A program made the position numbers and the translations under genes. The notes under the pieces are model-generated. The model saw only the letters and a list, made by a program, of their open reading frames with translations, did not search any database and had not been told where the DNA came from. DNA of 64,000 nucleotides from Planctomycetota bacterium (GTDB taxonomy: Bacteria > Planctomycetota > UBA1135 > GCA-002686595). Shown one piece after another: positions 1 through 64,000 of this stretch. Where the stretch lies: the NCBI GenBank assembly GCA_012960475.1, contig DUBE01000063.1, positions 1-64,000 on the forward strand, written 5' to 3'. Position 1 is the first letter of the stretch. Every line of letters begins with the position of its first letter.

Positions 1-870
1 CAGGGTGTCTCCGTCCACGTCGGCGCTGCAGAAGGCGCTGGCCTCGTCCCCGTCGCTGCTGGTTCCTGATGTGAGGTTGACGGGATCGAAGAACAGGCCC
101 TCGTCGTCCACGATGGTGAAGATGGCTTGGGGGGTTGCGCCGATGACTGCCCCGATGGGGTTGGTGATGGTCAGGATGGCGCGCTCTTGGGGAAGTTCGG
201 GGTCCAGGTCGTCGAGGATCTGCAGGGTCACCGAGGCCGCCAGTTGCCCCGCCGGGATCGTGATCAGGGACGCAGCCAGGGTGTAGTCGAGGTCGGCCCC
301 CTCGCTGGCTTCACCGCTTGCCACGATGGGTACCACCGCAGGCAGGCCCGAGACCGTATCGAGCTGGGCGGTGAGCAGGATGGCCGCTGTGTCCGCTTCG
401 TTCTCGGGACCACCACTGGTTGTGAAGGAGACCTCCGGCTCCCCGTCGTCGTCCACGATGGTCATGGTGTGGACGTTCGCCGTGGGATCCGCATGCTCTC
501 CTGAGAGGAAGAAACTGATCCACTCGGAGTCCTCATGCAACAGATCATCGTTGAGGCTGATGGTGATCGAACCGATGGCGGACCCGGCCGGAATGGTCAC
601 GCTGACCACCGCGTCGGAGGAGTAGTCATTGAAGGTCGCGGTTCCGCCCAGGGAGAGGGTTGCGGTGAGGGGATCGCCACCGGCGCTGCTCCTCTGAACA
701 AAGACATGGAAGGCCCCTCCTGCTTCGGAGCTGAAGCTGAGGGAGGTGACGAAGCCCATCACTCCGCCGCCGCCGCCTCCGCCTCCGCCACCGCCACCCC
801 CTCCGCCAGAACCACAGGCCGGAAGGAGCAGGAGCAGGGGCAGCAGGGTAAGGGCGTGGGCTTTCATCAT
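1..870 (-). CDS. Calx-beta-like domain surface lipoprotein, C-terminus truncated by the window edge
   Basis: Minus-strand open frame from ATGATGAAAGCC at 870 to base 1 without a stop, so it is absent from the ORF track. Reads MMKAHALTLLPLLLLLPACGSG(n)VMGFVTSLSFSSEAGGAFHVFVQRSS...; lipobox LLPAC, poly-Gly, repeated 'TIVDDDGEPEVSF' / 'FTIVDDEGLFF' Calx-beta-like strands. Confidence 0.8.
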   Translation of the reverse strand, partial: MMKAHALTLLPLLLLLPACGSGGGGGGGGGGGGGGGVMGFVTSLSFSSEAGGAFHVFVQRSSAGGDPLTATLSLGGTATFNDYSSDAVVSVTIPAGSAIGSITISLNDDLLHEDSEWISFFLSGEHADPTANVHTMTIVDDDGEPEVSFTTSGGPENEADTAAILLTAQLDTVSGLPAVVPIVASGEASEGADLDYTLAASLITIPAGQLAASVTLQILDDLDPELPQERAILTITNPIGAVIGATPQAIFTIVDDEGLFFDPVNLTSGTSSDGDEASAFCSADVDGDTL

Positions 871-964
871 CTTGGACCAGTTGGAGAGGAACTCGATCAA
901 GCAGCCTGCGCGGGGGAGCGGGCCGCGGTCAAGTCCTTCCTAGCTGGTCTAGAGACTGGGAACC

Positions 965-2410
965 CTATTGGAACAGGATTTCTAGACCGTTCGTGAAGTT
1001 GGAGGTCGTGCCGGGATTCGTGTCCCGGTACCAGCACTGGAAGAACCAGGTTTCTCCAGCCAGCACCGAGACATTGCCCGTTGGACGAGGCAGGTTGGTC
1101 AGGTCCACCGAGATCGCAAAGACCCCCGCTGGATCGACCATGCCGATCTGGGCGTTGTGCCGTCCGATTGCCCCGCTCAGGCACAGGTGTCCCTGGCTGC
1201 CGCCCGGGTTTGGAATGAAACCGGGGGCGGCGCTGTTGAGGAAGAAGGCGAACTTTCCCGGGGGCAGGTCGCTGGCCTGGAGTTCCAGATTGTTCGCGCT
1301 GGCGAGGGAACTTCCCTCACCCGACATGCTTCCAGGACTGCCGCTGGAGTTTGCCACCGCGCTGTTGCAGTAGTCCGTGCCCACGGAGTTTCCGTCCAGC
1401 ACCGCCACGAAGACCGAGGTGGAAAAACTGCCCGCCGTACGGGCATGGCCGATCAGGGTCTTGCCGTCGTCGCTGATGGCTGTCACCGCGACGGGTTCCC
1501 AGGCGCTCACGTCAATACCCAGGCCTGTGAGCACATCGTCCAGGAAGCGATAGCCGTGGGCCGGAGTCCAGATGATGGCGCCGCCGAAGGGACCAAATCC
1601 AAAGGTGCCCCCGGCGATCTGGCCCGCTTGATCCACGCACAACAACAGGGTGTTGTCAAAAGTGCCTCCCCCGGGAATCTGCCCGAGGTTGGTGGCGCCG
1701 CTGGTCTGATTCCAGATGAAAGCGCCGGATCCCTCGCTGCCCACAGCATAGGCGCCGTCGCTCGAGATACCGTTGATCTCTCCCGCTCCGCTGGGGTTGC
1801 TGCCGCTCACCAGAATCAACTGTTCGTTCAAGGAGGCATCCCAAAGGGCTGCCCGTCGGGAGCCGTTGGAGGCCGCGTCCCAACCACCGATCCAGGCGCC
1901 GTCGTCAGAGATCACACTGGCCCGGGCGCTGCCGGAACCGAGGTGGGGGATCTGCATGATTCCGGTGCCGGGGGTCCAGCGGAAGGCGACACCTGTGCAT
2001 CCTTGCCAACCAAGACCCACCGCCGTCTGGCTGTCGCCCGCCAGGTCGTAGGGATTGGCGTGATCACTGCCACAGCCGGCTCCCAAACTGCCCAGGCTGA
2101 CCCAACCGTTGGTCGAGTCCCACAGTCCGGCCAGATTGTCTCCGCTGGTTGGATCATCGATCTGACCCAGCACCTGGCTGCCGTCTTCGGAGACAGCTAC
2201 CGAGGACTGTTGGCCCAGGGGCAGGTAGCCACCGGCCAAGGTCCACAGAAAAGCTCCCTGGCCGTCGTTGCCGCAAATCGCCGTGCCATCGCTGTTGGCG
2301 TCGGTGGAGTTGCCCGCGGCAATGATGGTGAAGGAACTCTGGGCAATGGCGGGGGGCAGGGCCAGGAGCGCCGTGCCCAGTAAGATTGATGGGGTGAGGA
2401 TCTTGCGCAT
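965..2410 (-). CDS. Secreted HAF-repeat/beta-propeller-like protein with C-terminal 'GETWFFQCWYRD' segment
   Basis: 481 aa ORF, signal peptide MRKILTPSILLGTALLALPPAIAQ, repeated 'FLWT..G...LG..' and 'ISDDG..' HAF-like repeats. Confidence 0.75.
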   Translation of the reverse strand: MRKILTPSILLGTALLALPPAIAQSSFTIIAAGNSTDANSDGTAICGNDGQGAFLWTLAGGYLPLGQQSSVAVSEDGSQVLGQIDDPTSGDNLAGLWDSTNGWVSLGSLGAGCGSDHANPYDLAGDSQTAVGLGWQGCTGVAFRWTPGTGIMQIPHLGSGSARASVISDDGAWIGGWDAASNGSRRAALWDASLNEQLILVSGSNPSGAGEINGISSDGAYAVGSEGSGAFIWNQTSGATNLGQIPGGGTFDNTLLLCVDQAGQIAGGTFGFGPFGGAIIWTPAHGYRFLDDVLTGLGIDVSAWEPVAVTAISDDGKTLIGHARTAGSFSTSVFVAVLDGNSVGTDYCNSAVANSSGSPGSMSGEGSSLASANNLELQASDLPPGKFAFFLNSAAPGFIPNPGGSQGHLCLSGAIGRHNAQIGMVDPAGVFAISVDLTNLPRPTGNVSVLAGETWFFQCWYRDTNPGTTSNFTNGLEILFQ

Positions 2411-2712
2411 GGGAAAACGGACGGGAGACTCCTCCCATACTACTGGAAATAGCTAATCCTGGTGGCCCGAACTACTTCACAGGAGAGACTGGGCATTAAC
2501 TTCAGCGACGATATCTCGATCACCCTTTGTCCCTGGGGTTAGATCGGTCGTCGGAGCACTGGGACACGCCTCACAAAGCGGCGTTGTCGTGCCAGTCTTG
2601 CCTGAGTCCGTCACCGGACAGAACCAGAATCAACCTTCGTAGATCACCGTGAATCCAGTACCACGGTCAACTGCCGCGATGCACGAGCGGCAACTTGTGG
2701 TAATTTGAGGTA

Positions 2713-3780
2713 ATGATAGTTCAAGACATGATCCTTGCCCTGCCAAACCCGAGCGGTTTGGTTCTGGGGTTCACGCTGGCGGTTCTGACGGGTCTTTCCT
2801 TTCAATCCTGCGGAAGTGTCAAGCATCCCGACATCCAGCTTCTGGATGCTGCTGCTTTGATTGATACCACCCCCGAAGAACTCCAGCGCATTCTCGACCT
2901 GGGTGCCAATATCGAGGCCCGGAACAGCTATGGTTGGACTCCGCTGAATAACGCCATGGGCTGGACTCATTCCACGGACAAGATCCAGTTTCTTCTCGAC
3001 AAGGGTGCTGACATCGAGGCCAGAGACAATGGTGGCAATACCCCCCTGATACGCGCCGCAAGCAACTGGAGAGGATTCGCCACCGAGATCGTCGTGTTTC
3101 TCATCGAAAACGGTGCACAGATCGAGGCCAGGGACAACGACGGCAATACTCCGCTGATGATGGCCGCGCACGGCTATTCAACGCTCGAGATCGTCCAGTT
3201 TCTCATCGACAAGGGCGCCAACATCGAGGCTAGGAACAACGATGGCAATACCCCGCTGATGCTGGCGGCTCGTTACTCCTACATCAACAAAATCCAGCTT
3301 CTCATCGACAGCGGTGCAAAGATCGATGTCACGAATAACGACGGCTCGACCCCGCTCATGCTCGCCGCTCAGGGTCGCAGCATAGACAAGTTCGAGTTTT
3401 TCCTCGAAAAGGGCGCAAAGATCGATTCCAGGAACAACCACGGCTCGACCCCGCTGATGTTCGCGGCTCGCAACCCCTGGAGTCCCGAGATTGCCCAGTT
3501 CCTCCTCGACAAGGGGGCTGAGATCGATGCCACGAACAACGATGGCTGGACCGCGCTGATGTTCGCCGCGGACTTCTGTCCTCCCGACGGGTACATCGCC
3601 CAGATGCGGGTGGCCATCACCCCGGATCTCATCGTTCAACTTCTTCTTGAAAAAGGCGCCGATCCTCTGCTCCTGTCCAAGGCAGGCAAGAAAGCCATTG
3701 ACTATGCCGATAGTAATGTCAAGTTTTTAGACACATGGACCTACTGGAACCTCTATCGCAAGTCGGACGTGCACTATTAG
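2713..3780 (+). CDS. Ankyrin-repeat protein, probably exported
   Basis: 355 aa; at least 7 repeats of 'GA.IEARNNDGNTPLMLAA....EIVQFLIDK'; hydrophobic N-terminus. Exact start uncertain. Confidence 0.85.
   Translation: MIVQDMILALPNPSGLVLGFTLAVLTGLSFQSCGSVKHPDIQLLDAAALIDTTPEELQRILDLGANIEARNSYGWTPLNNAMGWTHSTDKIQFLLDKGADIEARDNGGNTPLIRAASNWRGFATEIVVFLIENGAQIEARDNDGNTPLMMAAHGYSTLEIVQFLIDKGANIEARNNDGNTPLMLAARYSYINKIQLLIDSGAKIDVTNNDGSTPLMLAAQGRSIDKFEFFLEKGAKIDSRNNHGSTPLMFAARNPWSPEIAQFLLDKGAEIDATNNDGWTALMFAADFCPPDGYIAQMRVAITPDLIVQLLLEKGADPLLLSKAGKKAIDYADSNVKFLDTWTYWNLYRKSDVHY
2890..3580 (+). repeat. Tandem ankyrin-encoding DNA repeats (unit about 100-110 bp)
   Basis: Recurring 'atcgaggccaggaacaacgatggcaataccccgctgatg' and 'ctcatcgacaagggcgc' blocks. 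Confidence 0.75.
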
Positions 3781-3902
3781 GGTTGACTGATGTATTCGCT
3801 CCGATACGCGGTGCATATCAGACGTTGGAATCGCAACCGGAGGGAATCACAGGGACTATGCAGGACATCGTCGTCGATCAGCTCTGATTGGCAGCCTAGC
3901 GC

Positions 3903-4508
3903 TCAGGCGCTGCGACGCAAGGGAGGCCGGGCTCCCATGCATGCCAGGGTGTGACCCAGGTCCAGGCCGATCAGGTCCGGCTCCACGGAGAGGTTTCCTT
4001 CCTGCATGATGCGTGGAGTGGCGACTCCGGCGGTGCGGCAGCCAGCGCGCCAACCGGCCACGAGGGAAAGCACATCGTTGCCCACCACCCAAGATTCCTC
4101 CAGGTCGATGCCGTCTTCCTGACGGGCATGGTGCATGACACCTGTGTTGGGCAGGGCGTAGACCGACTCCTTGTCATAGGGAGGCACTCCCTCCGGGTGC
4201 TCGGTGGCCGCATAGCTGCGGGTGATCTGGACACCATGACTACGCAGGTGCTCGAGGATACCGGCGTCAATGGCCAGCCATTCCTCAAGGGTCTGGCGAC
4301 CGTCGGGGACCTGGTCTTCGTTGCCGAAGAGATAGATCTTCCAGCCCATTTGTCCAGCGTGGAAAAGGGCATCGACTGCGCCGGGAAGGAAGCTCACATC
4401 GGTCATGGAGCGGGCGTGGCCGAAGGTGGGTTTCTGGAGCACGACATCCCAACGCGCAATAAACAGGGCGCGTTGAGCGCGTTTTTTCAAGAATTGATTT
4501 TGGTTCAT
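3903..4508 (-). CDS. HAD-IIIA/GmhB-like protein with degenerate catalytic motifs
   Basis: 201 aa; overall layout resembles histidinol-/heptose-bisphosphate phosphatases (ALF...LPGAVDAL...GWKIYLFGNEDQV...EHPEG...ESWVVGNDVLSLVAGWRAGC), but the DxD and GDK..D motifs are lost. Confidence 0.55.
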   Translation of the reverse strand: MNQNQFLKKRAQRALFIARWDVVLQKPTFGHARSMTDVSFLPGAVDALFHAGQMGWKIYLFGNEDQVPDGRQTLEEWLAIDAGILEHLRSHGVQITRSYAATEHPEGVPPYDKESVYALPNTGVMHHARQEDGIDLEESWVVGNDVLSLVAGWRAGCRTAGVATPRIMQEGNLSVEPDLIGLDLGHTLACMGARPPLRRSA

Positions 4509-4754
4509 AGCTACCTTTGGAAGCTGGGCAGCGGGGGGCTAGCCCTTCTTTCGTCCACTTGCCTCAATGAGTCGAGACCTTGGAAAGTATTTCCCAGGGA
4601 TTTTGTGCAGCGAGGAGCAGCGAGTGGGAAAGGTTTTCCGTGCGGTCTCCCTCTGAATCCCGCTTCCTACTGGGGCCGTCGCCTTCGTTTGGTCGACAAA
4701 ACAGGGTTCAGGGATCTTTCCCGCCATTTTTTCCAATTGCCCCCTCCATTATTC

Positions 4755-5849
4755 ATGCGTCGTTCCCTTCGCATCGCCCTGGTCATGAACCCCTTTGCCC
4801 TGCGCCGTCGAGGGGGTGATCACGCCCGTTCACTGGCGCGGGAGCTGATCAGTCGTGGACACGCGGTGCGTGGCTTCGGAGCGCCCCCGGGGGCGATACC
4901 GCGCAGCGGAAGCAGCTTGATGCCCGGCATTCGTGGGTTCATGCCCGATGTGATCATTGCCTATGACGGACTCTCGCCGGCCGGTTCCCACTCGGTGGCC
5001 ATGGCGCGCAGGCTGAATGTGCCGCTCTTCTTGTTCGAGCAGGGCTTTCCCCTGGTGGGGCACCCGGTGGAGCGCATGATGCGTTTTGTTGGCGAGCAGC
5101 TCTGGGGGCGGCGACTGCGCAGGACCGTGGAACATGTGGTGGCCCTGGATGATCTGGCCCTGCGCCAGGTGCGGGAATTTGGAATTGACCCCCAACAGAC
5201 CAGTCTGATTTCCGGGGGGGTGGATCAGAGCAAGTTCCGCAGCGGCATGCATTCGCACCTGCTGGAACGTCATGGTGTGCAGGGACGCATCGTGCTGGCC
5301 GCCGGGGCCTTTCAATCCGGCCGCGGTCTGGAGAAACTCGTGCGGGCCTATGCCTCCACCTTGGGAGCGAGCGAGGACTGGACCCTGGTGCTGGCTGGAG
5401 AGGGTCCCGAGATGCTGGAGCTACGCGCTCTAGGCAATATCAAAGGGATCGCCGCTCGCATGATCCTGGTGGAGCGTCCTCGGCCGGAGGAACTGCCTGC
5501 CCTTGTGAGCGCCGCTACTTTGATGGTGGACCCCGATGTCAGCGGGCGCGGTCCCAGGCGTACAACTCTCGGCGGCCTCGCCTCGGGCACGCCGCTCTTG
5601 AGCGTACCCGGTTCCCTGCAGGCGAGTTTGGTGGAGCGCGGCGTTGGGATGCTGGCAGACGACAGTAGCGAAGCCGCCTTGGCCCATGTACTGCGTGTGG
5701 CCGCATCGGATCCCGGGCGTCGAGCCCGTTGGTCCGCCATGGCCCAGACCCTCGCCTCTCAAGAACTCGCCTGGGATGCGGTGGCGACTCGCGTGGAGCA
5801 ACTGTTCCTGGGTGATTCCACACCGCACGAGTTGCTGCGTAGCGCTTGA
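4755..5849 (+). CDS. Glycosyltransferase (GT4-like)
   Basis: 364 aa from ATG 4755 inside the longer ORF 3951..5849; N-terminal RIALVMNPFALRRRGGDHARSLARELISRGH, later 'GRGLEKLVRAYA', 'LVLAGEGPE', 'VDPDVSGRG'. Confidence 0.8.
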   Translation: MRRSLRIALVMNPFALRRRGGDHARSLARELISRGHAVRGFGAPPGAIPRSGSSLMPGIRGFMPDVIIAYDGLSPAGSHSVAMARRLNVPLFLFEQGFPLVGHPVERMMRFVGEQLWGRRLRRTVEHVVALDDLALRQVREFGIDPQQTSLISGGVDQSKFRSGMHSHLLERHGVQGRIVLAAGAFQSGRGLEKLVRAYASTLGASEDWTLVLAGEGPEMLELRALGNIKGIAARMILVERPRPEELPALVSAATLMVDPDVSGRGPRRTTLGGLASGTPLLSVPGSLQASLVERGVGMLADDSSEAALAHVLRVAASDPGRRARWSAMAQTLASQELAWDAVATRVEQLFLGDSTPHELLRSA

Positions 5850-5884
5850 GGCGAACCCGGCGTCAGCTGATTTCTTGATTCCGC

Positions 5885-6706
5885 CTAGCTGGTCGCGCGC
5901 TTGAGCTCGTCCTTCAGATAGGACATGTCGGCGATGTACTGGCGTACGGCTTCGGCTGTGGTCTCATCTAGTTTGTCGAACGTGACGTTGACCTCCACCG
6001 AGTCGGAGCGCTCGGTGAGCTCAGTGACTTCGGCGGTGGCTTCGCTGAAGCCCTTCTTGAGCAGGGGCAGTTTGAACTTGACCGTCATGGCAGTGCCAAC
6101 CGCCAACAGCTGGCCCATGTCAAAGGCGGCCAGGCCGGTCTTTCCGCCGGCCCATTGAAAGGTCAGGCCCTTCTGGTCGAGGTTGCTCATGCGGCCCACT
6201 CCGGTCCATTGCTGACCGAAGGCGTGGCCGTGCACCGGGTTGTCTGCCTTGGGGGTGCCCAGGAAGTGTTCGACCCGGGACTGGTCCGTGGGGCGAAAGA
6301 GAACTGAACTGGGATCGCCGTCAAGGTCGAAATCGCCGTCTCCTGCTTCCGCCTCTTTGGCCTGGGCATCGGAGGCCAGCGCGGCGGCTGCTTCCTCGTC
6401 GGAGTCATGCACGCCGACCACCCGATCGAGACCGATTTTCTCCAGGATGTCCCGGCAGAACGAACTGGGGTGGCTGATGACGAGCTGGCCGCGGGTGTCC
6501 TGGAGACCACGCGAGGCCTTCAAGATCGCACCCAGGGCTGTGGAATTGATGAAGCGTACCAGGCGCAGATTGACCACGATTCGGGAGAGGCCTGAGCGTT
6601 GCAGGGTGGCGATCTCTTCCTGGAAGGCGGGGCAGGAAAAGGTATCGAACTCACCGCGCAGGTGGAGGACGGCGTGTTGTTCGTGGGGTTCAACTGTGGT
6701 CTGCAT
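5885..6706 (-). CDS. STAS-domain (anti-sigma-factor-antagonist-like) protein with PilZ-like C-terminus
   Basis: 273 aa from ATG at 6706 (MQTTVEPHEQHAVLHLRGEFDTFSCPAFQEEIATL...VRFINSTALGAILKA): STAS signature. C-terminal 'GRMSNLDQKGLTFQW...GTAMTVKFKLPL...VNVTFDKLDETTAEAVRQYI' is PilZ-like. Confidence 0.75.
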   Translation of the reverse strand: MQTTVEPHEQHAVLHLRGEFDTFSCPAFQEEIATLQRSGLSRIVVNLRLVRFINSTALGAILKASRGLQDTRGQLVISHPSSFCRDILEKIGLDRVVGVHDSDEEAAAALASDAQAKEAEAGDGDFDLDGDPSSVLFRPTDQSRVEHFLGTPKADNPVHGHAFGQQWTGVGRMSNLDQKGLTFQWAGGKTGLAAFDMGQLLAVGTAMTVKFKLPLLKKGFSEATAEVTELTERSDSVEVNVTFDKLDETTAEAVRQYIADMSYLKDELKRATS

Positions 6707-6712
6707 GCACAG

Positions 6713-6718
6713 ATGATA
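6713..6718 (-). promoter_or_regulatory. Putative -10 (TATCAT), 6 nt before the STAS gene ATG
   Basis: Minus strand reads GCTATCATCTGTGCATG. Confidence 0.45.
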
Positions 6719-6801
6719 GCAACTCGGTCCTCCGGAGGGGGGGCATCGGCCACTTGCGTGCCCTCTCAGGGATTCTTCAGGCCTTTCTTGATGATCGCTG
6801 A

Positions 6802-6818
6802 AGCCCCCGCAGGGGGCT
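6802..6818. promoter_or_regulatory. Perfect inverted repeat AGCCCCC-gca-GGGGGCT in the divergent STAS/SpoIIE intergenic region
   Basis: Read directly; ends 8 nt before the putative -10 TATCTT at 6827. Confidence 0.4.
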
Positions 6819-6826
6819 GGGGCTGG

Positions 6827-6832
6827 TATCTT
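6827..6832 (+). promoter_or_regulatory. Putative -10 (TATCTT), 7 nt before ATG 6840
   Basis: Part of the recurrent TANNNT-to-ATG pattern. Confidence 0.45.
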
Positions 6833-6839
6833 TGGGATC

Positions 6840-8237
6840 ATGGCCTTTTGGAAGCGCAGACAACCCAGCACCGAGACGGACCCGTCATCTGTCACGGATC
6901 CTGAACCCCTGGCCAGTGCGCGCTCGGCGGAGGAGATCAGCAGCGTCTTGCTCTTTTCGGGGGATGCGGGCAGGGACAGCAAGACCGTTGAGGTCCTGTT
7001 GGATGCCATCGCTCGGGTCTCGGCTTCCCGGGACCTGGATGAGTTGCTCGAATATGTGGTGGACACGGCTATTTCCACAACCGCGGCGGAGCGCGGCTTT
7101 CTGTTCCTGGCTGAGTTGCCCGGGGAACAGCCCGCCGTGCGCAAGGCCCGGGATGCCAAGGGGAGTCCATTGGACGAGGAGGAGCGCTGGTCCACGAGCA
7201 TCGTGGCCAAGGTGGTGAACTCCGGGGTCCCCCTGCACACCATGATCTCCGGTCAAGGGGACCTGGACCTGGGGCAGAGCATCATCGATCTCAAGCTGAG
7301 GGCAGTGATGTGTGTGCCCCTCGGTGTGCGCAGTACTGGGGATGAGGCGGATCGACAGGGGGCCTTGTATGTGGATTCTCGAGCTGCGAGCCGTGAGTTC
7401 ACGGACGGCGATCTGGCCGTCTTTCACGCCCTGGCCCAGCATGTTTCAATCGCGGTGGAGAACGCCCAACGCAATAGCGAGGCCCTGGAGAAGGCCCGCA
7501 TGGAAGAGTCCCTGGCCCTGGCCGCAGAAATCCAGAAGAGCCTGATTCCCAAAGACCTCAAGGTGGGCACTGGGTTTGATGCCTTCGGATGGTATCTGCC
7601 GGCTGAACACGCCACCGGCGATTTCTACGATGTGGCTCGGCTGTCCGACGGACGCAGTGTGTTGATGTTGGGAGACGCTACGGGACACGGCGTGGGCCCG
7701 GCCTTGCTTGTGGCTTCGGCCCAGGCGGCATTGCGCTCCTACTGCAAGATCTTGGATGATCCCGCGCGCATCGTGCAGATGGTGGATGAGGATCTTGCCG
7801 AACGTATGGATGCGGGTACCTTCTTGACCCTCTGCCTGGTGGTGGTGGGTGAGGACGGAAGTCTTGAATGCGTGGACGCCGGTCACGGTTGCACCCTGGT
7901 CTACCGCGCATCTGCGGATCGGGTGGAGGCCCTGACTTCGGACGGTCCGGCACTGGGGGTTGCTCCCGGTTTTGAACATGCCTCGCGCGCGGAAGCAAGT
8001 TTTGAGCCCGGCGACATACTGCTGCTCTTCAGTGATGGCATCAGTGAATCCGCCCACGAGGACGCGCCCAAGGCCCTGTTTGGGGAAGAGCGTATTGCAG
8101 AGGTGCTGCTCGAAGCTGGGCGCGCGGGGGAGGACTCAAAGGCACTCTGTGAGCGCTTGAGCGAGGCGGGACTGCAATTCAGCGGAGGTCGCCGGGATGA
8201 TGACTGGACCCTGTTGGCCTTGCGCCGAACGCCCTGA
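6840..8237 (+). CDS. GAF-domain SpoIIE-type PP2C serine phosphatase (RsbU-like)
   Basis: 465 aa; GAF-like region then 'MEESLALAAEIQKSLIPKDL...GDFYDVARLSDGRSVLMLGDATGHGVGPALL...DAGHGCTLVY...LLLFSDGISES'. Confidence 0.92.
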   Translation: MAFWKRRQPSTETDPSSVTDPEPLASARSAEEISSVLLFSGDAGRDSKTVEVLLDAIARVSASRDLDELLEYVVDTAISTTAAERGFLFLAELPGEQPAVRKARDAKGSPLDEEERWSTSIVAKVVNSGVPLHTMISGQGDLDLGQSIIDLKLRAVMCVPLGVRSTGDEADRQGALYVDSRAASREFTDGDLAVFHALAQHVSIAVENAQRNSEALEKARMEESLALAAEIQKSLIPKDLKVGTGFDAFGWYLPAEHATGDFYDVARLSDGRSVLMLGDATGHGVGPALLVASAQAALRSYCKILDDPARIVQMVDEDLAERMDAGTFLTLCLVVVGEDGSLECVDAGHGCTLVYRASADRVEALTSDGPALGVAPGFEHASRAEASFEPGDILLLFSDGISESAHEDAPKALFGEERIAEVLLEAGRAGEDSKALCERLSEAGLQFSGGRRDDDWTLLALRRTP

Positions 8238-9130
8238 TGGGGGCTGCTCCCAAGAAGCCCGTTCTGCCCGCGCCCCGGGTGAAGTTGCCGCGCGACTATG
8301 TGCGTCGCCTGGAGCGCCTTGTGTTGCAGTTGGCGGCCCAGGGTGAACGCCGGGAGGGCCTCGGGCAGGCGCATCTTCTGGGGGCCGGGGAAGAGTTCAT
8401 CGGACATCGACCCTATCGGGAAGGGGAGGACCTGCGGCGTTTGGACTGGGGCCTTCTGGCGCGCAGCGACCAGGCCTTTGTGCGTCGCACCCGCCGAGAG
8501 GCGGCGCCGGTCTGGTCCCTGTTGCTCGACACTTCGGCTTCTATGGGGATCGGCTCGCCGGGCAAATTGAGCCAGGGTGCGCAACTTGCCGGAGCGATCA
8601 TGGCCGCCGGGTTGCGCAGGGGCGTGCAGGTGCAATTGAAGAGTGGCCTCGGGCCTGCTTTCTCTCTGCGGCGCGGACAGTCCCTGGGCCTCTTGCTGAG
8701 TCATCTGGAATCTCTTGAGGCGGGAGGATCGAGCAGCGCCAGCCCCGAAGAGATGTTGGCGAGTTGGAGACCTGCCCGGGAAGTGGGACTGCTGGTGGTG
8801 ATCGGGGATTTTGTGGGCCTTGGACTTTCTGATCTCAAGCCCCATCAGCGTCCGGGTCGTCGCATGGTCTTGTTGCAGGTGCTGGCACCGGAGGAACTCG
8901 ATCCCGCTGCGCAGCTGGCAGGGGCCGCAGTGCATTGGTTTGATCCCGAAGGATCAGAAGAGCGCCCCGGGCGGGCGCCCGGAGAGGCAGCCTCGGTCTA
9001 TGAGCGACGCCTGGAATCCTGGCTTGAGGGTTGGGAGCGGGCCACTCGCAGCCGTGGCATTGGCTGGTCCGTGGGGGCCAGCGATATGCCCTTCGAAAAG
9101 CGCGTGGCCCTGGCACTGGAGGCGCGCTAG
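8237..9130 (+). CDS. DUF58 domain-containing protein
   Basis: 297 aa; 'GAGEEFIGHRPYREGEDLRRLDWGLLARSDQAFVRRTRREAAPVWSLLLDTSASM'. Start overlaps the upstream stop (TGATG). Confidence 0.9.
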   Translation: MGAAPKKPVLPAPRVKLPRDYVRRLERLVLQLAAQGERREGLGQAHLLGAGEEFIGHRPYREGEDLRRLDWGLLARSDQAFVRRTRREAAPVWSLLLDTSASMGIGSPGKLSQGAQLAGAIMAAGLRRGVQVQLKSGLGPAFSLRRGQSLGLLLSHLESLEAGGSSSASPEEMLASWRPAREVGLLVVIGDFVGLGLSDLKPHQRPGRRMVLLQVLAPEELDPAAQLAGAAVHWFDPEGSEERPGRAPGEAASVYERRLESWLEGWERATRSRGIGWSVGASDMPFEKRVALALEAR

Positions 9131-10333
9131 GTGCTGGTCTGGGAGCGTCCCCTGGCCCTCTGGTTGTTGGGCTTGCTGTTGATCGTCCTGCTGCGATCGC
9201 TGCAGCGTGGCGTTCCCGCGGGACGCCTGTTGGGAACCCTGCGCTTCTGGCCTGCGCGGGAAGTTGTTGGAGATGAGCATGAAAGGCAGGTGCCTCCCGC
9301 ACGTTGGGCTCTGCTGGCGGCCATGGGGTCCGCAGTTCTGGGGCTGGCCGGGCCCGTCTGGCAGCAGGCCTCTCCCCGGCCGGTCTGGCGCGTGATCGTG
9401 GATCGCAGTCCTTCCATGGCCCTGGCAACGGAGTCCGGCGGTTCCCGTTGGGGCCGGGCTCTGGAGGCTTTCGATGCTGCGCTGGATGCGCAGGTGGCGC
9501 GGGTTTTTGTCGCCGGGGACACACCCGAGTTGCAGCACGAAGGCCAGCGTCCCCCAGAGGGTTGGGCTTCCTTGACGTCCCGCCCGGAGCCGGACTGGCC
9601 TCGGTTCGATCGCGCGCAAACGGTCTGGCTCACCGATCGCCTGCCCACCCAGCCACCGGTGCACGCATGCGTGGTTGCTGGTGGCGGAGACCTGGTGCCT
9701 GGAGTTGTGGCCCGGGACAGCGAATGGGAATTGGTTTTTGATGGGGAGGCCGAGATCCTGCGGGCTGCAACCGGCGGCCCCCTTGGGGTGGAAGTTCGCG
9801 CACCCGCATCTTCCCAACTCGCGGCTTTGGCGCGTCTGTGGGCCGAGAACCGCGGCCATCGCTTGACCAGCGAGAGTCCCGCCCTGTTGGTGGACTTTGT
9901 TGGTGCCCAGGCAGACGGTGCTGAGGAATCACAGCGTGTGGCTCGTGACGGTTGGAGTCTGCATGGCAGCGTGGCTCCCTCTGCGGTCGGCCAACCTTGG
10001 GTTCTGGCCCAGCCAAGCGGCTGGCCTGCGGTTTCCTGGCAACCCGGACGGGTGGATGTGTTCTTGCTGGAAGAGGGTCTGCCCCAGGGGGATCTGGCCG
10101 GGCTGGCTCAGGCCTTTGGAGATCTTCTCGACCGTGCCGTTGCTCCCGGCCCGCAAACGATCAGTTCCGCTGAGCGAGCGGGGGCTGGGGCGGGAGGAGT
10201 GCTAGGAACCTTCGATGACTTGCGAGGGGAAGAGAGCAACTCGAACCAGCGCCTGCTCAAGGCTCTCTTCGCTGGGCTGGCCGGTTGCCTGGGGCTGCTG
10301 GCCTTGGCCTTGAGCCGTAAGGGAAGGCTCTGA
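9131..10333 (+). CDS. BatA/VWA-like membrane protein
   Basis: 400 aa, GTG start directly after the upstream TAG; N-terminal BatA-like 'LWLLGLLLIVLLRSLQRG', VWA MIDAS-like 'VDRSPSMAL', C-terminal TM helix. Confidence 0.75.
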   Translation: MLVWERPLALWLLGLLLIVLLRSLQRGVPAGRLLGTLRFWPAREVVGDEHERQVPPARWALLAAMGSAVLGLAGPVWQQASPRPVWRVIVDRSPSMALATESGGSRWGRALEAFDAALDAQVARVFVAGDTPELQHEGQRPPEGWASLTSRPEPDWPRFDRAQTVWLTDRLPTQPPVHACVVAGGGDLVPGVVARDSEWELVFDGEAEILRAATGGPLGVEVRAPASSQLAALARLWAENRGHRLTSESPALLVDFVGAQADGAEESQRVARDGWSLHGSVAPSAVGQPWVLAQPSGWPAVSWQPGRVDVFLLEEGLPQGDLAGLAQAFGDLLDRAVAPGPQTISSAERAGAGAGGVLGTFDDLRGEESNSNQRLLKALFAGLAGCLGLLALALSRKGRL

Positions 10334-10457
10334 GGGTTTTGTAGAGCCAACCGCAGGGCCTGCCTTGCCTGCCTTGCCTGCCTCTCCTTTTTCAAGTGGA
10401 CAGCCGACGAGCATGTCCTAGGCTGGCAGTCTCGCGCACCCTGCAATCTTCCAGCAC

Positions 10458-11672
10458 ATGTTCAAAACAGCACCAGTAGTCCTGTCTTCTTTTCTCCTGG
10501 CCGCTTCGCTCGGCGCCAGCGCCCAGGACCATCCCCGTGAACAGGACCTGAGCGACTTGGAGGGCAAGCGGGCCCCGGCTCTTGCGGTTACTGGATGGCT
10601 CAACAGCAAGCCTCTCAACCTGGCGGATCTGAGGGGCAAGGTGGTGCTGATCGATTTTTGGGGAACCTGGTGAGGCCCTTGCCGAAGTGCCGTGCCGCAC
10701 CTCAAGGAGCTTCACTCTCAGTACAAGGATCAGGGACTGGTCTTGATCGGCGTTCATACCATGAAGGGCGGCAGCAAAGCCCAGGACTATGTCAAGGCCA
10801 AGGGCATCGACTATCCGATCTGCGTGGACTCCAGCGGCAGAACAGTGCGTGCTTTCCGGGCGGACTCGTTCCCGGATTACTACGTGATCGATCGCAATGG
10901 CGTACTGCGCTATGCGGACCTGGTGAATTCCCATGTGGACGATGTGGTCAAGAAGCTGTTGGCGGAACCGGTACCTGGGGGCACACCCCTCTCGCTTCTG
11001 CGGGCCATGGTTGCCAATCAGCCGGAGATCGCCTTTCAAGCGCGCATGGTGGAGGGGTCTGGGGGCATGGACCTGGACGCGGCTCTGCGCCAGACCTTCG
11101 GAGAAGATGAAGAGGGCCCCTGGTTGGAGGTGGAGTCGGTCATGGTTGATCGCAAGAAAGTACTGCCCGTCCGTCGCCATGTGGTGCGCATGCGCGCAGA
11201 CGAGGACCTGACTCTCATGCGCCATCGCATCTTTGTGGACGGCAAGCTGGCTACGGACCTGGTCCATGAAGAGGGCAAGCTCAAAGGCCGTTTGCAGGGG
11301 GAGACCGTGCTGCGCAATGTGCCCGCTGGGCTGACCCATGAGTCGGGGCTGCTCTATCATTCGCGTCTGTTCGCCTTGGGGGATCAACCCATCAAGAGCC
11401 TGACCGCGCTACTGAACAGTGGGCGAGTCTCGGGGAAGAGTGCCCATCTGGCGCGCTTGAAAGCAGACCCGGAGCGGCCCGGTGTAACCCGTATTTCCTG
11501 GGATTCAGGCCTTGGGGACGCAACGCGGATCCTGGACTTTGATGCCAAGGGGCGACTGCTGGGCATGACGAAGCTGGCAGTTTCCAAGCGCGTGGCGCCC
11601 CTGGAGATGGTGGCCCTGGAAGGGGAGGCAGCCAGTCAGGTGCTGAAGCGGCTCTTCTCGAACGAGCGCTAG
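10458..11672 (+). CDS. Candidate selenoprotein: secreted TlpA/thioredoxin-like protein with in-frame TGA at the first redox Cys (UGPC)
   Basis: ORFs 10458..10673 and 10692..11672 are in one frame (405 codons incl. stop). Signal peptide MFKTAPVVLSSFLLAASLGASAQ; 'LADLRGKVVLIDFWGTW-[TGA]-GPCRSAVPHLKELHSQYKDQGLVLIGVHT'. TGA at 10671-10673 is codon 72. Confidence 0.8.
10677..10707 (+). promoter_or_regulatory. Putative bacterial SECIS hairpin
   Basis: Lower stem CCTTG(10677-10681)/CAAGG(10703-10707); upper stem GTGC(10687-10690)/GCAC(10697-10700); 6-nt apical loop CGTGCC (10691-10696), G in the second loop position; loop starts 17 nt after TGA. Confidence 0.6.
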
Positions 11673-11687
11673 GGGGGGCAGTCCACG

Positions 11688-12749
11688 CTAGTCAAGGGGC
11701 CTGCCGTCCAGAGTCAGGCATTGGCCCTGGATTGCGAGGCCGATGCCGACCCCCTGCACCTGCGCCTGTTCTGGCGCATCCGGATCGTGCAGGGGATTGG
11801 TGTGGTTCAGGTGGATCAGACGTACCTTGGCTCGCTCGCTTGGGGCCACGGCTTCGAGTTCCTGGAGCGTTTCCACCACAAAGGGGTGGGGCACAGCGCT
11901 CATGGGACGGCCGGGGAGTTCCCCCTCCCCATAAAAGGTCGCATCCAAGAAGGCGAGGTCCACCTGGGCGAGTTCTTCAGCCAGATCGCGCTCCCAGCGG
12001 CTCCACTTGTCAATGTCCGGCAGATACAGCAGAGCGCCTTTCTCTCCTTGGATGCGAATGCCCACCGTGTCGGTGAATTCGCCACGGTGGGGGACCTGGA
12101 TCAGTTCCGCCGTCAGGCGCTCGTTGAGCTGAATGATTTTTCCAGGTTGGAGTTCTTCGATGAGGATGTGGTTGGCGTCCACGAGCAGGCTCCAGGGGGC
12201 TTCTTCGCGCAGGAACCTGGCCACGGACGGGGTGCAGATCACCCGTTGTGATTCCGCCCCGTAGCTCTCTCGACCCAAATGGAGCAGACCCAGAATGTGT
12301 CCCATGTGGGCGTGGGTCAGAAAGATCCCATCAAAGAGGGGTGGCCGTCCAGACCTTGGGGTGCGGGGCGCGGTGCGGTCCGCCAGTTGCACTTGACTCG
12401 GCAAGTCGGGTCCTGCGTCCAGGAGCCAACGCTGACCGCTGCTTGGATCCGCCAGCATCAGGCTGGTGACCATGCGTGCAGCGGTCCGATCTTGCCGCAC
12501 ACGTTGGCAGCAGGGCTTGGAGCATGCGATCTGGGGCAGGCCTCCGTCCTGGGCGGTGCCCAGCACCATCACGAAAGGCTCCCCGGTCTCGGTCCGGGGG
12601 GAACTGATCTGGTCCGTGCAACTGAACAGGGCTAGAGCCGACAAGGTCAGCGTCGTCCGGCTTGGAAGAGCCCGGGCCCAATTCCTCTTGGGTCCGGGGA
12701 TCGGGCCCTGGGCTTGAAAGGCAGATCGTTCTGAAGGGGGATCCGTCAT
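11688..12749 (-). CDS. PqqB-like metallo-beta-lactamase-fold hydrolase, predicted lipoprotein
   Basis: 353 aa from ATG 12749; '[27 protein letters not shown]...LLDAGPDL...[25 protein letters not shown]...YLPDIDKW...FLDATFY'; lipobox-like LALFSC. Confidence 0.8.
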
Positions 12750-12774
12750 CAATTCACCGGGCGCCATCATAAGA

Positions 12775-13989
12775 GTGCATGATGGCAGCCTGCTCCTGGA
12801 GGTGCACACTTTGGATTCCTTTACACCGACCCCCGCTGACCGCTTCACCTTTGGCCTCTGGACCGTGGGCAACCCCGGTCGAGACCCCTTTGGCCCCTCT
12901 GTGCGGGCCACTCAGAGTCCCAACCGTATCGTGGCCAAGTTGGCCGAGTGCGGCGCCTATGGGGTCAATTTGCACGATGAGGACCTGATTCCCTTCGGCT
13001 CCAGCGCTCAGGAGCGGGACCGCATCGTGGGGGAGTTCAAGGCGGCGCTCGAGGACAATGGCCTCAAGGTGCCCATGGCCACCACCAACCTCTTCAGTCA
13101 GCCGATCTTCAAGGATGGCGCGTTCACATCAAATGATCCCCGCGTGCGCGCTTTTGCCCTGCAGAAGACCATGCGCGCGATTGATCTGGGCGTCGAGCTG
13201 GGTGCCGGGATCTATGTGTTCTGGGGCGGGCGTGAGGGCACCGAGAGCGATGCCTGCCGCAGTCCGATTGAGGCCACCAAGCGCTTTCGGGGAGCGATCG
13301 ATTTTCTATGCGGCTATGTGCGCGATCAGGGCTATGACCTGCGTTTTGCCCTTGAGGCCAAGCCCAATGAGCCGCGCGGAGACATCTACCTGGCAACCAC
13401 CGGTCACATGTTGCACTTCATCTCGACCTTGGATGAGCCCGAGCGCGTGGGGGTCAATCCAGAGGTTGCCCATGAGACTATGGCCGGGCTTTCCTTTGTG
13501 CACAGCATCGCCCAGGCGATGGAAGCGGAGAAGCTCTTCCACATTGACTTGAACGGTCAGCGTATCGGGCGCTTTGACCAGGACCTGCGCTTTGGGTCCG
13601 AGGACTTGAAGCAGGCCTTCTTGACGGTTCGTTTGCTGGAGGGGGGTGTTGGGAATGCTCCTTACGAAGGGCCTCTGCACTTTGATGCCCATGCCTATCG
13701 CACAGAAGACGACGATGGGGTCTGGGAGTTCGCCGTGGGATGCATGCGCACCTACAAGATTCTGAAGAGCCGCGCGGTGGCTTTTGATGCGGACCCCGAT
13801 GTGCAGGAGATCATTCAGGCGCGCCGGGATGCGGCCCTCGACCCCCTCTTGGATGGGGGCTACAGCTCGGAGGCCGCCGCAGCGATCTCGGCGGCGACTA
13901 TTGATGTAACGGCCGTGGCTCAGGAAGGCTTGGGCTACGAGCGTCTGGATCAATTGCTGGTGGAACACCTGATGGGTGTGCGGGGCTGA
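12775..13989 (+). CDS. xylA: Xylose isomerase (short, class I/actinobacterial-like)
   Basis: '[23 protein letters not shown]...[14 protein letters not shown]...[13 protein letters not shown]...[13 protein letters not shown]...[23 protein letters not shown]...[28 protein letters not shown]'. Start ambiguous (GTG 12775 or GTG 12802). Confidence 0.95.
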
Positions 13990-13992
13990 GGC

Positions 13993-15471
13993 TTGGGAAC
14001 AGGCTTGGGTCTAGTGCTGGGGCTTGATGTGGGCACCCAGTCCACCAAGGGGCTCCTGATCGATGCCCATCAGGGTCTGGTTGTGGCGCGCTCGTCCAAG
14101 GCCTATGGCCTGATCGAAGGGCTCGCACCCGGAGCTGCCGAGCAGGATCCGGCCACCTGGGAGCAGGCGGCGGTGGATGTGCTGCAACCCTTGATTGTCA
14201 AGGCTGCCGAACTCAAGCGGCCGATCGAGGCGTTGGGTGTTTCGGGCCAGCAGCACGGTTGTGTGCTGTTGGACTCAGAAGGACAATCCGTGCGTCCCGC
14301 CAAACTCTGGTGCGACACACAGACTTCCAGCGAGGCCGCCGAGCTGTCTCAATCCCTGGGCCGACCGATTCCCACGGGCTATACCGCATCCAAGGTCCTG
14401 TGGGTCGCGCGCCATGAACCGGATGCCTGGGAGCGCACGAGCCAGGTGCTTCTGCCCCACGACTTTCTCAACCTGCGTCTGACGGGTGAGGCCAGCATGG
14501 AGGCGGGAGACGCCTCGGGTACTGGCTGGTTCGATCCCCGCGAGCGGGCCTTTGATGCGCAAGCCATGGATGCCATTGATCCGGCCCTGTCGGCCAAGTT
14601 GCCGGGTCTGACTGCTGCGGGTGAACCGGCGGGGGTGGTGAGCGAATCTGGAGCCAGGCGCTTTGGTCTGGCAGCGGGAACGCTGGTTGCAAGCGGCGGC
14701 GGCGACAACATGATGAGCGCTATCGGGGCCGGGGCCAGCGCGCCCGGAATCTCGGTCGTAAGCATGGGCACCTCGGGCACCGTATTCACCTACGCGGACC
14801 AACCGGTCATCGATCCCGAGGGCTTGATCGCGCCTTTCTGTGATTCCAGCGGGGGCTGGTTGCCTTTGCTTTGTGTCATGAACCTGACCGGGGTGAGCGA
14901 AGGCGTGGTACGCCTGAGTGGGCGAGATCACGATGATCTGACCGCCGCCGCCGCCAAGCTGGCTCCCGGTTGCGAAGGACTCTTGTGGTTGCCGTTCCTG
15001 GCGGGAGAGCGCGTGCCGGACCTGCCCGACGCAAGCGGGACTCTACTCGGCATGCGCGATCAGCACCTGCAGGGGGCCATGCTCTACCGCGCGGCATTGG
15101 AGGGTACGAGCTTGAACCTGGGCTGGGGCGTGGGGCGTCTGAATCGCCTCGGCGTGGAGACCTCCCGTGTGCATCTGGTGGGCGGGGCGGCAAGAAACCC
15201 CCTTTGGCGTCAGATCCTGGCGGCGGTGCTCGATGCCGAGGTGCAGGTCCTGGCGGAGCCCGAAGCCGCTGCACTGGGAGCGGGGCTGCAGGCCGCGTGG
15301 ACTCTTGGTCGCCAGGGAGCGGGAGGCGGGCCCAGCCTGCAGGAATTGAGCGCGCCCTTTCTTGGAGGTGATGCGGGCAGCGAGCAACCGGATCGGGAAC
15401 TTGTGCAGCACTATGCGGAGCAGGCTGTGGACTACGCGGCGGCCCTGGACAAGTACTACGGCGTTGAATGA
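13993..15471 (+). CDS. xylB: Xylulokinase (FGGY family)
   Basis: 492 aa, TTG start; 'LGLDVGTQSTKGLLID', 'GVSGQQHGCVLLD', 'PAKLWCDTQTSSEAAEL', 'GGGDNMMSAIGAG', 'LVGGAARNPLWRQILA'. Confidence 0.95.
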   Translation: MGTGLGLVLGLDVGTQSTKGLLIDAHQGLVVARSSKAYGLIEGLAPGAAEQDPATWEQAAVDVLQPLIVKAAELKRPIEALGVSGQQHGCVLLDSEGQSVRPAKLWCDTQTSSEAAELSQSLGRPIPTGYTASKVLWVARHEPDAWERTSQVLLPHDFLNLRLTGEASMEAGDASGTGWFDPRERAFDAQAMDAIDPALSAKLPGLTAAGEPAGVVSESGARRFGLAAGTLVASGGGDNMMSAIGAGASAPGISVVSMGTSGTVFTYADQPVIDPEGLIAPFCDSSGGWLPLLCVMNLTGVSEGVVRLSGRDHDDLTAAAAKLAPGCEGLLWLPFLAGERVPDLPDASGTLLGMRDQHLQGAMLYRAALEGTSLNLGWGVGRLNRLGVETSRVHLVGGAARNPLWRQILAAVLDAEVQVLAEPEAAALGAGLQAAWTLGRQGAGGGPSLQELSAPFLGGDAGSEQPDRELVQHYAEQAVDYAAALDKYYGVE

Positions 15472-15475
15472 GCGT

Positions 15476-16477
15476 CTAGCTGCGGCGTTGCTGCAAACGA
15501 CGGCGGCGACGATGAAGTCCGAGAGCCATCAGGCCCATCAAGACCGCGAACCAAAGGGTCACCAGGCGGGTGACCAGCGTAGCTGAGGTGGCTCCCGCCC
15601 TCGCCATGGTTTCGGCGGCCCCATGGGAGGTCAAGAGGCGTTCCAGTTGGCCCGTGTAGAGCCCCTCAGTCACCCCCAGTCCACCCGGAGCGAAGAGCGC
15701 CACAGCTCCTACTATCAGGGACAAACTGAATGCCGCCATGACCTGGGAAAAGGCCAGCTCCGGCAGACCAAGCGAAACTGCGATGTTCCAGGCCGCAAGG
15801 CACTCAAGGCCCCAGGCGCCCACGCCCAGGATCACAGCAAAGATCAAGAGGCGCGCTGACAGGAGCTGTCGCGAACTGGCCAGGGCGTTCTCTGCCTTGG
15901 GGGCTAGGCGCGCGATGGGGCCCATGTTCCGGAGCAGTCGAAGTCCAAGCCGGGTCAGGGGGGGGCAGCCGATCAGGCCCAGCAAGCCCAAGCAGCCCAG
16001 CAGGGTGATCCACAGAATCCAGGTGTGTTCCGCGTGTTGGGAGAGGTTTGCGAGGGCGATCAGTGCCAGCAAGCTCAGGAGATCTGTCAGACGCTCCGCC
16101 AGCACGATGGGGGCGGTGTGGGAAATCGGCGCTCCGGTTTCCTCCTTCAGCAAGACGCACTTGAAGGCCTCTCCCAGCTTGCCGGGTGAAACCGTCAGGG
16201 CCAGACCCGACAGAAAGATCAAGAAGCTCGGTCCGCGGGCGAGTTCGACGCCCACGCAATTGCGATAGAGCTCCCAACGGGCAAAGCGCAGGATGTAGCC
16301 CAAGAACACAAGTCCCAGGGCGGCGAAGAGGCGCTGGGGCTGGAGGCGTTGGAGAGATGCCTGTACCCCGTCCGTGTCCGCCCAGGCGACCATCCCCGCG
16401 TAGATCAAGAGCGCCACCACGCAGCTGACAATCAGGCCGCGCGTCAGTCGTGGATTGCTCTGTTGTTGTTCTTCCAT
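15476..16477 (-). CDS. Lysylphosphatidylglycerol-synthase-TM/UPF0104-type integral membrane protein
   Basis: 333 aa, multiple TM; 'GYILRFARWELYRNCVG...LTVSPGKLGEAFKCVLLKEETG...ERLTDLLSL...FAPGGLGVTEGLY'. Confidence 0.8.
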   Translation of the reverse strand: MEEQQQSNPRLTRGLIVSCVVALLIYAGMVAWADTDGVQASLQRLQPQRLFAALGLVFLGYILRFARWELYRNCVGVELARGPSFLIFLSGLALTVSPGKLGEAFKCVLLKEETGAPISHTAPIVLAERLTDLLSLLALIALANLSQHAEHTWILWITLLGCLGLLGLIGCPPLTRLGLRLLRNMGPIARLAPKAENALASSRQLLSARLLIFAVILGVGAWGLECLAAWNIAVSLGLPELAFSQVMAAFSLSLIVGAVALFAPGGLGVTEGLYTGQLERLLTSHGAAETMARAGATSATLVTRLVTLWFAVLMGLMALGLHRRRRRLQQRRS

Positions 16478-16481
16478 GGCC

Positions 16482-18614
16482 CTAGGTGGCCTTTGGGTCT
16501 GCGCGCCGGCCGAACAGGAAAACCAAGCCCGTCAAGACCGCCATGGAAATCCCGAGGCTGGCCCAGGGCAGCCAGGACCACCCCCGGTGCAAGAGCAGCG
16601 CGCAGGGCAGATAGCCCATCAGCATGCTGCTCAGCATGATCAGGATCGCATAGGGCGCCTGGGTGCGCACATGGTCCACGTGGTCGCTGGCGCTGGCAAT
16701 GGAACTCATCACCGTGGTGTCGCTGATGGGGGAACAGTGATCGCCGAAGATCGCTCCTTCCAGGACAGCTCCGATGGAGAGCACCACCAGCCCCTGTCCC
16801 AGGATCATGGGGTCGACTCCCAGGGGAGCGCCAAGGGAACCGAGTTGATAGGCCAGGCCTACCACCAAAGGCAGCAGGATGGTCATGGTGCTCCAGGAGG
16901 AACCCGTGCTGAATGCAACCATTGCGGCCAGCAGAAAGAGCGCCGTGGGCAGGACCACATAGGGCAGGCTGTCGGAGAGGGTCAGGGAAAGCCAGGCCGC
17001 AGTGCCCAGATCTCCGCAGACCGCGCCGACCATCCAGGCCAGGTAGAGAATTACCAGGGCCACTCCCATTGCGCGCAGGCTTCTCCAAGCGGCATCGAGG
17101 GCCGCGGGTAGTTTCAGACCGCGCGACACGCCCATGCCCAGAGCCAGTAGCAGGCCAATCAGGGAACCCCACATCAAGGGCTCCGATCCGCTGCCGTCGT
17201 AGAGGACCTGGGTCACTCCCTCGATGGTGAAGAAAGCGCTGCCCATGCTGAACGCGCCGCCCGTGTTCAGGATCAGGCCGATGGTGGCAATGACGAAAGC
17301 CAAGAGGGGCACCATGGCCACAATGGCGGCAGGGCGGATTCCTGGGGCTGGTTTCAGTTCCGTGGCGGAACTGCTCACCAGGGGTACGGCCCCTTCACGC
17401 AGAACCTGGCCCGACCGGGCCCTTCGTTCCGCCTTCAACATGGGGCCAAAGTCCCGGCCCGTGCAAACTACCAGTCCAACAAAAAAGATCGTCAACAGGC
17501 AGTAGAAGCGATAGGGCAGGGATTGCAAAAAGATCCCATAGCCATCGCTGGTGCTGAGTCCCGCATCCGGCAGCTGAGCGCTGAAGGTGCTGACCTCAAA
17601 GGCGATCCAAGTGCTGAAGATGCTGACTCCGGCTACCGGGGCAGCGGTGGAGTCTACGATCCAGGCGAGTTTTTCCCGGGCCACCTTGAAGCGGTCCGTG
17701 AGGGGGCGCATGGTGGAACCAACCAGAATCGTATTGGCATAGTCATCGAAGAAAATCGCCAGGCCCATGAACCAGGTTGCCATCTGGGTGCGGCGCGCAC
17801 TCGAAGCCAGCCGTGCGATTGAGCGCATCAGACCCTGGATGCCTCCGGCACGGGTGATGACACCCACCATGGCCAGCATGAAGATCACGAACAGGATGAT
17901 CTCGTAGCGCGCCTTGTCGACGACTTCATTGTAGAAGTAGTGGCTGAACACATCGGGCAGGGCCTGTAGGGCGGCGGCTGCGAATTCAAGACCGGTGGCT
18001 GACTTGACCAGGAAAGCGCCCACCAAAATGCCGGCGAAGAGGGCGATCACCGGCTTGCGTAGCAGGATCGCCAGGGCGATGGCCACCAGGGGCGGGAGAA
18101 GGGAACTGCGACCCGGGGCCTTGTAGGTCCTGCTCACAACGATTTCCGTGCCCGTGGGTTCCAGCACGGTCAGGGTCACCTTTCGTGATTCAGCATGGAT
18201 GGTCAAGTCCAGGCCTCCTGGGGCTGGAGTGTCGGCGCCCTTGAGGATCAGTTCCCGTTTTTTTCCATCGGCGCCCAGGAGGCCTTGGGCCGCCGTGCGC
18301 AGGGCGCGCACGATGGAGGCCCGCGCTTGCCTGTTGAGGTCTTCTGGACTGACCTCCTGGGCCTGGATGCTGGGAGAGGAGTAGAGCACTGCGCCCAGCA
18401 GAATGGTCAAGGGACCCGACTCGGAGTCAGTGCTCGCGAGCACGGTTTCCCCCAGGTTGCTCGCGGGCTCCTGAGCGTCCGGCGCCTGAGCTACCTGCTC
18501 CCCAAGTAACTTGCCCGCCTCAAAAGCAGTCAGGCGGTCGGCGGACGGGGAGGGCACCCAGAAGAGGGTGGCGATCAGGGCCCCGAACACCGCGAAGGGC
18601 AGAAAGCGGTTCAT
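16482..18614 (-). CDS. NhaC-family Na+/H+ antiporter with long N-terminal non-membrane extension
   Basis: 710 aa; 'LLPPLVAIALAILLRKPVIALFAGILVGAFL', 'IFFDDYANTILVGSTMRPLTDRFKVAREKLAWIVDSTAAPVAG', 'FSTGSSWSTMTILLPLVVGLAY', 'GDHCSPISDTTVMSSIAS'. Confidence 0.9.
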   Translation of the reverse strand: MNRFLPFAVFGALIATLFWVPSPSADRLTAFEAGKLLGEQVAQAPDAQEPASNLGETVLASTDSESGPLTILLGAVLYSSPSIQAQEVSPEDLNRQARASIVRALRTAAQGLLGADGKKRELILKGADTPAPGGLDLTIHAESRKVTLTVLEPTGTEIVVSRTYKAPGRSSLLPPLVAIALAILLRKPVIALFAGILVGAFLVKSATGLEFAAAALQALPDVFSHYFYNEVVDKARYEIILFVIFMLAMVGVITRAGGIQGLMRSIARLASSARRTQMATWFMGLAIFFDDYANTILVGSTMRPLTDRFKVAREKLAWIVDSTAAPVAGVSIFSTWIAFEVSTFSAQLPDAGLSTSDGYGIFLQSLPYRFYCLLTIFFVGLVVCTGRDFGPMLKAERRARSGQVLREGAVPLVSSSATELKPAPGIRPAAIVAMVPLLAFVIATIGLILNTGGAFSMGSAFFTIEGVTQVLYDGSGSEPLMWGSLIGLLLALGMGVSRGLKLPAALDAAWRSLRAMGVALVILYLAWMVGAVCGDLGTAAWLSLTLSDSLPYVVLPTALFLLAAMVAFSTGSSWSTMTILLPLVVGLAYQLGSLGAPLGVDPMILGQGLVVLSIGAVLEGAIFGDHCSPISDTTVMSSIASASDHVDHVRTQAPYAILIMLSSMLMGYLPCALLLHRGWSWLPWASLGISMAVLTGLVFLFGRRADPKAT

Positions 18615-18622
18615 GGCAGGGC

Positions 18623-18628
18623 AGGATA
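18623..18628 (-). promoter_or_regulatory. Putative -10 (TATCCT), 8 nt before the NhaC-like ATG
   Basis: Minus strand reads GCGTTATCCTGCCCTGCCATG. Confidence 0.45.
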
Positions 18629-18771
18629 ACGCTCGTGCAGCACTGATTCATGTCCGAAACAGGTTCCCTCGGGGTCATGTGGACGCGAGTTCTTTGGAAA
18701 GGGGCTTTGCCACATGCCTCGGCATTGGATCTTGCGGGTATGGGGGCGATCTTCAGGGCAGACGCATGGAG

Positions 18772-18777
18772 TAGACT
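18772..18777 (+). promoter_or_regulatory. Putative -10 (TAGACT), 6 nt before ATG 18784
   Basis: GAGTAGACTGGCCCCATGG. Confidence 0.45.
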
Positions 18778-18783
18778 GGCCCC

Positions 18784-19365
18784 ATGGCCAGCCCCTGCTT
18801 TTTCGCCTTGATCATTGAAGATGTCCCTGCCCAGGGGGCCTCCCAGGGCCTGCTGCTCCTGGGACTCGGCCTCCTGGTGGGGATCTTGATTGCGATCGTT
18901 GTTCTCTTGGTGCGCCTTTCAGCTCTCGAACTACGTCTCGGCCCCCTGGACACTCTCGGTGCCATTGACGCCAAGCTCAAGGTCATGTCCGGGTCCCAGG
19001 CCAACCTGGAACTGCGCCGGTTGGAGCACCTTCTGGTTGACATCCGTGACGGCCAGAAGCGCGCGGACCAACGCCTGGCCCAGGCTCTGGAAGACCGTGA
19101 GCGCGAGCCCGCTTCAGAATCCGACGGTCAGGCTGCGGGGCCTTCTCGTCTCGCGGAGCGCATCATCAATCGACTTCTGTCCCAGGGCTATGAGCGCATC
19201 GAAATCCTGACTCCCGCCAGGGAATTCGAGCAGATGCTCAGCGGGGAAGGGGAAGTGCGTGTGGAAGCCCGGCGCGGGGGTGCTGCCTACAAGGGCAGGG
19301 TCAAGGTGCAGGCCGGCTCGATCCTTGAAGTCCATCTGCGTGCGCCTTTCGCAATCTTCCCCTGA
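18784..19365 (+). CDS. Hypothetical membrane-anchored coiled-coil protein
   Basis: 193 aa; one N-terminal TM (LLLLGLGLLVGILIAIVVLLV) then a charged helical region. Confidence 0.7.
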   Translation: MASPCFFALIIEDVPAQGASQGLLLLGLGLLVGILIAIVVLLVRLSALELRLGPLDTLGAIDAKLKVMSGSQANLELRRLEHLLVDIRDGQKRADQRLAQALEDREREPASESDGQAAGPSRLAERIINRLLSQGYERIEILTPAREFEQMLSGEGEVRVEARRGGAAYKGRVKVQAGSILEVHLRAPFAIFP

Positions 19366-19493
19366 GGCGAGATTCTCGGCTCCGGCGCAAGCTATTCGCC
19401 TCGAAGATCCCTTGAGGTTCAGCGGGGTGCAACCTGCTATTCTCAAGCGCGCATTCTGTACCTGCCACCCCATCATTGAACAGCCACGATCCC

Positions 19494-20795
19494 ATGACCT
19501 CCGTCATCGCCATTGAGAACCTCGCCCAACACGCCGGGCAAACCGTGAACCTCGCGGGCTGGGTGCACAGCAAGACCGGCAAAGGCAAGTTGCAGTTCGT
19601 GCATCTGAGGGACGGCACGGGCTTCGTCCAGTGCGTAGTCAAGCGAGGCTCCGTTTCGGATGAGTTGTTTGATTCCATGGCCGATGCGGGTCAGGAATCC
19701 AGCCTTCGCTTGAGCGGCGAGGTGCGCGCCGATCCACGGGCTCCCGGCGGTTTTGAAGTGGTGGCCAGTGGGGGTGAATTGATCCACAGCGTCCACGAGT
19801 ACCCCATCAGTCCCAAGGAACATGGGGCGGACTTCTTGCTTTCCCGGCGGCATCTCTGGCTGCGCTCCAAACGTCAGTGGGCGGTCATGCGCGTGCGGGA
19901 CGCGGTGATCAGTTCGATCCGGCATTTCCTTGAAGAACGCGGCTTTGCCTGCGTGGACTCGCCCATGTTCACCCCCAGTGCCTGCGAAGGAACCAGCAAC
20001 CTCTTTGAGCTGGATTACTTCGAGGACCAAAAGGCCTACCTGACCCAGTCAGGACAGCTTTACGCCGAAGCCTCGGCCATGGCCCTGGGCAAGGTCTATT
20101 GTTTTGGCCCGGCCTTTCGCGCAGAGAAATCAAAGACCCGACGACATCTGACCGAGTTCTGGATGTTGGAGCCTGAGATGGCGTTTGCAGACTTGGACGA
20201 TGTGTGCCAACTGGCCGAAGACCTGATCTGTCGCATCGTGAGCGATGTATTGGAGCGCCGTCAGCCGGAGCTCGCGGCCCTCGAACGCGACCTCTCGAAA
20301 CTCGAATGCGTGCTCGGTGGATTTCCCCGCATCACCTACGACGAGGCTTCCAAGATCCTGCTCGAACATCCGGACTCTGAATTCGTGGCCGGTGAGGACT
20401 TTGGTGCCCCGGACGAGACAATTCTCTCGGAGCTCCACGATCAACCGGTGATGATCACCCGCTATCCCAAAGCGATCAAATCCTTCTACATGAAAGAAGA
20501 TCCGGAAGATCCCAGCAAGGTGCTCTGCGTGGACATGATCGCCCCTGAGGGCGTGGGCGAGATCATTGGTGGCAGTCAGCGCGAAGAGGACCTGGACACC
20601 CTTGTGGCCGAGATCGAACGTCACGGTCTGCCCCAGTCCGAATTCGAATGGTATCTGGACCTACGTCGCTATGGCTCCGTGCCCCACGGGGGCTTTGGAC
20701 TCGGGCTTGAGCGCTGCGTGGGCTGGCTCTGCGGTCTGGAACATGTGCGCGAGGCAGCACCCTTCCCGCGTCTGATGACGCGCATTCGTCCCTAG
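19494..20795 (+). CDS. asnS: Asparaginyl-tRNA synthetase
   Basis: 433 aa from ATG 19494; OB fold 'VNLAGWVHSKTGKGKLQFVHLRDGTGFVQCVV'; class II 'FGPAFRAEKSKTRRHLTEFWMLEPEMAF', 'MITRYPKAIKSFYMKED', 'GLGLERCVGWLCGLEHVREAAPFPR'. Confidence 0.96.
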   Translation: MTSVIAIENLAQHAGQTVNLAGWVHSKTGKGKLQFVHLRDGTGFVQCVVKRGSVSDELFDSMADAGQESSLRLSGEVRADPRAPGGFEVVASGGELIHSVHEYPISPKEHGADFLLSRRHLWLRSKRQWAVMRVRDAVISSIRHFLEERGFACVDSPMFTPSACEGTSNLFELDYFEDQKAYLTQSGQLYAEASAMALGKVYCFGPAFRAEKSKTRRHLTEFWMLEPEMAFADLDDVCQLAEDLICRIVSDVLERRQPELAALERDLSKLECVLGGFPRITYDEASKILLEHPDSEFVAGEDFGAPDETILSELHDQPVMITRYPKAIKSFYMKEDPEDPSKVLCVDMIAPEGVGEIIGGSQREEDLDTLVAEIERHGLPQSEFEWYLDLRRYGSVPHGGFGLGLERCVGWLCGLEHVREAAPFPRLMTRIRP

Positions 20796-20880
20796 GGGCG
20801 GGTTCGGGCCCTGTTGCCCGGGGCCAGCGAGAGTCAGGCGGGGATCTGAATGCCAGAGAAGCCTGAACCCGGGTGGGTGA

Positions 20881-21651
20881 TCAGTGCCTGGCTCCGGCCG
20901 TCTCCACCAGGAGGCGCTCGTACTTCAAAGCCTCATCGATCTGGTGTTGCCAGGAGCCGTCCGGGCGAAAAGCGTCGGGTATGCCCAGATGCTCGGCCAG
21001 GGAGCGGGAGGCGCGGTGTTTGACCCAGGCCAGGGTGTCGATCCGGGGCCAGTCCGGGGGGTTGGTTTTTTCCGCGGGGGTGCGGGCGCGCAGGACACGG
21101 ATCAGGAAGGGGGCCACCCGAGTTTCTTTCAGGGCCAGAAGAGTGCAGGCGCACTCCACACGCACAGCCAGATCAGGATGGGGATCGGAGCCGATTACCA
21201 GTGCCATCAGGCGCACGGACTGGTCTGGGGTGAGGGGACGTAGCAGGAGCGCTGCGGCCTGGGTGATCTGATTGCCACTTTCTCCACGGCTGGGCGGTGT
21301 CTGGCGGCGTTCGAGGGAGGCGAGAAAGTGCTCGCTGATGCGAGGCGCCTCATCACGGGCTCCTTCATGGGCACAGAGCAGGGTGGCGCGCAGGGCGCGT
21401 TCCCCGAATCCCAGGCTGGCCTCCAACAATGCTGGGCGCGCTGTTGAATCCCAGAGAGGCTGTTCAAGGTCGCGAACAAATGTGGCGAACTCGGCGGAGT
21501 GCATGCTGGCCCAATCGGAGGGCGGAGCTTTCAGGCAATCCTTGCTGGGTTGCCCGGGTCCGGCACAGGCGACGATCAGTAGCGCCGCCGGCCATAACAG
21601 GGGCCAGGGGCGCGCGAGGGCAAGGGACTGAAGGCGCGAGATAGGCCGCAT
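20881..21651 (-). CDS. Hypothetical lipoprotein (HEAT-like)
   Basis: 256 aa from ATG 21651; lipobox LLIVAC; alpha-helical repeats 'ALVIGSDPHPDLAVRVECACTLLALKETRVAPFLIRVL'. Confidence 0.65.
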   Translation of the reverse strand: MRPISRLQSLALARPWPLLWPAALLIVACAGPGQPSKDCLKAPPSDWASMHSAEFATFVRDLEQPLWDSTARPALLEASLGFGERALRATLLCAHEGARDEAPRISEHFLASLERRQTPPSRGESGNQITQAAALLLRPLTPDQSVRLMALVIGSDPHPDLAVRVECACTLLALKETRVAPFLIRVLRARTPAEKTNPPDWPRIDTLAWVKHRASRSLAEHLGIPDAFRPDGSWQHQIDEALKYERLLVETAGARH

Positions 21652-21659
21652 GGGGGCCA

Positions 21660-21665
21660 ACCATA
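21660..21665 (-). promoter_or_regulatory. Putative -10 (TATGGT), 8 nt before ATG 21651
   Basis: Minus strand reads GGGCGTTATGGTTGGCCCCCATG. Confidence 0.45.
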
Positions 21666-21691
21666 ACGCCCTCCACCCCGCAGCCGAAGTC

Positions 21692-24600
21692 CTAGGGTTG
21701 ACGGATCAGGTCGAAGGCGCGCAGGCCTGCTCCGTCCGAGACCCAGAGCAACTCCCCGGACGTCCGAGACTCGAAGGCGACCCAGTACCAGGGGCCTTCC
21801 GATGCGGCAGACAATCCCGCTTGCGGGTCGTCGGCAGGGGTCACGAGGTAGATCCCCGCCGTGCGGGTCAGAACCCAACCGCCGAAGCGCGAGGTCATGC
21901 TCTTCAGGGGACCGTCCCCGCGGCGCCACACTTGCAGGCCGCAGTCGGACCCGTGCAGGTGTTGATCGTCCTTGGCCAGGGTGCGGGAACTGCTTCCCGC
22001 GGGCAGAATCTCCGGCCGCAGGCTGTTGGTCCAAATCGCCACGCTTCCATTGGCCAGGCGCAACTGGACGAAGTCCGTGCCCTGGGTGGGGCCCATGCTG
22101 GGGGGGCTTTTCAGGTCCCAGGGACCGGTCAGCTTGCCCGTGTCCGCCGCCAGGAGGAAAGCTTGGCCCTCTTCGGTCACCAGCAACAATCGGTCTTCCA
22201 GTTGGGGCAAGAACACCGGTGCGCGGGAGATGCCCGAGAGGGTCGCAACTTTTTGTGACCAGATGATCTTGCCCCCGTGTCCCACACGGGCCAGGTTTCC
22301 GTTGCGGTCCACCATGATGTGATCGGAGCCGACGGGTACGGGAACCGCATCCACCCGGCCGCTGCTGCGCCAGGAGCGCACGGGGATGCGCGAAAATACC
22401 GCATGCAGGTTGCTCGGTCCGCGCAATTCAAAAGGCTCGTCCAAATAGCCGTCTAGTTGCAGGCGTCCGGCGAACACATCCGTTTGGCGCATCTCGTGCA
22501 TCAGGGGCGTGGTATAGACTTCTCCCGATGGCAGGCGGATGGTGGCGCCGCTTGGGGTGCTGGTGATTTGCGCGGGAAGGTACCAGGCCTCGGGATCTTG
22601 CATGTGTTCGCCCAGCAATTCCCAGGCTTTTTGGTGCTGGCCCGCGCGGGCTTCTGTCCGAGCGCGTTCAAGGGCATTGGCACGACGCACCAGGTCATGG
22701 TGTTCTTCCGCTAAGGCAGCGCGGACATTGCCTTTGGCGTCGAGCTGAAACAACTCGGCGTAGATTGACAGGGCACGCTTCAGCTCTCCGGACTCGTCCT
22801 TGCTTCGTGCTTCTTTCAGAAGTTGGTTTTGGTCCGAGCGCAGGTGCTTCTGGGTCCGGGCGGAGGCCAGGTTCGCGCGCAGGGTCTTGCGCTTGAGCAA
22901 CTGTGCGTCCAGCGCATCAAGACCCCGCGAGAGGGACCTTTCGGCGTGAGCCGGCGGATTGCTGAGCGCCCCTCGCAGTGCCCTAGCCAGGCTGGAGAGG
23001 CTGTCTTCGCTCTTGACCTGATTGGGATCGTCAAGGCGAGCTGGGCCCAGGCCTGTGGCTTGCTCGCCAAGGGCCTCTGGAATCGAAGCCATCAGGTCGG
23101 ACTTGAGGGGCCAGATGCCCTTGACCAGTCGCAGCTTCGGGGGCTGGCTGAGGGCCCGGGCCAGATCCAAGGCCCGCAGGGAATCTCCCCTGCGCGCTTC
23201 GTGGCCCACGGCTTCGTATTGATCGAGCCAGCGGTCGCGCAATTCAAGTTCGGCCGCCCGTTGCTTCTCTTCGATGGCGCGCCTGAGTGCCAGCACATCG
23301 GGCTGGGTGTCCCCCGGGAATTTCTGTTGCAGGGCCCAACTGGCCCGCTCAGGGTCCGCCAGGAGCGCGCGCACCTCGGCCAACTGGCCGCCGCGTCGGC
23401 GTTGAGTATTGACCTGCACCAAGGCAACCCCTGCCAGGCCCGCAACTCCTGCCAGGGTGAACAGCAGTCGTCGGCGCAGGCGCCGGGCGGAGTTGGTAGA
23501 CCGACGGGCCCGGCTGAGCAGGAGACGCGCTTCTCTTTCTCCGGGCAGGGCGGCGGTCAATTCGCGTAGTGCCAGGACCGCACGATCGCTGAGGCCGCGT
23601 TTGATGAAATCTTCGCAGGCGGCGATGATCCAGGGGGCGGCTTCATGGGCCAGGCCCGATTCCAGGAGCAACTGGCCCAACTCCAAGCGCTCGGCTGCAG
23701 TCTCCGGAGCTCGGGCTTGGGCCAGGCGCAGGGCGGGCTGGGCCCGCAGCAGGAATCCTTTTTCGATTTGGGTCCGGGCGAGCTTGAGCAACTCAGGCAT
23801 CGGCGGGCGCTCGGGGTTGCTGCCGTCGGCGGCTTCCTGGGCCAGACGATGGAGTTGAATGAGCAGGTTGTCCGGGAAAGTGCGCGCGGCTTCGATCCAA
23901 TGCAACACCGATTGGTTGGCTTGACCAAGACTGTGATCCAGTCGCCGCAGCAGCGTCCAGACTGCACGAGCTTCCATCATTCGTACGGCGGCTACCAGGC
24001 GGCCGCTGCCCCATTCGCCCACCAAGACCTCCGCGGCGTCCGCGTCAAGGGCGCCCGGGGTTCCGCGCTGGGTCCAAGCAGTCAAGCGCACGGCTGCGCG
24101 TCGCCAGGCTTTGCGGCGCAATTCTTCCATCGCAAGCACCAGGATCTGGTCGCCGCTGAGGGTATAGAGGCCTCCGTTTTCGAGACCCATTCCCAGAGAA
24201 AGGCTGGCCTGGCGCAGGGTCCATCCGAGGCGATTGGCGATTTCCGCCACGGTGGAGCGGCCGTCCACCTCACTGAAGAGCACCTGGGGCAAGCTCTCGC
24301 ACTTGGCCGGATCGTAGATCGCCGCGATGGCGTCCGCCGTCAATTGGTGGTTGGGCACCACTCCATGTCGCTCATCGGCGATGCGTGCGTACTCAAGCAA
24401 CAAACCCTCGATGGGGAGTGGGCTGATGGGGGGCTGGTTGGAGCCGGCAATGACCCGTCCTTCGGAATCAAAGGTAAGATCCCGGGGCTCGAAGCGGAAA
24501 TGGGCTCCATCTCCATCCAAAAGGCAATAGAGCTGCTCCAGCCGATTGGCGCGGGCCACCTCGGCGATGTGCAGGTGTTCGATACGTGTGCCCGGGGCGT

Positions 24601-24853
24601 CGAGCCAGGCGTCTTTGACCAGTTCCTGCCAGAAGTCTGCGGGCTCCTCGTCGGTGGGAAGCAGATAGGCCTTGCCGTCCGAGAGCCCCACCAGTACACG
24701 CGGGCTGCCGCGAGAGCTGAGGGTCACGACACCTTGCTTGCGTCCACGGGCCAAGCCCTGAAGCAATTCAGCCAAACCAATACCGCGTACATCTCCTTGA
24801 AAACTCATGCTGCCGGGGTGGGGTTCCCCAGCAGTCTTCATCGACTCCTCCAT
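21692..24853 (-). CDS. Multidomain protein: DUF4388-like N-terminus, helical/TPR region, TM, PEGA-like, C-terminal PQQ/beta-propeller-like domain
   Basis: 1053 aa from ATG 24853 (the 1219-aa ORF call extends into the upstream gene); 'FQGDVRGIGLAELLQGLARGRKQGVVTLSSRGSPRVLVGLSDGKAYLL'; TM 'LLFTLAGVAGLAGVALV'; 'ITSTPSGATIRLPSG'; 'VGHGGKIIWSQKVATLSGIS'. Confidence 0.75.
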   Translation of the reverse strand: MEESMKTAGEPHPGSMSFQGDVRGIGLAELLQGLARGRKQGVVTLSSRGSPRVLVGLSDGKAYLLPTDEEPADFWQELVKDAWLDAPGTRIEHLHIAEVARANRLEQLYCLLDGDGAHFRFEPRDLTFDSEGRVIAGSNQPPISPLPIEGLLLEYARIADERHGVVPNHQLTADAIAAIYDPAKCESLPQVLFSEVDGRSTVAEIANRLGWTLRQASLSLGMGLENGGLYTLSGDQILVLAMEELRRKAWRRAAVRLTAWTQRGTPGALDADAAEVLVGEWGSGRLVAAVRMMEARAVWTLLRRLDHSLGQANQSVLHWIEAARTFPDNLLIQLHRLAQEAADGSNPERPPMPELLKLARTQIEKGFLLRAQPALRLAQARAPETAAERLELGQLLLESGLAHEAAPWIIAACEDFIKRGLSDRAVLALRELTAALPGEREARLLLSRARRSTNSARRLRRRLLFTLAGVAGLAGVALVQVNTQRRRGGQLAEVRALLADPERASWALQQKFPGDTQPDVLALRRAIEEKQRAAELELRDRWLDQYEAVGHEARRGDSLRALDLARALSQPPKLRLVKGIWPLKSDLMASIPEALGEQATGLGPARLDDPNQVKSEDSLSSLARALRGALSNPPAHAERSLSRGLDALDAQLLKRKTLRANLASARTQKHLRSDQNQLLKEARSKDESGELKRALSIYAELFQLDAKGNVRAALAEEHHDLVRRANALERARTEARAGQHQKAWELLGEHMQDPEAWYLPAQITSTPSGATIRLPSGEVYTTPLMHEMRQTDVFAGRLQLDGYLDEPFELRGPSNLHAVFSRIPVRSWRSSGRVDAVPVPVGSDHIMVDRNGNLARVGHGGKIIWSQKVATLSGISRAPVFLPQLEDRLLLVTEEGQAFLLAADTGKLTGPWDLKSPPSMGPTQGTDFVQLRLANGSVAIWTNSLRPEILPAGSSSRTLAKDDQHLHGSDCGLQVWRRGDGPLKSMTSRFGGWVLTRTAGIYLVTPADDPQAGLSAASEGPWYWVAFESRTSGELLWVSDGAGLRAFDLIRQP

Positions 24854-24873
24854 GCCCCAGCCTTCAACCCCTC

Positions 24874-25491
24874 TCAGGCTTCCCTGAACCAGGAACGCAC
24901 TTCTTCCAGGGCAGCGGGAGTGTCCAGGTTGATCCGTGTCCCAGAGTGATACAGATCCACCGCCCCAAGGGGTTGGGCGTGCCCGCGCAGGTCCCGCAGA
25001 GGCTGGTCGGGGCGCATTTCTGCAACTCGGGCCAGCAACTCGCGGCCCAGAATCAGGGGGTGTCCGAAGCGTCCATCGGGGCAGCGGGGGGCGATCCAGC
25101 CCCGAGGGGGTGAATCGGCCTTGAGGAAGGCCGCGATCATTGTCTCGAGGTCCCGTCTGTGGAGGCAGGGAGAATCCGCGGGCCAGAGCAGAAGGTCCTG
25201 GCCCGTGCGCGCCCTGACGGCCGCGGCGATGCTGCCCGTGCGGCCCTGGTCCCAGGCAGGGTGGTGAAGAACCTCCAGTGGCTCTCCCGCGCAGGCGGCC
25301 TGAATCGGCCCGTGGTCTGCGCCCGCCACCAGCAGGGGTTTGTTCTGGCAAAGACCCAGGCTGGTTTCAAGGAGCCAGTCGAGCACGGTTTTGTGCTTGC
25401 CGTCCTGGTCTGTCAGGACCCGTGCCAGGACCTTGGGCTGGCCCAGGCGACGGGAGGCTCCCGCGGCCAGAATCACAAGGGTCGGATTCAT
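24874..25491 (-). CDS. MobA-like NTP transferase (MocA/molybdopterin cytidylyltransferase-like)
   Basis: 205 aa; 'LVILAAGASRRLGQPKVLARV...LLLWPADSPCLHRRDLETMIAAF...RCPDGRFGHPLILGRELLARVA'. Confidence 0.85.
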   Translation of the reverse strand: MNPTLVILAAGASRRLGQPKVLARVLTDQDGKHKTVLDWLLETSLGLCQNKPLLVAGADHGPIQAACAGEPLEVLHHPAWDQGRTGSIAAAVRARTGQDLLLWPADSPCLHRRDLETMIAAFLKADSPPRGWIAPRCPDGRFGHPLILGRELLARVAEMRPDQPLRDLRGHAQPLGAVDLYHSGTRINLDTPAALEEVRSWFREA

Positions 25492-26513
25492 CCGCCGATC
25501 CAGCGGTCGAACATTCCCTGGGCTCGATGGGGGTCATCCGTGCCCTCGATCAAAGTGCGCCCGTCAGGGAAGACAGTGAGTACCAGATCCTCTATTTCTG
25601 CCCGCAGCAAGGGTCCCGCGCGTACGACTCGCTTGGCCACGGGCCGCAACCTCTCTGCTAGTAGGTCCATATCCGGCGCAGCACCTTGTCGTTGAACCTG
25701 GACCGTGTTGCGACCACAAAGGGTCAAGGTCTCGTCCCCCTGTGCCTGCTCCCAGAATTCAAACTTCTGCTGCGCGCAACAGGGGCACTCGGGATCCGCT
25801 TTTGCCACCAACCGTCGGCATTCACCGTTCCAGGCGTCCAACTCGATCAAAGCCGTTTCGGGCTGCGTACTGCCGGCCAGAATGCGGAGGGCAAGTCCCG
25901 CTTGCATGGACCCCACCAGGCCCACGGCGGGCATGATCACCCCGGCGGTGTCACAGGTTGGCAGAGTTCCCGAGGGCGGAGGATTGCGGAATACACAGCG
26001 CAGGCAAGGCCCCCTGCCCGGAAGGATCGGCAGGACCAATCCAGCTCCGCCCACCACGCCCCCGTAGATCCAGGGCAGGCCGTGTTGCACGCAGTAGTCG
26101 TTGATCAGATAGCGCGTGCTCAGGTTGTCCGTGCCGTCCAGGATCAGGTCGCAGCCCTCGGAGAGTTCAGCCAGGTTGCGTCCATCCACATGCACCGCAT
26201 GGCAAGTGAGGTGGGTAGGCCCGCCGATGCGAGCGAGGGTTTCGGCAGCGGCGAGGACTTTGGCCTGGCCCTGCTGCGCATGGGCATCGTCAAACAGTAC
26301 CTGGCGTGGTAGGTTGCTGAGTTCCACGATGTCCCGGTCCGCCAGCACCAACTCGCCGATTCCGGCTCGCACCAGGGACTGGGCCAGCACGCCACCAAGG
26401 GCACCTGTACCCACCAGCAGGACGCGGGCCTGTGCTATGCGCTCTTGGCCTTCTGTGCCCAGGGAAGCAAAGCGCACCTGCCGATCGAAGCGTTGGGGTG
26501 TGGAAGGGGTCAT
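25488..26513 (-). CDS. ThiF/MoeB/HesA-family E1-like adenylyltransferase
   Basis: 341 aa from ATG 26513; 'FDRQVRFASLGTEGQERIAQARVLLVGTGALGGVLAQSLVRAGIGELVLADRDIVELSNLPRQVLF', 'LPTCDTAGVIMPAVG', Zn pairs 'CLRC...CPCC'. Confidence 0.93.
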   Translation of the reverse strand: MTPSTPQRFDRQVRFASLGTEGQERIAQARVLLVGTGALGGVLAQSLVRAGIGELVLADRDIVELSNLPRQVLFDDAHAQQGQAKVLAAAETLARIGGPTHLTCHAVHVDGRNLAELSEGCDLILDGTDNLSTRYLINDYCVQHGLPWIYGGVVGGAGLVLPILPGRGPCLRCVFRNPPPSGTLPTCDTAGVIMPAVGLVGSMQAGLALRILAGSTQPETALIELDAWNGECRRLVAKADPECPCCAQQKFEFWEQAQGDETLTLCGRNTVQVQRQGAAPDMDLLAERLRPVAKRVVRAGPLLRAEIEDLVLTVFPDGRTLIEGTDDPHRAQGMFDRWIGG

Positions 26514-26905
26514 CGCAGGAGCCACCAGGCAAGGGCGGCGGCCGCCAGGCTCGTCGGAATCGCCAGCAGGATCAGTTGCAGTTTGCGATCGCTGGGGGGC
26601 GGCTGATCGATCTCGACCCAGTTGAAGTAGCGCCGGGTTTTTCCCTCGATCTTGGTGCCGCAGTGGGGGCAGATTTCGTGTGGCTCGTCGTGCGGGATGA
26701 CCCCGTCGCAATTCATGCAGTAGTGGTTGCGGGTGCCGCCTCCCTCGCGTACGCCAGGGGCTTGGGAGCGATCTCGGTAGTATTCAATCGACTCCTGGTT
26801 TTTCTCCTTGCGCGTGCGAGACCAGTGCCCGGGCCCAATGTTGCCGAAGCTCTTGGGGTTGGGTTGACCTTTTGCCTTGGGAGGGTCTGTTTCTTCTTGC
26901 GCCAC
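26510..26905 (-). CDS. Small zinc-ribbon membrane protein
   Basis: GTG start 26905; 'NHYCMNCDGVIPHDEPHEICPHCGTKIEGKTRRYFNWVEI' plus C-terminal TM; 4-nt overlap with the E1-like gene. Confidence 0.6.
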   Translation of the reverse strand: MAQEETDPPKAKGQPNPKSFGNIGPGHWSRTRKEKNQESIEYYRDRSQAPGVREGGGTRNHYCMNCDGVIPHDEPHEICPHCGTKIEGKTRRYFNWVEIDQPPPSDRKLQLILLAIPTSLAAAALAWWLLR

Positions 26906-27118
26906 TTGCCCAGAGTAGGTCACGGGAAGCCCGCAGCAAAGACCGAGAGCGCCTGGAACACCTGGGAATTGCCTCCCGAGAGGCAAGCTCGGGGTCTTTG
27001 GGCCGATGAGAGGGGGGTGAACGTTGAAACCCGATCGCAGCAGGATCGCGACCTGATCCCTCGGCCTCCGGGCGGGGGTCCCCGAGTAGTGGGCCCGGGA
27101 CGGAAGGAGCGCGCCTAC

Positions 27119-27433
27119 ATGGAGGACATCGTAGCTCTCGGACGTCGGGGTGCCGCACTCAGCAACAGCTTGCGTCAATCCAGGGGGGAACTCGAAAGCG
27201 CACTGCTGATTGAACGCGGAACCCAGCGTTTCGCCGACCGCTTGGAAGAGCGCCTGGCTCGGACAGAAGCCCAGAAGGCCAGGGCTTTGGTGCTGGTGGG
27301 ATCTTTGCAGCAGGAAGTGACCCAGGTGTGCGGTCAATTGGAGTTGGCCCAGGGCCAACTGGCGCGGCTTACGGCGCCCAAGCCGGGGATCGCGCGACGG
27401 CTGTTCAAAGCGCTGGGGCGCGCGCAGGGCTGA
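27119..27433 (+). CDS. Small coiled-coil hypothetical protein
   Basis: 104 aa from ATG 27119 preceded by AAGGAGC; heptad-like SLRQSRGELESALLIERGTQRFADRLEERLARTEAQ. Confidence 0.5.
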   Translation: MEDIVALGRRGAALSNSLRQSRGELESALLIERGTQRFADRLEERLARTEAQKARALVLVGSLQQEVTQVCGQLELAQGQLARLTAPKPGIARRLFKALGRAQG

Positions 27434-27499
27434 GTCGGCTGCTGAGCCCGGCGGGAATCTTTGCCATGCGGCTTGACGGGAGGCTTTCAGAAGCCGAGG

Positions 27500-27527
27500 A
27501 TCCCGAGCGCTCCGCAAGGAGCGGGAT
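27500..27527. repeat. Hairpin ATCC(CGAG)CGCTCC-GCAA-GGAGCGGGAT upstream of the tRNA
   Basis: Direct inverted-repeat reading; GCAA tetraloop. Confidence 0.45.
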
Positions 27528-27543
27528 GCCCCTCGGGGCGTAT

Positions 27544-27621
27544 GGTGGGCATAGCTCAGTTGGTTAGAGCGCCGGATTGTGGTTCCGGAGGTCGGGGGTT
27601 CGAGACCCCTTGCCCACCCCA
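27544..27621 (+). tRNA. tRNA-His (anticodon GTG)
   Basis: GTGGGCATAGCTCAGTTGGTTAGAGCGCCGGATTGTGGTTCCGGAGGTCGGGGGTTCGAGACCCCTTGCCCAC; anticodon loop TTGTGGT; G-1 at 27544 opposite C73 at 27618 (His identity); CCA encoded at 27619-27621. Confidence 0.97.
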
Positions 27622-27679
27622 TCCCGCTGCCTGGGAGACGGGGCATGGTTGCCCCATGAGCGAGTCTTGTGCGCGTGGC

Positions 27680-28264
27680 TCAGCCCTGTTCGCTGAGGTA
27701 GTTTCGGAGCGCTGTGGGGTAGGCCTCAAGCTCCAGTTCAAAGACCCGCTGGGCCAGATCCTCGGGAGTGTCACCGGGTTCCACAGCGCACCATCGTTGC
27801 AGCAGAATCGGGCCCGTGTCGAACTCTTCCTCCACAAGATGCACGCTGCAGCCCGTGACATTGCAGCCCCTGGCAAGCACCGCCTTGTGCACGCGATCGC
27901 CATAGAACCCCTTGCCGCCAAAAGCGGGTAGAAGCGAGGGGTGAATGTTCAGGATTCGGCCGCGGTAGTCCTCCGCAATCGGAAGAAGACGCAGGAATCC
28001 AGCCAGGATCACGGTCCGCGCGCCGCTGGCCCGAATCGCATCCCAGGCGGCGACACCAAAAGCTTCGGTATCGAGCTCTCGTTGGCCGTCCAGGATGGTC
28101 AAGGGCAGGTTCGCAGTCCGAGCTCGATCGATGGCGCCCACTCCGCTTCGGTCGCAGAGTGCAAGAGAGATTTCCACGTCCAAGGAACCCTCGGCGGCCA
28201 GATGTGCAAAATTCTCCAGGTGCCTGCCACTGCCTGAAACCAGGACCGCGATTGGATGGGTCAT
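27680..28264 (-). CDS. purN: Phosphoribosylglycinamide formyltransferase
   Basis: 194 aa; 'IAVLVSGSGRHLENF...VILAGFLRLLPI...RGRILNIHPSLLPAFGGKGFYGDRVHKAVLARGCNVTGCSVHLVEEEFDTGPILLQR'. Confidence 0.93.
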   Translation of the reverse strand: MTHPIAVLVSGSGRHLENFAHLAAEGSLDVEISLALCDRSGVGAIDRARTANLPLTILDGQRELDTEAFGVAAWDAIRASGARTVILAGFLRLLPIAEDYRGRILNIHPSLLPAFGGKGFYGDRVHKAVLARGCNVTGCSVHLVEEEFDTGPILLQRWCAVEPGDTPEDLAQRVFELELEAYPTALRNYLSEQG

Positions 28265-28935
28265 GGGGCTTGGGGGGCGGGAGCTGCGGCGAGGGTCCGG
28301 ATGACCGCATCCCAAGGTAGGGACTTGTCCTCGGGGGCCAAGGCCAGAGCTACCGCGGGCAGACCCACATGGGCAGCGGCGGCGAGGGGGGTGGAGATGC
28401 GCGGTAGCAGAACTTGCCAGGGGCCGTCGCCGGGATCGGTACTGGTGTCGGCGGCGATGGCCGGGGTGCTCTTGATGAGCGCCTGGAGTTCGCCAGTCAG
28501 GTCAGGGTCCAGCATTCGCGTGCGATCCGGGAAGAGGGTTCCACGGGGGGAGGGACCCAGACCGATCAGGGGCGATTGTTGGGTCAGATCGACCACATCG
28601 GTCAGGTGCAAGCGGCTGAGTGGCGCGGACTCCTGGTCTGATGGTTGGGCCAGGATCAAGAGCGCCCTGGCTCCAGCAGCCTGGCACAGCCAGACCGGAA
28701 AGGCACTGGGCCAACCGCGGCCCAGATCTTTGGGGGCTTGGACCCACCAGGTCCTGGTCAAGGGATCTTCATGCGCGCTTGTGTCACGCCAGGGCTCAGG
28801 CCAGCCTGAGGTGTCGAGGGGCTCGCTCCCCTGGCCCTCTGCCAATTGCGCCAGATCCAACACAAGCACATTGCAAGTTGCGCCTGGAAGGCAGATTGCG
28901 AGTGCTTGCTCCAATTGATCCGCGTTTGCAAGCAT
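28261..28935 (-). CDS. Divergent purine nucleoside phosphorylase-like protein (possible pseudoenzyme)
   Basis: 224 aa; 'LHLTDVVDLTQQSPLIGLGPSPRGTLFPDRTRMLDPDLTGELQAL' resembles the PNP segment 'LTDHINLTGxNPLIGPN..G.RFPDMTxAYDPEL'; the TNAAGGL and GPxYETPAE motifs are not conserved. Overlaps purN by 4 nt. Confidence 0.45.
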   Translation of the reverse strand: MLANADQLEQALAICLPGATCNVLVLDLAQLAEGQGSEPLDTSGWPEPWRDTSAHEDPLTRTWWVQAPKDLGRGWPSAFPVWLCQAAGARALLILAQPSDQESAPLSRLHLTDVVDLTQQSPLIGLGPSPRGTLFPDRTRMLDPDLTGELQALIKSTPAIAADTSTDPGDGPWQVLLPRISTPLAAAAHVGLPAVALALAPEDKSLPWDAVIRTLAAAPAPQAP

Positions 28936-31863
28936 CTAGGAATCTGCGGGCAGGGTCTCAAGCAGCAGCAGGAAGAGGCTGCTGGGAAACTCGTTGGCGA
29001 GTCGCTCCAGGTGGGTCTGGGCGGTGAGGGGCTGGCCACTGGAGAGAGCGCGCAGGCCCAGGGCCAAGGTCTTGGCGGCGTCCTCTTCAAGGGTCAGCTT
29101 GGCGGCCTCCTCAGGGGGCAGGTCAGCAGCGCGGCTTAGCTGGGCTTGCCCGAACGGCTTGATCAACTCAGCCATGCGTCGTTCGGTCACCACTTCTCGT
29201 TCCAATAGTTCTCGGGCAACAGCCAGACATTCCAGCACCGCCGCCAAGCGCAGAAAGGCATCTATGTCGGTTTTCTCGGTCGTGTTGAGGGATCGTTCTA
29301 GGCGACGGTCGAAGAGGTGTTGCATGCCCCGGGCGCTGGCTAGGAAGGGCGCCCAGCCCAAGTGGCTCAGGGTGCCGTCCACGAGCACCTGTGGTCCGTT
29401 GGCATCGCAGGCCACCACCTCGTAGGATTCTTGGCCATCGCGCAGATCCAGCACGGTCTGGCGTCGCCAGCCGGGTGAATTGAAGCTCGCGCTCAACATG
29501 GCAAGGGACCGTTGACCCGCTTGAACGTCCGCTCGCAGGGCGGCAAGCGGCTGGAGCAGATCGAGGGTCTTGACCGACGCCAGCAGGATGCCCAGATTCT
29601 CGTCGACTTGGGACAGCTTGCCCGCTTGCAGGTCCGCCAAGAGGCCAGCGGTATCAGATCCTGTGCCGGCAAAGGCCTGCATCACACGGGACTCATCGGA
29701 GGTCGCCCGTTGTGTATTGTGCGCTGCCTTGATGGCGTCGAGTCCTTGCAGGGTGCGCTTCGCCAGCATTGAACGCTGGCGCAGGAGAGTCAGGCGCGGG
29801 TCTTCGGTAGGGTCTTCCGCGGGCAGTCCAAGCTGGTCAATGAAATTTTGGAGCAACTCGGGCAGGGCTTCGAAATTCCCCTGCTTCTGGAGGTTGGCTG
29901 ACTGCAGGATGGCTGCCTCGGCTCGGGCCAGTGCCCCATCCAGGAGGTCTGAGAGGATCGCCTGCCTGCCCTGCCGGAAACCAATGTCCTGGGTGAAGTC
30001 GAACTGGCCGGGGACTTCTTCCATGCGCGTCAGGATCGGCGCCAATTGAGGCTCGGAAGGGTCGAAGCTGGCGGCGGCGCGCAGTTTCTTCAAGAGCGCC
30101 TCGCGCAGGGCAACGAGTTGTTCGTCCGCAGCGTGATCCTCGCCCCTGCGGATTTCTAGGGCGTCTGCAGTCTCAAGGGCGTTTTGCGCTGTAGAACTGC
30201 CTGCCCATTCCAGGGCCAGGTCGCGCAGGGCTGCTACGCGCTGGTCGTCGGTCAGGGTTTGTGCTTCAAGAGCCAGCAAGGCCCGCTGGGCCTGTGCCTC
30301 AAAGGCCTGCTCGGCTGCGTCGTCATCGAGAGGTGCCTGAATTGGGTCCTGGGAAGTTGTGTCCGGGGCGACTCCGGATTGGTTGTCTCCGGGGTTGCCC
30401 TGGCCATTGGATCCGCCTCCGGTGGAGTCTTGTCTGGAGATCGCCGAATTGGGGTCCTCAGGATCGTTGACTTGGGTTTGCCCTTTCAAATTGGCGAAGT
30501 ACCAGGCCAGAAACGCGGCGATCACAACAGTCAGAACGATCAGCGGGCCACGACTGGCCCGGCTGCCTCGTTTGATCCCCTCCAGGTTGCTGCTGGCTCG
30601 GCCGTGTTGGATGTTTTCGATCTCGGTCACCACGACTCCGGCAGAGGCTGGGCGGGCGTCAGGGTCCTTGGCCAACATGCGGTGCACTAAAGACGCCACC
30701 GGGGCGGGCAACCCGGGCACCCGCGAAGCGAGGCTTTCTGGTTCGTCTCGCAGTACGCTTCGCAGTACATCCGCAGTTCTTTCCGCTTCGAAAGGAGTGT
30801 GTCCGCTGAGCAGGCGATAAGCAGTCGCGCCCAGTGAGTAGAGATCCGAGGCAGGAGAGGCTGGGTCTCCGCGGACCACTTCCGGTGCCAGGAACTGGGG
30901 GGTGCCCACAAGAGTGCGTTGTCCGTCCTGGGTGCCATCGACCTCCACCGCCTCGATCGACGTGGCCAGACCCAGGTCTGCCAGGCGCGTGCGCCCATCG
31001 GATCCGCGCATCAGGTTGGCGGGTTTGATGTCCCGGTGCAGCAGTCCCTGGGATTGTGCATAGGAAAGCCCCCGCGCTGCATCGGAGATGACCTCAAGGG
31101 TCTTGCGCCAGGGCAGGGGGCCGTTCAGGACCAGCTCGATCTCAAGGCAACCCTGGTCCATGAACTCCATGGACAGGTAGTGAAAACCATTGGCTGCACC
31201 CACGTCGTAGATGTGCACAACATTGGGGTGGTTGAGGGCTGCCGCCGCGCGGGCCTCCCCCTGGAAGCGGGCGACAAAGTCTGCGTCCTGGGCGCGTTTG
31301 GGGGAGAGCACTTTGAGTGCTACCTCACGGGCCAGGCTCTCCTGGCGCGCAAGCCACACCGTGCCGCTGGCGCCTCTTCCCAGATACCGGCGGATGGTGT
31401 AGCCCGGGATCGTGGGCGGGCTCTGGCGGGAGGAGAGTTGGGGACCCTTGGGAGCGTCCGCTTCCTGGTCGGGGCTGACCTCTGCTGGACTTTCTGTTGG
31501 TATCGGGGCCACAGGCGCAGGCTGGCTGGTTTCCTGCTGAGCTGTCTGGTTTGCTTGAGATTCCGCGGTTGGGTCTATCACCAGAAGTCGCCGGGATCCC
31601 AGCACGATCACATCTCCTGCGGAGAGCCGCGAAGCGGAAGCGGGCTGACCATTGACGCTTGTTCCGAAGCGCGAGCCCAGGTCCTTGATTGCCCAGCTGC
31701 CGCCTTTGAGTCGCCCAATGGCGCAGTGCAGGCCGTCGATGCCTGCGCCTTCGATCACATAGTCCGCGCGTTCGGGGTCCGAGCCGATCAGCAAGCGACC
31801 TTGGCGCGGGAGTTCGGTGGAGGCTCCGCCGCCCTCGGGTTTGAGGATCAGACGCGTGTTCAT
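28936..31863 (-). CDS. FHA-domain serine/threonine protein kinase, large C-terminal helical region
   Basis: 975 aa; FHA 'LLIGSDPERADYVIEGAGIDGLHCAIGRLKGGSWAIKDLGSRFGTSVNGQ'; kinase 'YTIRRYLGRGASGTVWLARQ...VALKVL...LLHRDIKPANLM...LADLGLAT...GTPQFLAPEVV'; TM 'GPLIVLTVVIAAFLAWYFA'. Confidence 0.93.
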   Translation of the reverse strand: MNTRLILKPEGGGASTELPRQGRLLIGSDPERADYVIEGAGIDGLHCAIGRLKGGSWAIKDLGSRFGTSVNGQPASASRLSAGDVIVLGSRRLLVIDPTAESQANQTAQQETSQPAPVAPIPTESPAEVSPDQEADAPKGPQLSSRQSPPTIPGYTIRRYLGRGASGTVWLARQESLAREVALKVLSPKRAQDADFVARFQGEARAAAALNHPNVVHIYDVGAANGFHYLSMEFMDQGCLEIELVLNGPLPWRKTLEVISDAARGLSYAQSQGLLHRDIKPANLMRGSDGRTRLADLGLATSIEAVEVDGTQDGQRTLVGTPQFLAPEVVRGDPASPASDLYSLGATAYRLLSGHTPFEAERTADVLRSVLRDEPESLASRVPGLPAPVASLVHRMLAKDPDARPASAGVVVTEIENIQHGRASSNLEGIKRGSRASRGPLIVLTVVIAAFLAWYFANLKGQTQVNDPEDPNSAISRQDSTGGGSNGQGNPGDNQSGVAPDTTSQDPIQAPLDDDAAEQAFEAQAQRALLALEAQTLTDDQRVAALRDLALEWAGSSTAQNALETADALEIRRGEDHAADEQLVALREALLKKLRAAASFDPSEPQLAPILTRMEEVPGQFDFTQDIGFRQGRQAILSDLLDGALARAEAAILQSANLQKQGNFEALPELLQNFIDQLGLPAEDPTEDPRLTLLRQRSMLAKRTLQGLDAIKAAHNTQRATSDESRVMQAFAGTGSDTAGLLADLQAGKLSQVDENLGILLASVKTLDLLQPLAALRADVQAGQRSLAMLSASFNSPGWRRQTVLDLRDGQESYEVVACDANGPQVLVDGTLSHLGWAPFLASARGMQHLFDRRLERSLNTTEKTDIDAFLRLAAVLECLAVARELLEREVVTERRMAELIKPFGQAQLSRAADLPPEEAAKLTLEEDAAKTLALGLRALSSGQPLTAQTHLERLANEFPSSLFLLLLETLPADS

Positions 31864-32597
31864 GCGGCGCCCTCCTGGCTGTTGCGGGAAGTGCTCTTCG
31901 GGTTGACTCCCTCAAAGAACGCACTGCCTACGCGTACCAGACTCGACCCCGCTTGCACGGCGAGTTCAAGGTCCGCGCTCATGCCCATGGAGAGGCGGCA
32001 GAGGCCCCCGTCAAAAGCCTCGGGATGGGCTGCTTGCAGCGTTTGGGCGAGAGTTTCGCCCTTGCTGAAGACCTCCTTGGTTCGGGCGGAATCCCGGGGT
32101 CCCATCACCATGATTCCCATCAGGGCAAAACAACCGGCCTTGGCCACGTCAGTCAGGGCCGCGTTGATTTCTTCGGGATCGAGACCGCTCTTTTCCTTTT
32201 CCCCGCTCAAGTGCACTTCGAGGTAGATGGCGGGCTGCAGTTTTTCGTCTCGGGCAATGCGGGCCAGGGATTCGATCAAGCGCAGGCTGTCCACCGAGTG
32301 AATCACGCGGGCAATCTTGAGCACCCGTCGGGCCTTGTTGCGTTGCAGGTGCCCAATGAAGTGCCAGCGCACTTCGACTCCCTCGGCAGCCAGGTGGGAG
32401 GCCTTTTCTTCAAGACCGGATACCCGGTTTTCCGCCAGCTCCAGCTCGCCCGCCCGAGCCAGTTCGAGGGTCAGGCGGGGGTCGGCGGACTTGGTGACTG
32501 GCAGTAGCTGCACTGATCCCAGGGGCCGGGAGGAGGCCCTCTCGGCGTCATGTAGGCGCTCCTTCAAGCGCTTGAGATTCTCGTGCAGGGCTCCCAT
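31860..32597 (-). CDS. YggS/PLPBP-family pyridoxal-phosphate homeostasis protein
   Basis: 245 aa; 'VQLLPVTKSADPRLTLELARAGELELAENRV', 'WHFIGHLQRNKARRVLKIARVIHSVDSLRL', 'LCRLSMGMSADLELAVQAGSSLVRVGSAFF'. Confidence 0.9.
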   Translation of the reverse strand: MGALHENLKRLKERLHDAERASSRPLGSVQLLPVTKSADPRLTLELARAGELELAENRVSGLEEKASHLAAEGVEVRWHFIGHLQRNKARRVLKIARVIHSVDSLRLIESLARIARDEKLQPAIYLEVHLSGEKEKSGLDPEEINAALTDVAKAGCFALMGIMVMGPRDSARTKEVFSKGETLAQTLQAAHPEAFDGGLCRLSMGMSADLELAVQAGSSLVRVGSAFFEGVNPKSTSRNSQEGAA

Positions 32598-32717
32598 GGG
32601 TCACTAGGCAGGGAGGATAGTAACCAGCAAGCCCGTGGAAACGCCCTCCTGTCCTAGTTCGCTGGGAATCGGAGTGGAATATTGGGTCCGGGATGGACCC
32701 CGTCGCCGGTTTGGAAC

Positions 32718-34277
32718 TCAGCCGGGGTTGGTGGAACCCAAGCCAATCTGGGGGCCGTCCGCCGGGGTTCCCAGCCGTTGCCGCCCTTCGCTGTGGGGCC
32801 CCCTTGCCAGAGCGCTGGGCTCCAGGGTCAGGCGCAGGCGCCTTAGGGTTGCACCCCTCAAGCGGTGGCGGTCACTGGGGCGCACGCCTGCGACCCAGAT
32901 GATCTCCTCCCCGGCCAGAACCAGGGGGATCTGGCTGCGTTGTTCTCGCGCGATGCCCGCATCGGCCAGGAAGCGGGACAGCTTGCGCTGGCCTGGGGCT
33001 CCCAGGGCGTGAAATTTATCTCCGGCCTGGGGCAGGCGGATGGTCAGGACCTCGGGCAGGAACCTTGAGTCCAGCTCCACCTGGTCTTCATCCACGGGGT
33101 GACCCTGGTCGCCAGGCGTGTCCACCCAGCAGGTGGTGATCTGGCGCCCGTCGGGCAGGTTGGTGATGCCGTCGAACACCAGGGGAATCGTCTCGCGCCA
33201 GACAGCTTCATTGGCGCCAGGTTCCGCGCCCGCATCCAGGGCCGGCTGCAGGAGAACCAGATCCTTCCGACCAAGCTCCAGGGTCCAGCCCCCGGGCAGG
33301 GTGTGCTTGCCAGGGAGATCGCTGCTCAGGTCCTTGGTAATCGCGTCCAGAAGCGTCCGGGGGGGTGCGCCTCCGCTGCCTTCCTGGATCAGGCGCCAGA
33401 GGGTGCGCCGCTGGAGGGGTGTCGGCAGGCTGCTGATGCGTGTGCGCTCGATTCTGCAGGGGCCGGACGGATTGGTTGGATCACCCGGCCCCAATCCTTC
33501 CCCCCGGGAACTCCAGGTGATGTTAGCTGTGCTGGTGGCGAACTCTCCTTCCAGGGACTCGACTGCTGAAGCAAAGGCCCGCAGGCCTTCCAGAGCCACT
33601 CCTTCGCTGGCCTCGTTCAGGGCTGGCAAGAGACCCTCCCGGATGCGGTTGCGGGTGAAGATCTGGTCTTGATTGCTGGCGTCCTCGCGCCACTCGATCT
33701 GGGCTTGGAGCAGGATCTGGCGCACTTCCTCTCTGCGCAGGGGGAGCAGGGGCCTGATCACCGTCAGGTCCTGGCCCTTGGGACCTGAAATCCGGTAGCG
33801 GCGCTTGAGTCCTGGCATGCCTGCCAGATCGCTGCCTCGTGTCCAGCGCTGGAGCAGGGTCTCCAGGGCATCATCTTCGTGGTGCCCCGTCAGCAGGAGG
33901 TTGATGCCGTTGTCCCGGGCTTCTTTGGCCAGGGCCTGGTAGCGGGCTTTGCGCGCTCGTTCCTCCAGGCCCTTGGGGTCCGGGTCGAGCTCCACCTGCA
34001 GGCAGGCAATGGGCACTTGCAGGCGGGCGGCGGTGCGCACACAGAAGGCCGCGTCCTCGCGGGAGGATTCGCCTCGCAGCCCGTGGTCCACATGAATCGC
34101 CAGCACACGGGGCCGTTCCTGGGCCCGGGCCAGCACATGGAGCAGAAAAATGCTGTCCGCACCCCCTGAGAGGGCAATCGCCACCGGTTCCGTGGGGCGC
34201 AGACCCGCCGCTCGAGCAAGACCGGCCCAGCGCTGGGGCCAGGGATCGGACGGCTGGGGCGGTAGGGGGCTGGACAT
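32718..34277 (-). CDS. tilS: tRNA(Ile)-lysidine synthase
   Basis: 519 aa from ATG 34277; PP-loop 'VAIALSGGADSIFLLHVL', 'HVDHGLRGESSREDAAFC', 'LLTGHHEDDALETLLQRWTRGS'. Confidence 0.93.
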   Translation of the reverse strand: MSSPLPPQPSDPWPQRWAGLARAAGLRPTEPVAIALSGGADSIFLLHVLARAQERPRVLAIHVDHGLRGESSREDAAFCVRTAARLQVPIACLQVELDPDPKGLEERARKARYQALAKEARDNGINLLLTGHHEDDALETLLQRWTRGSDLAGMPGLKRRYRISGPKGQDLTVIRPLLPLRREEVRQILLQAQIEWREDASNQDQIFTRNRIREGLLPALNEASEGVALEGLRAFASAVESLEGEFATSTANITWSSRGEGLGPGDPTNPSGPCRIERTRISSLPTPLQRRTLWRLIQEGSGGAPPRTLLDAITKDLSSDLPGKHTLPGGWTLELGRKDLVLLQPALDAGAEPGANEAVWRETIPLVFDGITNLPDGRQITTCWVDTPGDQGHPVDEDQVELDSRFLPEVLTIRLPQAGDKFHALGAPGQRKLSRFLADAGIAREQRSQIPLVLAGEEIIWVAGVRPSDRHRLRGATLRRLRLTLEPSALARGPHSEGRQRLGTPADGPQIGLGSTNPG

Positions 34278-34483
34278 GTGCTGAATGGAGGCAGGATCAA
34301 AAGACGCGCATTGATGCAATCGGCTGAGACCCGTATTCTCTCCCGCCGAATCGCCTCAAAAATCGGTGGCTTTCCGCACCCGGCTGCGTGGACGATTCTC
34401 CTGACCCTTCCTACCCGTCTCATGTTCCCCTGTTCCGGTAATTTCGGAGCCCAGGGCTGACCCACCCTCCTGCCCAAGAATCC

Positions 34484-35527
34484 ATGCGCATCGCGATCAA
34501 TGGCTTCGGCCGCATCGGCCGAAATGTCTTCCGCATCATCCAGAACACCCCTGGGTGCGAAGTCGTCTCCATCAATGACCTGACCCAACCCGAGGTCTTG
34601 GCTCACCTTCTGAAGTACGACTCGGTGCATGGTCGCTATCCTGGCAAGGTCAAAGCCGTCAAAGGAGGCATGCGCGTGGACGGAGTCAAGATTGAGGTGA
34701 CCGCCGAGCGCGATCCATCCAAGTTGCCCCACGCTTCCAATCGCATCGACTTCGTGGTAGAGGCGACCGGCGTGTTCACCACCCGCGAGGCTTGTTCCAT
34801 GCACCTGACCGCGGGTGCCAAGCGCGTCCTGCTGACGGTGCCCCCCAAGGACGCCATCGACGCCATGGTGGTCATGGGGGTCAACGAGAGCTCACTCAAG
34901 GCCTCCGACCGCATCATTTCCAATGCCTCCTGCACGACCAATTGCCTGGCGCCGATCGCCAAGGTGCTGGATGACAACTTCGGCATCCAGCACGGTCTGA
35001 TGACTACCGTGCATGCTTACACCAACGACCAGCGCATCTTGGACCTGCCCCACGGAGATTTGCGGCGCGCGAGGGCTGCGGCCCAGAACATCATTCCCAC
35101 CAGCACCGGCGCGGCCCGGGCCGTGGGCAAGGTTCTGCCCAAGTTGGCCGGCAAGCTGGATGGCATGGCCATGCGCGTGCCCGTGCCCGATGGATCCGTG
35201 GTGGATCTGGTGGCAGTGTTGAAGAAGAAGGTCACCGTTGAGCAGGTCAACGCTGCCTTTGCCAAGGCCGCGAAGACCAAGGCCATGAAGCCCGTCTTGG
35301 CCTATACGGAGGACCTGATCGTTTCCCAGGACATCGTGGGAGACTCCCATTCCTCGATCGTGGACGGCTCAGCCACCATGGTGATCGCCGACAAGACCGT
35401 CAAGGTGATTTCCTGGTATGACAACGAGTGGGGTTATTCCAGCCGTGTTGTGCAGTTGATGCGCTTCTCCCACAAGATGAAGCTCAAGGCTACCCGCAAG
35501 ACGGCGTCCCGCAAGAGGGCCCGATGA
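34484..35527 (+). CDS. gap: Glyceraldehyde-3-phosphate dehydrogenase, type I
   Basis: 347 aa; 'MRIAINGFGRIGRNVFRII', 'SNASCTTNCLAPIAKVLDD', 'RRARAAAQNIIPTSTGAARAVGKVLP', 'SWYDNEWGYSSRVV'. Confidence 0.98.
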   Translation: MRIAINGFGRIGRNVFRIIQNTPGCEVVSINDLTQPEVLAHLLKYDSVHGRYPGKVKAVKGGMRVDGVKIEVTAERDPSKLPHASNRIDFVVEATGVFTTREACSMHLTAGAKRVLLTVPPKDAIDAMVVMGVNESSLKASDRIISNASCTTNCLAPIAKVLDDNFGIQHGLMTTVHAYTNDQRILDLPHGDLRRARAAAQNIIPTSTGAARAVGKVLPKLAGKLDGMAMRVPVPDGSVVDLVAVLKKKVTVEQVNAAFAKAAKTKAMKPVLAYTEDLIVSQDIVGDSHSSIVDGSATMVIADKTVKVISWYDNEWGYSSRVVQLMRFSHKMKLKATRKTASRKRAR

Positions 35528-35595
35528 GTGCCATTGGGGACGGCCTGCAGCCTGTTCCCCGATATCCTGCTTTCTGAATCACACGCCGAGAGCCT

Positions 35596-36783
35596 ATGAG
35601 TCTCACCTGTCGCACCCTGGCCGACCTGCCCGTGGAGGGCCGCACGGTTCTCTTGCGGGTGGACTTTAATGTGCCCGTGGACGGGGACGGCCGCATCAGC
35701 GACGATACGCGCATCCGCGCGGCCCTGCCTACACTTCGCAATCTGCTGGCGCGTGGGGCCAGGCCGGTTTGCCTGTGTCACTTTGGGCGGCCAAAGGGCC
35801 AGGTGGTGGAGGAGTTGCGGGTGGATGTGATTGGGGTGCGTCTGGCGGAATTGCTGGGTAGTCAGGTGGTCAAGTTCGACGAAAGCGTGGGGCCTGTGGC
35901 CCAGGCAGGCATCCAGGGGGCTCCCCTGGGCTCAGTGGTGCTGCTGGAAAATGTGCGTTTTCATGAAGGCGAAACCAAAGGCGACGATCAATTGGCCCAG
36001 GACTTTGCGTCCCTTGGGAGCGCCTTTGTCAACGATGCCTTTGGTGCCTGCCATCGTGATCATGCATCCGTGTCGGGAATTGCGCGCCATCTGCCCTCTG
36101 CTGCGGGCTTGTTGCTCGAAGCAGAAGTGAACGCCTTCCGGCGCGTCCTGGAAGATCCCCGCCGTCCCATGGTGGCGATCCTCGGGGGTGCCAAGGTGTC
36201 CGACAAGCTGGTGGTGGTTGATGCTCTCCTGGAGAAGGTGGATGCTCTCTTGGTGGGTGGTGGCATGGCTTACACCTTTCTTGCGGCCCAGGGACACTTG
36301 ATTGGCGCCAGCCTTTTTGAAGAGCAGCACCTGGAAACCTGCCGCGCGGCCTTGGAGAAGGCCAGGCTGCGTGGGGTGGACCTTTGTCTGCCCTTGGATC
36401 ATCGTGTGGCGGATCACTTTGGCGCGGATGCGGTGGCCGAGGTTTGCGGGCTGGAGATTCCAGAGGGGCGCATTGGCCTCGACATCGGTCCCGCCACCGA
36501 AGCCGCCTTTGCCGAGCGCGTGAGTCAGGCGGGCACCGTGGTCTGGAATGGTCCCATGGGGGTCTTTGAGTTCGAGGCATTTTGTGAGGGGACCCGGGCC
36601 GTGGGCCGCGCCCTGGCAGATGCCAAGGCCCTGACTGTGGTGGGGGGCGGGGATTCCGTGGCAGCCATCAGGCAACTTGGATTGGCGGAGAAGGTGGACC
36701 ATGTGTCCACCGGGGGCGGGGCCTCCATGGAGTTGCTTGAGGGCAAGATTCTGCCGGGGATTGCCGCCTTGGCCCCTGAGTGA
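35596..36783 (+). CDS. pgk: Phosphoglycerate kinase
   Basis: 395 aa; 'GRTVLLRVDFNVPVDGDGRISDDTRIRAALPTL', 'LLENVRFHEGETKGD', 'AILGGAKVSDKL', 'VVGGGDSVAAI', 'HVSTGGGASMELLEG'. Confidence 0.98.
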   Translation: MSLTCRTLADLPVEGRTVLLRVDFNVPVDGDGRISDDTRIRAALPTLRNLLARGARPVCLCHFGRPKGQVVEELRVDVIGVRLAELLGSQVVKFDESVGPVAQAGIQGAPLGSVVLLENVRFHEGETKGDDQLAQDFASLGSAFVNDAFGACHRDHASVSGIARHLPSAAGLLLEAEVNAFRRVLEDPRRPMVAILGGAKVSDKLVVVDALLEKVDALLVGGGMAYTFLAAQGHLIGASLFEEQHLETCRAALEKARLRGVDLCLPLDHRVADHFGADAVAEVCGLEIPEGRIGLDIGPATEAAFAERVSQAGTVVWNGPMGVFEFEAFCEGTRAVGRALADAKALTVVGGGDSVAAIRQLGLAEKVDHVSTGGGASMELLEGKILPGIAALAPE

Positions 36784-36891
36784 GCCCTGGCGTCCCCCTC
36801 AAAGTTCGGATTTTGGGGTCTCGTACAAGGGGCGGTTGATTAGGCTGAGAGTGTTCCGAATCTTCACCGCACAGGATTTCTCCGTTGGCCC

Positions 36892-37581
36892 ATGTCCCCG
36901 CGCCCCATGCTGATTGCTCCCAGCTTGCTTTCTTGTGATTTCGCACGTCTCGCTGAAGAGGTGCAGCGCATCGAAGAGGCGGGGGCTGATTGGCTGCATG
37001 TCGATGTGATGGACGGGCACTTTGTACCCAACCTGACCATCGGACCTCCTGTGGTGGCCGCCCTGGCGAGGGTGGCCCAGGCGCCCCTGGATGTACATGT
37101 GATGATCGAGAATCCAGGCCGCTGGGTCGAGGCCTACGCCAAGGCCGGGGCCCAGGTCTGGACCTTTCACGCGGAAGCTGTGGATGGCCTTGAGGGCGCC
37201 AAGGAGGTGATCGCCGCCTGTCGCGAGCATGGCATTCCAAAGGTTGGCCTGGCCTTGAACCCCGACACACCTCTTGAGCCATGGGAGCCCCTGCTTGACG
37301 AGTTGGACCTGGTGCTGGTGATGAGCGTCTTCCCTGGCTTTGGCGGTCAGTCGTTCATGGCCGAGGTGTTGGACAAGACCCGGCGGCTGCGTCGAATCGG
37401 CTTTCAGGGGCATGTGCAGATGGATGGGGGCTTGAATCGCGAGACCCTGCCCCTCTGCGCTGAAGCCGGGGCCGACGTCCTGGTCAGCGGCTCGGCAATC
37501 TTTGGCGCGCCGGATGTGAAGCAGCGCATCGATGAGTTCAGACAATTGGCCGAGGCCGCTGTGGCGGCGAATCCCTCCTGA
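36892..37581 (+). CDS. rpe: Ribulose-phosphate 3-epimerase
   Basis: 229 aa; 'IAPSLLSCDFARLAEEV', 'WLHVDVMDGHFVPNLTIGPPVV', 'DVHVMIENP', 'LVMSVFPGFGGQSFM', 'VQMDGGLN'. Confidence 0.97.
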   Translation: MSPRPMLIAPSLLSCDFARLAEEVQRIEEAGADWLHVDVMDGHFVPNLTIGPPVVAALARVAQAPLDVHVMIENPGRWVEAYAKAGAQVWTFHAEAVDGLEGAKEVIAACREHGIPKVGLALNPDTPLEPWEPLLDELDLVLVMSVFPGFGGQSFMAEVLDKTRRLRRIGFQGHVQMDGGLNRETLPLCAEAGADVLVSGSAIFGAPDVKQRIDEFRQLAEAAVAANPS

Positions 37582-37602
37582 ATTCCAACCTTCTAGATTC
37601 CC

Positions 37603-38577
37603 ATGGCAAGCAGCAAACCCGAAGAAGAAGCCAAGCCCAGCCGCATCTCCCGCCTGCGTTTCAAGAAGAAGGACATGCCCGGCGGCCTGTGGATGAAGTG
37701 CGAAGGTTGCACCACCACGATCTACCGCAAGGAACTGGAAGAGAAGGGCATGGTCTGCCCCAAGTGCAGGTTTCACTTCACTCTGCCAGGTCCCGCCCGC
37801 ATTCAGGCCACCCTGGACGATGGCAGCTGGACTGAGCTCTTTGCCGATCTGACCAGTCTCGATCGCCTGAATTTTGTGGATTCGGTGCCCTACGCGGAGA
37901 AGATAGAGCGCACGGTCAAGCGCACCGGTCAAAACGAGGCGCTCTTATGTGGTACGGGCGAGATCCAGGGGCGCCCCGTGGTTCTGGCAGTGCTCGACTT
38001 CCGCTTTCTGGGGGGGTCGATGGGTGAAGTGGTGGGCGAAAAAATCGCTCTGGCGGCGGAGACCGCCCAGGCGCAACGCCTGCCCTTGGTGTTCTTTACC
38101 AGTTCGGGAGGGGCGCGCATGCACGAAGGCATGCTCTCTTTGATGCAGATGGCCAAGACATGTTCAGCCCTGGCGGAATTGTCCGATGCCGGGGGCTTGT
38201 CGATCTGCGTCATGACCAACCCCACCACCGGGGGCGTGACCGCGTCCTTTGCATCGGTCTGCGATCTGACTCTGGCAGAGCCGGGGGCCTTGATCGGTTT
38301 TGCCGGACCACGGGTCATTGCCAGCACGATTCGTCAGGAACTGCCACCGGGATTTCAACGAGCGGAATTCTTGATGGAGAAGGGACAGTTGGACGCGATC
38401 GTCTCACGGGAAGACCTTCCCGGGATGCTTGCCAAGCTGATCGACTACGGTACTGCGAGCTGGCAGGAGTACGCGGGTCGCGGGCGGGCCAACGCTGCTC
38501 TCAAGTTGCTTGAGGACGAGCGTCAGAAAGCCCCGGGAGATTCATCCCCTGAACAGGCGGTTGACGGGGCTTCCTGA
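37603..38577 (+). CDS. accD: Acetyl-CoA carboxylase carboxyltransferase subunit beta
   Basis: 324 aa; zinc finger 'MKCEGCTTTIYRKELEEKGMVCPKCRFHF', 'SSGGARMHEGMLSLMQMAKT', 'NPTTGGVTASFA', 'AEPGALIGFAGPRVI'. Confidence 0.97.
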   Translation: MASSKPEEEAKPSRISRLRFKKKDMPGGLWMKCEGCTTTIYRKELEEKGMVCPKCRFHFTLPGPARIQATLDDGSWTELFADLTSLDRLNFVDSVPYAEKIERTVKRTGQNEALLCGTGEIQGRPVVLAVLDFRFLGGSMGEVVGEKIALAAETAQAQRLPLVFFTSSGGARMHEGMLSLMQMAKTCSALAELSDAGGLSICVMTNPTTGGVTASFASVCDLTLAEPGALIGFAGPRVIASTIRQELPPGFQRAEFLMEKGQLDAIVSREDLPGMLAKLIDYGTASWQEYAGRGRANAALKLLEDERQKAPGDSSPEQAVDGAS

Positions 38578-38674
38578 AGCCGGCTTGTCCAGCCGTTGCA
38601 GAATCCGCTATTCTCGGTTCTGGATTGCCAGCTTCCCCTTATGATCGCAAGGCCCTCTTAGGAGTGCAGCGCAA

Positions 38675-38830
38675 ATGTTGACACACCCGATCCTGCCCTT
38701 CTACATGTCTTTCTTGCGGCGTACATGGCCACTCTGGCTCTTGCTGATTCTTGGATTGTTGGGCTGGGTGGGATACAGGGCCAATGGGGAAGCCTTGCAA
38801 GAGCCTGAATACGATTACGTCCTGTCCTGA
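38675..38830 (+). CDS. 51-aa single-TM small protein
   Basis: MLTHPILPFYMSFLRRTWPLWLLLILGLLGWVGYRANGEALQEPEYDYVLS*; upstream TTAGGAGTG; below the length cutoff of the supplied ORF track. Confidence 0.55.
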   Translation: MLTHPILPFYMSFLRRTWPLWLLLILGLLGWVGYRANGEALQEPEYDYVLS

Positions 38831-38845
38831 TCAGGGCGCTTTAGC

Positions 38846-40033
38846 ATGAGAGTCGCGCTCGCCACAGTCCTGTCATTCCTCTTCACGGGCTCATTGTGCT
38901 TCCTTGGGCTGGAGCTTGTCCTGAGGGCTTGGGTTGCTGTTTCCCCATCAGTAGCCGTAGTTCTCGATTGCGACGGGGAGGAATTGTCGGAGATGTTTGT
39001 CTTTGACGATCGTCTGGGCTTTCGCCCTAAGCCCTCGCGACCCGGTCACGACAAGCGAGGGTTTCGAAATGCAGAGGCCTTGTTAGCAGCCGATGTGGTG
39101 GCCCTCGGTGACTCGCAGACCTATGGCTCTGGCGTCGACCGGCATCAGGCTTGGCCGCAGGTCCTAGGGGAGATCAGCGGCCTGACTGTCTACAGCATGG
39201 CCTATCCAGGCTGCGGTCCAGCGCACGAGTCAATCCTCTTGGAAGAGGCGTTGGCTCTTCAGCCACGAATAATAATTGCCTCTCTGTACGCCGGGAATGA
39301 CCTCTTTGACTGTTTTTCCCTGGCCTACGGTGGTGAATGGGCCCCAGAACTTCGCAACCAGAGCGCTTCAGTTGTCCAGGAAGTCCTGGACCTAGAGGCG
39401 AGTATGCCGCTTGTGGCGAGTATTGAATCGAGTCTGACATCCAAGAACCGCCTGCGTGCTTTTTTGTCGGAGAACTCACGTGTGGTGGGTGCTCTGCGGT
39501 CCATGCGCGATACATGGCGGGGGAGTCCCTGGGAGCGGGCTCTCATACAGGCAAGGCTTCAACCTGGGCGTAGTGTTTGTTTTGAGCAGGGCTCCGTACG
39601 TACGGTGATGACGCCAGCCTACCGGCAATTTGCACTCAACTTGGATGACCCCAGAATTGGCGAGGGTTTGAGGATTGCCCTTAGCTCACTGAAAGGCATG
39701 GCAGACAAGTGCCGCCTAGCAGGTACGACCTTTGCGGTCCTGCTGATTCCTACCAAGGAGTTGGTCTTCTCAGGTCGCCTTGAGGATCCCCGAGAGCTGG
39801 GGCTCGAATTCAAGGACCTTGTGCAAATGGAAGTTCGGATGTGGAAGCAGGCAGAGGCGTTTTTGGCCCAGCACAAGATTCATCAGATCTCTGGTCTCAG
39901 GGCACTCGCGGCACCTCTTGACGAGGGACTTTCCACCTACCGAGAGGACACCGACGGGCATCCAAATCCACGCGGGCAGAATTGTCTGGCCGAGACAGTG
40001 AAAGGAGCCCTCGAGCTGGGCGGAGACCGGTAA
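38846..40033 (+). CDS. SGNH/GDSL-hydrolase-like protein with N-terminal TM
   Basis: 395 aa; 'VVALGDSQTYGSGVDRHQAWPQVLGEI...VYSMAYPGCGPAHESILL', 'IIIASLYAGNDLFD', terminal 'DTDGHPNPRGQNCLAETV' (catalytic D..H). Confidence 0.8.
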   Translation: MRVALATVLSFLFTGSLCFLGLELVLRAWVAVSPSVAVVLDCDGEELSEMFVFDDRLGFRPKPSRPGHDKRGFRNAEALLAADVVALGDSQTYGSGVDRHQAWPQVLGEISGLTVYSMAYPGCGPAHESILLEEALALQPRIIIASLYAGNDLFDCFSLAYGGEWAPELRNQSASVVQEVLDLEASMPLVASIESSLTSKNRLRAFLSENSRVVGALRSMRDTWRGSPWERALIQARLQPGRSVCFEQGSVRTVMTPAYRQFALNLDDPRIGEGLRIALSSLKGMADKCRLAGTTFAVLLIPTKELVFSGRLEDPRELGLEFKDLVQMEVRMWKQAEAFLAQHKIHQISGLRALAAPLDEGLSTYREDTDGHPNPRGQNCLAETVKGALELGGDR

Positions 40034-40070
40034 AGGTCGATCCGCCGTGCTCGCAGTTGGCCGCCTGGGC

Positions 40071-40928
40071 TCAGCCGATTTTGCCGCGCTTGCCTTTGCG
40101 CTTCTTGGGGGTTTCCCCTTCGCCGTCCTTGGGCTTCTTGCCACTATCGCCGCCCGCGCCCCGTTCGGGAAGAGCGCCGTCTTTCTTGGCTTGGGCCAGC
40201 TCCTTCTTGTCGAGCTTGCCGTCCTTGTTGGCGTCGTACTTCTTCAGGAGGCGGGCCCGCCGACCTCTTTGTTCTTGAGGCGTCGGGTCTTCACCGCCTT
40301 CGCCCCGTCCGGGAAGGGCACCGTCTTTCTTGGCCTGGGCCAGTTCCTTCTTGTCGAGCTTGCCGTCCTTGTTGGCGTCGTACTTCTTGAGGAGGCGGGC
40401 CCGCTGACCTCTCTGGTCCTGGGGCGTTGGGCCTTGACCGCTCTCGCCCCGTCCGGGAAGAGCGCCGTCTTTTCTTGCTTGGGCCAGTTCCTTGCGGTCG
40501 AGCTTGCCGTCTTTGTTGGTGTCGTACTTCTTCAGGAAGCGGGCGCGCCGATCTGCTCCATCCTTGGGCTCTTGGCCTTTGCCGTCCTTGGGCTTCTTGC
40601 CTTTGCCGTCCTTAGGCTTTTGACCCTTGCCGTCTTTGGGTTTCTGACCGTCGCCACCGCGCTCGCCGCGTCCGGGCAGGGCGCCGTCCTTGCGGGCCTG
40701 AGCCATCTCCTTGCGATCGAGCTTGCCATCCTTGTTGGCGTCATACTTCTTGAGCAGGCGCTTTCGAAGACCAGCGCGATCGCTGGGGCGGTCAGCGGGG
40801 TCCTGAATGGAGGTGCGTTGGGCGCGTTCCTGGTTTCCGCAGGAGCCCTGCTCGCAGTCCTGGGCTTGGGCCGGGAGAAGCAGCGCGAAGGGCGCCAGGA
40901 GCTTGAGGATTTGAGTGGTCTTGATCAT
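40071..40928 (-). CDS. Secreted EF-hand repeat protein
   Basis: 285 aa; signal peptide; four copies of 'KYDANKDGKLDRKELAQARKDGALPGRGE' (DxNxDGxLxxxE) plus 'KPKDGKGQ/K' octapeptide repeats and a basic C-terminus. Confidence 0.85.
   Translation of the reverse strand: MIKTTQILKLLAPFALLLPAQAQDCEQGSCGNQERAQRTSIQDPADRPSDRAGLRKRLLKKYDANKDGKLDRKEMAQARKDGALPGRGERGGDGQKPKDGKGQKPKDGKGKKPKDGKGQEPKDGADRRARFLKKYDTNKDGKLDRKELAQARKDGALPGRGESGQGPTPQDQRGQRARLLKKYDANKDGKLDKKELAQAKKDGALPGRGEGGEDPTPQEQRGRRARLLKKYDANKDGKLDKKELAQAKKDGALPERGAGGDSGKKPKDGEGETPKKRKGKRGKIG
40140..40770 (-). repeat. Intragenic tandem repeats (EF-hand units; 24-bp KPKDGKGQ units)
   Basis: Near-identical DNA copies of 'gccgtctttcttggcctgggccagttccttcttgtcgagcttgccgtccttgttggcgtcgtacttcttcagga' and 'ttgccgtccttgggcttc'. 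Confidence 0.8.
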
Positions 40929-41099
40929 GGTCGTTTTCGTTTATCTCAGAGGAGAATCGAAGGCCGAAGGGCAGTTCTCCTATCTTCGGGCTTTCAACCC
41001 TGCTGAGGGCGTCAGGTTGCTTTTTCTCTGCTCGGTCTGGCGGGAATGGTCAGAAATCTGGCGTGAGTGGGGGGCGAAGACACTCCTCTAACATGCAAA

Positions 41100-42278
41100 T
41101 CAAGCCAGGGGCCGTGAGAGCCGCATGACCCAGGAGTCAAAACGGTCCTGTCCGGGCAGTCCCAGGTTGCGATTGAGGGCTGCGGCACTTTGGTTGAGCA
41201 ATAAGAGTGGCCAGGCCAGGAGGCCCTTGAGCCGTGTCTCATTGAGATGCATCAACTCGGGGACTGGGCGGGTCAGTTGGTAGCCCCCCCAGCACTCGAA
41301 GCTCAAACCCCGTCGTTCCAACGCACGCCGTACATCTTCTCGGCGCCAGGCAGACAATTCGCGCACGGGGAGCAGGGGCTTTTTCTGCCGTCGCCGTTTG
41401 AATCCCAAAGAGCCTCGGTGTGCATCGCCGATCACCAGGGTTGCTCCGGGGGCCAACGTGGCTACCAATCCGTCGAGCCAGGCTTCTGGGTCGGACGAAA
41501 AACTGATCACCCCCGAAGAGAGCACAAGATCAAATTGCGCTTCGCCCGCGCCGGGAAAGGGCGGCGCTTCGCCAAAACCAACGCGCCCGGTGAAGTCGCT
41601 TATGTTCTGGGCCTGAGCGTTTTCGCCGGCGATGCGTACCATCTCAGGGGAAGGATCAAAGGCTGCCAGGGAAGCGCCTGGGTTCTTCAAGGCCGCTTCG
41701 ATGCCAACCCAGCCCGCACCTGAGCCAAAGTCCAGGATGCGCTTGAAGGAGCTCTTACCCGCCAGGTCCGCAACTGTGCGCCGCATCCAGCGGAAGTGTC
41801 GGTAACTCGGAGTGCCAGGAAAACCATTCCAGCCCGCCGCATTGGCGTCGAACTTCTCCATGGTGGCTTTGGGGGCCAGGACTTCGTGGCGTGGGGCGGC
41901 CACCAGGATCACCCCGGCGACTTGACCGGAGCCCTTGTTCGCCTGCACGCCCTGCAGGGTGGTCTGAGTCAATTGTCCCGCCACGCTGGTCCAGAGGGCA
42001 CCCACATGAAATTCTGGCCAAAGAGCGTTGCGCCAGGCGGTCAGATCCTGGGAGCTGGGCTGAGAGGGGACCTGCACCAGCAGGGGAGTTCCAGGGGCAA
42101 GGCCGGCACTCAAGCTGGACAGGTCCAGGGGGCTTTCCGGTCGGGCACTGGCGGCGCGCAGGATGCGCGGCCCTTGACCTGCGGCGTCGATTTCCAACAG
42201 CTGGCCGCCCCCGTGGGCGCCAAGGATCTGCTCCAGAGTCGCGTCGTTGGTCTTGCTCATGCTGCGGGCGGAGGCCAT
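41100..42278 (-). CDS. SAM-dependent methyltransferase
   Basis: 392 aa; 'FKRILDFGSGAGWVGIEAALKNPGASLAAFDPSPEMVRIAGENAQ', 'FDLVLSSGVISF', 'LAPGATLVIGDAH'. Confidence 0.8.
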   Translation of the reverse strand: MASARSMSKTNDATLEQILGAHGGGQLLEIDAAGQGPRILRAASARPESPLDLSSLSAGLAPGTPLLVQVPSQPSSQDLTAWRNALWPEFHVGALWTSVAGQLTQTTLQGVQANKGSGQVAGVILVAAPRHEVLAPKATMEKFDANAAGWNGFPGTPSYRHFRWMRRTVADLAGKSSFKRILDFGSGAGWVGIEAALKNPGASLAAFDPSPEMVRIAGENAQAQNISDFTGRVGFGEAPPFPGAGEAQFDLVLSSGVISFSSDPEAWLDGLVATLAPGATLVIGDAHRGSLGFKRRRQKKPLLPVRELSAWRREDVRRALERRGLSFECWGGYQLTRPVPELMHLNETRLKGLLAWPLLLLNQSAAALNRNLGLPGQDRFDSWVMRLSRPLA

Positions 42279-42292
42279 GGTTGGGTGAGACT

Positions 42293-43648
42293 CTACCCTT
42301 TCGGGCCTCTGCCTCGCGCCCTTGAATTGCGCTTGGCTGAACCGTGCTCGCCAGAACGACTCTTTTTCCGTCCTGCTCCCAAACGATGAACGGTCTGGTC
42401 GAACTCACGCACGGGTTGGCTTTCGCGGATCGCCATGGAGAGGCCGTAGGTAGCCTCGCTCGAGGCGCAAAAGACCGAGTGCAGCAGGGTTTTTCGCAGG
42501 CCCTGGTTTGGCAGAAGCAAGACATCGCCGGGATCCAGCACCAAGGCGTGGCCCCTGTCCGCCAACTGGGCGGTGAAGGTAGGTGCCAGGTTGACGATTG
42601 TTGCCAGTTGGCCACAGCCCGGCAGGATCAACTGATCGATCACTTTTTCGGGATCGCTGGCAAGTCCAATCAGGATGGTCCTGGCAGCGGGGTTCGGAAT
42701 CAGTCCCTCTTCCAGGTGGTGCCAGTCTCCGCTCAAGAGTTCGCGCAGAAACCCCAAGACCTCATGGGCGAGATCTTGGGTGGAGAGTGCCAGCCAGGCG
42801 CTGCGTCCAGCGGCCTGCACGAAACAGACTCCCCGTTGGCCGCCAATCAACGGTTCGTCAAAGGCATCGTGATGGAACAGGGCGCCACCGCCGGGCGTGT
42901 TCCAATAGGCAATCGCCTGGGTCAGGAGGGGTGGGCTCCCGAGCAGGTTTGTGAGTTGTCCCTGCAGGGACGAATCTCTGGCGACTGTCTTCATACCAGG
43001 TAGCAGGGCCTGGCCCAGTTCGGCCACCGTGCGAAGAGTGGGCAGGTCCCGGTTGCCCTCGTCCTCGGGTTCTCTGCCCGCGGACAGACGCAGGCGCATA
43101 GAGGACTCGCTGGGAAGATCCGAGAGCATGCTGGCCTTGGCCCAGGTGCGCGCGGCGCCTGATTTTTGGAAACTGAGTTTGCAGCGGTCTCGCGCCGGAT
43201 CCTTGAGCGGTCCCTGGTCGAGTTGACAGGAGAAACCCGCGCGGCCCGCCGCTTCCGTGGACCAGGTAAGAAAGTCCTCTTGCTGGGAGAGGGTCTTGAG
43301 CAATTCCAGACCAGCCTTGGGCTCCAGGTCTTGGGGATCAAAGTGCCTTGGCAGCAAGATCGGTTCGGCGGCGGTGAAGCGTGCGTTCGGCTCCTGTTCT
43401 CGGCCGCGTTCGCGCAGTTCGAGCCAGTGACCATGGTCCTGGCCACGACGCACCAGATGGTGTTCGGTGTGGGCCTCTTCCCGCAGGCTGGCGGCGAACT
43501 CAGGAGAGTCGTCCGGGTCCACAGCCAGGACCCCACGGGCTCCGGGGCAGGGAGGATTGTCCTGTAGCAATTCTGCCAACCAGGCCTTGGCTCGGGCGTA
43601 CTCGCTGTCTGCTCCGAGTTGCTCTTGCTTGTCGCTGGGGTCCTGCAC
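42293..43648 (-). CDS. Hypothetical protein, possible cupin/2-oxoglutarate-oxygenase-like
   Basis: 451 aa, GTG start; 'WNTPGGGALFHHDAFDEPLIGGQRGVCFVQAAGRSAWLALS ... ALVLDPGDVLLLPNQGLRKTLLHSVFC': HxD...H arrangement. Confidence 0.5.
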   Translation of the reverse strand: MQDPSDKQEQLGADSEYARAKAWLAELLQDNPPCPGARGVLAVDPDDSPEFAASLREEAHTEHHLVRRGQDHGHWLELRERGREQEPNARFTAAEPILLPRHFDPQDLEPKAGLELLKTLSQQEDFLTWSTEAAGRAGFSCQLDQGPLKDPARDRCKLSFQKSGAARTWAKASMLSDLPSESSMRLRLSAGREPEDEGNRDLPTLRTVAELGQALLPGMKTVARDSSLQGQLTNLLGSPPLLTQAIAYWNTPGGGALFHHDAFDEPLIGGQRGVCFVQAAGRSAWLALSTQDLAHEVLGFLRELLSGDWHHLEEGLIPNPAARTILIGLASDPEKVIDQLILPGCGQLATIVNLAPTFTAQLADRGHALVLDPGDVLLLPNQGLRKTLLHSVFCASSEATYGLSMAIRESQPVREFDQTVHRLGAGRKKSRSGEHGSAKRNSRARGRGPKG

Positions 43649-43788
43649 GCCCTAGAGTCTGAGCTATAGGGGTGGGGCAGTTGGCTCTCATCTCGTCAGT
43701 GTCAATTCCCATGTGGGGCAAGCTGGGCTCATGTGGCAAAATGGCTGCCTACGTGGCCAGCGGAGTATTCAGTCAGGCCTCAAGAATC

Positions 43789-45426
43789 ATGGCCCAGATC
43801 AGTCCCGAGCCCCTCGTCACCCTGCGCCTCACGGGCCTCGTCCAGAGCTTGGAAGAGGGGGATGCTGAACTCCTGGCCCGCGCGGCCAGGCGCCTTGGGA
43901 TTGGTGAGCTGGATTTGCGCGGGGCACGCATCGCCCGCCGTTCGGTGGATGCGCGCAGGCGGCCTCCGTGTCTGCCGGTGCAGGTTGATCTGGTGGTGCG
44001 CGCAGGCTTTCAGTCTCGCGCGCTGGCGCGCGAAGAGCGCAGTGGATACCTGCGCCCCGCGCCAATTCCGGGCAGCTTGATACCGGACCAACCCGCGGGG
44101 CCCCTGGGCCGGGGACACATCGTGGTGGTGGGTAGTGGTCCAGCGGGGGTCTTTGCGGCTCTGCCCCTGGCTCTTGGGGGTGCCTCCGTAACGGTGCTCG
44201 AAAGGGGCGCGGTGCTGAAGGAGCGTCACCGCCGTCTGGTTCCTTTCCACCGGGGCAGATCCCTTGACCCGGAAACCAACCTGCTCTTCGGGGAAGGTGG
44301 TGCCGGCACCTACTCCGATGGCAAGTTGTACACCCGTATCGACGATCCCCTGGAGGTGCCGATTCTTGAGGAGCTTGTTGCTTGCGGCGCCCCCGCAGAG
44401 ATTCGTTTCGACGCGCGAGCGCACATTGGAACCGAGGGTTTGCACGCGCTTCTGCCCCGGCTACGCCAGCGGCTGATCGATGCGGGGGTGACTTTCGCCT
44501 TTGACACGCGCTTTGAGGGCCTCGAACTCGATGAGGGACCGCCCAGGCGCGTAACGGGCGTGCGCACATCCCAAGGACCCCTTGCATGTGATGGATTGAT
44601 CTTGGCCACGGGGCACAGCGCTCGGGATACCTGGCGCATCCTGGCGCGTCAGGGAGTTCCCTTTGAGGCCAAGGCGTTTCAGTTCGGCGTCCGCATTGAA
44701 CATCCACAGGAGATGATCACCAGTGCCCGTTATGGCTCGGGGGCGGAGCTTCTGGGTCCCGCTTCCTACAGCCTGACTTGCAAGGGCAGTGGCCAGACCC
44801 AGAGCGTTCACAGTTTCTGCATGTGCCCCGGGGGTCGGGTGGTGGCCAGTGTGAACGAGGAGCGGACCCTCTGCACCAACGGCATGAGCAACGCGACCCA
44901 CTCGTCACCCTGGGCCAACTCCGGTTTGGTGGTAACCGTCAATCCCGACCAGTTTGCGGGATCGGCGGACGATCCTTTCCGTGGCGTCCATTTTCAGCAT
45001 GAACAAGAATGTGCCGCGTTTGAGGCGGGGGGCGGGACCTATGCCGCGCCTGCCCAGCGAGCGGACGACTTCCTTGCCGGCCGCCTGAGTACCGGAGAAC
45101 TGAAGACCAGCCTGATTTTTGGGGCTCAGGCCGCGCGCTTGGATGAGCTGCTGCCGGACTTCGTGACCCTGGCCTTGCGTCAGGCCCTCCAGCGGTTCGA
45201 GGCACAGATCCCGGGCTATAGCGGTTCCGACGGGTTGCTCTTGGGGGTCGAGTCCCGTAGCTCCGGACCGATTCGCATTCCCAGGGACCGCAAGACGCGG
45301 CTTGTGCGGGGTTTTTCCAACTTGCAGGCGGTGGGCGAAGGAGCTGGCTGGGCCGGGGGCATCATGAGCGCTGCTATTGACGGGGCTGGGGCGGCCCTGT
45401 GCCTGTACTGCCTGGGGAACTCCTGA
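43789..45426 (+). CDS. FAD-dependent oxidoreductase (COG2509-like)
   Basis: 545 aa from ATG 43789; 'GHIVVVGSGPAGVFAALPLALGGASVTVLERG', 'LFGEGGAGTYSDGKLYTRI', 'FCMCPGGRVVASVNEE', 'AVGEGAGWAGGIMSAAIDG'. Confidence 0.88.
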   Translation: MAQISPEPLVTLRLTGLVQSLEEGDAELLARAARRLGIGELDLRGARIARRSVDARRRPPCLPVQVDLVVRAGFQSRALAREERSGYLRPAPIPGSLIPDQPAGPLGRGHIVVVGSGPAGVFAALPLALGGASVTVLERGAVLKERHRRLVPFHRGRSLDPETNLLFGEGGAGTYSDGKLYTRIDDPLEVPILEELVACGAPAEIRFDARAHIGTEGLHALLPRLRQRLIDAGVTFAFDTRFEGLELDEGPPRRVTGVRTSQGPLACDGLILATGHSARDTWRILARQGVPFEAKAFQFGVRIEHPQEMITSARYGSGAELLGPASYSLTCKGSGQTQSVHSFCMCPGGRVVASVNEERTLCTNGMSNATHSSPWANSGLVVTVNPDQFAGSADDPFRGVHFQHEQECAAFEAGGGTYAAPAQRADDFLAGRLSTGELKTSLIFGAQAARLDELLPDFVTLALRQALQRFEAQIPGYSGSDGLLLGVESRSSGPIRIPRDRKTRLVRGFSNLQAVGEGAGWAGGIMSAAIDGAGAALCLYCLGNS

Positions 45427-45480
45427 AGCTCCTCTTTGAAGACCCACACCAGGTCTGCGCCTCTCATGACTCCGACAGGC

Positions 45481-45486
45481 TAGAAT
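45481..45486 (+). promoter_or_regulatory. Putative -10 (TAGAAT), 6 nt before panB ATG
   Basis: GGCTAGAATGCATCCATG. Confidence 0.45.
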
Positions 45487-45492
45487 GCATCC

Positions 45493-46314
45493 ATGTCCAG
45501 CCAAGCCGAGAGGTTCGAGAAAAAGGTCACCACCCAGGTCCTGCGGGAGATGAAGGCTCGCGGCGAGAAGATTGCCTGCCTGACCGCCTATGACTGCACC
45601 ATGGCGGGGTTGGTCGACGCTGCAGGGATCGATGTGATCTTGGTGGGGGATTCGGTGGCAATGGTTGTGCAGGGCCTTGACACCACCGTGACCGTGACAC
45701 TGGAACACATGCTCTACCATGCGGCGCTCGTGCGTCGTGGAGTGGAGCGCGCCCTAGTGGTGGGGGACCTGCCCTTCATGAGCTATCAGGTCAATGTGGA
45801 TGACGCCTTGCGCAGCGCCGGACGAATGGTCAAGGAGGCCGGCGTCGAAGCGGTCAAGGTCGAAGGCGGTGAGGTGGTTTGCGAAGCGGTGCGGCGCATG
45901 GTGCGCGTGGGTATTCCGGTCATGGGCCATTTGGGTCTGACTCCCCAGTCGATTCACTCCTTCGGCACCTACAAGGTGCGCGCCCGGGAGCAGGAAGAAG
46001 CCGACACTTTGCTGCGGGACGCTGTCTTGCTGGAAGAAGCGGGGGCCTTTGCCATCGTGATCGAAAAAGTGCCTTCGGAGTTGGCAAAGGAAGTCGCTGC
46101 CGCGGTGCAGGTGCCCGTGATTGGCATCGGTGCGGGCCCCCATGTGGACGGCCAGATTCTCGTGAGCCATGACATGCTCGGACTCTATACGCGCTTCCAT
46201 CCGCGCTTTGTGCGCCGCTACGGCAGCGTGGCTAAGGATATGCAAGACGCGTTCTGCCGTTACAAGGCCGATGTCCGCAGCCTGGAGTTTCCAAACTCCG
46301 ATGAGAGCTACTGA
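45493..46314 (+). CDS. panB: 3-methyl-2-oxobutanoate hydroxymethyltransferase
   Basis: 273 aa; 'KIACLTAYDCTMAGLVDAAGIDVILVGDSVAMVVQG', 'VKVEGGEVV', 'MGHLGLTPQSIHSFGTYKVRAR', 'IGIGAGPHVDGQILVSHDMLGLY'. Confidence 0.97.
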   Translation: MSSQAERFEKKVTTQVLREMKARGEKIACLTAYDCTMAGLVDAAGIDVILVGDSVAMVVQGLDTTVTVTLEHMLYHAALVRRGVERALVVGDLPFMSYQVNVDDALRSAGRMVKEAGVEAVKVEGGEVVCEAVRRMVRVGIPVMGHLGLTPQSIHSFGTYKVRAREQEEADTLLRDAVLLEEAGAFAIVIEKVPSELAKEVAAAVQVPVIGIGAGPHVDGQILVSHDMLGLYTRFHPRFVRRYGSVAKDMQDAFCRYKADVRSLEFPNSDESY

Positions 46315-46340
46315 GTCCTGGGCGGTTCCCGTGCAGTGCC

Positions 46341-47546
46341 CTAATCGGGCCCGTTCTGCTTCTTCTTGATGGCATCGCGGAAGAGACTGCCCAGGTTGGT
46401 GCCCAGGTTGCCTTCCCCGGGTCGTGCCAGGTTCTTGTCGATCACATCGCTGTCGACCGCGTCTTCCGAGCCAAGAACGGCTCCGCGGGAATCCAAGCGG
46501 GTGAGGGAAATGCGCTTGGCTGCCGAGTCCACTGCGCTCACGCGCACGGTGACTTCTTCGCCCATGGCAAGCACATCTCCGGCGCGGCGCACCCGATCCT
46601 TGCCAAGTTGAGAAACATGCAGCAGGCCGTCGAGACCCGGGGCCAATTCGATAAACGCCCCAAAGTCCGCCAGGCGCGTGACAGTGCCGGTTACCTCCCG
46701 GTCCGCGGGGAAGCGCTCGTGCACATCATCCCAGGGATCAGGCAAGAGTTGCTTGATGCCCAGGCCGATGCGCTTGCCACCGTCCTTGATTTCGAGAATC
46801 TTGACCTCGACTTCCTGGCCTTGCTCCAGTTCGGTTGACGCATCCTCGATCCGCTTGTGGCTGATGTTGGAAACATGCAGCAGGCCCTCCAGTCCATTGC
46901 CCAGGTCGACAAAGGCCCCGAAGGGCTCCAGGCGCGTGACTTTGCCTTTGGTGATCGTGCCTATCTGCAGGCTGCCCGCTGCTTCCGCCTGGGCTGTCCT
47001 GCGTTCGGTCTCCAGGACCTTGCGCCGGGAGAGCAGCACCCGGTCCTTGTCGCGGTCGATCTCCACCACTTCCACGAGCACTGTCTGGCCGATGAAGCGC
47101 GAGAGGTCCTCCTCATGTCCGATGGACACCTGGCTGGCGGGCATGAAGGCTCGGTGCTTGCCGATCAATAGTTCCAGGCCTCCCTTGTTCTGGCCACTGA
47201 CTCGGGCGCGCACATGGGAGCCAACTTCGAGTTCATTCCAGGCGGCCACTTCCTTGGCGCCAGTGAGGGATAGGAGCCAGAGTCCATCCTCCCGGCCGTT
47301 CAGGGCAAAGCGCATGCTGCTGCCCACCACCGGGTCCTGCTCGAACTCACGGCGGGAGACCACCCCTTGGGTGCGCGGGCCGATGTCCACAATCACATCG
47401 TCCCCGTTGATGCCCTGGATGGTGCCGGTCCAAAGACGCTCGCCATCGTTCTCCTCGGATTCCTTTTGTTCGCCAAGGTCCTGCAGGTTGATGCCGGAGA
47501 GGGCGTTGTTGATCTCGCGGTCGAGTTCGTCGGGGGGAGGGGTCAT
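46341..47546 (-). CDS. S1 RNA-binding domain protein (ribosomal protein S1-like)
   Basis: 401 aa; multiple S1 domains, e.g. 'ITKGKVTRLEPFGAFVDLGNGLEGLLHVSNISHKRI', 'VTGTVTRLADFGAFIELAPGLDGLLHVSQLG'. Confidence 0.9.
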   Translation of the reverse strand: MTPPPDELDREINNALSGINLQDLGEQKESEENDGERLWTGTIQGINGDDVIVDIGPRTQGVVSRREFEQDPVVGSSMRFALNGREDGLWLLSLTGAKEVAAWNELEVGSHVRARVSGQNKGGLELLIGKHRAFMPASQVSIGHEEDLSRFIGQTVLVEVVEIDRDKDRVLLSRRKVLETERRTAQAEAAGSLQIGTITKGKVTRLEPFGAFVDLGNGLEGLLHVSNISHKRIEDASTELEQGQEVEVKILEIKDGGKRIGLGIKQLLPDPWDDVHERFPADREVTGTVTRLADFGAFIELAPGLDGLLHVSQLGKDRVRRAGDVLAMGEEVTVRVSAVDSAAKRISLTRLDSRGAVLGSEDAVDSDVIDKNLARPGEGNLGTNLGSLFRDAIKKKQNGPD

Positions 47547-47610
47547 GGGGTCAGGTTGCGTTCTTGAAGAGGGTCAGCGCTGATTGTAGAGGCCCGGGGC
47601 CCGCAGGGGT

Positions 47611-48351
47611 TCAAGAGTCCCGACTCACGTCTCGGGTTGAGGATTGGCAGGTGGGCCAGAGCACGATTTCGCCGATGTTGACATGGGCCGGGCGGGTGAC
47701 CGCGAAGAGCACTGCCTCGGCCACATCCTGAGGAGTCAGGGGCTGCATGTTTTCATAGACCTTGGCGGCTGCCTCCGGATCTCCCAGGCGCGCCAGGGTG
47801 AACTCGGATTGCACCATGCCCGGATCTACCGTGGTAAAGCGCACCCCCTTGCCGCCTGCGTCCATGCGCAGGGACTCATAGACCGCTCGCACTCCGTACT
47901 TGCTCGCGTTGTAGACGTTTCCTGCTGGGTAGACCTGACGGCCCGCCACGCTGCCCAGAAGCACCAGATCCCCGTGTCCCTGCTGGAGCATACCGGGCAG
48001 TGCAGCGTGCACCACATGCAATACACCTTTCAGGTTTGTGTCCAGGGTCACCGCCCAGTCCTCCGGGTTTCCATCCTGGATGAGATCCAACCCCCGGGCC
48101 AGACCTGCGCAGGCCACTACCACATCAAGTTGGCGACCCGCCACGGCGGCCTTGACCTGGGCCGCATCGCACACATCCAGGGGCAGGACCTCGGCGCTGT
48201 CCAGTTCCTCTGCCAGAGCGGCAAGCCGATCGGTGCGCCGGGCTGAGAGCAGCACATGGGCTCCCTCAGAGCAAAGGGCGCGGGCGGTGGCGGCGCCGAT
48301 GCCTGCTGAGGCTCCAGTGACCCAGGCGGTTTTTCCTTTCAGGCTTTCCAT
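47611..48351 (-). CDS. Short-chain dehydrogenase/reductase (YdfG-like)
   Basis: 246 aa; 'KTAWVTGASAGIGAATARALCSEGAHVLLSARR', 'YNASKYGVRAVYESLRMD'. Confidence 0.92.
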   Translation of the reverse strand: MESLKGKTAWVTGASAGIGAATARALCSEGAHVLLSARRTDRLAALAEELDSAEVLPLDVCDAAQVKAAVAGRQLDVVVACAGLARGLDLIQDGNPEDWAVTLDTNLKGVLHVVHAALPGMLQQGHGDLVLLGSVAGRQVYPAGNVYNASKYGVRAVYESLRMDAGGKGVRFTTVDPGMVQSEFTLARLGDPEAAAKVYENMQPLTPQDVAEAVLFAVTRPAHVNIGEIVLWPTCQSSTRDVSRDS

Positions 48352-48418
48352 GGGGGAGACCATACGGTCTGGGGTAGGCGGCCCTGCCATTTAGCTGCGC
48401 GGCTTTGAGGGCGGACCT

Positions 48419-48424
48419 TAGAGT
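48419..48424 (+). promoter_or_regulatory. Putative -10 (TAGAGT), 6 nt before ATG 48431
   Basis: CCTTAGAGTGGAGCCATG. Confidence 0.45.
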
Positions 48425-48430
48425 GGAGCC

Positions 48431-50110
48431 ATGAACTTTGGTTTCCTTGCCCTTTCCGTCGCCGCCCTGTTTTCGCCTCAGGATCTGTTGATTCATGGGG
48501 GCACGATTCGGCCGGGGGTGACTGGCTCCGGGGACGGGAGGTTGCTCGCCCTCGATCCCGTGCCAGCGCTGCTGGTCAAGGACGGAGTAATCGTTGCTTC
48601 GGGGGATCTGGATCACCTGCGCGCCCTGGGACCAGCGGCTGCCGTACTCGATCTTGACGGCGCAGTCCTGATTCCGGGTTTGCAGGATGCTCACGGGCAC
48701 CTGTTGGGTCTGGGGGAGATGCTCGAACAGGTTGATCTGGTGGGGGTGCAGTCCTATTCCGAACTGATCAGGTTGGTGACCGCCGCAGCAGAGAATCTGC
48801 CCGCCGGTGCTTGGGTCTTGGGGCGTGGTTGGGATCAGACCCGCTGGGAAGGGGCGGAGTTTCCTCACCACGCGGCCCTCTCGGAAGCTGTGCCGAACAA
48901 TCCTGTGCTGCTCGATCGCATCGATGGTCACGCCCTCTTGGTGAACCATGCGGCGCTTGAGCTGGCGGGGCTCATTGGCGAGGACAGCGTGGAGCCGGAT
49001 CCCAGTGGAGGCCGCATCCTGCGAGATGAAGCGGGCCAGCCTACGGGAGTCCTGATCGATCGCGCCATGGGACGCGTGACCCGTTGGCTGCCACCGGCAC
49101 GAAAAGAAGATGTGCGTCGGCGGATTCTGGCGGGGGTGCATCGGGCTCTCGCCGTGGGCCTTTGTTGTGTGCATGACATGGGCACGGATCGCTTGACCCT
49201 CCAGGTACTTTCCGAACTGCGGGACGGGGGTCAATTGCCCCTGCGGGTGGCGGCTTACCTGCCTGGGAACTCTCTTCTGAGGGTGGACGAGTTGGACGGA
49301 TTGGCGGATCTCGGCGACAGTCGTTTCCAGGTGGCGGGGGTCAAGTTGATGGTGGACGGAGCCCTTGGATCCCGTGGGGCCTGGCTTTTGGCGGACTACA
49401 CCGACGAGCCAGGGCACAGGGGCCTCCGGCGTTTTGAAGATCTGGAGTTGGTGCGCCTGGTGCGTATCTGCGCAGAAGCAGGACTGCAGCCCGCGATCCA
49501 TGCGATTGGAGATGCGGCTGTCCGCCAGGTCTTGGACGCCTATGGGGTGGTGGCTGCGGAATTTCCCTCCTTGCGTGCTTTGCGTCCGCGCCTGGAACAC
49601 GCCCAGGTGGTGGCCCCGGGGGATTGGCATCGCCTGGCTGCTCTGGGGGTGATCCCCTCCATGCAGCCCACCCACGCCACCAGTGACTTGCGCTGGGCCG
49701 AGGATCGGCTGGGAGCGGCGCGCGTGCGCGGGGCCTACGCCTGGCGACGCCTGCATTCCGCCGCTGCACCCCTGGCCTTTGGCAGCGACTTTCCCGTGGA
49801 ACGACCTGATCCCTTGGAAGGGATCTATGCGGCCATCACCCGCCAGGACGCAGAGGGCAATCCGGAAGGGGGTTGGTTGCCTGGCCAACGCTTGAGCGCG
49901 GCGGAGGCTGTGGCGGCCTTTACCAGCGGCGCGGCCTTTGCCCTGGGAGAGGAGGCGACTCGGGGCAGCTTGCTGGTGGGCTACGCCTTCGACGGGACGG
50001 TTCTGGATCTGGATCCCTTCACCCTGGATTCAAAGAGCGCCGGCCAACTCCTGGGGGCCAAGGTCTTGTTGACTCTGGTGGACGGCGAGATCGTATTCGA
50101 CGGGCGCTGA
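48431..50110 (+). CDS. Amidohydrolase (YtcJ-like, amidohydrolase 3)
   Basis: 559 aa; 'VLIPGLQDAHGHLLGLGEML', 'WVLGRGWDQTRW', 'DRIDGHALLVNHAAL', 'HAIGDAAVRQVLDAY', 'FGSDFPVERPDPLEGIYAAITRQD'. Confidence 0.93.
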   Translation: MNFGFLALSVAALFSPQDLLIHGGTIRPGVTGSGDGRLLALDPVPALLVKDGVIVASGDLDHLRALGPAAAVLDLDGAVLIPGLQDAHGHLLGLGEMLEQVDLVGVQSYSELIRLVTAAAENLPAGAWVLGRGWDQTRWEGAEFPHHAALSEAVPNNPVLLDRIDGHALLVNHAALELAGLIGEDSVEPDPSGGRILRDEAGQPTGVLIDRAMGRVTRWLPPARKEDVRRRILAGVHRALAVGLCCVHDMGTDRLTLQVLSELRDGGQLPLRVAAYLPGNSLLRVDELDGLADLGDSRFQVAGVKLMVDGALGSRGAWLLADYTDEPGHRGLRRFEDLELVRLVRICAEAGLQPAIHAIGDAAVRQVLDAYGVVAAEFPSLRALRPRLEHAQVVAPGDWHRLAALGVIPSMQPTHATSDLRWAEDRLGAARVRGAYAWRRLHSAAAPLAFGSDFPVERPDPLEGIYAAITRQDAEGNPEGGWLPGQRLSAAEAVAAFTSGAAFALGEEATRGSLLVGYAFDGTVLDLDPFTLDSKSAGQLLGAKVLLTLVDGEIVFDGR

Positions 50111-50155
50111 GGGTTGGTCTGTCGTTGGCAGACGCTTGGGGCTCCGGCAGCGCGT

Positions 50156-50161
50156 TAGACT
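50156..50161 (+). promoter_or_regulatory. Putative -10 (TAGACT), 6 nt before ATG 50168
   Basis: GCGTTAGACTCAGTCCATG. Confidence 0.45.
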
Positions 50162-50167
50162 CAGTCC

Positions 50168-50578
50168 ATGGTTGAGATCAACATCACTTACGAGGGGGGC
50201 TTGCGTTCCAGTGCGGTGCATGCACCCTCGGGCTGCGTTCTAAAAACTGATGCCCCGCTGGACAACCAGGGCAAGGGCGAGTCGTTCTCTCCCACGGATC
50301 TGGTGGCCACGGCTCTAGGCACTTGCATCATGACCCTGATGGGCATTGTGGCCGAGCGCCATGGCATCGATCTTGGAGGTGCCAGCATCAAGGTCAACAA
50401 GTTCATGGCCACTGCCCCCGTGCGCAAGATCGAGCGTCTCGAGGTGCGAATTGAGGTGGCGGGTATCGAAGATGAGAAGAATCGGGAGCGCTTGAAACAG
50501 GCTGCGCTCGGATGTCCCGTGCACGCGACTCTCGATGGTTGTTGCGCCCTTGATATGTCGTTCAGCTGGCCCGCCTAG
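50168..50578 (+). CDS. OsmC/Ohr-family protein
   Basis: 136 aa; 'FSPTDLVATALGTCIMTLMGIVAERHGIDL...AALGCPVHATL'. Confidence 0.92.
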   Translation: MVEINITYEGGLRSSAVHAPSGCVLKTDAPLDNQGKGESFSPTDLVATALGTCIMTLMGIVAERHGIDLGGASIKVNKFMATAPVRKIERLEVRIEVAGIEDEKNRERLKQAALGCPVHATLDGCCALDMSFSWPA

Positions 50579-50952
50579 GGGTGCCTGGTTTTCATCAGCC
50601 CCAGGGTGTAGCGCGCCAGCGTTGCCCGGTCCCGATCACTCATGGAAGGCGGCTGCGGCATGCGCACATGTTCGATATGAGCGTTGTTGGCCGCGTAGGC
50701 CTCGGGATCGGCGATGTAGGCCTTGAGTTTTTGTTCGTCCCAGTGGGCGCCCTTGTCCCGCAGATCCACTCCCAAGAGGGTGCCTCTGCCGTCGGCTGCG
50801 TGGCAGAGCACGCAGGCTGCAGCGCCGCGGTCGTTGTAGAGTTCCTTTCCGCTGGGTGGAGGCTGCGCCCCTTCCTCGCTGTTTGCGCCAGATTCGCAGG
50901 AACCTGCCATGAGGAGCAGCAGCAGGGACAGGATTGCTTGGGTTGGTCGCAT
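50575..50952 (-). CDS. Small c-type cytochrome lipoprotein
   Basis: 'GKELYNDRGAAACVLCHAADGRGTLLGVDLRDKG...MPQPPSMSDRDRATLARY'; CxxCH; lipobox LMAGSC. Confidence 0.85.
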   Translation of the reverse strand: MRPTQAILSLLLLLMAGSCESGANSEEGAQPPPSGKELYNDRGAAACVLCHAADGRGTLLGVDLRDKGAHWDEQKLKAYIADPEAYAANNAHIEHVRMPQPPSMSDRDRATLARYTLGLMKTRHP

Positions 50953-50963
50953 GGGCGGATCAG

Positions 50964-52613
50964 TCAACCCTCTTGGATTCTCTGAAGCAAGGTCTCGCAG
51001 GCGGGATCTTGGCCGAGTTTCTGCAATGCTGTTTCCAGCGCGGTGCGCGCTTCCCCTCGGCGGCCCTGATCAAGCAGGGCTCGACCCAGCCCGCGCCAGT
51101 GCGCCCCGCGTCCTGGTGCCAACTCGATGGCTCGGGTGTAGTGTCGCTCGGCCTCGATTGGCTGTTGCAGCTTCAAGAGCAGGGCGCCCAGGTTTGCATG
51201 GGCCGCGGGGTTGTTTGGTCCTTCCTTGCAGGCGCGCTCCAGAATCGGGCGCGCGGTCTCTGGTCCGAGTTCGGTCCAGGTCAAGGTGCCCAGGTTGACC
51301 CAGGGCCGACTGTAGCTCGGGTCAAGTTCAATCGCGCGCTCAAAAGCGCGGCGCGCGGGGCCGGATTGTTGATTCTCCAGATGTGCGTTGCCTAGTGCGT
51401 TCCAACCCATGGGGGTTTCCTCTCCGAACTCCATGCGTGCCTCCCAATAGGCGGCGCGGGATGTGTAGGGTTGGCTCGCTTGCCAGCCCAGGGGAATCCA
51501 GAGCAGCAGCAGGACAGCCAGGATTCTGCGAGGCACCTGGGCCAACAGCGCTCCCGTGAGGGGAGCGGCCAGGAGCAGGGGCAGGTAGAGGTAGCGGGGT
51601 GCGAAGATCTCGCCCGCGGGGATGATCTCAAGAGTCGGAATGATGCTCATGAGCACCAGCAGCAGGCTGCCTGCCAGGACTGGCGAGTGTCTGCGCCTGC
51701 GCCAGGCCAACGCGGCCAGTGCCAGGCAGGACAACAGAAAGAGTCCAGCGAGCCAGGGGCCAGCTGGTCCCAGGGAGTCGGCGTGCAGATTGCCCTGGCC
51801 CGGGGGAAATTTCCAGGGCAGGGCCACCAGGCCCAGGCCTCCCACCCAGGCCAGGCCACCGGTCAGGACGCGCTCGAACAATGGCAGGTCTCCCAGAGGA
51901 GCTCCGTGGGCCGCGGGGATCGCCGAACCAAGAGCCAGAGCACGCAGGCCAGCGGCCAAAGCAATGCCCGCCAGCGCACCCATCCACGCTGCGCGGCCGC
52001 GGCCGTACCAATGGCCCAAGAGGATTGCAAAAGGCACGAAGATCAGGCCCTCTTCCTTGCCAAGGCAAGCGAGAAAGGGGGCCAGTGCGGCGCCCAGGGC
52101 CACGCGTTTTTCGCTGGCTCTGGCATTGGTACGCCCCAACATCACCAGCAGGCCAACAAGACCTCCGATGGCGCACAGACTCGAAGTGCGGCCACTGATC
52201 CAAGCCACTGAATCAGCCAGGGCCGGGTGGCAGGCGAAGAAGGCGAGGCCCAAGATGGCGCTCCGCGATTTTGGCAGGACCCGGCGAAGAAGCAGGCCCA
52301 TCAACAGTACAACGCACAGGTGCAGGCAAAGGGTCGTGGCGTGAAAACCCCGTCCATCGGTTCCCCAAAGCCCCGCATCCCAGCGCAGGGTCAAGGTGGC
52401 CAGGGGGCGGTAGTGTCCCGCGTCGGCAAAATGGTGCCAGTAGTCCCGACCGAAGGCCGCGCTCGCTGGCAAATTCCCCTGCACGACCGGGTTGTGGATG
52501 ATTGCTTCGGAATCGTCATAGGCGAAGCCGCCCACCAGGGCCGGAGCAAAAGCAGCGCAGGCCAGGAGCAGGACTCCGGCCAGACCGCGCAGTTCAGTTA
52601 CTGGCGCGGGCAA
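50964..52613 (-). CDS. Multi-TM glycosyltransferase with C-terminal TPRs (TMTC/O-mannosyltransferase-like)
   Basis: 549 aa; 'GGFAYDDSEAIIHNPVV', 'HYRPLATLTLRWDAGLWG', 'HPALADSVAWISGRTSS'; TPRs 'GNAHLENQQSGPARRAFERAIELDPSYSRPWVNLG'. Confidence 0.85.
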   Translation of the reverse strand: MPAPVTELRGLAGVLLLACAAFAPALVGGFAYDDSEAIIHNPVVQGNLPASAAFGRDYWHHFADAGHYRPLATLTLRWDAGLWGTDGRGFHATTLCLHLCVVLLMGLLLRRVLPKSRSAILGLAFFACHPALADSVAWISGRTSSLCAIGGLVGLLVMLGRTNARASEKRVALGAALAPFLACLGKEEGLIFVPFAILLGHWYGRGRAAWMGALAGIALAAGLRALALGSAIPAAHGAPLGDLPLFERVLTGGLAWVGGLGLVALPWKFPPGQGNLHADSLGPAGPWLAGLFLLSCLALAALAWRRRRHSPVLAGSLLLVLMSIIPTLEIIPAGEIFAPRYLYLPLLLAAPLTGALLAQVPRRILAVLLLLWIPLGWQASQPYTSRAAYWEARMEFGEETPMGWNALGNAHLENQQSGPARRAFERAIELDPSYSRPWVNLGTLTWTELGPETARPILERACKEGPNNPAAHANLGALLLKLQQPIEAERHYTRAIELAPGRGAHWRGLGRALLDQGRRGEARTALETALQKLGQDPACETLLQRIQEG

Positions 52614-53487
52614 TCAGACCGACCTCGTCCAGCAGGTTGATGGGAACATGCCAGCGACGGACCAGGGCAGTGGGCAGCATGAGGCCTGCCGCCTTGCCCG
52701 CCAGAGACGAGTACTCGCCTAAGCGTTCGCGTACCACCCGCAGGTTGCGGCGGCGGCCCATGGCTCCCATCCAGAGGGGCTCCAAACCCGCCCGCTGACA
52801 CAGGTCACGGATGTTGGCCCGGTCAAAATAGAACAGGTGCTCTCTTGGTTTTACATGCAGCCAGGAGGCGCCGAACAAGCGCGCCATCAGGGAGCCCGCA
52901 TCTGGTGTGGTCAGGAACGCCACTCCCCCGGGGGAGAGGTGCTGGCGCACTTGACTCAGGATTCCCACCGGATCGGGTACATGCTCAATGAAGTCGTTCA
53001 TGGTGATGGCGTCAAAGCGTTGATCCCCCAGCTCCGGGTGGGGGAAGGTGCCCGCCAAGGCGTTCAATCCCAGGGATTTTGCGTGGGCGATACTGGTGCG
53101 GTTGAGGTCCACGCCCACCGCTTGCCAGCCGCGCTCGCTGGCCACCTGCAACATGGTGCCGGGCCCGCAACCCAGGTCGAGCAGGTGGGCTGGTCGGGTG
53201 TGCTGTTCGATCCGGCCCAGTCGATCTTCAAAGGTGCGCCGATCTTCTGGGGACGTGTTGATGTAGTAGGGCGTGGGGGAGGCCTGTTGGTCGTTGTACT
53301 CCCGGTCGAGGGCCGCAGTTGAAAGTCGCGGGGAGACATAGCGCAGGCCGCAGTCCTGGCAGCGCACGATCTGGAAACCCTCCCGTTGCTGAAAGGGACT
53401 CTGGGCCTCGGATTGGCAGAGGGCGCAGGCCACGGTCTGAACCTGCTCTGTCTTGGGGAGCGCCTTTCCCCGGTCGGCGTTGCTCAT
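52594..53487 (-). CDS. SAM-dependent methyltransferase with N-terminal CxxC-CxxC zinc ribbon
   Basis: 297 aa from ATG 53487; 'CALCQSEAQSPFQQREGFQIVRCQDCGLRYVSPR', 'HLLDLGCGPGTMLQVASERGWQAVGVDLN'. Confidence 0.88.
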   Translation of the reverse strand: MSNADRGKALPKTEQVQTVACALCQSEAQSPFQQREGFQIVRCQDCGLRYVSPRLSTAALDREYNDQQASPTPYYINTSPEDRRTFEDRLGRIEQHTRPAHLLDLGCGPGTMLQVASERGWQAVGVDLNRTSIAHAKSLGLNALAGTFPHPELGDQRFDAITMNDFIEHVPDPVGILSQVRQHLSPGGVAFLTTPDAGSLMARLFGASWLHVKPREHLFYFDRANIRDLCQRAGLEPLWMGAMGRRRNLRVVRERLGEYSSLAGKAAGLMLPTALVRRWHVPINLLDEVGLIARASN

Positions 53488-54719
53488 GCCGGCCCTGCCT
53501 GTGCAGCGTCGTCCATCAGCCTGCGGGCTGCGTCGAAAACCTGTTGAACGCTGATCCTCTGCAGGCAGATGTTGTCCGTGCAGCCACTGTTGCGGTGATT
53601 GAAGGCGGTCAGACAAGGTGAACAGGCCAGGCCTGCAAAGAGGTTGGCGCTGCGCGGGCCCCGGGGTCCGTAGAGGGTCGGAGTTTCCGGGCCAAAGAGG
53701 GTCACGATGGGAATCGGGGTCAAGGTGGCGAAGTGCGCCGGGCCTGAGTCGTTCGTGATCAGCACTCGTGACAGGTGGCAGAGTTGCAACACATCATCCA
53801 GGCTCCGGGTGCAGCTCACGAAATTCACGCAGCGCGGGTCGTCAACTTCCTGATGAATCCATTCGATCGTGGCCTGTCCATCGGGTACCCCCATCAGGAT
53901 CACGACATTGCGCTCATCACACTCCAGAAGCCGCTGGCTGAGCAGCGCAAAATTCTTGCGGGACCAGTTGCGGATCGGCAGCAGGGTGCCAGCTTCGGGG
54001 TTGATGATGATCAGCTGCGCGTCAGTGGGCAGCTCGCAGCGCTGCTTGAGCTGTTCTGTCAAGTGTTGCTGGAGTTCGAGCTTGATCGGGGTGCTGACCA
54101 CTTGCTCTGCGGGCCGCGGAGCGCAACGGGGCCCCGGCTCTTCGCTGGCTGGCTTTTCGAGGGCGTCGAGCAGGGCCATGAAGTTGGCGCTCATGTGCTG
54201 GTACACGTTGTAGTTCACCGGGTGGGTCAGGTGGTTGCCCCGGTAGAGTCCTTCGGCCCGATAGTTGTGAAAGCCAACGCGCGTGCGCGCACCGGAAATC
54301 ACGGCCAGAATCGAAGATATGCGTGCATAGAGTTCCAGGTCCACCACCGTGTCGATGCCCCGTTGACGGCACCAAATCCGAAAGCGCAGCACACCGTAGA
54401 CCATGGCCATCAAGCTGGTGTCCGGCAGGCAGAAGATGTTCTCTTCCTTGAAGAGTCCCAGCAGGCGCAGGGAGTCAGCGTTACGCTTGAAGATCACGAA
54501 GCAGGGGGGCTGCTCGCAGAGTGCGTGTGCGCGCTGGATGGCCGGGGCGGCGATGATCGTGCTGCCCATCTCCGAGAGTTCCACGAAGAGCACCCGTCGG
54601 GGTGGTTTGGGATGTGAGCCCCCGCTCAGGCGATCAACACAGCGCGCCCAACTGCCCAGCAGGAAGCAGAGCGGTCGGCCCACCAGGGCATCGATCCGGC
54701 GCATGGTTGAGAGTTGCAT
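53484..54719 (-). CDS. ADP-heptose:LPS heptosyltransferase-like (GT9)
   Basis: 411 aa; 'VLFVELSEMGSTIIAAPAIQRA', 'IINPEAGTLLPIRNWSRKNFALLSQRLL', 'LITNDSGPAHFATLTPIPIVTLFGPETPTLYGP'. Confidence 0.9.
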   Translation of the reverse strand: MQLSTMRRIDALVGRPLCFLLGSWARCVDRLSGGSHPKPPRRVLFVELSEMGSTIIAAPAIQRAHALCEQPPCFVIFKRNADSLRLLGLFKEENIFCLPDTSLMAMVYGVLRFRIWCRQRGIDTVVDLELYARISSILAVISGARTRVGFHNYRAEGLYRGNHLTHPVNYNVYQHMSANFMALLDALEKPASEEPGPRCAPRPAEQVVSTPIKLELQQHLTEQLKQRCELPTDAQLIIINPEAGTLLPIRNWSRKNFALLSQRLLECDERNVVILMGVPDGQATIEWIHQEVDDPRCVNFVSCTRSLDDVLQLCHLSRVLITNDSGPAHFATLTPIPIVTLFGPETPTLYGPRGPRSANLFAGLACSPCLTAFNHRNSGCTDNICLQRISVQQVFDAARRLMDDAAQAGPA

Positions 54720-54893
54720 GGGGAGACCTGTCCATTGTCCTTCGGCTCGGGGGCCCCCAACGCCCACAGCGGATCCCCCAGGAATGGAAGATCCTCAAAA
54801 ATCACCGGGACCTGCTCTTGGCAAGCAGCCGCAGAGCCCTGCGGGGCCCTCGTCCAACTTGGAAAGCAGGCATGGAATGCAGGCTGGGGGCGT

Positions 54894-54899
54894 TAGGAT
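54894..54899 (+). promoter_or_regulatory. Putative -10 (TAGGAT), 7 nt before ATG 54907
   Basis: GCGTTAGGATTGCGCCCATG. Confidence 0.45.
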
Positions 54900-54906
54900 T
54901 GCGCCC

Positions 54907-57051
54907 ATGAAGCGCAGCACCTGTGCCCTGCTCCTCGCCGCGTGCGTGCTCTACCTTGGGATTCGGATCTATTGGTTGTCGCAGGCCTTCGACCAGCTGG
55001 TCTTCCCCATGTATGAGCTTTATCCCTCCGGAGCTTTTGCACGTCTGTTCCAGCTTGGCCTCGACCAGCCCCTTGGGATCCACTACGACAACTCGGGCGG
55101 CGCCTTGATCAATGGGCTCCTAGCGGCACCCCTCTATGAGCTCTTTGGTTCGAGCTACCTGGTCTACAAGCTGATCCCTCTGTTCCTGGGGCTGCTGCTT
55201 CTGATCTTTGTTTTTTTCTGGGTGCGTGGTCTGGTGGGGGAGGCCGCTGCCCTGGCAGCGGCCTACTTGTTCGCCATGGGACCTACCGAGCTGCTGCAGA
55301 AATATTCCCTGATCGGCACGGGCAATCACTTTGAGAACCTGTTCTACATGACTCTTGTCCTGTGGGCTTTTGATGCAGCCCATCGGAAGGGCTGCACCCC
55401 GCGCAGACTTTTCCTGCTGGGCCTGGCGGCGGGGCTCAATCTGTTCGTGATCCTGGCAGCGGTGATTCCCGTGGGCTGCATGCTTGGAGCGCATGTGCTG
55501 GTGCGTGGCCTGCGCGGGGCTGCGCATGATCTTCGCTACGCTGGACCGGGCCTGGCTCTGGGGCTGTTTCCCCTGGTTTGGATGAATTTCTATGTTTCTC
55601 CACGGGGACTGCATTTTCTGGCGGCCAAGTTTGCGGGGGAGTCCGGGGAAGTTGGGGGCGCGTCGATCGCCAGCCGGTTCTGGACCTTTCTGAGCGAGGA
55701 TCTCCTACGGGCGCCTTTTCATGGGGACACGCACCCGGTCCTGGGCTGGGGCTTCTTGGTCCTTTGGCTGTTCTGCCTGCTGTTCCTGGGGCTGCCCCTG
55801 ATCGGTCGCAGTTGGAACTTGTTGCGGGGCTTGGGTAGAGCCAGAGGAGAGCGGGCGAGTCGCGCGGCCTACGAGCAGCTCAAGTTCTTTCCCCTCGTGC
55901 TTTGGACTCCCTTGGCTGCCCTGGCTTTTGCCCTCTCCAACCTGGCCAACGGCAAGCATGCCTATCCTCTCGAGGTGGGTGGCTATCGCTACTTCCTGCC
56001 CCACTTCTTCCTGCTTCAAGTGATGTTGGTGGCTGTGGTTGCGCGGCCGGAATGGAAGCAGCGAGCCAGGCTGGGTTGGGGACTTGTTTGTTTGCTGGGC
56101 CTGCTCGGCTTGCAGCCCCTGCGGGCGGTCTGGGCTGCGGGGCAATTTGAGGGAGCAGGGACCCACTATGAGGGCTTCAGTTTTGTGCAGTACGCCCGGG
56201 GTTTTGTAATGCACAGCAGTGGAGTCTCACGGGACCAGGCCATTGTCTGGGCCAGCAAGTTGCCGGATCAGGAAGCACGCTGCATGCACCGCGGGCTCGG
56301 GTTCTATCACGCACAACTTGCCATGGCGGGGGATGTCAATGGGGATGGGCAGGTGGATAGTCAAGAGCGTGAACGGCGCAAGCAGCAACCCAAGGATGCG
56401 GTGCGGATGAACCTGGAGACCCTGCTGGCAGGAGTGCCACTTGAGTACCAGATCGATTGGTGTCGTGGCGCCGGGGCAGGGCTGCGAACCCTGGCGGGCT
56501 ATCGCTCCGATGAAGTCGGTGCCATCCGGGAGACCCTGGTCGGCCTGGCTCGGGCGGGGGACGAGCGCGTTGTGCATGTGCTGGAAGGAATCTGCTGGAA
56601 GCAGGCCTACGCGCCCTTGGCCCGGCGCGTGCCCCACCTGGCCAGACGGGCGGGAGAGGTTGCCCGGGCCCTTGGGGAAGCGGATTTGGGCAGCGGCTCT
56701 GAAGGGGAGACCCTGCGAGCAGGTGCAGGCCGCGCCCTGGGGATATTCATGGGGCGCCTGCTGGCCCGAGAGTATGAGCCCGAGGTGGAACTGCTGCGCA
56801 GCTTGTTCACGCGAGAGTTCCCCATTCACGGACGCGCTCTGCTGGAGGGTCTTGGCATTGGCCTGGCGGACAGTCGATCCAGGGTAGTCTGGCCGGCCCT
56901 CAGCATGGATCGCATTGTGCCTGGCGCTGATCAGGTATTGGTAGCTGCGGCTTTGGGGGACGAGTGTCGGCGCATCAGCACTGCACGCTTTCAGGAAGCG
57001 CTGGGCGTGGTCCCCGCTGAATTGCGCAAGGCTGTGGAGGGCGAGCGATGA
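54907..57051 (+). CDS. Polytopic membrane protein (glycosyltransferase-39-like N-terminus) with C-terminal soluble region
   Basis: 714 aa from ATG 54907 (the ORF call extends upstream into antisense of the GT9 gene); many TMs; an EF-hand loop DVNGDGQVDSQE at 56332-56367. Confidence 0.75.
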   Translation: MKRSTCALLLAACVLYLGIRIYWLSQAFDQLVFPMYELYPSGAFARLFQLGLDQPLGIHYDNSGGALINGLLAAPLYELFGSSYLVYKLIPLFLGLLLLIFVFFWVRGLVGEAAALAAAYLFAMGPTELLQKYSLIGTGNHFENLFYMTLVLWAFDAAHRKGCTPRRLFLLGLAAGLNLFVILAAVIPVGCMLGAHVLVRGLRGAAHDLRYAGPGLALGLFPLVWMNFYVSPRGLHFLAAKFAGESGEVGGASIASRFWTFLSEDLLRAPFHGDTHPVLGWGFLVLWLFCLLFLGLPLIGRSWNLLRGLGRARGERASRAAYEQLKFFPLVLWTPLAALAFALSNLANGKHAYPLEVGGYRYFLPHFFLLQVMLVAVVARPEWKQRARLGWGLVCLLGLLGLQPLRAVWAAGQFEGAGTHYEGFSFVQYARGFVMHSSGVSRDQAIVWASKLPDQEARCMHRGLGFYHAQLAMAGDVNGDGQVDSQERERRKQQPKDAVRMNLETLLAGVPLEYQIDWCRGAGAGLRTLAGYRSDEVGAIRETLVGLARAGDERVVHVLEGICWKQAYAPLARRVPHLARRAGEVARALGEADLGSGSEGETLRAGAGRALGIFMGRLLAREYEPEVELLRSLFTREFPIHGRALLEGLGIGLADSRSRVVWPALSMDRIVPGADQVLVAAALGDECRRISTARFQEALGVVPAELRKAVEGER

Positions 57052-58787
57052 GCCGGATTCTCCTGCTTGTGGTCCTGTTCGCTTGTCTGGCCTGTGGACG
57101 ACCGTCTCCTGCTGTGCTCGATCCTTCAGGAGAAGTTGTGCCCGACGCCCGAGCCGATTACTTGTTCAGTGATGAGGAGGGACGGGATTGGTTCTTGTGT
57201 GGGGCTCCAGGGTTCCTCTTCAGTCTTGCTGTGTCGGAGGGCGAGAGCACGTCGGTGATCCTGGTGCCCAAACCCAGCAGCGAGCAATCATCAGGGATTC
57301 CGGATCATGCGCCCATGGAGGGCGCAGCCCACTGGTTTGATCTGCGCAACCCCACGGATATGGGTTTTGTGCTCGACTTGTCTCCTGCTCCCATGGACCC
57401 CTTGCCGGAGTTTCTCTTGCTGCGCCTGCGGGAGCAGCTCTCGGTTTGGCGGCCTCACCTGCTCGTGATGTTGAAGTCCAAAGACCTGACCCGTGCTGCG
57501 CAAGAGGCTCTGGCACCCCAGTCCCGCGGGGGCCTGCTCTGGGTTGGGAAGAGGCGTGTTCCACCTGGCGGAGGCAGGGGGATCGTGCCTCCGTCCTGCA
57601 CCGATTGGAGTTGTGATCAGGCGCTGGTCTGGACCCCTGCAGATGCTGCTGCCTGCAATCTGGACGGTCGTACCTCCGGGGCCATGCCAACGCCAGCGGA
57701 GTTTTTGGGGCGTGCTTGGATTGTGGTCCCTGCAGTACCCGGTAGCGCGATTTGCTGGGACGAGTCGCCTTCCCCGAGCCTTGTGGTTCTGGGGGATCAG
57801 GCCGGATCCCAGCAGCGTGAATTGGCAGGGCGCGGCGCGTTCTTCGAGCAAGTGACTCCGGGGCCAGCTCGCCTTGCTCTCCTGGGTCCGCCGGAGAAGC
57901 ACCCGGTGCACGTGCAATTGGTGCCTGATTTGCAGTTGGATGCTGGCCGAATTGCCTGGCTGGGCAGCTACAACGCTCCTGAGCCCCAGGGGAGTGTCCT
58001 GTCCGTTGCGGTTGATCTCGATGTGCAGGGTGACCTGGACGGCGAGTGGATTGACCTGGAAATTGCAAGCCAGGGCGCGCTTCTCCAAGGCCAACCAGGT
58101 ATTACCTTGCGCCTGCCCCTGTGGGCGGATGGGACCTTGCTGGTGCGGGGTTTGGATGAAGGCTTTTGGGGTCTGCGCATTGTTGCTCCTGCTGGCTGGC
58201 TGCTGGAGGGGCAAAGCGAGCAGTCCCTGGAGCTGGGTGCGGAAGCCGCCTGCACATTTGATCTGGTAGCCCTTCCCGCGGTGGATCTGGAGGTGGATCT
58301 GGCATCGACCTGGGGCAGCCGTGGGCCTCATCTCTTGACCCTTCATGGCAGCCGAGGGCGATTGGATTTGTCCCTGGACCTGCGAAGGGAGGGGGGGATC
58401 CTGTGGAACTCTGCCCATCGGATTCCCATCGGTGACTACCTAGTCTGGATGCGTCCCAGGGCGGCGGACCCGAGGGGGCGTGACGTGGCCTTTGCTCGGG
58501 TGTCTGTGGGATTGGATGGGCGCATTCTGTTGGTCCCGGAGCCGGGGCTGGTGCTTGTGGAGGAAGCTGCCCCTGGGGAGCGAGCCAGTCCCCGAGGGCG
58601 GCCGCTCTTGTTGGCCACCGATGTGGGGGGGGCTCTCGACCCGCGCCTGCGCATAGTGCCGCGCCGCAGAAGCGATGGCAATGCCGCTACAGAACTGCTC
58701 AGTTCAAAGATGATCCTGTTGGACGAAGTCGGCGGGGCGAGAGTCTTTGATCGGGGGCTGCCCGCAGCGGGCTACTCTGTCGAGTGA
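57048..58787 (+). CDS. Hypothetical lipoprotein, beta-rich
   Basis: 579 aa; 'MSRILLLVVLFACLACGRPSP' lipobox; ATGA overlap with the upstream gene. Confidence 0.75.
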   Translation: MSRILLLVVLFACLACGRPSPAVLDPSGEVVPDARADYLFSDEEGRDWFLCGAPGFLFSLAVSEGESTSVILVPKPSSEQSSGIPDHAPMEGAAHWFDLRNPTDMGFVLDLSPAPMDPLPEFLLLRLREQLSVWRPHLLVMLKSKDLTRAAQEALAPQSRGGLLWVGKRRVPPGGGRGIVPPSCTDWSCDQALVWTPADAAACNLDGRTSGAMPTPAEFLGRAWIVVPAVPGSAICWDESPSPSLVVLGDQAGSQQRELAGRGAFFEQVTPGPARLALLGPPEKHPVHVQLVPDLQLDAGRIAWLGSYNAPEPQGSVLSVAVDLDVQGDLDGEWIDLEIASQGALLQGQPGITLRLPLWADGTLLVRGLDEGFWGLRIVAPAGWLLEGQSEQSLELGAEAACTFDLVALPAVDLEVDLASTWGSRGPHLLTLHGSRGRLDLSLDLRREGGILWNSAHRIPIGDYLVWMRPRAADPRGRDVAFARVSVGLDGRILLVPEPGLVLVEEAAPGERASPRGRPLLLATDVGGALDPRLRIVPRRRSDGNAATELLSSKMILLDEVGGARVFDRGLPAAGYSVE

Positions 58788-59773
58788 GCGGGCCGCCGGG
58801 CCAGCAGGCGGATGCGCGCAGCCGGGGCCAGCCGCAGTCCCATCAGGTGATCGAGGGTGATGAAGATGCCCCTCCAGATGCGGTTGATGGGCGAGAGGTC
58901 CTTGACCTTGAAGAGGTGCGCCGGTCTGGGCAAGGAGCCTTCCACAGACAGGATCTCAAGCCCCGCGCTCTTGGCGAGATCGACCAGGTTTGAACGATTG
59001 AATTCCAGGATGTGATAGGGATAGCCCCTGTCCGAGTCATCGAGCTTGAGCATTGAGCAGAGTTTGGTCCCCAGCAATCTCCGCGGCAGGATGAACTGGG
59101 CAAGGTTGAGCAAGCGGAAGAAGCCCGAATTCACATAGGTGGGCACGATCACCAGCACATGGCCACCTGGTTTGGTGAGGGAGCGCAACTGGCGCAGGGT
59201 GGCCCGTGGATCGGTGGTGTGTTCGAGCACATTGTCGGCGATGGTCAGGTCAAAGGACTCCGTCTCGTAGGGTGCGTCTTCCAGCCAGCCTTCAAAGACC
59301 TCAAACTCGAAGGTTCGCTTGCAATAGCGCGCGGCCGGTGGCGACAGTTCCACTCCGGCAACCTGCCAGCCACGGCGGCGGGCGGCTTCCAGAAAGAACC
59401 CGCCCGCGCTTCCGAGTTCCATGGCTCGGCCCTGGCCCGCAGTCTCTTTCTCGATGCGTTCCCAGGCGATTCCCCCCAGGGCGATCAGTTCGTCTTTGCG
59501 CTCAAAGTAGTTTTGGTCCTCGACTCCCAGGTTGTAGCCAGCAGTGTAGTAGGACTCGTCGTCGTACATGGCTGAGAGGGTGGCTTCGTCCGGGCGTGGA
59601 TTGACATAGACCAGTCCGCAGTCTCGGCAGCGCACGAGATGGAATCGGGTTGAGCCGATGGTGTACATCTCCATGCGATAGGGGCGCGGGGCGTCGGCGC
59701 CACAGACCGAGCAGGCCCAGGTGGTGGTGCGCACAGTTATCGGTGCCGGCGGGGAGGTGCTGGGGGCAGACAT
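58772..59773 (-). CDS. SAM-dependent methyltransferase with N-terminal CxxC-CxxC zinc ribbon
   Basis: 333 aa from ATG 59773; 'CSVCGADAPRPYRMEMYTIGSTRFHLVRCRDCGLVYVNPRPDEATLSAMYDDESYY', 'AMELGSAGGFFLEAARRRGWQVAGVELS'. Confidence 0.88.
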   Translation of the reverse strand: MSAPSTSPPAPITVRTTTWACSVCGADAPRPYRMEMYTIGSTRFHLVRCRDCGLVYVNPRPDEATLSAMYDDESYYTAGYNLGVEDQNYFERKDELIALGGIAWERIEKETAGQGRAMELGSAGGFFLEAARRRGWQVAGVELSPPAARYCKRTFEFEVFEGWLEDAPYETESFDLTIADNVLEHTTDPRATLRQLRSLTKPGGHVLVIVPTYVNSGFFRLLNLAQFILPRRLLGTKLCSMLKLDDSDRGYPYHILEFNRSNLVDLAKSAGLEILSVEGSLPRPAHLFKVKDLSPINRIWRGIFITLDHLMGLRLAPAARIRLLARRPAHSTE

Positions 59774-59858
59774 CAGGGCTGGGATCCTACAAAAGGGTGG
59801 CTTGGATTTTCGGGCTGCTCTGAGGGGAGTCTGCTCTTCAGGGGATGTGCTCGGGGGG

Positions 59859-59864
59859 TATAGT
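59859..59864 (+). promoter_or_regulatory. Putative -10 (TATAGT), 7 nt before xseB ATG
   Basis: GGGGGTATAGTGACTCCCATG. Confidence 0.45.
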
Positions 59865-59871
59865 GACTCCC

Positions 59872-60108
59872 ATGGCAGCACCTTCCAAGAAAAAGTCCTC
59901 GGCAGAAGAGGAGCCGACCTTTGATGAGCGCCTTGCGCGCCTGGAGAAACTCGTGGCGGAACTTGAGGGTGGTGAGTTGACCTTGGAGGACAGCCTCGCG
60001 CGCTATGGGGAAGGGGTCAAGATCCTGCGAGCGGCCCGTGAGCAACTGGAAGGCTACCGGCGCAAGGTGGAGGAACTGAGCGCTGATTCCGCCGACGGGG
60101 ATGTCTGA
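59872..60108 (+). CDS. xseB: Exodeoxyribonuclease VII small subunit
   Basis: 78 aa; 'TFDERLARLEKLVAELEGGELTLEDSLARYGEGVKILRAAREQLEGYRRKVEEL'. Confidence 0.95.
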   Translation: MAAPSKKKSSAEEEPTFDERLARLEKLVAELEGGELTLEDSLARYGEGVKILRAAREQLEGYRRKVEELSADSADGDV

Positions 60109-60982
60109 GGTGAGCGACCCGGGTCGAGCTCTGCAGGCCCTGCGTCCTGCCATGGACCGCGCCCTGGAGCGGGCCCTGGCCCTGGCGGGGAATGCTCCGC
60201 CCAAAATGCTGGCAGCGGCGCGATATCCCATAGATGCGGGGGGCAAGCGCTTGCGGCCCTCTTTGGTGCATTGGATTGCGGAATCCCTAGGGGCCGGGAA
60301 AGACGGCAAGGACCCGGCCGAGGTCACCTGGGCTCCCTGCGCCGCGATCGAATTGATTCACAGCTACAGTCTCGTGCACGATGATTTGCCCTGCATGGAT
60401 GATGATGATCTGCGACGGGGCAAGCCCACCACCCATGTGGTCCACGGGGAAGCAATTGCGGTGTTGGTAGGGGATGGTCTACAGGCTCTGGCTTTTGAGG
60501 TGCTTGGTTCCCACGGGGGGCAGCAGGCGGCATCCATGGTTTCGGTTCTGGCGCGCGCGGCCGGTCTGGCGGGCATGGTAGGGGGCCAGGCCTTGGATCT
60601 GGCCGCCGAGGGTGAAGTGGCTGATGAGGCGCAGGTGCACCGGATTCATCAAGCCAAGACCGCCGCACTCTTGGGAGCGGCAGCGGAACTCGGGGCCCTC
60701 GCAGCAGGGGCGGATCAGGAGCAGCGGAAGCGTTCTCGCGCTTATGGTCAGGGGCTTGGTCTGCTCTTTCAGTATGCGGACGACCTACTTGATGTGATCG
60801 GTTCGGCGGCTGATCTGGGCAAGACCCCTGGCAAGGACTCGGCCGCTGGAAAGGCCACCATCGTGGCTCTCCTGGGGGTGGACGGGGCTCGGGCGAGGGT
60901 GGCGCAGCTGGTTGCCGAGCTTGAAGGTCAAGAGGGCATCCTGGGGGCGCTTCCGGCTTGGATTGCCGGTCGGGCGGGTTGA
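60101..60982 (+). CDS. ispA: Polyprenyl (farnesyl/geranylgeranyl) diphosphate synthase
   Basis: 293 aa; 'AARYPIDAGGKRLRPSLV', 'HSYSLVHDDLPCMDDDDLRRGKPTTH', 'LLFQYADDLLDV'. Confidence 0.95.
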   Translation: MSEVSDPGRALQALRPAMDRALERALALAGNAPPKMLAAARYPIDAGGKRLRPSLVHWIAESLGAGKDGKDPAEVTWAPCAAIELIHSYSLVHDDLPCMDDDDLRRGKPTTHVVHGEAIAVLVGDGLQALAFEVLGSHGGQQAASMVSVLARAAGLAGMVGGQALDLAAEGEVADEAQVHRIHQAKTAALLGAAAELGALAAGADQEQRKRSRAYGQGLGLLFQYADDLLDVIGSAADLGKTPGKDSAAGKATIVALLGVDGARARVAQLVAELEGQEGILGALPAWIAGRAG

Positions 60983-61086
60983 AATAGCAAAGAACGTACC
61001 TGGAACGGTATTTGGGCCTAGGAAGCACCGTCTGCACATGGACCCGGGCTAAACTGCTTGCCGGGGACTCGTTCCCCCCTGACCTG

Positions 61087-63021
61087 ATGACCGACACGCC
61101 AACCTCCTACCCGCTGCTGGACCGGATCAAGGGTCCCGCGGAGGTGCGCGCCCTGGATGCGGACCAGCTCACTGATCTCTCCGCTGAGGTGCGCAGCTTC
61201 CTGCTTGAGAGCGTGCAGAAGACCGGCGGGCACCTGGGATCGAATCTGGGCGTGGTGGAACTGACCGTGGCGTTGCACTATGTCTACAACTTCAAGCGCG
61301 ACCGGATCATCTTTGATGTTTCACACCAGAGCTATCCCCACAAGTTGCTTACTGGCCGTCGGGAGGGTTTCAAGAATCTGCGCCGGACCGGAGGCATGTG
61401 TGGCTTCACAAATCCCCATGAAAGCGAGTACGACCTGTTTCACACCGGGCATGCGGGGACTTCGATCAGTCTGGGCCTGGGCATGGCGGTCGCCGCGGGC
61501 AGGGAAGAGGACCCGCCTCATGTTGTCAGTTTGATAGGGGACGCCGCTCTGGGCGCGGGCGTGGCTTTTGAGGCTCTCAATCACGCAGGCGCCCTGGGCT
61601 CTCGCATGTTGGTGATCTTGAACGACAACGAGTGGTCCATCAGTCAGTCCGTTGGAGCTCTTTCGCGCTATCTGACACGAATCCGTTCCACGCGTTTTAT
61701 TCAGCGCGCCGGGCATGAGACCAAGAAACTGATCCACGCGGTGCCGGTGATCGGGCCCAAGCTGGACAAGACCCTCGATGACCTGGGAGAGGTCATGCGT
61801 CACATGGTCGTACCTGGGCACGTTTTTGAGGAGCTCGGTGTGCGCTATGTGGGGCCGGTGGATGGCCATGATGTCAATCGTCTGGTGGAGACTCTGCAGC
61901 GTGTACGAGAACTTGAAGGTGTAGTGGTCCTGCACGTACTCACGGAAAAGGGCAAGGGCCATCCGGATGGTCCTCAGCATCCCGAGCGGGTGCATGCGGT
62001 CAAGCCGCGCAAAATTGAAGCTCCCAAGTCGGAAGTGCAGGTTACCAAGCCCCAGGGCGTGCCTTTCACCAAGGCCTTTGGGGATGCCTTGTGCAATCTC
62101 GCAGAGCGCGACTTGCGTGTGCACGGTGTGACCGCCGCCATGGTGGGGGGCACCGGGTTGATCGAGTTTGCCGAGCGCTTCCCTTCGCGCTTCCACGATA
62201 CGGGTATCACCGAACAGCATGCAGTTGGTTTTTGCGCTGGACTTGCCAAAGCTGGCTTGCGCCCCGTGGCGGCGATCTACTCCACTTTCCTGCAGCGCGG
62301 CTATGATCAGGTCTTCCAGGAAGTTGCCCTCCAGAATCTACCCGTGGTGCTGGCCCTGGACCGGGCTGGACCTGTGGGCCAGGACGGGGCCACCCACAAC
62401 GGGGTCTTCGATCTGGCATACCTGCGCACCCTGCCCAACATGGTGCTGGGATCACCGCGGGATGCCACCGACACCCGTCGCATGTTGGAGTGTCTTGTAG
62501 CTGACGATGGGCCTGGAGCCATGCGCTTTCCACGGGCCAATTGTCCCTTTCTGGAGACCATTCCCGAAGCGGAGCGCCGTCCCATGCAGCCGGGCAAAGC
62601 CGAGGTCCTGCGTGAAGGAGAACCCGGCGGCGTGGCGGTCTGGGCTTTGGGGCAGTTGGTGGGCGAGGCCCTTGCGGCGGCGGAGTCACTGGCCCGGGAC
62701 GGAATTTCCGTGGCCGTGATCGACGCGCGTTTCGTCAAACCCTTGGACGAGGAGGTGCTGGCGTTGCACCTGCGGTCGTTCCGTCATCTGGTCACCATCG
62801 AGGCCCACCAGCGTATGGGGGGCTTTGGCTCCGCTGTTCTGGAGTTCGCTGCCCGTTTGCCTGAAGGTGATGGGCTGGCGCGTGTGCGAGCCTTGGGGCT
62901 GCCTGATCGTTATCTCGATCATGCCACAACTCCCGAATCGCAATTGCAGAGCGTGGGTCTCGATGCTGCTGGCCTGGAGCGTCAGGTGCGAGCGCTCTTG
63001 GGCGGGAGTCGCGTCAAGTGA
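61087..63021 (+). CDS. dxs: 1-deoxy-D-xylulose-5-phosphate synthase
   Basis: 644 aa from ATG 61087; 'GGHLGSNLGVVELTVALHYV', 'FDVSHQSYPHKLLTGR', 'GDAALGAGVAFEALNHAG', 'DTGITEQHAVGFCAGLAKAGLRPVAAIYSTFLQRGYDQV'. Confidence 0.96.
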   Translation: MTDTPTSYPLLDRIKGPAEVRALDADQLTDLSAEVRSFLLESVQKTGGHLGSNLGVVELTVALHYVYNFKRDRIIFDVSHQSYPHKLLTGRREGFKNLRRTGGMCGFTNPHESEYDLFHTGHAGTSISLGLGMAVAAGREEDPPHVVSLIGDAALGAGVAFEALNHAGALGSRMLVILNDNEWSISQSVGALSRYLTRIRSTRFIQRAGHETKKLIHAVPVIGPKLDKTLDDLGEVMRHMVVPGHVFEELGVRYVGPVDGHDVNRLVETLQRVRELEGVVVLHVLTEKGKGHPDGPQHPERVHAVKPRKIEAPKSEVQVTKPQGVPFTKAFGDALCNLAERDLRVHGVTAAMVGGTGLIEFAERFPSRFHDTGITEQHAVGFCAGLAKAGLRPVAAIYSTFLQRGYDQVFQEVALQNLPVVLALDRAGPVGQDGATHNGVFDLAYLRTLPNMVLGSPRDATDTRRMLECLVADDGPGAMRFPRANCPFLETIPEAERRPMQPGKAEVLREGEPGGVAVWALGQLVGEALAAAESLARDGISVAVIDARFVKPLDEEVLALHLRSFRHLVTIEAHQRMGGFGSAVLEFAARLPEGDGLARVRALGLPDRYLDHATTPESQLQSVGLDAAGLERQVRALLGGSRVK

Positions 63022-63926
63022 CGAACTCCGTCGATCTCCGTTCCGCTCCTCGACCCGAGCCCTTTCGCGCGTCTATCAAGAGCGTGCTGGTTCTGAGCGA
63101 TGTGACCCGTGAAGCATCTCTGCGCCAGGCCCAGGAGATTGAGGCTCTCCTGCTCGCTCGCGGCCTGGAAGTGGAATTGGTTGAAGACGGGCGTGCCCAT
63201 TGCTCTGCGCTTGAAGCGAGTGCTGCTTCTCTGCCAAGGCCGGATCTGTGCGTGGTGCTCGGCGGTGATGGGACTGTGCTCTCCACGGCCCGGGCCTTTG
63301 CCCAGCATCCCGTTCCGATCCTGGGCATCAACTTTGGGCGTGTGGGCTACCTGGCCCCCGTGCAGGCTCATCAGTGGCAGGTGGGCATCGAAGATGTGTT
63401 GGACGGGCGTGCTACTTTGGAGCCGCGCATGCGTCTGTGCTTGAGCATGCCTGACGGCGCCCAGACGCTGGCTCTCAACGATGTGGTTTTCTCCCGCCAG
63501 TCCGCCGGTTCCATGGTGGGGTTGCAATTGGAAGCGGACGGTGTGCGTGTCTCGGAGTACCACGCGGATGGGCTCATTTTCGCCACCCCGTCGGGGTCGA
63601 CGGCCTATTCCCTGGGCGCTGGAGGCCCAATCCTGGCCCCCTCCATGCAAGCTGTGGTAGTGACCCCCATCAGCGCCCACGCCCTGGCCCATCGCCCCTT
63701 GGTCCTGCGCCCGGACGCAATTCTCAGCCTGCGGGTACTAGCTGCCAGGGAACCGGTGGCGGTGTCTGTCGATGGACAGGCGGTCCAGGTTCTCGAGACG
63801 GGTCAAACTGCGCGCATCGAGCGCCATCCGGAGACCTATCCCTTGCTCGCTCCGGCGGGCCTGGACCCCTGGCGCCGCTTGAGGGATCGACTGGGTTGGA
63901 GGGCTTCCCTGGCCGAAGAAGAATGA
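63018..63926 (+). CDS. nadK: NAD kinase
   Basis: 302 aa, GTG start; 'LCVVLGGDGTVLSTARAF', 'ILGINFGRVGYLAPV', 'ADGLIFATPSGSTAYSLGAGGPILAPSMQAVVVTPISAHALAHRPLVL'. Confidence 0.95.
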   Translation: MTNSVDLRSAPRPEPFRASIKSVLVLSDVTREASLRQAQEIEALLLARGLEVELVEDGRAHCSALEASAASLPRPDLCVVLGGDGTVLSTARAFAQHPVPILGINFGRVGYLAPVQAHQWQVGIEDVLDGRATLEPRMRLCLSMPDGAQTLALNDVVFSRQSAGSMVGLQLEADGVRVSEYHADGLIFATPSGSTAYSLGAGGPILAPSMQAVVVTPISAHALAHRPLVLRPDAILSLRVLAAREPVAVSVDGQAVQVLETGQTARIERHPETYPLLAPAGLDPWRRLRDRLGWRASLAEEE

Positions 63927-63991
63927 TTCTGCGCGTCAGTGTTGACATCCGGGGCAGGTTCCCGAATAGTCCGCGCCAAGAGGAGGCATGA
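63923..63991 (+). other. 22-codon mini-ORF with ATGA overlaps at both ends
   Basis: MILRVSVDIRGRFPNSPRQEEA*; start overlaps the nadK stop, stop overlaps the next ATG at 63988. Confidence 0.35.
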
Positions 63992-64000
63992 TTCTGCGAA
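63988..64000 (+). CDS. Start of the next gene (truncated)
   Basis: ATGATTCTGCGAA preceded by AAGAGGAGGC (strong SD); only 13 nt visible. Confidence 0.5.

Follow-up and report, generated by a model that had tools for sequence, protein, structure and literature searches.

Prokaryotic selenoproteins have been catalogued in more than 110 families (PMC13188914). Table 1 of that catalogue includes a TlpA-like (cd02966) UxxC protein of the thiol-disulfide isomerase-like kind, which was first found in Sargasso Sea data as four metagenome sequences (PMC1088965). The catalogue also holds a Redoxin protein (PF08534) with a UxxC motif and a Prx-like thiol:disulfide oxidoreductase (PF00578) with UxxC or UxxU (PMC13188914), and there are precedents for thioredoxin-fold selenoproteins fused to unknown domains (PMC2398784). 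The gene described here, Sec-TlpA, is therefore of a known kind. It shares the TlpA-like thioredoxin fold and selenocysteine (Sec, U) as the first residue of UxxC with the cd02966 protein, the two being compared by motif and domain only, and it shares the Pfam domains and the UxxC motif with the PF08534 and PF00578 proteins. However, the report of the cd02966 protein makes no mention of a C-terminal fusion or of a second Sec domain (PMC1088965), and the PF08534 and PF00578 proteins are not described with the C-terminal domain of Sec-TlpA. The ResA/TlpA/CcmG (DsbE) proteins, for example ResA (PDB 1st9), have the same domain, predicted exported location and WxGPC active site, but they use Cys instead of Sec and are without the 230-residue C-terminal extension. 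The model NF041054 describes another Sec-containing ResA-like protein, with the motif WAxxUGC where the present one has UGPC.

Sec-TlpA lies in the window, the whole stretch of 64,000 nucleotides that was analysed. A reading made from the sequence alone had noted two open reading frames separated by nothing but a TGA. The segment does read as a single frame that closes with a TAG stop, and its sole interruption is the TGA at codon 72. With this TGA read as Sec, conceptual translation gives a product of 404 aa in which U stands where WCGPC has its first Cys (...VVLIDFWGTW-U-GPCRSAVPHLKEL...), as had been proposed. A recount of the stop-free stretch 3' of the TGA agrees with the 332 codons given earlier. 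The orthologues of Sec-TlpA also have a signal-like N-terminus, as judged by eye. When the window was scanned for further in-frame TGAs in a redox-like context, no other convincing candidate emerged. The coordinates of all features are collected in the table below.

Features of the Sec-TlpA gene and of related loci (C, contig of the same genome; L, extracted locus; numbers alone are positions in the window)
Feature	Position	Strand	Basis or detail
Sec-TlpA gene, TGA read through, 404 aa	10458-11672	+	translation, homologues, dN/dS
Predicted signal peptide, hydrophobic core then ASA/QD (slash, cleavage site)	10458-10526	+	inspection by eye; hydrophobic N-terminus in homologues
TlpA/ResA-like thioredoxin-fold domain (Redoxin, AhpC-TSA)	10560-10973	+	Pfam, structure matches
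In-frame TGA as putative Sec, residue 72, first residue of UGPC	10671-10673	+	translation, homologue column
TGC, resolving Cys75 of UGPC	10680-10682	+	translation, homologues
Predicted SECIS apical hairpin GUGC-CGUGCC-GCAC, loop 10691-10696	10687-10700	+	rules of PMC13188914
Extended stem around the apical hairpin	10671-10714	+	folding, MFE -18.0 kcal/mol for 10671-10718
C-terminal domain, fold unassigned, kept across the genus	10974-11669	+	Pfam/PDB searches, dN/dS
selB	C5:5128-7017		348 bits
selA	C66:3935-5272		447 bits
selD	C66:5443-6390		334 bits
tRNA-Sec	C66:9279-9372		73.7 bits (cut-off 47)
DsbD of the window's genome, TGA in the gamma domain	L195:835-1188, TGA L195:1096-1098	-	G000, contig C43
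Double-TGA sister family, WUGPC (TlpA) and WUxWC (Thioredoxin_7)	L104:1495-2802; L103, L105-L110, L114, L130-L139		
Thioredoxin_7 proteins with one TGA (UGWC), without TlpA part	L149, L153, L155, L156, L158, L159, L189		

The thioredoxin-like part of Sec-TlpA was matched by the Pfam Redoxin model (1.6e-20) and also by the AhpC-TSA model, and it contains the W-C/U-x-P-C active site of these domains. A profile of the genus family matches the structures of ResA, DipZ and DsbE. When TlpA, Trx7 and DsbD proteins were tested against NCBIfam, all model scores stayed below cut-off; Sec-TlpA scored 86.1 bits against ResA proper (NF002854, cut-off 170) and 47.9 against NF041054 (cut-off 300). On the strength of its sequence, the gene very probably encodes an exported (as predicted) thiol:disulfide oxidoreductase of the TlpA/ResA type, in which the nucleophilic Cys has been replaced by Sec.

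A search for selA, selB, selD and tRNA-Sec had been suggested as a check, and all four were found in the genome to which the window belongs (3.83 Mb in 68 contigs, 90% complete). The tRNA was matched in 117 of the 121 genomes searched. The selD gene has an in-frame TGA of its own (AACAGUAAKMP), at a position for which both Sec and Cys are known in SelD. TGA also serves as a normal stop, both at two loci of the genus (L100 and L101) and in the DsbD gene of the window's genome, which excludes a global reassignment of this codon. These terminating TGAs also speak against the insertion of Trp or Cys at codon 72 by means of an altered genetic code or a suppressor tRNA. Such a tRNA would give a full-length protein as well, and the position is that of a redox Cys. 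We nevertheless consider this very unlikely, given the complete Sec machinery and the finding that the in-frame TGAs (TlpA, Trx7, DsbD and SelD) all fall on catalytic selenol/thiol positions, most of them followed by SECIS-type hairpins.

The recoded position is widely conserved. A homologue with exactly one TGA within the match was present in 19 of the 121 genomes, which comprise the window's own and its relatives, and searches across the order and the phylum gave further TGA homologues. For comparison, 32 TlpA-domain loci with a TGA were extracted, taken from the genus, from its family and order and from further families in the phylum; the TGA occupies the W-U-(G/S/P)-P-C codon in every one of them. 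TGA homologues came from the genome searches, and Cys homologues were retrieved with C in place of U in the query. The nearest named Cys homologues are mostly from Planctomycetota, which suggests this phylum for the window's genome, and they have Cys at the same codon, which completes the Cys/TGA column that had been put forward as a check. The Sec forms cluster on the tree, with three state changes against about 20 in shuffles, and the tree is compatible with a single origin of these forms. Those Cys homologues that were inspected have a frame that continues across the active site. This continuity argues against two separate products, an exported 71-aa peptide and a 326-aa protein starting at GTG 10692. 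Both ORFs are mechanically present, but the second begins within the thioredoxin fold and is without the active site, and the UGPC codons between the two are kept in frame in homologues; we assign this arrangement a negligible probability.

Recoding of codon 72 by Sec has also to be weighed against an error at a TGC or TGT codon, since the TGA is one base away from a Cys codon and the genome is a draft of 68 contigs. The same TGA was found in independent genomes, and the orthologues in five other genomes of the window's genus carry it, so resequencing is unlikely to give TGC or TGT. An error of sequencing or assembly is refuted by these independent assemblies, and next to no weight is left on it. 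A true nonsense mutation in a decaying gene is likewise most improbable. It would explain why a standard gene caller gives two ORFs, and among the homologues there are a TAG in the distant L173 and a change of the nucleophile to Ser in L113. Against it stand the TGA at one codon in 32 loci from many genera, which refutes decay as a general account, and the state of the genus orthologues, which have no stops besides the TGA. Close relatives that combine the TGA with other inactivating mutations had been named as a sign of a pseudogene; those examined keep the TGA and none has such mutations. Estimates of dN/dS among members of the genus are 0.04-0.17 for the part that precedes the TGA, 0.08-0.21 from the TGA to residue 172 and 0.13-0.24 for the C-terminal domain. 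Purifying selection is thus strong on both sides of the TGA (0.08-0.24 over the whole downstream part, in line with the protein-like sequence noted there), which is not expected of a gene that is read only to the TGA. The machinery, the conserved column and this selection together bear out the earlier preference for Sec decoding over decay.

The model for bacterial SECIS elements has a loop of 3-9 nt with a G at loop position 1 or 2, a stem of 4-16 bp, a distance of 16-37 nt after the UGA and an MFE <= -7.5 (PMC13188914). The window hairpin falls within these bounds, with 4 bp, a 6-nt loop (CGUGCC; G at position 2, then U) that lies 17 nt 3' of the UGA, and an MFE of -18.0. Taken alone, the apical stem of only 4 bp lends modest support (p=0.062 against synonymous recodings). 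Stems of 7 bp occur in relatives, GAGGUGC-CGUGCC-GCACCUC and GGGGUGC-CGUGCC-GCACCUC, with p of about 0.002-0.02. In the rule-based test a SECIS-type hairpin followed 27/32 TlpA TGAs, compared with 1/15 Cys homologues; the other five TlpA sites have no hairpin under these simple rules. Global folding of 48 nt at the TlpA sites gave weak z-scores (mean -0.65), and the rule-based test is the more telling of the two. Directly after the TGA, codon identity between L097 and L100 is 9/12, against 108/246 elsewhere. Compensatory changes were looked for in the TlpA hairpin and none were seen.

In the window's genus, about 230 residues lie C-terminal to the Sec-TlpA domain. No Pfam family matched this region above cut-off (DUF2283 at 0.1), the corresponding region of the relative L116 gave only DUF6134 at 0.049, also below cut-off, and none of the solved PDB chains matched. 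An AlphaFold2 model of the single C-terminal sequence had a pLDDT of 39.5 and was unusable. The region is distantly similar (20-23% identity) in two relatives outside the genus, L116 and L113. The domain had been called unrecognized and its fusion to a Sec-TlpA possibly undescribed. No library match contradicts this for the C-terminal part, whereas the TlpA-like UxxC part belongs to a kind already catalogued.

In other genera, the C-terminal part consists of a degenerate thioredoxin-like stretch and a Thioredoxin_7 domain with a second in-frame TGA, mostly in the context GAPW-U-(S/G/P)-WC. Both TGAs lie inside one full-length match in ten genomes. The catalogued double-Sec form has UxxU in one motif, whereas this sister family has two Sec in two domains. 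In ten further genomes of the order the second domain was matched with one TGA and without the TlpA part; these proteins appear to represent this domain in free form, and L189, from one genome of the window's genus, is such a stand-alone Thioredoxin_7 form. Two fusions have lost the second Sec (WQDKC in L112 and FSGWS in L115). A SECIS-type hairpin follows the second-domain TGA in 23/23 cases. The hairpin, GCUCGAGG-AGUU-CCUCGGGC, is near-invariant and does show compensatory change: three of its pairs have changed on both sides, and 97.7% of cells are paired, a value as high being reached in 0/500 shuffles.

A single DsbD-type transmembrane protein of the window's genome scores above the Pfam cut-off (contig C43). 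In its C-terminal (gamma) thioredoxin domain the TGA falls on the first redox Cys, in the sequence NFTGFN-U-VNCR. A DsbD match was obtained in 104 of the 121 genomes and contains one TGA in 78 of these 104 (a table count). Thirty of the loci were fetched: the TGA is at the first redox Cys in 27, two have Cys there and one is without the motif. DsbD with Sec appears to be the rule in the order. DsbD with a TGA is also common in genomes where Sec-TlpA was not found, so the pairing of DsbD with TlpA rests on the known biochemistry of the families and not on co-occurrence.

We propose that SelB, together with Sec-tRNA-Sec, would decode the UGA. By analogy with the ResA, TlpA and DsbD families, Sec72 would attack substrate disulfides in the periplasm and Cys75 would resolve the mixed selenenylsulfide. 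Sec-TlpA would then be re-reduced by DsbD, in which the nucleophile of the gamma domain is also encoded by an in-frame TGA. Our guess is that the C-terminal domain binds a partner or substrate; possible substrates are apocytochrome c, a copper site or, more generally, disulfides in need of repair. A role of Sec-TlpA as a DsbD-fed reductase seems probable from this analysis. The recoded protein could instead be an oxidase/isomerase or a peroxide reductase, since the Redoxin and AhpC-TSA models both match and thioredoxin-fold selenoproteins have several redox roles. We regard this as unlikely, though with appreciable weight, because both the WxGPC motif of TlpA/ResA and the occurrence of DsbD in the genome point to the reducing branch. 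Beyond the DsbD-fed reductase itself, we tentatively suggest a periplasmic reducing pathway that operates on selenols across the order, a scheme for which we would put the chances at slightly under even. In it, Sec-DsbD would reduce Sec-TlpA proteins, some of which have two Sec in two thioredoxin-fold domains per chain, and in the window's genus a new accessory domain, fused to a Sec-TlpA, would determine the target.

The Trx7/PDZ selenoprotein NF041199 and TsoB (NF045694, rhodanese/DsbD fusion-like) resemble the sister fusions and the DsbD described here in having Sec in a domain of the Thioredoxin_7 or DsbD-like type. They differ in architecture, and the scores obtained here, 22.7 and 77.4 respectively, are far below the cut-offs of 300 and 805. 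The DsbD or Trx7 forms may be related to TsoB and to the 'thiol:disulfide interchange protein' (PF13098, UxxC) of the catalogue. The published literature that was searched makes no mention of a Sec-TlpA with a C-terminal fusion of about 230 residues, of double-Sec proteins that join TlpA to Thioredoxin_7, or of a DsbD proper that contains Sec. As far as checked, the C-terminal fusion in the genus, the double-Sec TlpA/Thioredoxin_7 proteins and Sec in the DsbD gamma domain are new. Because gene callers split or miss Sec-TlpA, the annotation is probably wrong for a conserved redox enzyme that occurs in many genera. Sec-TlpA, Sec-Trx7, the double-Sec fusions, Sec-DsbD and Sec-SelD point to heavy use of selenium in the extracytoplasmic thiol chemistry of one lineage, and they make it possible to ask, in a form open to testing, why consecutive steps of a single electron relay use selenol in place of thiol.

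Two of the homologues deserve separate mention. L173 (G218), a distant Sec-TlpA homologue, has a TAG besides the TGA in the match, possibly through decay or error. L113:1483-2652 (G048) has Ser at the Sec codon (WSKPC), yet the DsbD match in the same genome still contains a TGA. A missing tRNA-Sec match in G048 was considered as the cause of the Ser and dropped, given the DsbD TGA and a genome that is 72% complete. Next after the L113 gene comes a xylose-isomerase-like gene, which resembles the one at 12775-13989 in the window. Upstream of Sec-TlpA and on the same strand (6840-10333) are genes for a GAF/SpoIIE phosphatase, a DUF58 protein and an unrecognized 400-aa protein, which end 124 bp before its start. 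A 355-aa ankyrin-repeat protein is encoded at 2713-3780.
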